39,600 nt of DNA from a virus. Below are positions 1-39,600 of this stretch, piece by piece. A program made the position numbers and the translations under genes. The DNA is taken from the IMG/VR virus record IMGVR_UViG_3300043427_000932, positions 1 to 39,600 of that record; one strand, 5' to 3'. Position 1 is the stretch's first letter. Each line of letters begins with the position of its first letter. The notes under the pieces were generated by a model, which was not told the origin of the DNA, made no database searches, and saw only the letters and a program-made list of their open reading frames with translations.

Positions 1-127
1 GAAGAAGCTACAGCTGTGACCATCGGAAAATACTGGCCTGACTGTCAAGAACACTATTTGACTACAGCCGGTACAGTGTTCGAATATGAAGGGGACTCCC
101 CCAAAACAGTAGGGGACATAAACCACA
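1..127. repeat. Left copy of 127-bp terminal direct repeat
   Basis: These bases are identical to 39474-39600. The reading frame that starts at 39372 continues without a break from the right copy into the left one, so the repeat is best read as the overlap of a circular assembly and not as two biological copies. The length equals a k-mer size commonly used by short-read assemblers, which favours an assembly overlap. A true short terminal redundancy cannot be excluded from sequence alone. Confidence 0.95.
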
Positions 128-186
128 TCCCCCTAGGATGGATATTAAAAATTGAGGTCATCAATGCCAGCCAAACCTACCCCTAA
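1..186 (+). CDS. Conserved small phage protein, 3' part (gene spans the circular join)
   Basis: This is the C-terminal part of a 95-aa protein whose start is at 39372. Frame 1 is open from the first base and stops at TAA 184-186. The whole protein is acidic and rich in Trp, His and Tyr (it begins MNIEHLKPWTEIRVTWRDAH), with no signal peptide or membrane segment. I do not recognise a function. It overlaps the next gene by 23 bp, whose ATG at 164 lies inside this frame, so the two are probably co-translated. It is the first gene of the plus-strand arm and sits directly downstream of the divergent control region. Confidence 0.85.
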   Translation, partial: EEATAVTIGKYWPDCQEHYLTTAGTVFEYEGDSPKTVGDINHIPLGWILKIEVINASQTYP

Positions 187-463
187 AAAAGATTCGCGTT
201 TAGCACGTGCCGGTGTTAGCGGATACAACAAACCGAAAGCCACACCAGACCATCCGAAGAAGTCACACATCGTTGTAGCCAAATCCGGTGGCCAAGTAAA
301 AACCATCCGATTCGGACAGCAAGGTGTAAAAGGTTCACCCAAGAAAGCAGGGGAATCCGCAGCCTATGCAAAACGCCGCAAATCCTTCCAGGCAAGGCAT
401 TCCAGCAACATCGCAAAAGGACCAATGTCGGCCGCATACTGGGCCAACAAAGTAAAATGGTAG
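164..463 (+). CDS. Small basic conserved protein, DUF6321-like
   Basis: This is a 99-aa, very basic protein. The ATG at 164 is preferred over the upstream TTG at 152 because GAGG (154-157) sits six bases before it as a ribosome binding site. Recognisable blocks are SGYNKPK near the N-terminus, KTIRFGQQGV in the middle and SAAYWANKVKW at the C-terminus. From memory these match the uncharacterised phage/bacterial family DUF6321; I could not search for it. The Lys/Arg content and lack of hydrophobic segments suggest nucleic-acid contact, which is inference. It overlaps the upstream gene by 23 bp and is followed by a 281-bp non-coding control region. Confidence 0.85.
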   Translation: MPAKPTPKKDSRLARAGVSGYNKPKATPDHPKKSHIVVAKSGGQVKTIRFGQQGVKGSPKKAGESAAYAKRRKSFQARHSSNIAKGPMSAAYWANKVKW

Positions 464-489
464 CCTAGGAGTCCCTAGACCAAAAGTAC

Positions 490-508
490 GGGGGGCTATC
501 CAGAAAAC
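490..508 (+). repeat. G-run box, direct repeat of 39262-39280
   Basis: GGGGGG, then TA, then CCAGAAAAC is shared with 39262-39280, with 17 of 19 positions identical. Both copies lie in non-coding DNA upstream of plus-strand genes. This may be a control or transcription-start element; the function is unknown. Confidence 0.6.
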
Positions 509-648
509 ATCGCTCTCGCCCTGCGTCAGATGAGTCCCTTCCAGATGTGGCGGCACGGGGGGCCGTACTCCCGGGGGGTGTGTGCGTGTGCGTGTAACCC
601 TTGTGGCGCAACAACTAGAATGCTGGAAACCCCCACAAAACAATAGGT

Positions 649-669
649 GGAGAGGCTGTGCGCCTCTTC
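649..669 (+). other. Leader hairpin
   Basis: AGAGGC (651-656) pairs with GCCTCT (662-667) around the loop TGTGC, and G650-T668 and G649-C669 extend the stem to eight pairs. No T-tract follows, so it is not an intrinsic terminator. It would form in the 5' untranslated RNA ahead of the gene at 745. Confidence 0.55.
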
Positions 670-710
670 CTGCCTCAGTGCCACGGTGGCGTTGGGGTAT
701 CCATCACGAG

Positions 711-732
711 CGAGTTTACGAGCGTAAACTCG
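711..732. promoter_or_regulatory. Palindrome copy 1, TTTACG-N2-CGTAAA family (best copy)
   Basis: Two perfect 10-bp arms, CGAGTTTACG and CGTAAACTCG, flank AG. It lies immediately upstream of, and abuts, the GGAAGGA ribosome binding site of the gene at 745. As DNA it looks like an operator for a dimeric regulator. As RNA it could fold into an 8-9 bp stem with a GAGC tetraloop that would affect access to the ribosome binding site. Four more copies lie at 1017, 1186, 1711 and 2931. Confidence 0.75.
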
Positions 733-744
733 GAAGGAAATACA

Positions 745-1185
745 ATGAAGAAGCAAGACATTATTCGTGAGTACCGTTCTGGTGCTGGCGAGTCGTTCCG
801 TAAGGGTGAGGCTTTCGACCTACAAGGTTGGTGTCAAGCGTACGAACTGTATTTGGACTCTGGTCTAGATACTGTTCAGTTCGGAACGGTTTTGGAAGAT
901 GCCGGCTTGAATAAGTTGGCTACTGTCAAGCAGAACCTTTCGCACATCAAGTGGGCGATTGCGTTTCTGTCTGAAACAATGGAAGATGAAGCAACGATTG
1001 CTGATGTCGTTGGTGAGTTTACGGGCGTAAACCAAATCCGTGAAGCCCGTTACGGAAAGAAAGTGAAGCAAGCACCTGCGAAGGTGGCAAGCACAAAGAA
1101 GCCGAAGTTTGACGCTAAGGCGTCTGCTAAGCAGTTCACTGTTGCTCAGTTGTTGGCTATGCTCGCTGAAAAAGGCGTGAAATAG
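745..1185 (+). CDS. Early protein of unknown function
   Basis: This is a 146-aa protein. The ATG at 745 is chosen because GGAAGGA lies just upstream; the frame is open further 5' but that part crosses the leader. The N-terminal 95 residues look like a compact, mainly helical domain (begins MKKQDIIREYRSGAG). A Lys/Ala/Pro-rich basic linker follows (about 105-130), then a short helix ending LLAMLAEKGVK. The basic tail fits nucleic-acid binding, but no family is recognised. Palindrome copy 2 lies inside the coding sequence (1017-1032) and copy 3 directly abuts the stop codon, so this first early gene is framed by the repeat. It is a natural candidate for the protein that reads the repeat; that is inference. 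Confidence 0.8.
   Translation: MKKQDIIREYRSGAGESFRKGEAFDLQGWCQAYELYLDSGLDTVQFGTVLEDAGLNKLATVKQNLSHIKWAIAFLSETMEDEATIADVVGEFTGVNQIREARYGKKVKQAPAKVASTKKPKFDAKASAKQFTVAQLLAMLAEKGVK
1017..1032. promoter_or_regulatory. Palindrome copy 2 (inside a gene)
   Basis: GTTTACG-GG-CGTAAAC has 7-bp arms. It sits inside the coding sequence 745-1185, where it encodes part of an EFTGVN segment. A perfect palindrome kept inside a gene, with the same core and spacing as the intergenic copies, suggests selection on the DNA or RNA as well as on the protein. Confidence 0.6.
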
Positions 1186-1199
1186 TTTACGACCGTAAA
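1186..1199. promoter_or_regulatory. Palindrome copy 3 (abuts a stop codon)
   Basis: TTTACG-AC-CGTAAA starts directly after the TAG stop at 1183-1185. The surrounding 19-mer, TAGTTTACGACCGTAAATC, is identical to the one around copy 4. It lies just before the first three-hairpin leader. Confidence 0.7.
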
Positions 1200-1209
1200 T
1201 CAACACGAA

Positions 1210-1257
1210 ACGCCGTGAGGCGTCTACGAGTGAGTGCTCGTACTGATGAGTGTCAGT
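1210..1257 (+). promoter_or_regulatory. Three-hairpin RNA leader, copy 1
   Basis: Three consecutive hairpins precede the gene at 1275. Hairpin A is ACGCC (1210-1214), a GTGA tetraloop of the GNRA class, and GGCGT (1219-1223). Hairpin B is TACGAGT (1225-1231), a GAGT loop, and GCTCGTA (1236-1242). Hairpin C is CTGAT (1243-1247), a GAGT loop, and GTCAG (1252-1256). AAAGG (1264-1268) is the ribosome binding site. The same architecture recurs at 1467-1514 and 1743-1790 with paired base changes, which supports a folded RNA. There is no U-tract, so it is not a terminator. Confidence 0.75.
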
Positions 1258-1274
1258 AAATAGAAAGGTCAGTT

Positions 1275-1457
1275 ATGACTGAAATCCATAAGACTTGGAA
1301 CGATGTGCGTTCACAAATCAACGACTTGATTGAGGAGTTGTCTGCGTGGCGTGACTATGAGGAGGAAATCTCGTATGACACCGAGTTTGCCGATTTGCTT
1401 ACAGGTGCTATTGACGGTCTTCTTCCGTTGATGCCTGTTGTTGTTCCTAATCGCTGA
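1275..1457 (+). CDS. Small acidic early protein
   Basis: This is a 60-aa acidic, helical protein (begins MTEIHKTWNDVRSQ) preceded by AAAGG at a good distance. I do not recognise a family. Its segment EFADLLTGAI loosely resembles EFADKAIRSR in the next gene (1534), which is also short, acidic and behind the same kind of leader, so the two may be distant paralogues; that similarity is weak. There is no membrane segment or cysteine cluster. It has its own three-hairpin leader, which suggests tight individual control of translation or mRNA stability. Confidence 0.75.
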   Translation: MTEIHKTWNDVRSQINDLIEELSAWRDYEEEISYDTEFADLLTGAIDGLLPLMPVVVPNR

Positions 1458-1466
1458 CATAACGAA

Positions 1467-1514
1467 ACGCCTTCGGGCGTACACGAATGAGTATTCGTGC
1501 TGATGAGTTATCAG
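1467..1514 (+). promoter_or_regulatory. Three-hairpin RNA leader, copy 2
   Basis: Hairpin A is ACGCC (1467-1471), a TTCG loop, and GGCGT (1476-1480). This is the very stable C(UUCG)G tetraloop, replacing the GTGA of the other copies on the same stem. Hairpin B is CACGAAT (1482-1488), GAGT, and ATTCGTG (1493-1499); relative to copy 1 a G-C pair has become A-T and a T-G pair has become T-A. Hairpin C is CTGAT (1500-1504), a GAGTT loop, and ATCAG (1510-1514). GAAAGGG follows as the ribosome binding site. Confidence 0.75.
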
Positions 1515-1533
1515 TAAACAGAAAGGGTCAGAA

Positions 1534-1707
1534 ATGACTACACAAGAAATGCTTGACCAGTTGGAAATCGAGTTGTTTGGTTTCATCAAGTCCAACGAGC
1601 GCAAAGTGAATGCTCTCGTTGATGAGATTGACGAGATTGTTGCGCAGGCTGAGTTTGCTGACAAGGCAATCCGCTCACGCACTTTCCTTTCGGGTAACCA
1701 ACTGTAA
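1534..1707 (+). CDS. Small acidic early protein
   Basis: This is a 57-aa protein (begins MTTQEMLDQLEIELFG) read from the ATG at 1534 to TAA at 1705-1707, with AAAGGG nine bases upstream. It is acidic, predicted helical and has no cysteines. It may be distantly related to the neighbour at 1275 through the shared EFAD segment, but this is uncertain. It sits between leader copies 2 and 3, and palindrome copy 4 begins three bases after its stop codon. Confidence 0.75.
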   Translation: MTTQEMLDQLEIELFGFIKSNERKVNALVDEIDEIVAQAEFADKAIRSRTFLSGNQL

Positions 1708-1710
1708 TAG

Positions 1711-1724
1711 TTTACGACCGTAAA
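1711..1724. promoter_or_regulatory. Palindrome copy 4
   Basis: TTTACG-AC-CGTAAA lies in the same 19-base context as copy 3, including the TAG before it. It precedes the third three-hairpin leader, so palindrome plus leader form a unit that is present twice. Confidence 0.7.
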
Positions 1725-1742
1725 TCGCGTCTACCCTATGAA

Positions 1743-1790
1743 ACGCCGTGAGGCGTATCACACCTGTGAGTGTGACTGACGATTAGTTAG
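1743..1790 (+). promoter_or_regulatory. Three-hairpin RNA leader, copy 3
   Basis: Hairpin A is ACGCC (1743-1747), GTGA, and GGCGT (1752-1756). Hairpin B has an almost completely different stem that still pairs: TCACAC (1758-1763), loop CTGTGA, and GTGTGA (1770-1775). Hairpin C is CTGAC (1776-1780), GATTA, and GTTAG (1786-1790), with one G-T pair. GAAAGGG follows as the ribosome binding site for the gene at 1810. Conserved pairing with changed sequence is the hallmark of a functional RNA fold. Confidence 0.75.
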
Positions 1791-1809
1791 ATAGCGAAAG
1801 GGCATAGCA

Positions 1810-2124
1810 ATGCCAAGTAACATTAGATTTGCGCCATTTGATTGGTCGCAACTGTATGACGAGACGGAGTTCTCTGTCTACAACGGTGACACTACTGTTG
1901 TGTACAAGCCAACTCCGTTCAATGATGTTGTTGAACATTACGAGCGTTTGCTCGAATTGTTCGCTGATGACAACACTGATGAATACGAACATCTTCCTAT
2001 GTGGGAAGCCGTTCGCATTACAGACGCTACTCGTGGTTGGTATTGGAACGAGAAAGAGCGTTCGCTTATGAAGAAGAACAAGTGGAATAGCAAGCACATT
2101 CCTAAGAGCAGGGAGAACAAGTGA
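1810..2124 (+). CDS. Early protein of unknown function
   Basis: This is a 104-aa protein (begins MPSNIRFAPFDWSQ) with an acidic, Tyr/Trp-rich body and a basic C-terminal tail (KKNKWNSKHIPKSRENK). AAAGGG lies just upstream and the third three-hairpin leader precedes it. There is no recognised domain, signal peptide or membrane segment. The stop TGA shares its last base with the start of a tiny downstream ORF (TGATG), suggesting coupling. Confidence 0.75.
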   Translation: MPSNIRFAPFDWSQLYDETEFSVYNGDTTVVYKPTPFNDVVEHYERLLELFADDNTDEYEHLPMWEAVRITDATRGWYWNEKERSLMKKNKWNSKHIPKSRENK

Positions 2125-2210
2125 TGACGTTCATAAAGCATTCATTACATCATCTTGCCTACTGTATGTTGGCTCACATCATTATTGAACGGTTCATTCC
2201 CTTTATCTAA
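2124..2210 (+). CDS. Possible 28-aa peptide
   Basis: The ATG at 2124 overlaps the previous stop as TGATG, and GGGAGA (2111-2116) lies seven bases upstream. The peptide is His- and Ile-rich with a hydrophobic middle (HLAYCMLAHIIIERF) and ends at TAA 2208-2210. The start signals are good, but the length makes it uncertain. If real, it could be a short membrane-active or regulatory peptide; this is inference. Confidence 0.4.
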   Translation: MTFIKHSLHHLAYCMLAHIIIERFIPFI

Positions 2211-2237
2211 TAATCAAACTCACAGAAAGTATTCCAA

Positions 2238-2492
2238 ATGGAAACAAAAGAAAATCAACATTGCGTATTCTTCTCCGATAGTGGAAAGTTCAGCGTACAT
2301 TCAATTTACAAACCAAACGATGATGGTCTCATTATGAATGACGATGTTTGCGAGTATGTCTTGTACTACGAGAACAAACCTATCTTGTCTTTATCGGGAA
2401 AGGATTACCTCGACTACATAGAGGTTTCTTCACAAATTGCGTCACAGAAGTTTCTTCACAACCAGAAAGTAAGGAAGAACAACAATGAATAA
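2238..2492 (+). CDS. Early protein of unknown function
   Basis: This is an 84-aa protein (begins METKENQHCVFFSDSG). The upstream ribosome binding site is weak (AGAAAG). It looks like a small alpha/beta protein with a polar, Asn/Lys-rich C-terminus. No domain is recognised. The last eight bases overlap the start of the next gene, whose ribosome binding site (AAGGAAG) lies inside this gene, so the two are probably translated together. Confidence 0.7.
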   Translation: METKENQHCVFFSDSGKFSVHSIYKPNDDGLIMNDDVCEYVLYYENKPILSLSGKDYLDYIEVSSQIASQKFLHNQKVRKNNNE

Positions 2493-2682
2493 GAGAACAG
2501 CACTGCGTTTGCGTTTGTTACCAATCAAGTTCCGTTTGCGTCGCTACGCAATCTATTGGTTGGAGAACGCTATTGACAGATTGGACATTGACAAATGTAC
2601 ACGCTATGACAATGCGATTACGTTTCGTGATTACATTCACGACGACGACTTATTCACATTCGACGACGACGATTACCTCTAA
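2485..2682 (+). CDS. Early protein with split charge
   Basis: This is a 65-aa protein. The first 25 residues are strongly basic (TALRLRLLPIKFRLRRYA) and the last 15 strongly acidic (DDDLFTFDDDDYL). The basic half could bind nucleic acid or a membrane surface and the acidic tail could mimic DNA. Both readings are inference and no family is recognised. It overlaps the preceding gene by 8 bp. Confidence 0.65.
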   Translation: MNKRTALRLRLLPIKFRLRRYAIYWLENAIDRLDIDKCTRYDNAITFRDYIHDDDLFTFDDDDYL

Positions 2683-2699
2683 TAACTAGGAGAAACAAA

Positions 2700-2921
2700 A
2701 TGAAACCAGACAATAACATTGACCGTGTTGTGTATCGCGCACGACAGAACGACGCAATCCTTTATTGGCAATGCGTAGACCAGTCTGCCGGCAGAGTCAC
2801 ATTTGTTGATGACATTGACTTGCCAGCGTTTGAGCGAGAGAACAATCTCGGTATGCGTTGGCTTATTACACCAGTTCTCGACCTGAACGTTGTTGATTAC
2901 AACGGCAACGCTCGGTCTTGA
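2700..2921 (+). CDS. Early protein of unknown function
   Basis: This is a 73-aa protein (begins MKPDNNIDRVVYRA) with a clear AGGAG eight bases upstream of its ATG. It looks like a small mixed alpha/beta protein with no recognised motif. It is the last gene before palindrome copy 5 and the amidoligase gene. Confidence 0.7.
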   Translation: MKPDNNIDRVVYRARQNDAILYWQCVDQSAGRVTFVDDIDLPAFERENNLGMRWLITPVLDLNVVDYNGNARS

Positions 2922-2930
2922 TGCGCTCAG

Positions 2931-2944
2931 TTTACGAGCGTAAA
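2931..2944. promoter_or_regulatory. Palindrome copy 5
   Basis: GTTTACG-AG-CGTAAAC (2930-2945) has 7-bp arms and lies in the 54-bp gap before the amidoligase gene. This places the amidoligase/amidotransferase pair under the same putative control as the first early genes. Confidence 0.7.
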
Positions 2945-2975
2945 CCACAAACAACAAACCAAATAGGAGACAGTA

Positions 2976-4139
2976 ATGACTACTGACCAAAACACCAATG
3001 AAAACCCAGTCAACGACGAAGTTCCCGACGAACCAGAAACACATCAGTGTGAATGGTGTCAAGATGAAGTAGAGCGTGAGTCAATGTTTGACCACGAGAT
3101 AAGCAGTCGTGGCATGTGGCGCACTGTCCAGCTGTGCGAGTCGTGCGACGACAACGCAACACAATGCGAAGACTGCTCAACATCTATCCACTATGATGAC
3201 GCCTGCTCAATCAACAGTGACTACTATGTGTGTATGAACTGCTACGACAACAACTACAATCACTGTGGTTCTTGTGACTTGGTATGGAACACAAACCATT
3301 ACAGCGAATGCCCCGATGGTTGCGACGACGACGGCAACGACGTCTCAGGTATTGTTCACTCTTGGTCATTCAAGCCCGAGGCTGTGTTCGCCTTTATGCG
3401 TAACGGTGCGCCACGCTACTCCAACATCTTGCCACCCAACATCAGTGTGACTGGTTTCGAGTTAGAGATGGAAGCAGTGAACTGCCAGCGTTACGAAGGT
3501 GTACAACTCGCCAACGACATCTTCAACAACTGGTGCTACTTCAAGGAAGATGGTTCTCTCAGCAACGGTTTCGAGATGGTGTCTCACCCAATGTCGCTTG
3601 ACATTGTTCGTGACACATTCCCTTGGGAACGACTGCGAGAGCTGTCAGAGGTTGGTATGCGTTCTGCGCAGACTCGTACTTGTGGCTTACACATTCACAT
3701 CAACAAGTCGTTCTTTGCTAACAACCCAACCACCATGTACCGCTTTATGTCTATGTTCTACTCCAACGCAGAACAATGGAAGAAGATTGCTGGTCGTAGT
3801 GAGTCGTCATACGCTTCGTGGAGTGAATACGAGCAGTCACAACTGTTGTCGTACACCAAGCACTTCGCTAACCGTAACCATTACAGCAACAGCGACCGTT
3901 ATGTGGCACTCAACTTACAGAACCGCAACACTATCGAGTTGCGTTTCTTCAAGGGTACGCTACGCCCACAATCATTCGTTGCTCGTCTCGAAGCAGTACA
4001 CGCTGTCGCACAGTACGCACAAGAGACACGCAACAATGTGTCTATCAAGCGTGCTCACGACTGGGAACGCTTCCGTGAGTGGACATCACGCAACGGCTTC
4101 ACACACTTCAATACATACGCAGACTCAAAGGGAGTTTAA
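2976..4139 (+). CDS. Zinc-cluster plus amidoligase-like (COOH-NH2 ligase) protein
   Basis: This is a 387-aa protein with AGGAGA upstream. The N-terminal ~120 residues form a dense cysteine cluster, mostly CxxC pairs (C25/C28, C54/C57, C64/C67, C86/C89, C97/C100, C112/C116), typical of zinc ribbons or treble clefs. The rest carries the sequence signature I associate with the Amidoligase_2 family (COOH-NH2 ligases distantly related to glutamine synthetase): GFELEME (160-166), KEDGSLSNGFE (190-200), CGLHIHI (236-242) and TIELRFFKGTL (319-329). Such enzymes use ATP to join a carboxylate to an amine. The next gene encodes a class II glutamine amidotransferase, a known partner of this family, which could supply ammonia. 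The substrate is unknown; the zinc domain may dock it onto a protein or nucleic acid. Confidence 0.8.
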   Translation: MTTDQNTNENPVNDEVPDEPETHQCEWCQDEVERESMFDHEISSRGMWRTVQLCESCDDNATQCEDCSTSIHYDDACSINSDYYVCMNCYDNNYNHCGSCDLVWNTNHYSECPDGCDDDGNDVSGIVHSWSFKPEAVFAFMRNGAPRYSNILPPNISVTGFELEMEAVNCQRYEGVQLANDIFNNWCYFKEDGSLSNGFEMVSHPMSLDIVRDTFPWERLRELSEVGMRSAQTRTCGLHIHINKSFFANNPTTMYRFMSMFYSNAEQWKKIAGRSESSYASWSEYEQSQLLSYTKHFANRNHYSNSDRYVALNLQNRNTIELRFFKGTLRPQSFVARLEAVHAVAQYAQETRNNVSIKRAHDWERFREWTSRNGFTHFNTYADSKGV

Positions 4140-4144
4140 TAACA

Positions 4145-5065
4145 ATGTGTCTCCTTACCTTTATCCCCGAATACACCCAACCCGACATCGACCTGTTGGC
4201 TACTGGCGCACTCAATAACCCTGACGGTTTTGGTTACGCCATTCACACTGGTCGCAATATCATTCACAACTCAGGTTTGAAGTTTGTTCAGATTGCTGAC
4301 GAGTTTCTATCCTTGCGTGACAAGTATCAAGGCCCAGCGTTGTTTCACTCACGTATCACAACACACGGTGGAACTACTGTCGAGAACTGTCACCCATTCC
4401 AAGTTGGCAGAGACGAACTAACTGTTGTTGCTCACAACGGTATGTTGCCTATCACTGCCAAGAACGGCAAGTCGGATACTCGTATCTTTGCCGAGGAAAT
4501 GTTTCCATCTTGGGGTGGTGCGGCTACTCTCAACAGCAAGAAGATGCGCAAGAAACTAGCCAAGTTTGCTAGCGGTTCTAAACTTGTGTTCTTGTCTGCC
4601 AACCCTGATGTTCAGAATGACTTCACTATCATCAACGAGAGTGACGGTCATTGGGACTCTAACGGTGTGTGGTGGTCTAACAACTCATACAAGTACGAAC
4701 GCTACACATACTCCGGCGGTGGTATGTACACGACTGGTTGGTCTAAGTCGTCTAAGGGTGTGTACACCCCAGCCGACACCGACTATGACGACCCGACTGA
4801 CAGCCCGTATGTCATCGACTGTTCATACGAAGACCACAACGGCGAGACTGTGTGGGAGGAGTTGTGGATTTGTGCGACCTGTGGTTACACACATACATTC
4901 AACGAGTCCAACATCAACGACGCCGACCTGTGTCCGCAGTGTGACACCTGTTGGTTCTGCTTCGAGGACAGAATGCTGTGCTCTTGCTACCCACCACAGG
5001 CTGACCTGGTTTCGCAGAGTGCGTACTCTATCGGTAACTACGACTCACCAATCGACTTCTTCTAA
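4145..5065 (+). CDS. Class II glutamine amidotransferase with C-terminal zinc ribbon
   Basis: This is a 306-aa protein. The ATG at 4145 puts Cys at residue 2, the catalytic N-terminal nucleophile of the Ntn-type class II glutaminases after Met removal; GGGAG lies upstream. The frame extends further 5' but would bury this Cys, so that start is rejected. Family motifs are NPDGFGY (25-31), FHSRITTHGG (67-76), NCHPF (81-85), AHNGM (96-100) and SDTRIF (110-115). A linker rich in Tyr, Ser and Asp follows, then a C-terminal Cys cluster (C243/C246, C263/C266, C269/C272, C279/C281) that resembles zinc ribbons. It lies five bases after the amidoligase-like gene, so a two-protein amide-forming system is likely. 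The reaction in the phage is unknown. Confidence 0.85.
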   Translation: MCLLTFIPEYTQPDIDLLATGALNNPDGFGYAIHTGRNIIHNSGLKFVQIADEFLSLRDKYQGPALFHSRITTHGGTTVENCHPFQVGRDELTVVAHNGMLPITAKNGKSDTRIFAEEMFPSWGGAATLNSKKMRKKLAKFASGSKLVFLSANPDVQNDFTIINESDGHWDSNGVWWSNNSYKYERYTYSGGGMYTTGWSKSSKGVYTPADTDYDDPTDSPYVIDCSYEDHNGETVWEELWICATCGYTHTFNESNINDADLCPQCDTCWFCFEDRMLCSCYPPQADLVSQSAYSIGNYDSPIDFF

Positions 5066-5871
5066 TGCCACAGCAGTTTACAAGATACGACCACGACGGT
5101 CTAGCGAGTTCTCCACAATCGCTAGATGATTACATTCGCACAGTCATTGCTCGTTCAAGAGCGATGCGTGAACGTAATCCACACTGGTATTCTATGAACC
5201 CACCAACAACCCAAGCAACAATCAACCCAACTCAACAGGAGACACCAATGACTACAAAGTACGAAGCCATCGTCACATTCCACGTTCGCTACGACATCGC
5301 AGGTAGCGATGTTTACTCTGCGAATGATTTCCTTAACCGTGTGTGCGAGGTGATGCGTCAATCTATCTACGGCGTTACAGCCAACCCAACTATCAGTGTT
5401 GGTTCTGACGAGATTGCCGCTATCGCCAACGGCACACAGTCCGGGTCATCTTCAACAGGTCGTGTCACTTGGGCACAAGTTCAAGACTCTGGCATGTCTG
5501 TTGCTAGCGAGTCACGACACAACCCCAACGTTGTGCTTGCTGGTTACATTGCCAGCGTCGACAACATCGCACGCTCTATCAACTCCGACTATCGTGCCAT
5601 TGACAAGACTGATAACCCAGAGATGTTTGAACGCGCACGACATCTATCGGTAGACGCCAACCCAACCGACAACCGTACAGTTCTCCCGACTGTGCCTGCT
5701 AGCACTGCCCGTGTAATTGCCCGTCGTGCGTTGCGTGAACTGCGTACCGTTCCGATGGTTCAACTGCGTCGTGAATGTCAGAACTCAATGTTTACAATCC
5801 TCGATGGACTGTACGAAGATGGCTTGCCACTCAACTACGAGTTGACCAATGAAGAAGTTGACCCCTTCTAA
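5065..5871 (+). CDS. Unknown protein with a probable second start at 5248
   Basis: The ATG at 5065 shares its A with the amidotransferase stop (TAATG). Read from there the protein has 268 residues. An in-frame ATG at 5248, preceded by AGGAG (5237-5241), would give 207 residues starting MTTKYEAIVTF, and the first 61 residues are low-complexity Thr/Gln/Pro. The shorter form may be the main product, or both may be made. The body looks like a mixed alpha/beta domain followed by a helical, Arg-rich C-terminus ending EEVDPF. There is no recognised family. Its position directly after the amidoligase/amidotransferase pair makes it a possible partner or substrate. Confidence 0.7.
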   Translation: MPQQFTRYDHDGLASSPQSLDDYIRTVIARSRAMRERNPHWYSMNPPTTQATINPTQQETPMTTKYEAIVTFHVRYDIAGSDVYSANDFLNRVCEVMRQSIYGVTANPTISVGSDEIAAIANGTQSGSSSTGRVTWAQVQDSGMSVASESRHNPNVVLAGYIASVDNIARSINSDYRAIDKTDNPEMFERARHLSVDANPTDNRTVLPTVPASTARVIARRALRELRTVPMVQLRRECQNSMFTILDGLYEDGLPLNYELTNEEVDPF

Positions 5872-5917
5872 AAACCCAATAAAAACCCAGTCAACGTATG
5901 ATACAATGGAGTCCATC

Positions 5918-6133
5918 ATGAACGCACAATACCAAGTCACATTCACCTACGCAGAATTGCGTGCCGTTATCAAGTCGCTAAACATTGGTTGCGACCAGCT
6001 GACACGCAAACTCGAGCGTATGTCGTCAACACAGTACCACTCAGATGTGGAGGCAGACCTGAAACAACTCGTGTCTGCGTCACAGAAACTAAGTGCCGTA
6101 ATGTATGACGGTTTACAAGGAGACATCACTTGA
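5918..6133 (+). CDS. Small helical protein of unknown function
   Basis: This is a 71-aa protein (begins MNAQYQVTFTYAEL). GGAG (5908-5911) six bases before the ATG at 5918 decides this start over the in-frame ATG at 5849. It is predicted helical, possibly coiled coil (QLTRKLERMSS and ASQKLSAVMYD segments). Its last bases overlap the TTG start of the lipoprotein gene (6130), so the two may be coupled. No family is recognised. Confidence 0.7.
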   Translation: MNAQYQVTFTYAELRAVIKSLNIGCDQLTRKLERMSSTQYHSDVEADLKQLVSASQKLSAVMYDGLQGDIT

Positions 6134-6675
6134 TACGTCTAATTATTTCAATGTGCTGTTTGTTGGTCGGGGCTTGCGCTCCGACCTACAACAGATTATC
6201 ACACACCCCACAGTCAACAACAACCACCACAGAGGATACAGATGTTTACTCGCTACTTGACATTATTACCACGACGACAACGACAACTACTGTCACGACC
6301 ACAATACCTGAGCCAAGTGCGTGGGAAATCGAATGGCTTGCTACACTGGAAACTCCAACAGACGACTATTGGGATAAGGTTGCTCAATGCGAAACTGCTA
6401 GCGACTGGCGCAACGGTGGTCAGTGGGCTGGCGGACTCGGTATCTACCTTGCCACTTGGCGTGGATTTGGGGGCGAAGAATTCGCGTCAACGCCCGACAG
6501 AGCGACCCGAGCCGAGCAGGTGGTGGTAGCCAACCGTATCGCCCTACACGGCTATCAGAACGCCTCAGGAGACGTACAGCAGCCCGTTGGCTTCAACGGC
6601 TGGGGCTGTATCCGTAACAACGACTATCTAGAACCAACCGTACCCAACCCTTGGACAGCATGGAGAAACAAATGA
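6130..6675 (+). CDS. Lipoprotein with Rpf-like transglycosylase domain
   Basis: This is a 181-aa protein starting at TTG 6130, overlapping the upstream TGA. Residues 1-16 form a lipoprotein signal peptide (MIRLIISMCCLLVGAC) with lipobox VGAC and lipidated Cys16. A Thr-rich linker runs over roughly 30-59. Residues 80-162 resemble the Rpf/lysozyme-like transglycosylase domain: WDKVAQCE with candidate catalytic Glu88, then GGLGIYLATWRGFGG, a DRATRAEQVVVANRIA helix and GWGCI; Cys87 and Cys160 could form the family disulfide. Such enzymes cut peptidoglycan glycan strands, mainly in Actinobacteria. It is lipid-anchored and sits in the early arm, far from the late lysis genes, so roles in superinfection exclusion or wall remodelling are possible. 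The domain is clear; the role is inferred. Confidence 0.8.
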   Translation: MIRLIISMCCLLVGACAPTYNRLSHTPQSTTTTTEDTDVYSLLDIITTTTTTTTVTTTIPEPSAWEIEWLATLETPTDDYWDKVAQCETASDWRNGGQWAGGLGIYLATWRGFGGEEFASTPDRATRAEQVVVANRIALHGYQNASGDVQQPVGFNGWGCIRNNDYLEPTVPNPWTAWRNK

Positions 6676-6881
6676 AAGATTTACGACCACTCATTGATGA
6701 AATGATAAAGCACGCCAGCATCGTGATGCACGAGATGAGCGACCTGCTCGAAGCATACGAGATGCCGGACTACGCAGAAAAATGTGACGCCCTAGACGGA
6801 CTGTGGCTAGCAATTGACAACTATCTGAAAGAGGTGAAACTAGATGTCGACGACGAAATGGAAAGTTTGGGTTTGTCCTAA
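6672..6881 (+). CDS. Small acidic helical protein
   Basis: This is a 69-aa protein starting at ATG 6672, which overlaps the lipoprotein stop as ATGA and has GGAGA just upstream. In-frame starts at 6651 and 6660 are possible but lack that spacing. It is Met- and acid-rich and predicted all-helical (MIKHASIVMHEMSDLLEAY), without cleavage signal or membrane segment. Function unknown. It overlaps the next small gene (6844) in another frame by 38 bp. Confidence 0.7.
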   Translation: MKDLRPLIDEMIKHASIVMHEMSDLLEAYEMPDYAEKCDALDGLWLAIDNYLKEVKLDVDDEMESLGLS

Positions 6882-6975
6882 ATGTGGCAACGCATTCAAG
6901 ACAGAGATAGAACTATCCGAACCACCAACCTGTTACAACCACAACGGCAAGGTCTACAAGATGACCAAGCGTTGA
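6844..6975 (+). CDS. Small zinc-ribbon protein (43 aa)
   Basis: Read from ATG 6844 to TGA 6973-6975, with GAGGTG about six bases upstream. The 43-aa product has C11-P-K-C14-G near the N-terminus and C30-x2-H33 near the C-terminus, the spacing of a single zinc ribbon, and ends in a basic KVYKMTKR tail. Similar tiny zinc ribbons are common in actinobacterial phages. It may bind nucleic acid or a host protein; this is inference. It overlaps the preceding gene out of frame and is followed by the G-rich intergenic element. Confidence 0.7.
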   Translation: MSTTKWKVWVCPKCGNAFKTEIELSEPPTCYNHNGKVYKMTKR

Positions 6976-7002
6976 CAGGGGGTGTCTTATACTCCCGACC
7001 AC

Positions 7003-7030
7003 GGGGGAGGGGGACTACAGGGGGTGGGGG
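7003..7030 (+). promoter_or_regulatory. G-quadruplex-forming element
   Basis: Four runs of five G are separated by A, ACTACA and T, a textbook quadruplex-capable pattern on the plus strand (and in the mRNA if transcribed). The core GGGGGACTACAGGGGG closely matches GGGGGACTATAGGGGG at 39250-39265. It lies in the 123-bp gap before the replication operon that starts at 7099. Confidence 0.7.
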
Positions 7031-7041
7031 AAGAACCCGAA

Positions 7042-7069
7042 GCGCACGCCACCACAGGGTGGCGAGCGC
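7042..7069 (+). other. Strong hairpin before the replication operon
   Basis: CGCCACC (7047-7053) pairs with GGTGGCG (7058-7064) around ACAG. Beyond a single A-A mismatch, GCGC (7042-7045) pairs with GCGC (7066-7069), giving 11 pairs. No T-tract follows, so it is probably a leader or mRNA-processing structure and not a simple terminator. The ribosome binding site AAAGGAGA of the gene at 7099 is about 20 bases downstream. Confidence 0.6.
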
Positions 7070-7098
7070 ACCAGTACTAGCATATACAAAGGAGACCT

Positions 7099-7521
7099 AT
7101 GACTGCTAGCCCCGAAGGCTGTGGCGTTATCGAGCACGACACCTTGTGCTTGTGTGACGTCATCATTCCTGAGACAACATCCGACGACTACCTTGCTATC
7201 CCTTGGGACTACACGAACGGCGAAGCAATCGCCAGTTTCGGCAAATGGGATGGTTCGTTAGCACACTGGTTAGAACTATTAGAAATAGCGCGAACTGGTT
7301 TGGCAAAATTCAAAACCGAAGAGATTATGGAGCAACGCAACCACGATTTTATATTCACCAAATTACCCGACGATGTTTATCGGTATCTTGTTCAAGGTAT
7401 CCGTGATGGTAAACAACCAACACCCCTGCGACAAGAAATCGTTGACAGGTTTCAGTATACAATAAGTAAGTCGTATGTAACCAAACTACGACAACGCTTG
7501 GAAAGAAAAGGTCTGCTTTGA
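7099..7521 (+). CDS. Unknown protein, possible winged-helix C-terminus
   Basis: This is a 140-aa protein (begins MTASPEGCGVIEHD) with a good AAAGGAGA site, first in the replication operon. The N-terminal half has two nearby cysteines (CLC) and acidic segments. The C-terminal ~45 residues are basic and helical, ending YVTKLRQRLERKGLL, which looks like the recognition and wing part of a small helix-turn-helix domain. It may regulate the operon or act in replication; both are inference. The stop overlaps the next gene's TTG start (TTGA). Confidence 0.7.
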   Translation: MTASPEGCGVIEHDTLCLCDVIIPETTSDDYLAIPWDYTNGEAIASFGKWDGSLAHWLELLEIARTGLAKFKTEEIMEQRNHDFIFTKLPDDVYRYLVQGIRDGKQPTPLRQEIVDRFQYTISKSYVTKLRQRLERKGLL

Positions 7522-8369
7522 GATTAGCCGAAGACGGAAAAATTTGGGTACGCCAGTCATGGCTGAATGATGTAATGATTTGTCCCGAGCGTTCACGACT
7601 CGGTGTTGTAATGCCTGAGTGGCGCACAGGTTCAGATGCCACACACATTGGCACCGCTGTGCACGCTGGTATTGAAGAATACCTAACGAACGAAACTGAC
7701 GGCAAGACGAAAGCACTTGAAACGTTGAAGGAACTTATCGAAACCGAACCGTTCCGTATCAACTCGACAAGTGGTACAGAAGACATGTATATGTACACAG
7801 GACTTCTGTTCGACACATTCATGAACGACATCGCACCCAGTGTCGTCAAGGGTGGTAGGTGCGAGCAGAAGTTCGGTGTCAAACTGTACGACCTGCCGGT
7901 CGACACGTCACTACCGTTCGACGCACAGCCTGCTGTGTGGCTCGGTGGCACTATCGACTACATCGACCCTAACGGTGTAATCTGGGACTGGAAGACAGCG
8001 GCTCGCAAGTATTCACAAGGCGAGAAGCAACGACAAGCCATTCAAGCATCGGCGTACGCATTAGCGTGCGTTGAGAACGGATGGTCAAACGAATTTCCTG
8101 TACGCTTCAACTATGGCGTGATGACCCGCACTAAAAACAGTGTTGGTCAAATCGTTCCTGTTGTGCGAACGGAAGCACATATCGACTGGTTCAAACACCA
8201 AGTCCAATCGATTGTGCAATCATGTACATCCTTGGGATTAGAAACCCCTTGGATTGCAAACGACCAACACGGACTCTGCTCAGAGAAGTGGTGTCCATAC
8301 TGGTCAATCTGTAAAGGTTCACGAATCAGTGACACCGACAACTACCCATTGGAGGTTAGCAATGGATAA
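7518..8369 (+). CDS. Cas4/RecB-like PD-(D/E)XK nuclease
   Basis: This is a 283-aa protein starting at TTG 7518, overlapping the upstream stop. It has the RecB/Cas4 motif order: IGTAVH with His49, Glu116 (CEQKF), Asp147 in GGTIDYID, then D157-x-K159 in IWDWKTA, and QASAY (176-180). Cys22 with Cys254, Cys259 and Cys265 matches the four-cysteine iron-sulfur cluster of Cas4/AddB-type nucleases. It is expected to be a DNA exonuclease that processes ends for replication or recombination, or degrades host DNA. No cas1, cas2 or CRISPR array is present, so a spacer-acquisition role has no support here. Next to helicase, primase and RusA, a replication role is most likely. Confidence 0.88.
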   Translation: MRLAEDGKIWVRQSWLNDVMICPERSRLGVVMPEWRTGSDATHIGTAVHAGIEEYLTNETDGKTKALETLKELIETEPFRINSTSGTEDMYMYTGLLFDTFMNDIAPSVVKGGRCEQKFGVKLYDLPVDTSLPFDAQPAVWLGGTIDYIDPNGVIWDWKTAARKYSQGEKQRQAIQASAYALACVENGWSNEFPVRFNYGVMTRTKNSVGQIVPVVRTEAHIDWFKHQVQSIVQSCTSLGLETPWIANDQHGLCSEKWCPYWSICKGSRISDTDNYPLEVSNG

Positions 8370-8739
8370 GGATAAATCAATCATCACACAAGTCGCTGCA
8401 AAAATCGCAAGCGAACTTACCTGCAACAACGGAGACATCGGTGTGTTCGCAGACAACTTCGAAGCAGTCACAGAACTGTTGATGAAGGCAATCTACGATG
8501 GTCAAGCACCAACCGCTGAAGCAATCCTGACAACAGCCTTCCCGCAAGGCGAGTTCACCGTTCGAATCAAGAACGACCAGCAAGGCCCAATCCCATCGTG
8601 GCTGATTACAGCATGTCAAAAGGATGGCGTCACAGAAGTGTACGACAACCGTGGCGACCTCGCTGCCAACCCGAAGCGTCCTTGGTTCAAGGCTGTGAAC
8701 GACAAAGAAAAAGCATACTGGCCACCTAAGGGAGCATAA
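8362..8739 (+). CDS. Unknown protein in the replication operon
   Basis: This is a 125-aa protein. The ATG at 8362 follows GGAGG closely; the frame is open upstream but overlaps the nuclease gene. The N-terminal third is helical (IITQVAAKIASEL). The C-terminal half, with PSWLITACQKDG, VYDNRG and PWFKAV segments and an aromatic tail, could be a small beta domain. Its place between the nuclease and the helicase would suit a single-strand-binding or accessory protein, but no motif proves it. The stop shares a base with the helicase start (TAATG). Confidence 0.7.
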   Translation: MDKDKSIITQVAAKIASELTCNNGDIGVFADNFEAVTELLMKAIYDGQAPTAEAILTTAFPQGEFTVRIKNDQQGPIPSWLITACQKDGVTEVYDNRGDLAANPKRPWFKAVNDKEKAYWPPKGA

Positions 8740-9794
8740 TGCGATTAACGCTTGAACAAATTCAAGCGGGATGGAACGAAGTGGGGGCAGACACACAGGT
8801 GTCTGCTCCCATCTCGTCGTTAGCCCGCGAATACAAACACTATGTGCCACTCACAGAAGCCGCACACTCATTCGTACGGTGGGCACAATCCCCCGAAGAA
8901 CGAGTGTATCTCGGCATCGAACCGCTAGACAACGAGATGCGAGGCATCGCACCCGGCGAACTAGCAATGATGCTTGGCTACTCACACGGTGGTAAGACAC
9001 TGGTACTGTTACATACTCTACGCAACAACCGTGATAAGAAAGTTGCGTTGTTTATCCCTGACGAACCGAAGACACTAGTACTCACCAAGCTTGTGTGTAT
9101 GCACCACAACATTGATGCACGCATACTGGAACAACGAGTAGCCGAAGACGACAAAGAAGCGATTGACTTGTTGCGTCAAACAGCAGAGGAAGACTTTCCG
9201 AACCTTGCTGTATTCGACCAACCTCTCGTACCCGCAGACATGGAACGAGCCTACGGCGAAGTCTGTGACGTCTGGGGGTCTAAGCCTGACCTTATGGTCG
9301 TGGACTATTTGGAACTTGTCGAAGCAGGCGAAATGGTGCCGGAGAAAGCAGGATACCTGAAAGGCTTCGGCAGACGCCACGACATCCCAATGCTGGTGCT
9401 ACACCAAACATCACGCTCCAGTGGTGCTGAAGGTAAGAAACTAACAATGTCATCAGGTGCGTACGGCGGTGAACAACAAGCCACCAGCATCATCGGTGTA
9501 CGACGCAAGAAGTATGAGATTATGTCAGAGATAAACGACCTGCGCGAAAAGCTGGACAGAAACCACAGTGAGAAAGCACAGGAACGTTTAGAGTCTCTAG
9601 TGTACGACCAGCGTATCCACGAATACACAGTCACTTTAAGTTTGTTGAAGAACAAACGTCCGGGTGGCACGCTAGTGGATGACGTTGACTTTGAGTTGGA
9701 TATCAAGACAGGCCGACTGTGGGAACTGAAGCCTGGCGAACTACCCGACCAGTATCTACGGAGGGCTCAATGGTCACAGTCCGAGTTCCAATAA
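8739..9794 (+). CDS. DnaB/RecA-fold replicative helicase
   Basis: This is a 351-aa protein with a RecA-like ATPase core: Walker A GYSHGGKT (80-87), a strand ending IPDEP (106-110) at the Walker A-following region, Walker B LMVVDY (185-190) with the catalytic acidic context, and the HQTSR sensor motif (222-226). It lacks the usual long DnaB N-terminal domain, having only about 60 residues before the core, like many phage helicases. It is expected to unwind the replication fork as a hexamer, working with the primase encoded next. A long charged helical region (about 255-295) follows the core. It overlaps the upstream gene by one base and the primase start by 25 bases. Confidence 0.88.
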   Translation: MRLTLEQIQAGWNEVGADTQVSAPISSLAREYKHYVPLTEAAHSFVRWAQSPEERVYLGIEPLDNEMRGIAPGELAMMLGYSHGGKTLVLLHTLRNNRDKKVALFIPDEPKTLVLTKLVCMHHNIDARILEQRVAEDDKEAIDLLRQTAEEDFPNLAVFDQPLVPADMERAYGEVCDVWGSKPDLMVVDYLELVEAGEMVPEKAGYLKGFGRRHDIPMLVLHQTSRSSGAEGKKLTMSSGAYGGEQQATSIIGVRRKKYEIMSEINDLREKLDRNHSEKAQERLESLVYDQRIHEYTVTLSLLKNKRPGGTLVDDVDFELDIKTGRLWELKPGELPDQYLRRAQWSQSEFQ

Positions 9795-10699
9795 CACCCT
9801 ACATCCTCGACTCATTCACCACACTGTTCCGTGGACGTGGAGATGTGTACGGCTCATGGGGTGGCGGTTGCGTACGCAAGCCACTCACCAGCGACACATT
9901 CCTAAACCACCTACAAGGCGATGAACTGATTGGTGTGTATCCGCTACTGCCATACAAAAGCAGTTGGTACACAGTATGGGGATGTACAGACATTGATGTC
10001 GACGACCTAGACAGCGCACGCAATATTCAAATGGCGTTCACCGTCAAAGACATCAAAGCATGGGTTGAGAAAACACGCCGTGGATATCACGTGTGGGTTT
10101 TCGCAGACTCACTTGTACCAGCCGCCACAATGCGGCGAGCATTCCTCGCTGCACATCAAGCGGTCAACTACCCAGCAAAAGAAGTAAACCCCAAACAAGA
10201 ATCGGCAGGCACAGGCTACGGCAACTACGTACGCCTTCCCTACCCCAACGCTATCGAAGGAAGATACGATGAAAGATATATCCTCGACGACAATGATGAG
10301 CCGCTACCACTGCAACGCTTCCTGTCCGAAGCACTGCAACACAGAGCGTCATTCGAACAGCTCGACGGAATCGCAGGACTCTGGAAAGAACCACAACGAA
10401 CACACGTCATCCATCAAGAAACCAGCGCAGACGTCAAATCCATTCTCAGAAAAGCAGGTGCAATACCGTACGTCATTTGGCGAGACGGACCACTCGAAGG
10501 GGCAGACCGTTCTTCGACTCTCTTTCGACTTGCTTGTAAACTCAGGGACGGAGGTTGCACAGCTGGAGAGAGTTTTGCGGTTCTTAAATCTGGCGACGCC
10601 AGATGGGGTAAGTTCTATCTCCGTTCAGACGGTGACCAAGAACTCATCAAAATCATAGAACGTTCATACAACATTATTTGGGATGGTAGCAATGCGTAA
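9770..10699 (+). CDS. Archaeo-eukaryotic-type DNA primase (AEP)
   Basis: This is a 309-aa protein. The ATG at 9770 has GGAGG just upstream; an in-frame start at 9719 lies inside the helicase gene and is less likely. AEP-superfamily signatures appear in order: acidic metal site DIDVDD (74-79), RRGYHVWVF with the conserved His (about 103-111), and GNYVRLPYP (151-159) with the Arg and downstream strand typical of prim-pol cores. It is expected to make primers, and some relatives also extend DNA, which matters because no separate DNA polymerase is seen. The C-terminal ~90 residues look helical and could contact the helicase. It overlaps both neighbours. Confidence 0.85.
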   Translation: MVTVRVPITPYILDSFTTLFRGRGDVYGSWGGGCVRKPLTSDTFLNHLQGDELIGVYPLLPYKSSWYTVWGCTDIDVDDLDSARNIQMAFTVKDIKAWVEKTRRGYHVWVFADSLVPAATMRRAFLAAHQAVNYPAKEVNPKQESAGTGYGNYVRLPYPNAIEGRYDERYILDDNDEPLPLQRFLSEALQHRASFEQLDGIAGLWKEPQRTHVIHQETSADVKSILRKAGAIPYVIWRDGPLEGADRSSTLFRLACKLRDGGCTAGESFAVLKSGDARWGKFYLRSDGDQELIKIIERSYNIIWDGSNA

Positions 10700-11030
10700 G
10701 CACAAGCAAACCTTTAACTTTCGTCCCAAGGTTAAACAACGACCAAGACTCGGGCGTAAAGGGCGGGTATTCACACCCGCCCAAACCCTCGAGTTTGAAC
10801 GCCTAGTACGAGAAGCCTACGATGGTTTCTGCGCAGAGAAGCCAGTGTCGCTGGTTATCAGTTTGTACAAAGATAAGTTCACAGTCACGTTGACAGAGTA
10901 TGATACACTAGAGCCAAGCCCTTTACGTGGGGATATCGACAACTACGCCAAGTCAATCCTAGATGGTTTGAACGGTGTTGCATACACAGACGACAAACTG
11001 GTTTACAAACTACAGGTGACAAAGCGATGA
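10692..11030 (+). CDS. rusA: RusA-like Holliday junction resolvase
   Basis: This is a 112-aa protein. The ATG at 10692 follows GGGATGG; an alternative ATG at 10683 adds three residues. The RusA hallmark is clear: GDIDNYAKSILDGLNG (80-95) with acidic residues Asp81, Asp83 and Asp91, followed by TDD (99-101) near the C-terminus. Length and basic N-terminus (MRKHKQTFNFRPK) fit the family. RusA dimers cut four-way junctions symmetrically, here probably resolving recombination intermediates before packaging. It overlaps the primase gene by 8 bp and the next gene by 4 bp (ATGA). Confidence 0.88.
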   Translation: MRKHKQTFNFRPKVKQRPRLGRKGRVFTPAQTLEFERLVREAYDGFCAEKPVSLVISLYKDKFTVTLTEYDTLEPSPLRGDIDNYAKSILDGLNGVAYTDDKLVYKLQVTKR

Positions 11031-11488
11031 GCAAAAACTCAGACTGGGATATCCCAGCATCAAACTTCAATTTTCAAAAGGATTTACAGTATGGACAACA
11101 AGGAGAGAAATTTGTACAATCGTTTCTCGACTCGCTCAGCGGTGGAGCGTTTGAAGTCAAAACAGACAGATACCGGAATGGGCGAATGGCCGTCGAGGTT
11201 GAGCAAAACCCGTATCGCAAAACAGATGAAGAGGGCAACCAAGTCTGGAAGCCGTCGGGCATCAACGTCACCAAAGCACAATGGTGGGTCTACGTCTACA
11301 CCCTAAACGGTAAGGAAGGTGCATTTGCTGTTATCTCTGTAAAGCGTTTAAAAAGGTACATCAAGAAGAACAAAAAGAATCTGAAGATGATGGACTTCGC
11401 AAAACGTTCCAGCAACCCAGCACGAGGATGGATTATAGAACCAGACCAAGTGATGGACATGATGTATAACGAACTATACGATGAATGA
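11027..11488 (+). CDS. Possible PD-(D/E)XK-type nuclease
   Basis: This is a 153-aa protein overlapping the RusA stop as ATGA. After GEKFV (26-30) comes a region with Asp47 and E57-x-E59, then an SGINVTKAQWWVYVY helix and strand and a basic KRLKRYIKKNKKNLK segment. This arrangement (acidic core, then small-molecule-like helix and basic tail) resembles small phage PD-(D/E)XK nucleases, but the canonical D-ExK is not exact, so the call is tentative. Its neighbours (RusA, primase, helicase, Cas4-like nuclease) support a DNA-processing role. It overlaps the next gene by 8 bp. Confidence 0.55.
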   Translation: MSKNSDWDIPASNFNFQKDLQYGQQGEKFVQSFLDSLSGGAFEVKTDRYRNGRMAVEVEQNPYRKTDEEGNQVWKPSGINVTKAQWWVYVYTLNGKEGAFAVISVKRLKRYIKKNKKNLKMMDFAKRSSNPARGWIIEPDQVMDMMYNELYDE

Positions 11489-12302
11489 ATTCAAACCCAT
11501 ACGGTCAACCGCCGACAGGCTTCCCGACAATGAAATCGAAGCACTGATGATGGCCAAACCGTTTGAAGAACCAGCAGAAAACAACGAAGACCTAATGGTA
11601 CTACGAGAAGCAGTCGCTGCAATCGTAGACGAACTCGGTGAACGAGACCTGTGGATAATCAACGCCTGTATAAGCGAAGGCAAATCTTTACAAAAGATTG
11701 CCGATGAACTAGGAATGACAAAAACACACGTATGGCGTTTACGCAATCAAGCATTCGAAAAACTCAAAGGAGTTATGATGACAGACACAACAATCCGTAA
11801 ACACATCCGCATGGTAGACACGTGGGAACAGTCAGCCACACAGTGGGTGATGTTCCTTGCAGGAGAAAAAAATGAATCTCCATTAAACGCAGAAGACATG
11901 CGCGAACACATCGACTTCCTGGAAGCGGCATACAGAAATGAACGCCAACTCGTAGGAACACAAGGCGCATTTGAGCGTATCGCAACATCAGCAATCGACA
12001 CAATGCGCTTCACAGAAACATGGGATACTGGACAAATGATTGCCACGTTGTGTAAAAAACAACATGACTACGGACATGGCAACATCAACCGCTTCGGAAT
12101 CTACGGTGTCATCGTACGCCTCAGCGACAAGGTTGAACGACTAGACAACCTCAGGTCAAAACAAATCAAGCCACAAAACGAAACATTACAAGATACACTA
12201 ACAGATATCGTCGGCTACTGCGTCATCGCACTAATGCTGATGGATGAAACCTTCAACCTAAACTTAGGAGATGACTATGGAACAGCAACCGGACACGAAT
12301 AA
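11481..12302 (+). CDS. Helix-turn-helix plus Nmad1 (DUF1599-like) fusion
   Basis: This is a 273-aa protein. Residues about 40-96 resemble a sigma-factor region-4 type helix-turn-helix (LREAVAAIVDELGERD, then SLQKIADELGMTKTHVWRLR). The C-terminal half carries KKQHDYGHGNINRFG (192-206) and VRLSDKVERLDNL (212-224), then a helical TLTDIVGYCVIALML, which I recognise as nucleotide-modification-associated domain 1 (DUF1599), a family related to MazG-like nucleotide handling. An in-frame ATG pair at 11775/11778, directly behind AAAGGAG (11767-11772), could make the C-terminal domain alone (about 175 aa). A role in control plus nucleotide-pool or base-modification chemistry is inferred. Confidence 0.7.
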   Translation: MNEFKPIRSTADRLPDNEIEALMMAKPFEEPAENNEDLMVLREAVAAIVDELGERDLWIINACISEGKSLQKIADELGMTKTHVWRLRNQAFEKLKGVMMTDTTIRKHIRMVDTWEQSATQWVMFLAGEKNESPLNAEDMREHIDFLEAAYRNERQLVGTQGAFERIATSAIDTMRFTETWDTGQMIATLCKKQHDYGHGNINRFGIYGVIVRLSDKVERLDNLRSKQIKPQNETLQDTLTDIVGYCVIALMLMDETFNLNLGDDYGTATGHE

Positions 12303-12462
12303 AGAAAAGACAACCATTGACCAGTTTTGGATTGTGGCAAACATCTTTTCAATCATCGCATTCTTGGAAGACAAGTTTACACCGCTAGCAGTCGAGCAGA
12401 TTGTTGCAGCAGCAACATCAATCGAAGAAGCGATGCGTAAGGAGTCCGAAGATTCAGAATGA
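12277..12462 (+). CDS. Small protein of unknown function
   Basis: This is a 61-aa protein. The ATG at 12277 is preferred over ATG 12271 because AGGAG (12266-12270) is six bases from it and directly abuts the other. It is acidic with a hydrophobic helix (FWIVANIFSIIAFLED) that is too polar at its ends for a sure membrane segment. It overlaps the preceding gene by 26 bp and the next by 4 bp (ATGA). No family is recognised. Confidence 0.65.
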   Translation: MEQQPDTNKEKTTIDQFWIVANIFSIIAFLEDKFTPLAVEQIVAAATSIEEAMRKESEDSE

Positions 12463-12638
12463 GTTCAACACAGTTCACCGTCGCTTTCCACGTTCCAGTG
12501 GATGTGGCAGAACTGTACAGAATACTTGCACAACATTACGGTGTACAGAATATCGAAGTTGGTGCAGGCATTCTAGTTAATGGACTACCCCAAGACTGGA
12601 TAGTGGTATCAAATGAGCGAAGAATCAGAATGGATTAA
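12459..12638 (+). CDS. Small protein of unknown function
   Basis: This is a 59-aa protein read from ATG 12459 (ATGA overlap with the previous stop) to TAA 12636-12638. It begins MSSTQFTVAFHVPVDVAEL and looks like a small alpha/beta unit. Its ribosome binding site is GGAGTCCG, which lies somewhat far upstream, so coupling through the overlap is likely. It overlaps the next gene by 26 bp in another frame. No family is recognised. Confidence 0.6.
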   Translation: MSSTQFTVAFHVPVDVAELYRILAQHYGVQNIEVGAGILVNGLPQDWIVVSNERRIRMD

Positions 12639-12891
12639 AAACCTAGTTCCACCAGAAGACATTGCAGACATCGAATCAAACGCTAAACGAATCGAAGAAG
12701 CACACGGCACATTCTACGAGATGAGCGTAATGATGAGTCTAGAAGATATGCGGGAAGCTGTGCGTGCTGGATACGGCATGCGACTCGGTGAAGAGGAAGC
12801 ATGGATGCTAGGTGTCAGTATCTTGATGTCTCTATTGGGGACAATGGAGATGGCATTAAAGAAAGATAAGATTAATATCTGGGAAGATTAA
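12613..12891 (+). CDS. Small acidic helical protein, last gene of the plus arm
   Basis: This is a 92-aa protein (begins MSEESEWIKNLVPP), acidic and Met-rich, predicted helical, with a mildly hydrophobic stretch (EEAWMLGVSILMSLLGTMEMAL) near residues 61-82. The ribosome binding site is poor, so translation probably couples to the overlapping upstream gene. There is no recognised domain. The transcription terminator follows 13 bases after its stop. Confidence 0.65.
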   Translation: MSEESEWIKNLVPPEDIADIESNAKRIEEAHGTFYEMSVMMSLEDMREAVRAGYGMRLGEEEAWMLGVSILMSLLGTMEMALKKDKINIWED

Positions 12892-12904
12892 GAAACAGAT
12901 AAAC

Positions 12905-12935
12905 GGCCACCCTCAGGGGTGGCCTTTTGTCGTTT
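12905..12935. terminator. Rho-independent terminator between convergent arms
   Basis: GGCCACCC (12905-12912), loop TCAG and GGGTGGCC (12917-12924) form a perfect 8-bp stem, followed on the plus strand by TTTTGTCGTTTT. On the minus strand the same hairpin is followed by the moderately T-rich GTTTATCTGTTTCTT. It sits exactly between the last plus-strand gene and the last minus-strand gene, so it probably stops both transcripts, with the plus direction stronger. Confidence 0.92.
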
Positions 12936-12938
12936 TAA

Positions 12939-13373
12939 CTATCGATTTTCAATCGGAGTTTTATTACCCCACGCCTCGCGTGTCGTCTCGACATGCAGCC
13001 ACTTAGCCCAAGCCTCACCAAACCCTTTGACCTTGCTTGGCTTCAACGGCTTCCAACCCGAACCAACAATCCACTGGCGACAACCCACATAGTCGATAAT
13101 AACTTGCACACCAAGCTTGTCATGATGTCGTACAAGCACCTTCATAACCTCCTCAGCGTCCTTACGCAAACGGTAACGCCAATCCAAAGCCGCACCGAAT
13201 GTATGCGATGACGGTGCTTCTCCACCACGCACAGGACGCTTCTGATACAAACCAATCTTAGTGCCACCCCAACGCTTAATCAGCCAGTCGCACAAACCCA
13301 CAAGGTTTGGGCTGGCCTTGCGGAACTTGAGATAGTCCGCCTTCTTAGGTGTCTGCCAATTGTAGTAAGCCAT
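12939..13373 (-). CDS. M15-type peptidase, endolysin candidate
   Basis: This is a 144-aa protein with AGGAGG upstream and a TAATG overlap with the giant gene. The block SSHTFGAALDWRY (55-67) matches the S-x-H-x-x-G-x-A-x-D zinc site of the M15 / D-Ala-D-Ala carboxypeptidase-like family (His57, Asp64), and WLHVET (126-131) supplies the third zinc ligand, His127. These enzymes cut peptide cross-links or stems of peptidoglycan. It is the last gene of the late operon and single-domain, without a signal peptide, so it would need a holin. The two small proteins near 36.5-36.8 kb are the candidates. A virion-borne role is also possible, given its place after the internal virion genes. Confidence 0.82.
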   Translation of the reverse strand: MAYYNWQTPKKADYLKFRKASPNLVGLCDWLIKRWGGTKIGLYQKRPVRGGEAPSSHTFGAALDWRYRLRKDAEEVMKVLVRHHDKLGVQVIIDYVGCRQWIVGSGWKPLKPSKVKGFGEAWAKWLHVETTREAWGNKTPIENR

Positions 13374-16300
13374 TACTGTGCCTCCTGAATATTTCCCTGT
13401 TGTTTAGCCAACTCTTGCATTGCAAACATTCTACGCAACTTCTCCTTGTCCTGCATCTCTGCAGTTACATTCGTAAACGGAAGACCAACAAAACCAGCCA
13501 AAGCATTACCAGCATTACCTGAACCTTCAGCAGGGAACAAACGCTCCGCACGTCCAAGCGGTGGAATCATATTCATCAGCAACGAGTAAGCCCTTTCACT
13601 AACAACAGGATTACCGCGCGAGTCATGGCTTACCTGTCCTGTTGCTTCAAGCAACGGAAGGAACGGAATCAAAGCACCATCCACCTTGTGGAACTTATCA
13701 GCAAACGGACGCCCTGTGTATGTGTTAGAGTTCATCAAAAACTCGAGCGGTGCACGAATGCCTGGGTTAACATATGACATCAACTTACGTGGGTTAGCCA
13801 AATCTTGAACCTGCTCATTCACTCTAGTGAATGGAAGGTCAGGGTTAAAGTACTTTCCACCACCAAGATTGATAGCACCCATACCTTGGAGATAGCCCGG
13901 TGTGACTTCTCCACGCTCATTCTCTTGTCCAAAGTTCTTTTGAACTTTCTGCCAAGTAAGATAAGGCTTAGGGTTAGCCCAGCGGTTCATAATCTGCAAC
14001 GGCAAGTTACGACTCATCCACATCCAGAACGGAACAATGTCTCGCATGTTGTCGTCAAGCAATGTGCGCTTGTTGTAGTCAATCAAGAAACGTCCTGTAC
14101 GGTTAAATGATTCGTTAAAGTTGAACCCCTTAACCGCAGAGTCATATGCAAGCATGAAACGTGCAGAACCCTCCAGGTTGTGACCAGCCTGACGAGACAT
14201 ATCTAAAAGACCGTTACTTGTCAGTTTGTTTCCACCACGAGCAAATCCTTCCATAGCATTGTCTACTCGTCCACCACCAAGACCCAACACTGTGCGTGCT
14301 GAAATCTGTACGAATGGACGAACCTCTTCAGGCAATGAGGCGATGAACTCATCGACCGATTTGCCGCTCTTCATAGCAGAGTCAAACAATCTCCAGTACC
14401 TAAATCCTTCACGCATGTTCTTTACGTCTGCTCCTGCAGCAAACATTGAGAACACGTTGCTGATTGAGTTACGCACATGGAAGCCAGGGCTAAGTGTTGC
14501 GTATGCACGGAAGAATCCAGTGTATCCACGCATAAAACGACTGAGGTCGTCTACGACGCCTGGCTCACGAATACGTGCAATATTGTCAAGCAAGTCAAGG
14601 GCTTGCTTGTTGCCCATCAGTCCGGGGAATCCAGTGGACTTTCCTTCTTTACCTAGCGTTCCACCCCTAGCCATGTTGTCGTACAGACCTGAAGCTTTAG
14701 CTGCTTTCTCCCATTCTTTTGCAAATGGTTCAACTACTATTGTTTTCCAAGCTGGAAGTTCAGCAGATGCTAGATTTTCAAGAGCATAACCCTTAGAAAA
14801 CTGAAGCCACATTAAATCAGCATCAGCTTGAGCTGCTGCTGCCCATGCTTTGTATACAGGGTTATTTGGTTCTGATGCAAGTTTATCAAATACAGGTTTG
14901 TTTTCACGAAGCCACACCCTGTACTGTGAAATTGCTTCATCTACTTTGGCTTTGCTTGGTTTCTTAACGCCTTTACCAGTTTTGGCTGCGGCCATAAGTA
15001 TATCGCCGGCAGTTTTGGGGGGCATCTTTGACAGCGATTCAATGTCTGCTATCTGCTTCTGTAGTGACTCAACAAGATTTCGTTGATTCATTACATAATC
15101 AAAGTATTCGTCTGCACCACCAAAGCGTCGATTAATCTCCGCTGTAACAACCTCGTTCTGTCTCTGAATCTCACGAACAATAACCTGTGCGTTGTCATAT
15201 GCTAAAGACTTTTCATCCCAAGCCTTTCTAGCCAAATCAAGTGCGGCCTTGTTTTCTTTGTTCCACTCTTCTGCTGTTTGCTTAGCAGCATTGTATGCGC
15301 GAATCTCCTCCATCGGCGCATAGATTGGAGTTCCATTCTCTTTGTACTGTCCAGTTGGCTGCATCTTTTGACGAACATCAAGATACTCAGCAACAGCGGC
15401 TTCCTCACCACGTGCACGAACAAGAGCCTCTTCTTTAGCATCTCTGAGTCTTTGAATCTTATTTTCAGAGATTTTGATTTGACGCTTAGAAGCACCAGAA
15501 GTAGTCAACTCCGTCAAGCGTTCCTGCTCTGCGGTGATTTGCTTGTCGAAACGTTCGCCAATAAGGCGAAGGTTTTCAGCAGACTGTGGTTGGTCAGCAC
15601 GAAGAGCAAACGGACCAGACGGTGCATTGTTATCAATAACCATCTCAGAGAATTCACGGAAGTCATCAGGAGACCTAAGGTTTTCCGCAGATACAAATGG
15701 AACACCATCTTCATCCACTTCACGCGTAAGACCCGGGTCAATACGTTCACCCGGTTCACGATACACAGAGTTACCTGCATCATCAACAAACTTCTCATCA
15801 AGGCGTGTGCCCGCTGGAAGACCTGTACGCTGTTCTGTAAGAACGTCAGCAGTCTCAGCAATGTCACGTGCCCTAGCACGTGCCTTGTCTACCTCTCCAC
15901 CAAGACCCTGTGATTCACGGATGATACGCGCAACCTCTGCGCGTGCTGTTTCAACAACAGACTGTCCAGCAAAAATATCTTCACGCATGTCAAAGTCCAT
16001 ACGTACAAACAAGTTGTTGCGCAACTTGTCTGCTCTGTCAAGTAAAGCTTTTTCATCGGTCAAAGACCAAGTATGTTGTATTCTTTCAGCACGCTTAACA
16101 GCTTCAGCTTCAGGGAATACAGCTTTAGACCTAGCCATTCCTTCAGACATTGAAATACTCTGCTGTCTGTTAATAATGGAATTAACTTTTGCTTTACCAC
16201 CAAGTTCTTCAGCAGATGTTGTTCCTTCAAACAACAACGTGTCTTTTGACCTGACACTAAATACGCTCTGCGATGGATGCTCAAAGCTTAAGAACTTAGA

Positions 16301-19300
16301 CAAACCTTCACCATTGAACACTGGACGGCTAGCAACACGTGCACCCTTGGCCTCAGAACCATGAACAAGAACCTTCAACTTCATCAGGGCAATCTGCTGT
16401 GTCTGCGGATTCAAAGCCTCGACAGCAGATACTGCATCTTGCAAGTCTTCGTTATTCCATTTAATTCTTTTCTTTAATTCATTAACACGGAAAACAAGGT
16501 CCTGAATTTGCTTGTATTGACGACTATATCCTTCAGGGGCGGTACGGCCAAGAAACTCCTGCGGAACATTAGCAAGCTGTTTTTCAAGGGGGCGAAGCTG
16601 CGAAGTAAGATTATTCGTGTCTCGCTTAATAAAAGCAATACGTTCCTGCACTTCACCAATAAGTCGCTGTCTTTCCTCAAGTGGATAATCGGGCTTATAC
16701 AAAGAATCCCACTCATCTTTAGAGAACACAATGCGACTGCCATCTGGCATCGTCGCATACTCTGCCGGTTTTAAGACACCATATGTGCCGTCAGGCAAAA
16801 CACCATTATCAGCACGCACAACAATAAAACCATCTTCAAAGCGACTCAAGTCAAAACGTGATAAAGCAACCATCGCATCAATCATGGCTTTGTCATCCAT
16901 CGCCTTGGAGTATGTTGGCAGTCCAATCAGTTCGTTGTATTCGTCAATAATTTTATTTGCGCCTTCAAGATTTCTCTGTGCCTTTGGAATATTAAATACA
17001 TCACGGTCTCTTGGCGTTTCACGAAGAGGCTTACCGTCTTCACCAACAAGAGGCTTCTTAAGTTCTTCATTGATTTGTCCAACACGCTTTTGAATAGCCT
17101 TAAGACGAGAATCTTCCTTCTTTGTTAAACCCTTAGTGGTTCTTGACTTGTTGTAAAGAACTCTTCCCTCAGTCTTGAGTTCATCAAGTTCTGTTTCAAG
17201 TTCCAAGCGTGGCTTAGATGCTTGATTAATGCGTTGACGTCGACGTTCTGCGCCAGCAATGTTCTCCTGTGTTGCCTTAGGAAGACGGCTTGCTTTTGCA
17301 AGTTCGTCGTTGGCTGTCTTAATTTTAGCAGGCAACCCAGCGAGCTCACGCTTCTCTGTGTTTGTTAATGTTGTTTTAGCCTGCAAAGCATCCCTGCGGT
17401 CGACAAGCGCATTGCGGCTTCTCTGAAGCCTATCAATCAGTTCGGGGGCAGAACGAACACGCTCATACTCTGCCTGCTTACCAACAACATCCGCTTCCAG
17501 TTCACCAACACGCGTGCGTGACGCAACAATCTGTTCGTTCTTTGCACGTTTAACATTGATAGACCTTTCAAGACGGTCAGCATGGTCCTGAAGCATGTAT
17601 GCGTACCACGTAGGTGTTTTTTGTGCAATACTAGGGTCATCAAAGAACTTAGCAATATCAAGGTCCGGTAGAAGCATAGAGCGGTAACGCTTCTCTGCTT
17701 CACGAAGTTCTCTAATACGACGGCCAATCAACGGACCATCGCTTGTCACAATACGGTTACCGGCCCTACCGCGAATCTCAGACGAACCAATCAGCGATGT
17801 AAACCAGTTACGAATAACACTAGGCTCAGCACCCTCTGCAAAAGCAGACACAGTGGAAGCAATCTCCTTGCTGCGCGAAGGGGCTAATCTCCTCAGCTCT
17901 GTCTTTGCAGCCTCTTTGCTGTACTTCTTGTTTGGAAAACGTGACTCAAACCAAGGGCGAACAAAGCTTTCGTAATATTCATTCTCTGCCACACGCTTCT
18001 CGCTAGGCATCGGGATAGCTTTACCGTTCTTGTCAACCTTAATTGTTCCATCGGCGTTGCGCATAGAACCAGAAGACTTTCCAGACTTACCCTTTGTTGC
18101 TTTGTATAAGCCAACCTTAAGGTCGTATGGGTCAGCAGTCCAGTTAAGTTCATCACCAATAGCTTCTTGAAGTTTAGCCTTTTGAGATGGAGTCAAACTA
18201 TTAAGAACATCAGAGAAGATTTGTGCAGGCGTTTGACCACTATCATTTGCTGCAAGCCTACGAGAAACCTCAATGTCCATGTCTTTAAGAATCGTGTACG
18301 ATTCGTTAAGGGCGGAAATCTTGCTTGTAATACGAGGAACAAACTTTTGGTTAACTGTGTCAATAACTTGTCCAAACATTCTTTGCGTAGGAACAAGACC
18401 GAATCCGTTCAAGATTCCGGCAACACCATTAAACCGTGAATGGATTTCAGAAACCATAGCATAGTCGGTCAGGTCTGCAGCCAATGCACGCTTTTCTGTT
18501 TCCAAACTTTGCAACCATTGTGGACGGATGTTTTCATCCGTGCCAGCAATTTCAGCAATGCGGTCTCTAACTTCAGAGTACTTGTCGCCAAACGTAACTC
18601 GACTTTGACGTTTGTTTACAACAACTTTACCATCCTTGGTTACAACACGTTGACCAGGACGTTTGGATTTGACATCTAAGAAAGCATTAGTAGCTCTATC
18701 ATATGCTCTTTCTCTAGCTGCAATAAAATCAGCAGAGTCTCGTGGAATCTTAAAATATCCCTGAACCTTTAATTGGTAAATAAAAACATCATCAAACTCT
18801 TTAGCCCCAGCCTCTGTGCGTGCACGCTGCTTGATGTATTCAACCTTTGACTTACGGCGAGCAAGTTCATCGGCAGAGACACCAACCTCTTCAAGGTCGA
18901 TATCGTAGTATCCTAAACGGATACGAATATCTTCTTCAAACTCTCGACGAACCCTACCAATCTCTGACAGCTCATCTTTTAGTTGCATATACTTGTCGTA
19001 TCTAGCAACAAGTTCTTTTCCTGTGTAGGATTTCTCGGATACACCAACGCCATACTTAAATACAGGCTCATCCATGTAGCTGTTAATTCTTGAGATACGC
19101 TGGTTGACCAAATCAAGGAATTCAGTAAAGGTGTATTCCTCCTCAACAGATGGGGCCATGCGCCCAATTTCAACGGGGACGTTCTTGTCTACTTCCGTAA
19201 AGCCACTACCAGTGCTGTACTTCTTGTACTGTATCTCTGTGTCTGTCTCACGAGTATTAAACCACTTAGCACCCTCAACGTCAGCCATGTGTTCAACATT

Positions 19301-22246
19301 GCTGACACGAGTATTTACCTGCATGTTTGCACCCATCAACTCGGCCCAGTTTTCTTCAGAGTCACCAAGCAGTGCAGAAACCTTAGGATACTTTGTGCCA
19401 ATAATTTCTCTGAGGCGTTCAGAAGGAAGTGGCAAAGAAGCAACTTCCGGATTAGTCTTCATTATATCTTGAACTTGCTTACCAAATTCTCTAGCAAACT
19501 TTTCTAGTTCAAGAAGTTCATCTTTATAACTGATTACACGGTCATAGTCGACCTGTACTTGTGATTCCCACATCTTACGACCAGTACGGCGAGTACCCTG
19601 TGCAAGTGCCACACGTTGGCTTTCATCATAAGCAATAGCCTCATCAACACGGCGCAGACGCTCAATCAACTTATGGCGCATCTTCTGAATAGGCTCAGGA
19701 ATTGCAGAACCATACAAACGCTCGTCACTAGCCAAAGAGAACAAAGCCGCAATACGCATTTCGTTCGCATCAATATTTGTATCGTATGCTTTGTTTAAAA
19801 CGTTATACAAATCGCTAACACTAAACTTAGATACATCAGTATTGTTCAATCCAGAATGGATTGTAACAGCATCAAAGATTCCATTTTCTGAGTTAACCCA
19901 TTTGGTCAAAAAGTCTTGTAGTTCACCAGCAAGATTAAACTGCTCGTCAATAACTTTCCGCACTGTGTCCGTTGTTACCGCACCATCACGAGCTAATACA
20001 GCAAGGATATTCTGAACTTCTTGGCTACCGCCAAAATATGTTTCTCCACGAGACATGGCTTGAAGACCTTCTTCAAGAGCGTTACCAAACTGCATAACAA
20101 CCTTAAGGCGTTCCTCTGCTTGACTCATGCGGCGAGACACGGCATCAATAGCATCAGCAGCCATCTTTACTGCATCATCAAGTTCCTTGCCGGTCTTGTT
20201 TAGAGTCATTGCTGTGATTTCGTCGGTAAGACGAAGCATGTCGCTTTCAAGAGTATCAAGGAATCCAAGCATGCCATCAGCAGCCAACGGCGTGTCTGCT
20301 GCATCAGCACCAGCTTTAGCTACAAGCTTTCCGTTCTTATACTCTGCACCAAACAAAGCAGCGAACTTCTTCTTCCACTGACCAAGTGAACCAGCAACCA
20401 TTTCAAGCTGGTCTGCTGTCAAACGAATATCGCCCGCAAGCACAGCATCCAAAGACTTTTGTAGATTACCAATCGTTTCTACACTGTCCAATTCCTTTTG
20501 AGCAGCATCTAACGACTCTTTAAGACTCTTAGAAAACTCGTCAATATTCGTGCGTAACGACTTGACAGCCTCCGCTGTCTGTCGTGCAAGACTAGCCATA
20601 TCGTCATCTAAAGACTTGATGTTTTTCTTTACGGCTTCAATAAGTTCCTTGTCGATAAACTCACCTGTAACGTTTACGCTTTCGGCACGCTTCCAAAATC
20701 CAGTCTCCACCAAATGCTTATGACGTGCAAGAACACCAACTTCCTTAGCGTACTCACCGATGTATCTATTAAGAACCTTAGAGATGTCTGTTTCAAAGAA
20801 GTCCCCGCCAAAACCAGCTTCACGCGCAATCTCGTTCAACTTACTGGTTGACTTCAAATCCTCAGCAGTAAGTTTCTTTCCAAAGAAATCATCGCCCACT
20901 TCCAGTGTACGTGCTTTAAAGTTCCGTCCACCAGCCAACGGGTCACGAGCAAACACAGAGCGTAAAGAAGATGAGTGCGTTGCAGACGCATCAGCAATAT
21001 ATTCTAAACCATCTTCTGACAACATGCGTGGAAAATAGTTAGCACGGAAACGAGTTGTTGGGTCAATAGATGGGTCAATCTCTTTAAGAAGAGTTGTGAT
21101 GTTATCCTCGTATCCACCAAACAAATCACGCCACACCTGTGCAGCACGTTGCAACTCTGGTGAAGCAGCATTAAAAAGTTCGTCGCTTTCAATCAAGTCT
21201 GGCAACTTGGCTTTGTATCCGTCAAGACCCATGCCCTTCTCTGTTTCAAGCAGGTTTAAAGCTTTGCGCTGTTCAAGTGCTAAAGCCTCACCGGCTGCAG
21301 CACGTTGAATTGGGTCAGCATTGAAATAACTAATAAGAGCAGCAGCAGCATCATCGCCAACACGACCCTGCAACATCGCTTGACGTGCAGCAAGATTATC
21401 AGAAGATAATGTCATCTTTTGTAGCCACTGTCCTGCTTTCCCTTTAGATGCGGATACACGCAGTTTAGAAAGGGCGTTATCTCCAAGCATGCCAATAGCA
21501 CCAGAACCCGGCAAACGCCAACCTTGACTACTCTTACCAACTTTTATACGCTTACCCAAGAAGTACAAACCATGACGGTTTGCTCCCAGCATCTCAAGCA
21601 TCTCTGCATCTTTAATTGCGGCACGACCATAACGCTGAACCTTGTTAGCAAGGGCAGCGTCCTTTGTGAGTTTCAAAACGTTATTAGCCAAATCCAAACG
21701 ACCAGCATAACCAGCAAACTTTGCACCACCAAAAGTAACATAGTTCAACGGGTCGGTAACCATGTCGCCAGCAAAACCAAGAGCACGGTCCAACCAAATA
21801 TTACCAGTGTCAATCTTGAGGGCTTTACCAATACCATAAGACGGGTCTTTGGTGTTCTTGATAAAGTCAGAGAAGCTAGCCTTTGTTGTTGGGTCACTGT
21901 CGCGAGAATCGATAATTTCACGGATACCAGCAGCAACACCACGACCCGGAATAGACAACACATTCAAAGCACCCAAAACAGTTTTAGAAACCGGGTTACT
22001 AACCAACGCCCCAACAGCACCCTTAGGTTCAGCAGCCTGTCGGCCACCAGCAATAGCGTCAATCTGTTGACGCAAAGTAGGATTAGAAATAGCCAACCCA
22101 GTAGCAGCACGTCCCAAACTTACGCTAGCAGCACTAGCAGCAGGAGGCAAAGCAGAGCCAGCATATCCGTTTGAAGCCCCCGACTGTGCCTGCTGACGCA
22201 TAAGACGCGCCATAGCGAAACGAGGGTCATTTACAACATTAGCCAT
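13373..22246 (-). CDS. Giant late protein (2957 aa), presumed internal virion/ejection protein
   Basis: One uninterrupted frame fills 22% of the genome. There is no signal peptide. The N-terminus is Ala/Gly-rich. The middle, roughly residues 500-2100, is dominated by long Glu/Lys/Arg-rich helical and coiled-coil stretches. The C-terminal quarter has more hydrophobic segments, including LSPGFHVRNSISNVFSMF (near residue 2585) and DIVPFWMWMSRNLPLQI (near 2740), blocks I associate with large phage virion proteins. I find no polymerase, protease or transglycosylase motif. Podoviruses place large ejection proteins after the tail genes, exactly this position; in a genome without a long tail a tape measure is unlikely. 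The upstream ribosome binding site is weak. Function is inferred from size and context. Confidence 0.75.
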   Translation of the reverse strand: MANVVNDPRFAMARLMRQQAQSGASNGYAGSALPPAASAASVSLGRAATGLAISNPTLRQQIDAIAGGRQAAEPKGAVGALVSNPVSKTVLGALNVLSIPGRGVAAGIREIIDSRDSDPTTKASFSDFIKNTKDPSYGIGKALKIDTGNIWLDRALGFAGDMVTDPLNYVTFGGAKFAGYAGRLDLANNVLKLTKDAALANKVQRYGRAAIKDAEMLEMLGANRHGLYFLGKRIKVGKSSQGWRLPGSGAIGMLGDNALSKLRVSASKGKAGQWLQKMTLSSDNLAARQAMLQGRVGDDAAAALISYFNADPIQRAAAGEALALEQRKALNLLETEKGMGLDGYKAKLPDLIESDELFNAASPELQRAAQVWRDLFGGYEDNITTLLKEIDPSIDPTTRFRANYFPRMLSEDGLEYIADASATHSSSLRSVFARDPLAGGRNFKARTLEVGDDFFGKKLTAEDLKSTSKLNEIAREAGFGGDFFETDISKVLNRYIGEYAKEVGVLARHKHLVETGFWKRAESVNVTGEFIDKELIEAVKKNIKSLDDDMASLARQTAEAVKSLRTNIDEFSKSLKESLDAAQKELDSVETIGNLQKSLDAVLAGDIRLTADQLEMVAGSLGQWKKKFAALFGAEYKNGKLVAKAGADAADTPLAADGMLGFLDTLESDMLRLTDEITAMTLNKTGKELDDAVKMAADAIDAVSRRMSQAEERLKVVMQFGNALEEGLQAMSRGETYFGGSQEVQNILAVLARDGAVTTDTVRKVIDEQFNLAGELQDFLTKWVNSENGIFDAVTIHSGLNNTDVSKFSVSDLYNVLNKAYDTNIDANEMRIAALFSLASDERLYGSAIPEPIQKMRHKLIERLRRVDEAIAYDESQRVALAQGTRRTGRKMWESQVQVDYDRVISYKDELLELEKFAREFGKQVQDIMKTNPEVASLPLPSERLREIIGTKYPKVSALLGDSEENWAELMGANMQVNTRVSNVEHMADVEGAKWFNTRETDTEIQYKKYSTGSGFTEVDKNVPVEIGRMAPSVEEEYTFTEFLDLVNQRISRINSYMDEPVFKYGVGVSEKSYTGKELVARYDKYMQLKDELSEIGRVRREFEEDIRIRLGYYDIDLEEVGVSADELARRKSKVEYIKQRARTEAGAKEFDDVFIYQLKVQGYFKIPRDSADFIAARERAYDRATNAFLDVKSKRPGQRVVTKDGKVVVNKRQSRVTFGDKYSEVRDRIAEIAGTDENIRPQWLQSLETEKRALAADLTDYAMVSEIHSRFNGVAGILNGFGLVPTQRMFGQVIDTVNQKFVPRITSKISALNESYTILKDMDIEVSRRLAANDSGQTPAQIFSDVLNSLTPSQKAKLQEAIGDELNWTADPYDLKVGLYKATKGKSGKSSGSMRNADGTIKVDKNGKAIPMPSEKRVAENEYYESFVRPWFESRFPNKKYSKEAAKTELRRLAPSRSKEIASTVSAFAEGAEPSVIRNWFTSLIGSSEIRGRAGNRIVTSDGPLIGRRIRELREAEKRYRSMLLPDLDIAKFFDDPSIAQKTPTWYAYMLQDHADRLERSINVKRAKNEQIVASRTRVGELEADVVGKQAEYERVRSAPELIDRLQRSRNALVDRRDALQAKTTLTNTEKRELAGLPAKIKTANDELAKASRLPKATQENIAGAERRRQRINQASKPRLELETELDELKTEGRVLYNKSRTTKGLTKKEDSRLKAIQKRVGQINEELKKPLVGEDGKPLRETPRDRDVFNIPKAQRNLEGANKIIDEYNELIGLPTYSKAMDDKAMIDAMVALSRFDLSRFEDGFIVVRADNGVLPDGTYGVLKPAEYATMPDGSRIVFSKDEWDSLYKPDYPLEERQRLIGEVQERIAFIKRDTNNLTSQLRPLEKQLANVPQEFLGRTAPEGYSRQYKQIQDLVFRVNELKKRIKWNNEDLQDAVSAVEALNPQTQQIALMKLKVLVHGSEAKGARVASRPVFNGEGLSKFLSFEHPSQSVFSVRSKDTLLFEGTTSAEELGGKAKVNSIINRQQSISMSEGMARSKAVFPEAEAVKRAERIQHTWSLTDEKALLDRADKLRNNLFVRMDFDMREDIFAGQSVVETARAEVARIIRESQGLGGEVDKARARARDIAETADVLTEQRTGLPAGTRLDEKFVDDAGNSVYREPGERIDPGLTREVDEDGVPFVSAENLRSPDDFREFSEMVIDNNAPSGPFALRADQPQSAENLRLIGERFDKQITAEQERLTELTTSGASKRQIKISENKIQRLRDAKEEALVRARGEEAAVAEYLDVRQKMQPTGQYKENGTPIYAPMEEIRAYNAAKQTAEEWNKENKAALDLARKAWDEKSLAYDNAQVIVREIQRQNEVVTAEINRRFGGADEYFDYVMNQRNLVESLQKQIADIESLSKMPPKTAGDILMAAAKTGKGVKKPSKAKVDEAISQYRVWLRENKPVFDKLASEPNNPVYKAWAAAAQADADLMWLQFSKGYALENLASAELPAWKTIVVEPFAKEWEKAAKASGLYDNMARGGTLGKEGKSTGFPGLMGNKQALDLLDNIARIREPGVVDDLSRFMRGYTGFFRAYATLSPGFHVRNSISNVFSMFAAGADVKNMREGFRYWRLFDSAMKSGKSVDEFIASLPEEVRPFVQISARTVLGLGGGRVDNAMEGFARGGNKLTSNGLLDMSRQAGHNLEGSARFMLAYDSAVKGFNFNESFNRTGRFLIDYNKRTLLDDNMRDIVPFWMWMSRNLPLQIMNRWANPKPYLTWQKVQKNFGQENERGEVTPGYLQGMGAINLGGGKYFNPDLPFTRVNEQVQDLANPRKLMSYVNPGIRAPLEFLMNSNTYTGRPFADKFHKVDGALIPFLPLLEATGQVSHDSRGNPVVSERAYSLLMNMIPPLGRAERLFPAEGSGNAGNALAGFVGLPFTNVTAEMQDKEKLRRMFAMQELAKQQGNIQEAQ

Positions 22247-22263
22247 AACCTATGTGGGAATCG

Positions 22264-23352
22264 TTACTTCTTGCGAAGTCTAGCCAAAGTAGAAAGACGA
22301 CTTTTAAGTTCATCATTCAATGGCGTACGACCAGCCTTGTTGGCTGCGTCGGAAGCACCCTGTCGGACAGCCATTTCTCCACGAGCAGCCTCTTGCTCAA
22401 CATAAGCACTTTTGCGTGCATTCTCAATGTTCTTACGCCAAGCCCAAAACTCGGGGCTATTGACATCAACATTAACATTAGTTACTGCGGTCTTTTTGGC
22501 TTTCTTAATAGTTTCGTCAAGAAGTTTCTTAGACTGTTCACGATATCCACCATACATGTCATCAATTGCCCCTTGTGCTGCTTTTCTGATACCAGCCTCA
22601 TCGGCAACACCTTCGTTTTCGCTGATGTACCGGGCAATAGCATTACGCATTTGTTGTTCACCAACACTCCAACCGCCAGGATTTTGCTGACTAGAACCAA
22701 CATCGTTTAAGGTATCCTTAAACAACTCGGCATCAAAGGTCCTATACGTTCTACCTGGAGCATTTTCCATTTTACTACGAGCAATACTAGCCTTTTGAGA
22801 ACTAGACTTAAACTCTTTAGCACCACGTTCACCTTCAGCGCGTTGACGAGAAATTAAATTTGCAGCTTCTGCACTAAGCGGCGCATTAGTTACATCGTAT
22901 ACATCAAGCGGATTACTAAGACCTGCTTTTGCAAAATTAAACCCAGCCTGACTTGAACCACCAGATGAACTTCCACCAGAACCACTTGTGCCCGTAAACT
23001 CGCGATTCATCGCTAAAGCAAGGTTTTTAAAATCTGAAGGTTGAAAACCAAGTTGTGTAACTTCTTCAGGCATCTCTCCAACAATAGAATCAACAAACGA
23101 AGACAAACGATAAGGGTCAGTTCCTCCTTGAATGTGGGCAATAACTTGCTGCATCGCCGGGTTTGGGTCTTGCATATAGTTTTGCATTAAACGAGAAGAA
23201 CCACCTCCAGCGTTTTGTCCTATTAAAGTTTCTGGATTTATTCCACCACTGATATAGCCAAACAAAGCCTGGTCCAACATGTTGTTTGTACGTGAAGCAC
23301 CAGAAACACTGCCTGCAGCTTCAAGATAAAGTTTTAAAAGTTCTGGGTCCAT
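22264..23352 (-). CDS. Presumed internal virion or tail-associated protein
   Basis: This is a 362-aa protein (begins MDPELLKLYLEAAG). It combines a helical N-terminus, a Gly/Ser-rich hinge near residue 120 (TGTSGSGGSSSGGSS), and a helical, Lys/Arg/Ala-rich C-terminus ending STLARLRKK. There is no signal, catalytic motif or recognised family. It sits directly between the Pro-rich gene and the giant gene. This group follows the fibre genes, where many podoviruses encode internal core proteins. That assignment is from position only. Confidence 0.65.
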   Translation of the reverse strand: MDPELLKLYLEAAGSVSGASRTNNMLDQALFGYISGGINPETLIGQNAGGGSSRLMQNYMQDPNPAMQQVIAHIQGGTDPYRLSSFVDSIVGEMPEEVTQLGFQPSDFKNLALAMNREFTGTSGSGGSSSGGSSQAGFNFAKAGLSNPLDVYDVTNAPLSAEAANLISRQRAEGERGAKEFKSSSQKASIARSKMENAPGRTYRTFDAELFKDTLNDVGSSQQNPGGWSVGEQQMRNAIARYISENEGVADEAGIRKAAQGAIDDMYGGYREQSKKLLDETIKKAKKTAVTNVNVDVNSPEFWAWRKNIENARKSAYVEQEAARGEMAVRQGASDAANKAGRTPLNDELKSRLSTLARLRKK

Positions 23353-23353
23353 G

Positions 23354-24265
23354 TTACGCTCTATTTCCTAAACCGGCCAACAACATTCTAACAATGTTGC
23401 CTTGTTGAATGTTGTCTTTGCCCATCAGTTGCTGACCGGCACCAAAGATGTTACCTTGAAGTGAATTCAATAATTCAGCTCGTCTTTGTTCAATGTCTGT
23501 TACATTTTGGTTACGCATCTGCGTATTTATACCTCCAAGCATTCCAGCAAGATTATTAAACGCAGTAGCCTGCCCAGTGTTTTGTGCATTAATAGCAGAA
23601 GCAAACTGTTCCAAAGGATTCTTATTGACACCTTGGGCAGCCAACAACTGAGACAACTCAGGTGTTGTTGCCGTCTGTTGTGCCTGGAAATTTTGGAAAG
23701 GGTTAACCTGTTGTCTTAACGAGTTGGCCAAATCATCCATACTTGTATTGATGGTTCCTTGACTCATTGTAGACAATTTGCTTAAAGCGTTAAGCATTTC
23801 ATTGTAGTTGTTTCCGCCACCAGAACCACCAGTGTTTGGTGAAGGCGTAGACCCTGCGCCAATATTTCTTTGTTGCGTGGTATTAGAAGGAGCACGAGAA
23901 GGTGACCTAACTTCAGCTTCTGCAAGTGCTGGATTTCTAAATTCTTCAGCCCTAAGAGAACTAGGGGATGAAGTGCTTGAGCGTGTAGGGGTGCTCGACG
24001 TCTGTCTTGTCGGTTCAATTCTTGATAACTTAGGAACGTTTACAGTTGGTTTTGGCTGCTTGGGTTCAATTCTAGAAATTGGAGGTGTAGGAACTTTTTT
24101 TGCAGGTGTAGGTGCAGGTGCTTTTTTTGCAGGTGTAGGTGCACCCGCCTTCTTAGGTGGTGGCGGAGTAGCCTTTGCCGGGGTAGGTGCACCCGCCTTC
24201 TTAGGTGGTGGCGGAGTAGCCTTTGCCGGGGTAGGTGATTTACCTTTTGTAACTTGCTTAGCCAT
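23354..24265 (-). CDS. Pro/Lys/Ala-repeat virion protein candidate
   Basis: This is a 303-aa protein. Residues about 9-60 are a low-complexity PTPAKATPPPPKKAGA repeat, basic and extended, encoded in part by a perfect 48-bp tandem duplication (24135-24230). A Ser/Arg/Pro-rich stretch follows, then a Gln/Asn-rich helical C-terminal half (LSTMSQGTINTSMDDLANSL). Two A7 runs on the coding strand (T7 at 24095-24101 and 24122-24128) have the A-AAA-AAA slippage pattern in frame (GCA AAA AAA). No known domain is seen. It resembles histone-H1-like or capsid-linked extended tails; the function is unknown. Confidence 0.65.
   Translation of the reverse strand: MAKQVTKGKSPTPAKATPPPPKKAGAPTPAKATPPPPKKAGAPTPAKKAPAPTPAKKVPTPPISRIEPKQPKPTVNVPKLSRIEPTRQTSSTPTRSSTSSPSSLRAEEFRNPALAEAEVRSPSRAPSNTTQQRNIGAGSTPSPNTGGSGGGNNYNEMLNALSKLSTMSQGTINTSMDDLANSLRQQVNPFQNFQAQQTATTPELSQLLAAQGVNKNPLEQFASAINAQNTGQATAFNNLAGMLGGINTQMRNQNVTDIEQRRAELLNSLQGNIFGAGQQLMGKDNIQQGNIVRMLLAGLGNRA
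24135..24230. repeat. Perfect 48-bp tandem repeat, two copies
   Basis: 24135-24182 and 24183-24230 are identical. They lie in frame inside the gene 23354-24265 and each encodes one 16-residue Pro/Lys/Ala unit. The identity suggests recent duplication or repeated length variation. Confidence 0.95.
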
Positions 24266-24266
24266 T

Positions 24267-24707
24267 TCAGCCTCCTAAAAACGGCTTAAACGCCGATAAT
24301 GTAGCGGCAGCCTGTGCAATGGATGCCTGTTTTTCTGCTTCTAACTGTGCAATCTGCTGATTATAATCCGCAATATTCTGTGCGTCATCAAGTTTCAACT
24401 GTTGCGCCTCTTCATCAAACTGTCTATTAATGTCCGACAACCCTTCAAAACGTTGCTTAGCAAAATCAGTTAAGCCACGCTCATACACACCAGACCTAAC
24501 ACCAGGCCCAGCTAAACCGCGTTGAGTAAAAGAAGAAACAACCTTCGGGGCCATCTTCTCTGTTTGTTCACCAAACTGAAACTTTTTACGCGAACCACGC
24601 TGCTGAGACAGAAACTGGGCATACGCATTCTGCGCTGCCCTAGCACCGTACGAACCTGTGGCGGCATTTCTCCGCTGTCCGTAGTTAACATAATTAAAAT
24701 CTGTCAT
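24267..24707 (-). CDS. Late protein, helical, presumed virion component
   Basis: This is a 146-aa protein (begins MTDFNYVNYGQRRN). The N-terminal half is basic and Gln/Arg-rich. The C-terminal half is a long helix (QFDEEAQQLKLDDAQNIADY onward) that could be a coiled coil, ending in FKPFLGG. It lies two bases from the next gene, in the cluster between the collagen-like genes and the giant gene. By position it is probably a minor virion protein. No family is recognised. Confidence 0.65.
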   Translation of the reverse strand: MTDFNYVNYGQRRNAATGSYGARAAQNAYAQFLSQQRGSRKKFQFGEQTEKMAPKVVSSFTQRGLAGPGVRSGVYERGLTDFAKQRFEGLSDINRQFDEEAQQLKLDDAQNIADYNQQIAQLEAEKQASIAQAAATLSAFKPFLGG

Positions 24708-24738
24708 ATTAAACCCCTATTTCGTCACTTCAACATCG

Positions 24739-25446
24739 TTAGTTCAGCATCTCGATAGTTGCATTAGTAACGTAGTATGTGTTTGCTGCGTTGCCTGATT
24801 GCAGAGTGAGTTGGATGATTGAGTCGGTAGTAGTACTAATGGCGGTGGTAGCTGTGTTGTTGGCTGACAAAACAGATGCACCGTAAATAAACTGCCCCTG
24901 AGTCCACGCCGTACCAGATGCGCCGGTGGTCATAATCGTCACGTCGGCTTCGAAGCTGAAACCCTGCACAACCGAAGACGCGGTTTGGTTGATTGTTAGT
25001 GCGGTCACGCCGTCAACGTTTACACGAATTACTGCGCCAGAGTTGTTTGTTCCTGTGCGATAACCGCGCGCTTTAATACGGTACGTCTCGCCAACAATGG
25101 CAGTATTGGCTAACTGTGTGTAACTAATAACCTGTGTTGGGCCGGTTGTAGCATTTGAATATCTAGAAGTAATCCAAGCAACCGCACCTCCAGCACCCGG
25201 TGCTCCAGCAGGACCTTGAATACCCTCTGGCCCTTGAGGTCCTTCCGGGCCAGTAGGACCGGTAGGGCCAGTGTCACCAGTTAAACCCTGGATACCCTGA
25301 ATACCTTGTGGACCTTGCGGACCTGTTTCACCTTGTGGGCCTTGAATACCTTGCGGGCCTTGGGGCCCGGTAGGTCCAGTAGGGCCTTCAGCACCAGTAG
25401 AAGCAGGCAACCACTGTGTTCCATCCCAATATTTTAACTGTGCCAT
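24739..25446 (-). CDS. Collagen-like fibre protein 3
   Basis: This is a 235-aa protein. A short head ([16 protein letters not shown]) is followed by about 22 Gly-X-Y triplets (residues about 19-85), which would form a trimeric collagen-like rod, and then a C-terminal beta-rich domain of about 150 residues ([14 protein letters not shown] to the end). Phage collagen-like proteins are usually fibres or head/tail decorations that contact the host surface. It is the third such protein in the operon. Its ATG overlaps the stop of a 40-aa ORF (TAATG). Confidence 0.8.
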
Positions 25447-25568
25447 TATTCGCCCACCTCTTCATCTGGGTATTCAACAACTTCAACAATGTTGTGCAAT
25501 GGATGGTCATGTGATTCGTCACAATCCTCACAATATCCACCCAAACCAAAAGTAACTATACGCATCAT
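25446..25568 (-). CDS. Tiny Cys/His-rich protein between fibre genes
   Basis: This is a 40-aa ORF starting at 25568, which overlaps the fibre stop (ATGATG/TGA) and ends sharing bases with the next ATG (TAATG). It has C13-x2-C16 plus His20, His22 and His25 and an acidic tail (EYPDEEVGE). The tight overlaps on both sides argue that it is translated. A small metal site is possible; the function is unknown. Confidence 0.55.
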
Positions 25569-27547
25569 GCCTTCCTCATTACCACAATAGGTGCACGAGA
25601 AAAGACGTTAAGAGTACCCGCCGTTGCAAATGCACCAGTAACACCCGATTGATTAAAAATAGTTTGAGGCACTTGAGTATTGGCAGAATACTGTGCCATT
25701 CCAAATGTTGTATACCTATCAGAAATAGTTAACGTACAGCCAGACGCCCCGGCCTGAATATTGCTAGCAAACCAATACCAACCAGCAGGCAACGTTTGAT
25801 TAATAGTAATAGTATAAAATGTGCTTGCCGTTGGGCAAGAAACAGTACCAGCATCAAATAAAACAGTACTTGGTTTTCCATTAAAGTTATTGTACACACC
25901 CAACCTGACTGTTCCCGTGGTTGTTACAGTTCCAGTTCTTATTGCAATTCTGTCGAACGTTGTAGTTTCAGACAAATAAAACGGAGCATAATGTGTCATG
26001 TCTTCTGTCATACCAAGGTCAAGAGAGTTTGACGCTACAGCAGCCCCATAATATAAGCCACTAACATAACCCATACTTGGAAGTACCGTAGCAACACTAG
26101 GTTCATCTGTGTCAACCCACAAAACATCAGTAGCAGCAGGAGCAGTAGTTTGAACAACCAAACTAGTAGGACCAGCAGGACCGGCAGGTCCAGCAGGTCC
26201 AACAGCTTGACTGTTTTCCCAAAGACCAGTCGTGCTGTTGTATCTGATAACATCACCATTAGCCAACGTCAAATCATTAATAGCAACATCATGAAGCTCG
26301 TCAAGTTCATAACCATTCTGTGTTGCAACATACACAATGCCGTTAGCAGTAGCCCTAACAACAACACCAATAAACACCAGATGCTCCGGGGCTGACGGTT
26401 TTACCTTCGTAAACCCACCATCCTCACCAAGCCATAGAATATCACCAGCAGTATAACCAACACTAAGGTCGATACCATCAACATATCCTCTGGTTACTAC
26501 GGGCCCGTTTTCGTTTGCCAAAATATTAGCAGCTACTAAACCAACGGTTTTAGAAGACGTCGTATCGGAATCATTATCTGCTCTTTTAACGCTTGCATGG
26601 TCACCGGTAGAACCAAACAGATACACGACTGTGCCAGTTGTTAAAGTTGTCGCTTCTGCGTTTCTAACAAAAGAAACAACAGGCATATAACTATTAACCC
26701 AGTTCGTGCCATCATATGCGAGACCTTGAAACTCTTGTGGAGAAGTAATAACAACATCAAGCAAATCGTTAATGACATTGCTTCCGGATGTTCCAGCAGG
26801 ACCTTGAGGTCCAATCAGGCTTGTGCCAGCACCCCAAACACCGGCGGTCTTCGGACCGTAAATCGTTTCTGTCGCTGTATCAATATAAAAGTCACCGTCT
26901 AAACCGATACCAGCAGACGGTGCACCAGTGCCGTTAAGAACGGTTCTTCCGTCTAAACCAGCAGGACCAGCCGCACCAGTGGGACCGGCTGGACCAGCTG
27001 GGCCAGTCGGACCTTGAGGACCTTGCGGTCCGATATCTCCAGTATCCCCCTTTGGACCAGCAGGACCTGTTGCTCCAGTCGCTCCAGTGGCCCCTGTAAG
27101 GCCCTGTAAGCCCTGTGGGCCGGTTGCCCCTGTGTCACCCTTGGGTCCTTGCGCCCCGGTCGCTCCTGTGGCTCCTGTGGGGCCAGTAAGGCCAATTGGT
27201 CCTTGAGGACCGGTAGGTCCAGTTAAACCCTGTGGGCCCTGTGCACCAGTAGCACCAGTAGGACCAGCGGGTCCTGTTAAACCAATGGGACCAGTATCGC
27301 CCGTCAAACCAGCGGGTCCTTGTAGACCCTGTGGACCAGCGGGTCCAGCAGGCCCAGTAGCACCAGCTGGACCTGTTGGACCTTGAACACCACTAGAATA
27401 CGGCAACAAATTCCATGCTTCAACGCCATTGCCGACCTTGAACTTCCCTGTGTCATACTCATATCCTGGCTCACCCTGAGCAAGCACAGGGTTAACGCTA
27501 GTCCACTGAGCAGCAGTTCCTCGACGATATTGTATCTGTACAGCCAT
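25565..27547 (-). CDS. Collagen-like tail fibre 2 (660 aa)
   Basis: The N-terminal ~50 residues ([20 protein letters not shown]) resemble the attachment heads found on phage fibres, with [12 protein letters not shown] typical of that module. About 50 Gly-X-Y triplets follow (residues about 55-205), then DFYIDT, a [18 protein letters not shown] module, further beta-rich domains and a C-terminal ~170-residue domain with many Thr/Ser. It is probably a trimeric receptor-binding fibre. It shares the LDDV-ITSP style module with the fibre at 27928. There is no catalytic motif for depolymerase activity. Confidence 0.82.
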
Positions 27548-27927
27548 TAGATATTCCCCGAATCAATTAAAGTTAAACCACCATACACAGAATCAGGCTG
27601 ACCACCATCAAGATTCAACGTTGAAAAACCACTAGGGCCTTGAGGGCCAGCAGGACCGGCGGGTCCTGTGGCACCCTGAGGTAAAGTAAGATTCAAAGTT
27701 TGACTTGGGAATGTGCCTGTAATGCTCGCTGAAGCAACACCTTGAGATACCGAACCAATAGTTAAATCATAATAGTTTGAACTAATAGTTGATTGAACAC
27801 CCTTAAGGTATTCTTTCAGTGACGTAAAAATATGTTGCAGGGTACGCGCATCACCCGACCGCAGCGTTTCAAGCAGCGGTGCGGTCCAGATTTGGTCTGG
27901 TGGGTTATTGCGTGGAGTTTCAGTCAT
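27547..27927 (-). CDS. Small collagen-tipped protein 1
   Basis: This is a 126-aa protein. Residues 1-85 are a polar helical/beta region (begins [14 protein letters not shown]). A short Gly-X-Y block ([16 protein letters not shown]) follows near residue 90, then a 20-residue tail. It may be a connector or chaperone for the collagen-like fibre encoded next, with which it shares a TAATG overlap. No known family. Confidence 0.7.
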
Positions 27928-29538
27928 TTAGATAGCTCCAATATCCTCAACATAAAACCACGTTGGGTCAGCAGCAGTTGCAAGAGTTTGAGCAGTACCG
28001 TTAGGGCCTAAAGCACCAAGTCTAATGTAGAAGGTGACAGAAGCGGTAGATGCTGGGCTATACAAATAGTAACCGTTAACTTTTTGTGTGCCGGGTGAAC
28101 CAAAGAAAATGTCTTGAACAGGAACGTTAGAAACGTTTGCAATGCTTAACTGCCACGTGTCAAAAAAATCAGAAGCTGTAAGCTTCGTAGAAAAATGAAT
28201 CTTGTATGTTCTGCCAGCAACAACGTTAAACGTCAAACCCCAAATAGCAGGTGCAGTACCACCAACAACAACACTGTTTGTTGTGATTGGTGTTTTGCCG
28301 GCAATAATACCACGAGGAGCAGAGCTCGTCATCTTGTCAAATGTTACAGCGTTTGCTGTAATGTCGTTAGTTACAATAGAGTTGTTCAACGCCAACTTAC
28401 TGTAAGCAATGGCAGCCGAAGCATTAACATCCGCGTCGACAATAACACCAGAATTAATGGCAGTCACACCAGTGTTTGAAATGGTTACATCGCCCGACAT
28501 AGCAACAGAAGTTGCAACGTTAACAGAGTTGCCAACAAGAATGTTTCCACTGGTTAAAGCCGCAAGTTTGCTGTACGCAATACCAGCAGAAGAACTAATG
28601 TCCGAGTTTACAACAGAGTTAGACAAAGCGAGCTTTGCATAAGCAATACCAGCGGTAGGGCTAATGTCGACGTTAACGATAGTTCCATCCACAATCTTTG
28701 CACTAGTAACAGAGTTATCATCAGGTATACCACCACCACCACCGCCGGTTGCATCGGTATCGTTAACCCAAGACGTACCGTTATACTTCAACACCTGACC
28801 AGACAATGGAGTTGTGATAACAACATCAGTCAAATTGTCCAAAGGTATATTGGGCACACCACCAGTAGCGTCCGTATCATTAACCCATGATGTTCCATTG
28901 TATTTAAGAACTTGACCAGACGATGGTGTTGTGACAACAACATCTGTCAAATTGTCAAGCGATGCATTCAAAGAAACAGTAGCACTAGAACCTTCCCCGG
29001 GTGTGTGTGCAACAGAAATGCCAGTACCAGAAGAAACGTTAGAAACATAATTCCCCGTTGTTGCCGTACCCAACGCAACAGAGTTGGCAGCAATCTTTGC
29101 ACTGGTGATAGCACCATCAGCAATCTTTCCTGTGGTAACATTCAAATCAAGAATCTTAGATGTAATTACAGAATCAGAAGCCAACTCTGTAGACGTAACC
29201 GCATTGGCCGCAATTTTTGCAGAAGTAACCGCGTCATCCGCAATTTTGCCAGTAGTAACATTCAGGTCTGTAATCTTTGCGGTAGTAACAGCATTAGCTG
29301 CCAACTCATCAGACCCAACAGCACCAGTAGCTATTTCGGAACTACCAACAGCATTAGCCGCAATCTTAGCTGCAGTAATAGCATCGTCAGCAATAGCGGC
29401 AGTGCCGGCCTTTACAGAACCATCAATCTGTACTGTTTGACTTTCAACAAATGTTTTAATGTTTTGAAAGTTGGCGGTAACATCCGTAGCATTAGCTACG
29501 GTGTTGTTAGAAAAAGAAGTGACATTTAAACTAGCCAT
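27928..29538 (-). CDS. Tail fibre with A-I-T-S-A-K-I-A repeats
   Basis: This is a 536-aa protein. Residues about 45-160 repeat short units of the type AITSAKIAANAV and VTTGKIADDAV, a beta-helical or shaft-like pattern of phage tail fibres. Two copies of LDNLTDVV-TTP-SGQVLKYNG with TSWVNDTDATGG follow, separated by three residues (VPN or IP), then more shaft repeats and a C-terminal domain of about 130 residues with a jelly-roll-like beta pattern. It is expected to contact the host surface. It follows the nozzle gene with a TAATG overlap. It is probably the main fibre, and the collagen-like proteins may extend or replace it. Confidence 0.82.
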   Translation of the reverse strand: MASLNVTSFSNNTVANATDVTANFQNIKTFVESQTVQIDGSVKAGTAAIADDAITAAKIAANAVGSSEIATGAVGSDELAANAVTTAKITDLNVTTGKIADDAVTSAKIAANAVTSTELASDSVITSKILDLNVTTGKIADGAITSAKIAANSVALGTATTGNYVSNVSSGTGISVAHTPGEGSSATVSLNASLDNLTDVVVTTPSSGQVLKYNGTSWVNDTDATGGVPNIPLDNLTDVVITTPLSGQVLKYNGTSWVNDTDATGGGGGGIPDDNSVTSAKIVDGTIVNVDISPTAGIAYAKLALSNSVVNSDISSSAGIAYSKLAALTSGNILVGNSVNVATSVAMSGDVTISNTGVTAINSGVIVDADVNASAAIAYSKLALNNSIVTNDITANAVTFDKMTSSAPRGIIAGKTPITTNSVVVGGTAPAIWGLTFNVVAGRTYKIHFSTKLTASDFFDTWQLSIANVSNVPVQDIFFGSPGTQKVNGYYLYSPASTASVTFYIRLGALGPNGTAQTLATAADPTWFYVEDIGAI

Positions 29539-31133
29539 TATTTAGTAACCTTTCGTGGATTATACTTTAACGTAAAACTATTGATACCCCATTTAGTTCC
29601 GGGTGTGCCCGAAAACTCAATTTGAATACTTTTAGCGAGACCAATACTGCGGCCATTAACAATCTGTGAACCAACACTGTTATTACCCCACTTTGCCTGA
29701 CCCCAATAAGAAACGCCCCAAACCATGCCACCAGTAACAAGAGGTATAGTTACAGCATACGATTTAGTTTTAATAGATTCCTCATAGTCAGAATAAATAT
29801 CCATAATCAAACTAGCAACAACATCCGACTGCTTCACCACAACGTCGGGGCGTCGAAACATTTTCTTTTGACTATACGAACCAGCATCCATCCAGCGCGT
29901 TCTATATGTGTTAACAAAATAAGATTCAGTACCGCTGATGTTGTCGTATGGTGTTGTATAGTTATCAACCTGCAAAACGCTAGGAGTAGTAGGGTGTGCA
30001 GCAACGTGTTGTGTTGTGCCGTCTTTCTGTATAAAAGTACAGCCACCCGAAACACCACGGCCATCAGCCGTGGAAAACATCAGCCAAGCACCACGCTGAG
30101 AAACACTAGGGTCATAGACAAACACAGCAGTGGGAAACGTCGGGTCTTCGGTTTCGCTATAAGGAACAGAAACCCAAACCCTGCGGTTAATATAATTAAC
30201 ATAAACCTCATTAATAGTATCAGCATTAATATCGTCATTAACAATAGCGGGTCTAATAGGTTCAAACAAATCGATAACACGTTCACCGTTATACAACATT
30301 AAACCACCAGGATATGAAAAGAAATACACTCCACGTTCTGTTGAAACAACAGCAGTAGAAGAAGGGATACCAACTGTACGTGAAATTTCAACAACCTGAA
30401 AAGTGTCCGAATCATAACCGAACACAGCAAAAACACCTTCAGGTTTAAAAACAACAAGATGTCCACCGTAAACAACAATAGCGCGTATTTCAGAACCGCC
30501 ATCATTGATGTCGATTCTGTCTAATTCAGCCCAGTTCTCCGGACTATTAGGATGAGACCAGCGAATACGATTAGGATGTTCAACACCGTCTTCTTTTGTA
30601 TTTGCAACAAACACTTTACCAGCGTGTGTCACAACATGTTTAGCCGATGGAAAGTACCCACCAGTAGGGGCAGTATAAGAGTTCTGCCATACAGGACCAT
30701 TAGAAGTCAGGGCCGTTTTGATTGTCCCGTTCCATTTGTAGCTGGTTGTGAAACCAGCAGCAATATAAACAGTGTCGCCCCATGGAGCAAAAGATGGGCC
30801 CGAATCGGAATCAACAGAGATAAGCAAATTAGAAAAGTTAGAACCAGTAGAATAAAAAACACCACCAGGAGTAGCACCAGACTTTCCTGTGCCAAGCATG
30901 ATATAGTTGTTTGATGTGCCACTAAACTGAGACAAAGACTTTGGTTTCCAGTTAGCCGTAACAGGGCTAGTGTTAATACGTCGCATTGCACCACGCGAGA
31001 ATACACCACCACGTGGGTCAATCTCTACGTTCAGCATTTTAGGCGACTCGTTAGGTGCTAGCTGAAACTGGTCAGCTCTCAGGTTTAAACCACCCGTAAA
31101 ATCGTCTTGACGAATAACTCTAAGCTGTGCCAT
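29538..31133 (-). CDS. Tail hub/nozzle protein (P22 gp10 / stabilisation-like)
   Basis: This is a 531-aa, beta-rich protein beginning MAQLRVIRQDDFTGGLN. The GGLN-x-R-x-D start and an array of beta-propeller-like blades (SGTSNNYIMLGTG, HVVTHAGKVFVANT, AIVVYGGHLVVFKPEGVF, VYDPSVSQRGAW) match the general build of podovirus tail nozzle/stabilisation proteins. It would cap the portal-adaptor channel and carry the fibre. Gene order adaptor, nozzle, fibre supports this. Family membership was not searched. Confidence 0.78.
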   Translation of the reverse strand: MAQLRVIRQDDFTGGLNLRADQFQLAPNESPKMLNVEIDPRGGVFSRGAMRRINTSPVTANWKPKSLSQFSGTSNNYIMLGTGKSGATPGGVFYSTGSNFSNLLISVDSDSGPSFAPWGDTVYIAAGFTTSYKWNGTIKTALTSNGPVWQNSYTAPTGGYFPSAKHVVTHAGKVFVANTKEDGVEHPNRIRWSHPNSPENWAELDRIDINDGGSEIRAIVVYGGHLVVFKPEGVFAVFGYDSDTFQVVEISRTVGIPSSTAVVSTERGVYFFSYPGGLMLYNGERVIDLFEPIRPAIVNDDINADTINEVYVNYINRRVWVSVPYSETEDPTFPTAVFVYDPSVSQRGAWLMFSTADGRGVSGGCTFIQKDGTTQHVAAHPTTPSVLQVDNYTTPYDNISGTESYFVNTYRTRWMDAGSYSQKKMFRRPDVVVKQSDVVASLIMDIYSDYEESIKTKSYAVTIPLVTGGMVWGVSYWGQAKWGNNSVGSQIVNGRSIGLAKSIQIEFSGTPGTKWGINSFTLKYNPRKVTK

Positions 31134-31831
31134 TACTGCCCCAGCGTACGGCCCATAGACTCCAACCAGTATTTACTGTTCGGCTTAACATTGCCACGCG
31201 ACATAATCATCGGACGATGAGAAGGTGGACGCATAATATCCTGCTTAGCAAGACCAACAGCCTCCTCATAGGATTGTTTATACATCTGTGCCATCTCATT
31301 ATCTTCCTGGCGTCGGTAAGCCTGCGAGATAGCATAGTACGCCAAAGCGGTGTGGAAGCGTTCGTCACAGTCTGGTGACTGTGTAAGGTCTGTAGCCCAA
31401 GTATAAGATGGCTTACGGTATCCACGAATAGTCAAAGGATAAATGGTGTCTGGACGTGGGTACAGCTTGATAACCTCACCCCACTCTGCATAAAGAAGAG
31501 GGCGTGTAGGAACATCGAACGAACCATGCCACACAGCTTCAGCTTCATCCAAAGAAACAATGTTTAGACGGTTACCGGCTGAACTGTTATCCAAAATAGA
31601 AACAACTTCACGCAGATTCCCAGTACCGATACTACTGATGGCGTAATCACGTTGACCAGCAACAGTATTCAATGTGTATGTTGTTTCATAAAACGGCCAG
31701 CGACGTTCAAGGTTAATGATACGGTCAAATCCGTCCTTAATAAACTGGACAACAAGAGAACCCGGAAGGTCTACATCTTCCAAGTCCATGATTTCCCATA
31801 CTAAGTTGCGGATTTCTTGCGTAGTTGCCAT
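31133..31831 (-). CDS. Head-tail adaptor (neck) protein
   Basis: This is a 232-aa protein. The ATG at 31831 (MATTQEIRNLVWEI) is chosen because it overlaps the previous stop as TAATG; an in-frame start 14 codons upstream lies in the previous gene. Helix-rich N-terminus (LPGSLVVQFIKDGFDRIINL with WPFYE), a beta middle (GQRDYAISSIGTGNLREV) and a helical C-terminus (HTALAYYAISQAYRRQEDNE) are the pattern of gp6/gp4-like connectors that stack under the portal. It sits between the capsid and nozzle genes, as expected. Confidence 0.75.
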   Translation of the reverse strand: MATTQEIRNLVWEIMDLEDVDLPGSLVVQFIKDGFDRIINLERRWPFYETTYTLNTVAGQRDYAISSIGTGNLREVVSILDNSSAGNRLNIVSLDEAEAVWHGSFDVPTRPLLYAEWGEVIKLYPRPDTIYPLTIRGYRKPSYTWATDLTQSPDCDERFHTALAYYAISQAYRRQEDNEMAQMYKQSYEEAVGLAKQDIMRPPSHRPMIMSRGNVKPNSKYWLESMGRTLGQ

Positions 31832-32046
31832 TAATCTTCTTTCTTGGCCATCATGCGAAGATGCCCGATACAATAATCGGTGTCTTTAGCCTTGGGGCCT
31901 TCACATGTGTCGTTATTGGCCACACACCGGTTGCGCCCAATATAAGGCGCACCGGGTGGGGCAATTGAACTTCCAGGGGCTTGACCGGCAGGTCGAATGC
32001 CCGAAACAGGTTCACCGTACAGGGTATGTGCTAGTTGTTTACTCAT
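31831..32046 (-). CDS. Small protein with Cys3His site
   Basis: This is a 71-aa protein. A Pro/Gly-rich N-terminal region (about residues 12-36) is followed by C41, C48, C59 and H62 (CVANNDTC, then DYCIGHL), a likely zinc knuckle. From memory, similar short proteins occur near capsid genes of other actinobacterial phages. Function unknown. It is coupled to the adaptor gene through TAATG. Confidence 0.65.
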   Translation of the reverse strand: MSKQLAHTLYGEPVSGIRPAGQAPGSSIAPPGAPYIGRNRCVANNDTCEGPKAKDTDYCIGHLRMMAKKED

Positions 32047-32068
32047 ACCCTATAGGTTGAGTTGTTAC

Positions 32069-32587
32069 TTAATTAAACTTTTTCTTTACAGCAGCACGTT
32101 TTGTTGGTGTTTTAGCACCACGCATAAGACGTCCTTCTTGTGAACGAACCGTCCGTGTGCGAGTAGGTGTACGCTTTGGGTCTTGATATGGTTCAACACG
32201 TGCTTTTGAGTTGCTGTCAGGAAGAAGACGTCGCTTTGTCTTTTCTCGCGTAACAACATACTTATTTCCACGACTGCTAGTAATAAGAGATTGGGTTGTT
32301 TGCTTTTGAGAAATGCGACTTGGGGACTGAGAACCTTCTACAGTGGTTGGCCCTGTTAACTTGCCGTACTTAGAGTCACGCTTTCGTGCATCCATCGCAG
32401 TCTTTTTACCCCCACGGACAGGTCCATCGTAACCTTCCGAGTATTCACCCTTAATGGAGTCGTTTTGTGATGTCTTTTTAGACATGTACCGGTTTTTGCG
32501 GGCGCGTTCCTCTGCGGCGTTAGCAGAGCCACTATTGCCGGACTTCTTCGGTGCTGCCTTTTTTGCTGGCATTTTCTTAGTAGCCAT
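32069..32587 (-). CDS. Highly basic late protein
   Basis: This is a 172-aa protein packed with Lys, Arg, Ser and Pro (begins MATKKMPAKKAAPKKSG, ends TPTKRAAVKKKFN). It looks intrinsically disordered, with the composition of a DNA-condensing or capsid-interior protein. No enzyme motif. It follows a 43-aa basic gene with a TAATG overlap, and both lie just after the capsid gene, so they are probably virion proteins that bind DNA. This is inference from composition and place. Confidence 0.65.
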   Translation of the reverse strand: MATKKMPAKKAAPKKSGNSGSANAAEERARKNRYMSKKTSQNDSIKGEYSEGYDGPVRGGKKTAMDARKRDSKYGKLTGPTTVEGSQSPSRISQKQTTQSLITSSRGNKYVVTREKTKRRLLPDSNSKARVEPYQDPKRTPTRTRTVRSQEGRLMRGAKTPTKRAAVKKKFN

Positions 32588-32718
32588 TACTTTACCTTCT
32601 TCTTTGATGGATATGAAGATGGCTTCATACCTTTTGAACTTTTAGCTACAGCCGCCTTTTTGGCTGCTGCAATACCCGACTTTGTATAAGGATATGTTTT
32701 GTTTCCTACCTTGGGCAT
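32587..32718 (-). CDS. Small basic late protein (43 aa)
   Basis: Read from ATG 32718 to TAA 32587-32589, with AAGGAG just upstream. The product (begins MPKVGNKTYPYTKSG) is almost entirely Lys, Ala, Ser and Gly. Its K-x-YPYT-x-G-x-A-AAK pattern resembles small basic phage proteins found beside head genes. It overlaps the next gene's ATG by one base. It may assist DNA packaging or be a virion component. Confidence 0.7.
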   Translation of the reverse strand: MPKVGNKTYPYTKSGIAAAKKAAVAKSSKGMKPSSYPSKKKVK

Positions 32719-32745
32719 TTTGTCTCCTTAAAGAGTAAAGGAATA

Positions 32746-32761
32746 GGGGGCTTGCGCCCCC
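32746..32761 (-). terminator. Hairpin after the capsid gene, terminator or attenuator
   Basis: On the minus strand GGGGGC, GCAA and GCCCCC form a 6-bp GC stem with a GNRA tetraloop, followed by the T-rich TATTCCTTTACTCTTT. It lies 26 bases after the capsid stop. The T-tract is broken, so partial termination or 3'-end protection of the capsid mRNA, with read-through into the tail genes, seems likely. Confidence 0.6.
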
Positions 32762-32787
32762 GATTCACAGGGTTGAAACAAGTTAAC

Positions 32788-33729
32788 TTACGCTGTCTTA
32801 GCGGTAAGCTTGCCTTGCTTCTTGCGGTTCGAGCAAACAAGGTTGCCGTAGCACATGATGAGCGCGAAACGTGCGTCCTGGTTTTCAGGGCGAACAAAAT
32901 CGGTCTGTGCAAACCACTTGTCAGAGTGACCAACAAGCTTGATGTACTTCGAGTTGATGAAGTACATTGTACCCACAGGAGCGTGCACATCGTACATGAT
33001 GGGTGCGCCCTTGAACAGCAAGTTCTGGAAACCAGCTTCTGCTGTCTTGGTGTCTGTGTAGCGAAGCTGTGGTTGCAACAGCGACTCGTACTTTTCAAAC
33101 AATGTTTGTGTGGTCAGGATGAGGTCTGGGTGGTCGTTACCAACCGAAACCGAGTTGTATGCGGTTGCCATTTGCAACAGCGTCAACGCACCAGCGGTGT
33201 TCTCTTCGTATGAACGCCAGAACTCGTTGCCAACAGCTGACGAGTCGATTCCACCAACGGTGTTGCCGGACTCAATCAAGTTGCCAAGGCCGTTCCAGTT
33301 CTTACCGGAGTTGCCTGTACCATCAGCAAAGAACATCTGGTTGAAGCCTTCACGCATTGACTCTTCAGCCTGCATAATCTTAGCTTCGAGCAAGTTGATG
33401 ATTGCATGCTCTCCGTTGTTCTTGGCTTCTTCGATACCGCTGATAGCGATTGAAGCACCATATTGCTTCCAATCGTATTCAGCAGCTGAGATGCCTTCTT
33501 GTGGTGTAAGGCTCAGGGTTTCGTATCCTGAGTATGACTTTACAGTGTCGTTCTGACCGTAAATCAACTGCTCAACAATCTTGGTGCCACCAGATTCGGT
33601 GCGGATGCGACCTTTTTCTGAAAGCCAGTATGTGAGTGGACGTGCGGTAAACACGTTGTCGGTCAACTTGTCACGGTAGTTAGCAAGTGTCGTTGACAAC
33701 AGTGCATCAAAATTAGCGTTTCCAGCCAT
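32788..33729 (-). CDS. Major capsid protein
   Basis: This is a 313-aa protein (begins MAGNANFDALLSTTLANY) preceded by an AGGAGG-like site. It has the usual capsid pattern: a helical, polar N-terminus, an alternating beta/helix core (KIVEQLIYGQNDTVKSYSGY, EYDWKQYGASIAISGIEEAK), and a C-terminal beta domain with MYFINSKYIKLVGH. It directly follows the scaffold gene and portal, which fixes the identity better than any motif. The HK97-type fold is expected but not shown. A hairpin after the gene may limit read-through and keep capsid expression high. Confidence 0.82.
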   Translation of the reverse strand: MAGNANFDALLSTTLANYRDKLTDNVFTARPLTYWLSEKGRIRTESGGTKIVEQLIYGQNDTVKSYSGYETLSLTPQEGISAAEYDWKQYGASIAISGIEEAKNNGEHAIINLLEAKIMQAEESMREGFNQMFFADGTGNSGKNWNGLGNLIESGNTVGGIDSSAVGNEFWRSYEENTAGALTLLQMATAYNSVSVGNDHPDLILTTQTLFEKYESLLQPQLRYTDTKTAEAGFQNLLFKGAPIMYDVHAPVGTMYFINSKYIKLVGHSDKWFAQTDFVRPENQDARFALIMCYGNLVCSNRKKQGKLTAKTA

Positions 33730-33750
33730 TTGAGTTTCCTCCTAATAGAG

Positions 33751-34533
33751 TTACGAGATACCCAACTGCGACTTAGCCGCAGCAAACGCATCTCTTAGTG
33801 AAGTGATAGGTGCTGAATCCGGAGAAGAACCCTGAGCTGACGAACCGCCAGCCACAATGCCGCTAGAACGCTTAGCCTGAACAATTTTTTGTTCCTGCTG
33901 CGCACGTTGAGCCTGTGCCTCACGTTGTGCCTGCTCTCTGTTGTAAAGTCTGTCAAAAGCCATTTGCTTGTACACCGCCTCTAGGTTAGTAGTGCCATTA
34001 GCTAAAGCTACTGATACAACTTCATTAGCATCAAAGTCATCTCCGTATTTTTGCTGAAGACCGCCAATAGTACGCTCCAACTCGTTCATCGCCTGCTGCT
34101 CCTCGAAAGAAGCTAGACGACGTTCCAGTTGCTTATACTGTTTCTCCATTGGGTCCGCCCAAATGTCATCTTCTTCAAAGATGTCCTGTTGGTCTAAACC
34201 GTAATGGTTTTTAAGAAGTTCAATAGTTGCCATTGGGTCATTGTCCAACGCCTGTTGGATTGCCTGTGCAAACTGAACGTTCTTGCGTTCTTCTGCTAAT
34301 TGCTGCGTCTTGCGGGTATAGTCCGCTTGACGCTGATATCCTGAAACCGCTTCTTTAAGTGGAACCTCAAGTTCTTCACCGTCAAGTTGAAGCTTAACAT
34401 ATTTGTCAGCATAACTATCGATGTCGATATACTCGGGTGTATACTCTTCAAAGCTTGTTTCTTCTCCACCTTCAACTTGTCCATCAAACTCAATGGGGTC
34501 TACGGCTTCAGATTCAAAATTTTCAATTTCCAT
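33751..34533 (-). CDS. Scaffolding protein
   Basis: This is a 260-aa acidic, helix-rich protein with GGAGA just before its ATG. The acidic N-terminus (about residues 1-45) is followed by LQLDGEELEVPLKEAVSGY, a domain seen in many phage scaffolds, then long Gln/Glu-rich helices (KQYKQLERRLASFEEQQAMN) and a disordered Ser/Gly/Ala C-terminus ending KSQLGIS. It lies between portal and capsid genes, the normal position. It would direct capsid assembly and then leave. Confidence 0.85.
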   Translation of the reverse strand: MEIENFESEAVDPIEFDGQVEGGEETSFEEYTPEYIDIDSYADKYVKLQLDGEELEVPLKEAVSGYQRQADYTRKTQQLAEERKNVQFAQAIQQALDNDPMATIELLKNHYGLDQQDIFEEDDIWADPMEKQYKQLERRLASFEEQQAMNELERTIGGLQQKYGDDFDANEVVSVALANGTTNLEAVYKQMAFDRLYNREQAQREAQAQRAQQEQKIVQAKRSSGIVAGGSSAQGSSPDSAPITSLRDAFAAAKSQLGIS

Positions 34534-34581
34534 TTTTCTCCAGAGTCCAAAAAGGTTGCTCTAAATAGTAGGGGTATTTCG

Positions 34582-36447
34582 TTACATTGTATTTGGTAAA
34601 CCACCCGTTTGGTTCTCAATCATTGCGAGAACCTGCGGGGGAATACTAGTAGGCATCGGCATACCACCAGTAGGTGGTGCTTGCTGCATCATTTCTTCGG
34701 GATTAACGCCCGGAGGAACACCATCCATTGGCGGCGTCGCACCTTGCGGTGGTGCGCCTTCCATTCCTGGCTGTGCTTGCTGCGGTTGAGCCAAGAACGC
34801 TTCAGGAGTTTTGACGCCAAAGCCGAATTGGAGTACATGGCGTGCAAGTGCCGCCATGTCCACAACACCTGCTCCAACAAACGGGGCCATAGCATCAACC
34901 ATTTGTAGTGCCATCTGGCGACGGAAAGATTCGTTAACCGGCTGGGTAGAACCTGCTTCAACTTCAAAATCAAACTCTCCTAAAATATAATCACGGTCAA
35001 AGTTAACCCAAATAGGCATAGCCATAGAACCAACGACACGTGCAACATGCTCACCAGTCATAAACTGTTGAGCCAAACCAACAAGACGCTTAGCTGCGCT
35101 AGCAATTGCACGTTCAACCTCAGCCAGTTTATCCGATGTGCGTGCGTTCATAGCGTCCTGCATCATTGCTGCTTCGGTAGCGGTACGGTTAATCTCTGAT
35201 GCTCCACCACGCATAAACTCTGCAACACCCGAAACACGGTCCATGTCCTGCATGATTTGGTTTGTAATGTTGTACATGTCTGGTGGGTTAACAATTGCAG
35301 GCATCGCCTGGACGACCGCCTGAAGCGGTTCGTCACTGATGACCGGCACCATTACGTTGTCTTCGTCAGACTCCAACGCGTCACGACCTGGACCGTCAAA
35401 TGCTGTTTCCTTATATAACCATTTACGGGAGAAACGCTTACGATGATTCATCATCTGCGTACGTGTAGCATTCAGCTCGTACTGTAGCGGTTCAATAGCT
35501 TCCAGTTCACCCATTGGATAGAAATGCTCTGGAACATCATAGTTGCGCAACATGACAAATGGATGTCCGAAAGCATACGGCATCTTTGAAGGATTCACAA
35601 GGAATCCATCACAGCCGTTAGCGAATACAGACATGGTGCCACGCTTGATGTCGTAAAACTCCCACACGTCAACATAGGCGTCTTTTTCGTCTCGTGACTG
35701 GCGTGGACGTTCAGAATCTCCAGACCATTTATTGTACTGTGTAGCAGCCGCATCCATGCGTGCTGTGCGGTTGTAACGCTGGTCAGAACGAACATCAACC
35801 AATGGTCGACGGATACGTTGTGCAATCCACTTTGCATCATCAAGACTGGTGGCATCTGGGTCTACAAAAACATCAAACGGTGAGACGCGTTCAACAAAAG
35901 GACGGTCTTCAACAACAACAATTTCTGTTTCCATTGGCACAGCCTCAGCCGCCGCGTCCAAATCTTGTTCGCCGGTTTCTTCCATCTCCATCTCTTCACC
36001 CATAGGTGTTTCAGACTGTGCAGGCTCTAACGGCTTCTTTCGCTCTTCTTCAACAAACTTGTAGCCAACTTTAAGCCAGCCGTGGCCAATAATCAGATAA
36101 TCATCGACGGCTCGACGGAGATGTTTCTGGCAATCAAAATGACGCCACCAGTAGTTAATAATGGCTTCGGTAATGATGGCTTTATCGCCATCTTCAGATT
36201 TGCGTGCACCAACAGTAATCTTAGGATGGTTAACAGCAACGCTAGGAGCGATGACGTTAATAGTGGAGAACGCAGCGTTGATAAGCATACGGTCCTCTGG
36301 AGATTCATCTTTAAAGTGTTTACCACGATATAGGTCAATCATACGACGCCAAAGCTTGTCGTACTTCTCCTCTTTGCGCCACTTTGTGGACGAGTCAATT
36401 TTGTGGCGATAGTTCGCCAGCATACTCCGATGTGTAGGACGAGCCAT
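34582..36447 (-). CDS. Portal protein
   Basis: This is a 621-aa protein (begins MARPTHRSMLANYR). Characteristic portal segments include YDKLWRRMIDLYRGKHF, a long acidic insertion with MGEEMEMEETGEQDLDAA, ERVSPFDVFVDPDATSLDDA, PLQYELNATRTQMMNHRKR, IMQDMDRVSGVAEFMRGG and ATEAAMMQDAMNAR, matching the large podovirus (P22-like) portal class. The C-terminal ~60 residues are Pro/Gln/Met-rich and probably disordered. The dodecameric portal forms the DNA channel and binds the terminase. Placement after the terminase and small membrane-protein genes and before the scaffold is conventional. Confidence 0.88.
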   Translation of the reverse strand: MARPTHRSMLANYRHKIDSSTKWRKEEKYDKLWRRMIDLYRGKHFKDESPEDRMLINAAFSTINVIAPSVAVNHPKITVGARKSEDGDKAIITEAIINYWWRHFDCQKHLRRAVDDYLIIGHGWLKVGYKFVEEERKKPLEPAQSETPMGEEMEMEETGEQDLDAAAEAVPMETEIVVVEDRPFVERVSPFDVFVDPDATSLDDAKWIAQRIRRPLVDVRSDQRYNRTARMDAAATQYNKWSGDSERPRQSRDEKDAYVDVWEFYDIKRGTMSVFANGCDGFLVNPSKMPYAFGHPFVMLRNYDVPEHFYPMGELEAIEPLQYELNATRTQMMNHRKRFSRKWLYKETAFDGPGRDALESDEDNVMVPVISDEPLQAVVQAMPAIVNPPDMYNITNQIMQDMDRVSGVAEFMRGGASEINRTATEAAMMQDAMNARTSDKLAEVERAIASAAKRLVGLAQQFMTGEHVARVVGSMAMPIWVNFDRDYILGEFDFEVEAGSTQPVNESFRRQMALQMVDAMAPFVGAGVVDMAALARHVLQFGFGVKTPEAFLAQPQQAQPGMEGAPPQGATPPMDGVPPGVNPEEMMQQAPPTGGMPMPTSIPPQVLAMIENQTGGLPNTM

Positions 36448-36605
36448 TATGCTTCCTTCTTAGCATACGCTAAACGCATGGCAGATTCAAGAACCAGCTG
36501 AATTGCTGCCACCTGTTCACCGCTGAGGTCAAGACCAAATGCCGTAACCAAAACGACAAGGGCGCGGATAAGTGCCCGTACGTTACCGTGTGTAAACTTG
36601 CTCAT
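36447..36605 (-). CDS. Small hydrophobic protein, possible holin
   Basis: This is a 52-aa protein from ATG 36605 to TAA 36447-36449. A basic start (MSKFTHGNVRALIR) leads into one hydrophobic helix (ALVVLVTAFGLDLSGEQ) and an amphipathic VAAIQLVLESAM region. The pattern G-L-x-L-S/T-x-E-Q-V-A-A-I is common in small actinobacteriophage membrane proteins sometimes annotated as holins. It overlaps its upstream neighbour (ATGA) and the portal (TAATG). Role inferred. Confidence 0.6.
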   Translation of the reverse strand: MSKFTHGNVRALIRALVVLVTAFGLDLSGEQVAAIQLVLESAMRLAYAKKEA

Positions 36606-36808
36606 GCTATGTCCTTTGCTTTGTGTGGTATTGGGTCTGCAATATGTGCATCCAATTTGTCGTCCATGTTATCAATCTTGATAACAAGATGTTCCAATAA
36701 TCCTCGAGATTCTGCGTGTTGGCTAGTGTTTTCTTTGCGTAGTTTCTGCAAAATCACAACCACTGGTCCAGTGATGATGGCAACAGCGATTGGTACTACC
36801 CATTCCAT
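36602..36808 (-). CDS. Small membrane protein, holin candidate
   Basis: This is a 68-aa protein. Residues 3-20 (WVVPIAVAIITGPVVVIL) form one transmembrane helix, and the rest is a charged helix (KLRKENTSQHAESRGLLEHL, then VIKIDNMDDKLDAHI) likely to be a coiled coil. One short membrane helix plus a charged tail fits class-III-like holins or a small virion-membrane protein. With the 52-aa gene beside it, this is the best holin candidate pair for the M15 peptidase. Confidence 0.65.
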   Translation of the reverse strand: MEWVVPIAVAIITGPVVVILQKLRKENTSQHAESRGLLEHLVIKIDNMDDKLDAHIADPIPHKAKDIA

Positions 36809-36814
36809 GACGCA

Positions 36815-37042
36815 TTACACCCAACGACTAGACGCTGGTTCAATAGTGCGACCCATAGCAGCAGCGTCTGCTACAGTCTTGCGTTGACGTTCACCAATGG
36901 TTGGTCCACTGAAGTCGGCTTTACCATGTGTAAAGCCAATGTCAATAGTTTTGATGTGGCATTTAAAGCAAATAGAGCCACGTGGCGGCAAAATGTCGCC
37001 AACAAATCTAGATTCACATCGTTCACAAACAAAAACAGTCAT
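36815..37042 (-). CDS. Zinc-ribbon protein (75 aa)
   Basis: C6-x2-C9 and C25-x2-C28 (FVCERCE, SICFKCH) form a classic zinc ribbon, followed by a disordered basic tail ending TIEPASSRWV. It lies directly after the large terminase gene. It may assist packaging or bind nucleic acid; function unknown. Confidence 0.7.
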   Translation of the reverse strand: MTVFVCERCESRFVGDILPPRGSICFKCHIKTIDIGFTHGKADFSGPTIGERQRKTVADAAAMGRTIEPASSRWV

Positions 37043-37059
37043 AACCTATGCAAAAATCG

Positions 37060-38634
37060 TTACTTACGGGTGTTGTACGACCCAATAACAAACCTTTCCT
37101 TACGTTCAGGTTCAATTTGGTTGGCAAACCATTCAAAAGAATACTTAGGGGCTTGCAAGTCTGGCGTATATTCCGGAAGCCAAACATGTTTAAGCATTTG
37201 ATTAGAAATAGCTAAAGCCATAACAAGGTCGTCATGGGGTGAGCCGTGCATCTTCCCATTCTCATCACGAACAAACGTTCGTAATTCGGCAAGAGTGTGC
37301 TCGTCGAACACAACCAAATCCCCATCACGCAAAGCTTTACCCAACTCGTCAATAGCCAAAGGTTTAGAAACAGCAGTCGTACGCCAGCCAAGAATCTCCG
37401 TAGCCTGAGGAGACCTCTGAGCAAGCCTACGCTGCCTGTATATGTTTCTATACCCCACACGCTGCAAAGCCTTTAGCGTTGTCAAACCATGGTTGTTGTT
37501 CTCCACACCAATCAGACAATGGTTATACCAGTCACCCAAATCAAACAAAACATCAGACCCAAACAAGTCGGGGTCCACATGCCCACGCCATCTAGCAACA
37601 ACCTCAAGCGTTTCAGCGTTGATAACCTGAGCTACGCTATAGTCACCATGCTGTAGACCCTCAGCAACGTCAGCACCGATACAGTACACCTGACCGGGTT
37701 CTGGTTCAGCCCACACAGTCAGGGGACCACCATCGGCCTTAAAGTAATAACCGTCATCAATTAGCAGAGTACCCTTGATACCCTCAACCGGAACAATAGC
37801 CCTAATGATGTCGATATCAAACACAGGACGGCCAGAACGGACAAAAGCCTCATCCGGGTCAGATGGGTATTCCTGAGCGAGCTGCCAATCAGGCAGCTGC
37901 GCCTTCTTGACCGCATACCAGTCGTCGTCACGGTCACCGGCAGACCACGGAAAGAACACACCCTTAAAGTCGTTAGTACCAGTCTGAGACCCAACCCACA
38001 ACTTATGAAAAATATTACCCTCACCCTTGGCAGTACTCAAACAGACAATACGACCGCCAACGTCAGCAATAGGTTCAATAGAGGCCCACGCTTCCTCACT
38101 GTTAGGTAGGAACGCCATCTCGTCAATAAAGACTCGATACACCGACTCACCACGAGCAGGGTCATTACCGCTAGGCAAAGACTCCAAAGCCGACTCGTTA
38201 GAGAACACCATCTTCAACTGGTTATCCGACACAAGTCCTGGTCCACGTGTTTTCATCCAATCAGGAAGCATCTTGTACCCGTACTTAGATTTCTGAAGCA
38301 ACTTGGCAGCCTCACGTTCCGTACGGCTAAGCATAACCTCAAAACGGTCAGACCAAAAGAAAACCTCCCAAAAAGCAAAAGCAGCAGCCAAGGTTGAAAA
38401 GCCAATCTGACGAGCCTTGAGGACAATGCTATTACGGTTAGCTATCCAAGCATACGCTGTTTCCTTCTGCGCCTCACGCATAGGGAAAAGAATACGCCCC
38501 CGTTCAGGGTGGCGGATAAACCAATAGTTGGAACAAAAATACTCAAACGCATCAGCAAGGTCAGCCTCGCTAGCGTCGTCCGGTCCTTTGCACAAACGCC
38601 ATTCGCGTTCGTTCACAAGTTCACTTAATTCCAT
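37060..38634 (-). CDS. terL: Terminase large subunit
   Basis: This is a 524-aa protein with GAGGAT before its ATG. ATPase half: Walker A-like KARQIGFST (73-81), Walker B VFIDEMAF (168-175) with the catalytic Glu, and coupling motif CLSTA (198-202). Nuclease half (RNase H-like): GADVAEG (320-326), GVENNNHG (376-383) and HDDL (467-470), which supply the metal-binding acids. The motor packages DNA into the prohead through the portal and cuts concatemers. The circular map fits either headful packaging or an assembly from circular or permuted DNA. The start overlaps the tiny zinc-ribbon gene by 10 bp. Confidence 0.95.
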   Translation of the reverse strand: MELSELVNEREWRLCKGPDDASEADLADAFEYFCSNYWFIRHPERGRILFPMREAQKETAYAWIANRNSIVLKARQIGFSTLAAAFAFWEVFFWSDRFEVMLSRTEREAAKLLQKSKYGYKMLPDWMKTRGPGLVSDNQLKMVFSNESALESLPSGNDPARGESVYRVFIDEMAFLPNSEEAWASIEPIADVGGRIVCLSTAKGEGNIFHKLWVGSQTGTNDFKGVFFPWSAGDRDDDWYAVKKAQLPDWQLAQEYPSDPDEAFVRSGRPVFDIDIIRAIVPVEGIKGTLLIDDGYYFKADGGPLTVWAEPEPGQVYCIGADVAEGLQHGDYSVAQVINAETLEVVARWRGHVDPDLFGSDVLFDLGDWYNHCLIGVENNNHGLTTLKALQRVGYRNIYRQRRLAQRSPQATEILGWRTTAVSKPLAIDELGKALRDGDLVVFDEHTLAELRTFVRDENGKMHGSPHDDLVMALAISNQMLKHVWLPEYTPDLQAPKYSFEWFANQIEPERKERFVIGSYNTRK

Positions 38635-38744
38635 TCATCCTCAACGTATCGTTCAATAGGTTTACGTTCAGCAGCACAGAACGGGCACTCCTCCCACTCC
38701 TCAGGATATTCCTCCCCACACCGCTTACATTCAATCAGGTCCAT
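38625..38744 (-). CDS. Tiny zinc-ribbon protein (39 aa)
   Basis: Read from ATG 38744 (TGATG overlap with the small terminase stop) to TAA 38625-38627. C6-x2-C9 and C20-x2-C23 (ECKRCG, ECPFCA) form a minimal zinc ribbon, with an acidic tail (RYVEDEWN). It sits between the terminase subunits and overlaps both, so it is almost certainly co-translated with them. A packaging accessory role is plausible but unproven. Confidence 0.75.
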   Translation of the reverse strand: MDLIECKRCGEEYPEEWEECPFCAAERKPIERYVEDEWN

Positions 38745-39178
38745 CAGACCACCTTTAAAGTACGGGTCTCCTTCTCCCGAGAAGCCACACTAGCAATCAA
38801 AGCATCCAACTCAGCATCCGACAACTCCGTCAACTTACGGTCAGACTTGACCTCCACCGTAGGCGGAGCCATACGGTTCGTAGCCTGTAGGTACAGCTGA
38901 GCAGACTTAACATCGTTATCCTGTGTAGCCTTATTGTACAACATGTCCAGCACGGCCTGTGTACGTTCAGGAGACCCCTGAATGTCATCAACCTTATTCT
39001 GCCACTGCTGACGGAAATTAGGCTTCTTCTCCCAACGTCGAAGCGTCGTAATGTCAACACCCAAATGCGCAGCCATCTTGTTCTTAGACGGCGGTACACG
39101 CTCAGACGGCGCAGTACACAACCAATCCAAATACTCCTGCTGTGGCTGAGTTAAAACCAACTCTTCTTTCATAACCAT
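38744..39178 (-). CDS. terS: Terminase small subunit
   Basis: This protein is about 144 aa from ATG 39178; the alternative starts are ATG 39172 and GTG 39205, and none has a good ribosome binding site, so the start is uncertain. The N-terminal part has a helix-turn-helix (SKNKMAAHLGVDITTLRRWE) for pac/cos recognition, followed by a helical oligomerisation region (SPERTQAVLDMLYNKATQ, KSAQLYLQATNRM) and an acidic/basic C-terminus. Position just ahead of the large terminase supports the call. It is the first gene of the late minus-strand operon. Confidence 0.82.
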   Translation of the reverse strand: MVMKEELVLTQPQQEYLDWLCTAPSERVPPSKNKMAAHLGVDITTLRRWEKKPNFRQQWQNKVDDIQGSPERTQAVLDMLYNKATQDNDVKSAQLYLQATNRMAPPTVEVKSDRKLTELSDAELDALIASVASREKETRTLKVV

Positions 39179-39201
39179 ATAGGCAACTTCGTTACCTGGA
39201 C

Positions 39202-39215
39202 GCACATAAATGTGC
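39202..39215. promoter_or_regulatory. Palindrome near the terS start
   Basis: GCACAT-AA-ATGTGC has perfect 6-bp arms. It lies 24 bases upstream of the preferred terS start (39178) and covers the alternative GTG start at 39205. It may be an operator for the late operon. Confidence 0.5.
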
Positions 39216-39261
39216 TAGCTAAATGAGAACCACTCTCAGGTTACGTTTGGGGGGGACTATA

Positions 39262-39280
39262 GGGGGGGTAGCCAGAAAAC
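39262..39280 (+). repeat. G-run box, second copy
   Basis: It matches 490-508 at 17 of 19 bases. Its left part overlaps the GGGGGACTATAGGGGG core (39250-39265), which parallels 7009-7024. The three G-run elements all lie upstream of plus-strand genes. Confidence 0.6.
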
Positions 39281-39297
39281 CGTCCCTGAGACGGTTT
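39277..39297. other. Hairpin in the divergent region
   Basis: AAACCGTC (39277-39284), loop CCTGA, and GACGGTTT (39290-39297) form a perfect 8-bp stem. TTT ends the stem but no T-tract follows, so it is not a good terminator. It starts at the end of the G-run box. Confidence 0.7.
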
Positions 39298-39318
39298 CAA
39301 CCAGGTTTAGCGGATACA

Positions 39319-39346
39319 TCGGGGCGAGCCGTAAGCGAAGCCCCGA
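39319..39346. other. Long-loop hairpin before the first early gene
   Basis: TCGGGGC (39319-39325) and GCCCCGA (39340-39346) form a 7-bp stem around a 14-base loop, with flanking ACAT/ATGT bases able to extend it. It lies 25 bases before the ATG at 39372 and would be in the 5' leader RNA. Confidence 0.6.
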
Positions 39347-39371
39347 ATATGTTACATCTTGGCTATTAGGT

Positions 39372-39600
39372 ATGAATATCGAACATCTAAAGCCATGGAC
39401 TGAAATCCGTGTGACGTGGCGTGATGCACACGCCCCGCACAGCGGATGGCATGAAGTAGACGAATACAGCCCGGAAGAAGCTACAGCTGTGACCATCGGA
39501 AAATACTGGCCTGACTGTCAAGAACACTATTTGACTACAGCCGGTACAGTGTTCGAATATGAAGGGGACTCCCCCAAAACAGTAGGGGACATAAACCACA
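39372..39600 (+). CDS. Conserved small phage protein, 5' part (gene spans the circular join)
   Basis: The start is ATG 39372; the frame is open to the window end and continues in the left end, stopping at 186. The product is 95 aa in all. The ribosome binding site is weak (TTAGG, close to the ATG). The hairpin at 39319-39346 precedes it. The function is unknown; its description is given with the left-end part. Confidence 0.85.
   Translation, partial: MNIEHLKPWTEIRVTWRDAHAPHSGWHEVDEYSPEEATAVTIGKYWPDCQEHYLTTAGTVFEYEGDSPKTVGDINH
39474..39600. repeat. Right copy of 127-bp terminal direct repeat
   Basis: Identical to 1-127. Remove one copy to obtain the 39,473-bp circle. Confidence 0.95.

Follow-up and report, generated by a model that had tools for sequence, protein, structure and literature searches.

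Type II hammerhead ribozymes between phage genes carry a covarying tail hairpin that would sequester the catalytic core

The window analysed here is a 39,600-nucleotide stretch of viral DNA (IMG/VR record IMGVR_UViG_3300043427_000932, positions 1 to 39,600). It is a podovirus-like genome, with genes for an SU10/P22-type portal, a terminase, a DnaB-like helicase, a PD-(D/E)XK nuclease and an amidoligase. Within the phage collection its terminase is closest, at 49.5% identity, to that of the metagenomic record MW202803 (MW202803.1, our locus L411), which has an annotated RNA ligase at 20569-21669. The amidoligase gene, through which the relatives discussed below were found, adjoins a gene for a class-II glutamine amidotransferase-like protein (a weak match, below cut-off), and a possible role of the pair is peptide or cell-wall modification. 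In the same part of the genome three small genes, all on the plus strand, are each preceded by a structured leader (Table 1), in agreement with the original prediction, and it is these leaders that concern us here.

Table 1. Positions of the leaders, their parts and neighbouring features in the window
Feature	Position	Strand	Details
Palindromes	714-729, 1017-1032, 1185-1200, 1710-1725, 2930-2945		16 bp each
Gene between first palindromes	745-1185		about 146 aa
Hammerhead copy 1	1203-1253	+	stem II 1203-1206/1250-1253; GAA 1207-1209; stem III 1210-1223; H17 C1224 (predicted cut 1224/1225); stem I 1225-1242; core CUGAUGA 1243-1249
Hairpin C, copy 1	1243-1256	+	CUGAU 1243-1247/GUCAG 1252-1256, one U.G
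Small gene after copy 1	1275-1457	+	60 aa; start 25 nt past core
Hammerhead copy 2	1459-1511	+	stem II 1459-1463/1507-1511; GAA 1464-1466; stem III 1467-1480; H17 A1481 (predicted cut 1481/1482); stem I 1482-1499; core 1500-1506
Hairpin C, copy 2	1500-1514	+	CUGAU 1500-1504/AUCAG 1510-1514
Small gene after copy 2	1534-1707	+	57 aa; start 27 nt past core
Hammerhead copy 3	1730-1791	+	stem II CUA 1736-1738/UAG 1784-1786, behind U1739.U1783 mismatch; distal stem II UCUA 1730-1733/UAGA 1788-1791, beyond CC/U internal loop; GAA 1740-1742; stem III 1743-1756; H17 A1757 (predicted cut 1757/1758); stem I 1758-1775; core CUGACGA 1776-1782
Hairpin C, copy 3	1776-1790	+	CUGAC 1776-1780/GUUAG 1786-1790, one G.U
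Small gene after copy 3	1810-2124	+	104 aa; start 27 nt past core
Amidoligase gene	2976-4139		
Glutamine amidotransferase-like gene	4079-5065		class II

The leaders lie among five near-identical 16-bp palindromes, GTTTACGnnCGTAAAC, where 0.09 would be expected in the window at up to two mismatches. Most relatives (L124-L135) have three to six copies at matching sites, with a sequence that differs per phage group (CTCCCCAnGCnTGGGGAG, CTCGGAA..TTCCGAG, CTCGGACTCGTGTCCGAG and TGATAGACCTCTATCA), and the copies within one phage all change together. They resemble the operators or "stoperators" of a DNA-binding protein that co-evolves with them. The gene between the first palindromes has no Pfam or PHROG match in the window; its counterpart in L124-L135 is the ORF between palindromes 1 and 2. 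The gene diverges largely in step with the palindrome class, identity being about 96-100% inside the CTCCCCA group and 24-64% between most of the others, so its product is a candidate for the cognate regulator.

The original prediction described each leader as a series of three hairpins, A, B and C, and most of what it reported holds in the letters. Stem A (ACGCC/GGCGT) is kept, with the loops GUGA, UUCG and GUGA; stem B is wholly changed from copy to copy and paired all the same (TACGAG/CTCGTA, CACGAA/TTCGTG, TCACAC/GTGTGA); hairpin C retains its pairing (CTGAT/GTCAG, CTGAT/ATCAG, CTGAC/GTTAG); and the U-tract of a terminator is absent. The loop sequence GAGT is shared by copies 1 and 2 as described, but not by these two only, for copy 3 has it too. 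Copy 1 shares 81% identity with copy 2 over 47 nt and 62% with copy 3, and folding of the single copies is modest to good (z of -1.6, -3.6 and -2.6 for copies 1, 2 and 3). At up to two mismatches the stem A motif occurs five times (the three copies and two reverse readings) against 0.72 expected.

Overlooked was a further helix, in which the bases just before GAAA pair with those after CUGANGA (ACAC/GUGU in copy 1, AUAAC/GUUAU in copy 2, CUA/UAG in copy 3), so that the first element begins at 1203 and not at 1210. Every leader opens with GAAA, followed by stem A, a non-G base, stem B and CUGAUGA or CUGACGA. The added helix is stem II of a hammerhead, hairpins A and B correspond to its stems III and I, respectively, and hairpin C overlays the catalytic core CUGANGA. 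The full hammerhead consensus is present in all three copies: C3-U-G-A-N-G-A9, G12-A-A14, the A15.1-U16.1 pair and an H17 that is not G, with the cores CUGAUGA, CUGAUGA and CUGACGA, GAAA and U16.1 throughout, and C, A and A at H17 in copies 1, 2 and 3. Stems I and III are closed by loops and stem II is open and covaries, which is what defines type II. We therefore regard it as practically certain that the three leaders are type II hammerhead ribozymes, a known kind, and the view that no described RNA family has this build gives way to RF02276 (Perreault et al. 2011, PMC3088659), with which they share the order GAAA-stem III-NUH-stem I-CUGANGA. Readings as terminators, riboswitches or protein-binding leaders were rejected, as they leave stem II and the invariant core unexplained.

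A hammerhead scanner run over the window returned exactly three matches, the three copies. In Rfam at a relaxed threshold, the sole family was RF02276 (Hammerhead_II), for copy 1 alone at 24.5 bits (E 0.028), below the gathering cut-off of 37 bits, with copies 2 and 3 unlisted; at the gathering threshold there was no match in the window or in five other loci holding the hairpin-C type. Since a gathering score governs detection and does not describe structure, we keep the structural assignment. A blastn search of the region against 50,697 phage records matched nothing. On the basis of the consensus and the published activity of similar RNAs, we infer cleavage after H17 at the positions in Table 1. 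A GUA triplet and a U.U at 10.1/11.1 usually slow hammerhead cleavage; copies 2 and 3 carry the triplet, and copy 3 the U.U as well. This first stem II pair is G-C in copies 1 and 2, and its U.U form is a variant known in natural hammerheads (PMC3088659).

The hammerheads are not confined to this phage. In 99 related loci, 698,604 bp in all, the scanner found 16, against none when the sequence was reversed. This bears out the expectation of more copies upstream of small genes in related phages. Relatives carry one to three hammerheads within the same gene module, with downstream genes that vary; the distance from core to ATG is mostly 23-29 nt there. The element with the U.U is near-identical in window copy 3, L124, L129 and L130, and among the four genes that follow it no similarity was detected, which suggests that the ribozyme is retained while genes are swapped. 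The gene after copy 2 has homologues in L126, L127 and L129, likewise behind a hammerhead. More widely, a pattern search of viral contigs in which only stem III and the core were fixed (GAAACGCC..GGCGU..CUGANGA) matched at least 120 stretches, and stems I and II, neither of them in the pattern, were base-paired in nearly all of the approximately 140 matches listed. Of the hammerheads collected overall, 93-96% have a stop codon no more than 60 nt upstream (random places 40%) and 83-95% a start codon with an ORF no more than 60 nt downstream (random places 29%), percentages that are estimates depending on the chosen stem III sequences and on the matches listed; for the UCAG/UUAG-type elements described below the fractions are 0.96 versus 0.40 upstream and 0.95 versus 0.29 for an ATG ORF downstream. 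This intergenic placement matches that of the published clustered phage hammerheads. In about 60 viral members (for example L045, L055 and L059) A9 is separated by an additional U or a mismatch from a stem II of 3-5 bp, and the same type of variant occurs in 66 members from genome contigs; a bulged U after CUGANGA may thus be commoner than the consensus implies.

What remains to be explained is hairpin C, which uses the catalytic bases C3-N7 and so excludes stem II and the active ribozyme. Among 237 type II hammerheads listed, collected regardless of their tails, 34 have UCAG in the tail, complementary to core CUGA, while permutations of the same four letters have a median of one per set. In all 34 the base preceding UCAG (N7') is the Watson-Crick partner of core position 7 (C-G in 20, U-A in 14). 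Were hairpin C accidental, the base facing N7 would not track it; after clustering of all sets at 75% identity it does so in 36 of 37 clusters, an agreement that none of 20,000 permutations reached (the best gave 30). The pair is swapped between close relatives (U-A in L104, C-G in L242 and L249), and the L225/L233/L284 group contains the intermediates U.G and C.A. When tails were compared with every 5-mer of the RNA, complementarity had just two peaks, at loop I (the known pseudoknot) and at C3-N7, the latter with 43 cases against at most four for neighbouring 5-mers. The loop I pseudoknot is common in type II hammerheads without being universal; pairing of loop I with the tail over at least 4 bp was found in 112 of the 237 members listed in this collected set. 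The window copies fit the variant in which a stem II of 4-5 bp is followed by an N7'UCAG tail with N7' complementary to N7, with deviations in copy 1 (U.G at the N7 pair) and copy 3 (UUAG tail, C-G at the N7 pair, a 3-bp inner stem II); the N7 pair of copy 2 is U-A. In some relatives UCAG lies within stem II and gives merely a 4-bp CUGA/UCAG hairpin.

Covariation, judged by direct pair counts, was examined in 30 aligned members. Stem II is paired in 100% of them, and double changes occur at three of its four pairs; the N7 pair is U-A in 20, C-G in nine and mismatched in one, with nine double changes, so the claim of a structured RNA family with real covariation stands. Because the core cannot vary, four of the five hairpin C pairs are invariant, and the covariation support comes from the one remaining pair, N7-N7'. 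The RNAalifold consensus is the three-hairpin fold, with hairpin C lengthened by G8. Stem II and hairpin C are mutually exclusive and both covary; thus two alternative folds appear, from these alignments, to be under selection. The idea that the leaders are non-catalytic, and that their three hairpins bind a protein or protect the mRNA, draws on the stability and conservation of this fold; we give it very little credence, as it accounts neither for stem II covariation nor for the invariant CUGANGA and GAAA. The three-hairpin fold is best read as a second, non-catalytic or post-cleavage state of the hammerhead RNA.

A simpler view would have these be ordinary constitutive hammerheads in which hairpin C is minor and the main reason for retaining UCAG is that it lengthens stem II distally (CUG/CAG or CUA/UAG). 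Such an extension is possible in copies 2 and 3 and in some relatives (L132), but many GGCC-GUCAG members have no upstream CUGAC partner, and this view predicts no covariation with N7; we consider it improbable. In its strict form, with UCAG kept only for the extension, it was rejected, the GGCC-GUCAG lineages and the N7 covariation being left unexplained. The alternative hairpin was not found for type II hammerheads in the open-access literature searched, so what appears to be new here is a core-sequestering hairpin with covariation at position 7, not a new ribozyme class. In the published type II consensus the tail forms a pseudoknot with loop I, whereas the tail here pairs with core C3-N7; likewise stem II has 4-5 bp here as against about 2 bp in the Rfam RF02276 consensus. 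A pattern search of genome contigs for the UCAG type gave no match, and none of 111 type II hammerheads there has it; as only 12 of these 111 have a 4-bp stem II, we make no claim that the type is restricted to viruses.

A further UCAG adjoins the ribosome-binding site in copies 1 and 2, and in copy 2 positions 1526-1531 are able to form a helix with the CTGAC located at the stop codon of the upstream gene (1454-1458), enclosing the ribosome-binding site before cleavage. This second UCAG was not seen beside the ribosome-binding site among the relatives examined.

The frequency of the UCAG tail depends on the length of stem II. Among the members listed, it is present in 10 of 17 with 5 bp, 64 of 163 with 4 bp, three of 113 with 3 bp and none of 20 with 2 bp, or, pooled, in 74 of 180 with 4-5 bp versus three of 133 with 2-3 bp. 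A long stem II would hold the cut products together, and it is there, where release would need help, that hairpin C is concentrated. In an energy model that excludes tertiary contacts, formation of hairpin C in the 3' product gains a median of 6.5 kcal/mol, and re-association of stem II changes from -6.4 kcal/mol without hairpin C to 0.0 with it (median of 99). The 3' products of the window copies and relatives are all predicted to fold into stem I plus a CUGA hairpin.

By calculation, RNAs with a 5-bp hairpin C are more stable in the three-hairpin fold than in the hammerhead secondary structure even when uncut, so hairpin C could also act before the cut. It may then be an off switch, with the core held inactive while a terminating ribosome covers the 5' strand of stem II and GAAA; once the ribosome departs, stem II would displace hairpin C and the RNA would be cut, so that cleavage would report translation of the upstream gene. 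The median distance from stop codon to GAAA is 5 nt, which is inside the footprint of a terminating ribosome. In the calculations, uncut copies 2 and 3 have their energy minimum in the three-hairpin fold, and in all three copies this fold comes out ahead of the hammerhead secondary structure. However, hammerheads without the UCAG tail show equal stop-codon spacing, window copies 1 and 3 begin 21 and 32 nt past their stop codons, and stem I-loop tertiary contacts, which lie outside the energy model, favour the active fold. We hold the off switch to be rather unlikely, though the chief rival to the mechanism proposed next.

We moderately favour a mechanism in which cutting comes first, followed by refolding, release and capping, a preference that leans on the stem II lengths and the calculated energies. 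Each hammerhead sits between two phage genes of the same strand, which would be transcribed together. Closure of stem II would lead to cleavage of the polycistronic RNA after H17, upon which the upstream mRNA would end in the stem III hairpin and the downstream mRNA would begin with a 5'-OH right at stem I. The freed core C3-N7 would then pair with the tail N7'UCAG to form hairpin C, drawing the 3' strand of stem II into its loop, parting the products and precluding re-ligation. The downstream mRNA would keep a pair of neighbouring hairpins at its 5' end, with the ribosome-binding site left free behind them as in RiboJ, an arrangement that may stabilise and insulate it.

Several elements of this proposal have parallels. 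Clusters of hammerheads between phage genes have been published (Perreault 2011, PMC3088659), including, as here, a triple arrangement; that one, around ardA, cuts in vitro and in E. coli, and it was suggested that clustered hammerheads may split long phage transcripts into single-gene mRNAs (PMC3088659). RiboJ is an engineered sTRSV hammerhead with a 23-nt hairpin, which after cleavage is left 5' of the ribosome-binding site, where it may increase both the mRNA level and translation (PMC6206723). The predicted folds described here resemble it in this respect, but the RiboJ hairpin is separate and added, while here the catalytic core itself would join the second hairpin; the present elements are, moreover, natural and of a different permutation. 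One RNA with a catalytic and a non-catalytic fold is also seen in viroids, whose alternative conformations hide hammerhead cores. There, the folds are long-range ones of the genome; here, a local hairpin of 5-6 bp would form on CUGANG.

Taken together, we consider it probable that a widespread class of phage hammerheads is a two-state RNA, in which core position N7, usually considered unconstrained, is under selection for pairing because CUGAN(G) also forms a hairpin with the tail, and that this makes intergenic mRNA cleavage irreversible and caps the 5' end, or ties cleavage to the ribosomes of the upstream gene. As the hairpin-C subtype falls below the Rfam cut-off in the loci tried, it is likely to be under-annotated, and it would be the natural counterpart of the RiboJ insulator. 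Why bacteriophages keep hammerheads between their genes was described as an open question in both Perreault et al. 2011 (PMC3088659) and a 2017 review (PMC6155905). A conserved second fold on the catalytic core offers a specific, mutable handle on their role: the N7-N7' pair lies at a core position where variation is tolerated, and breaking and then repairing it would separate cutting from the steps that follow it.
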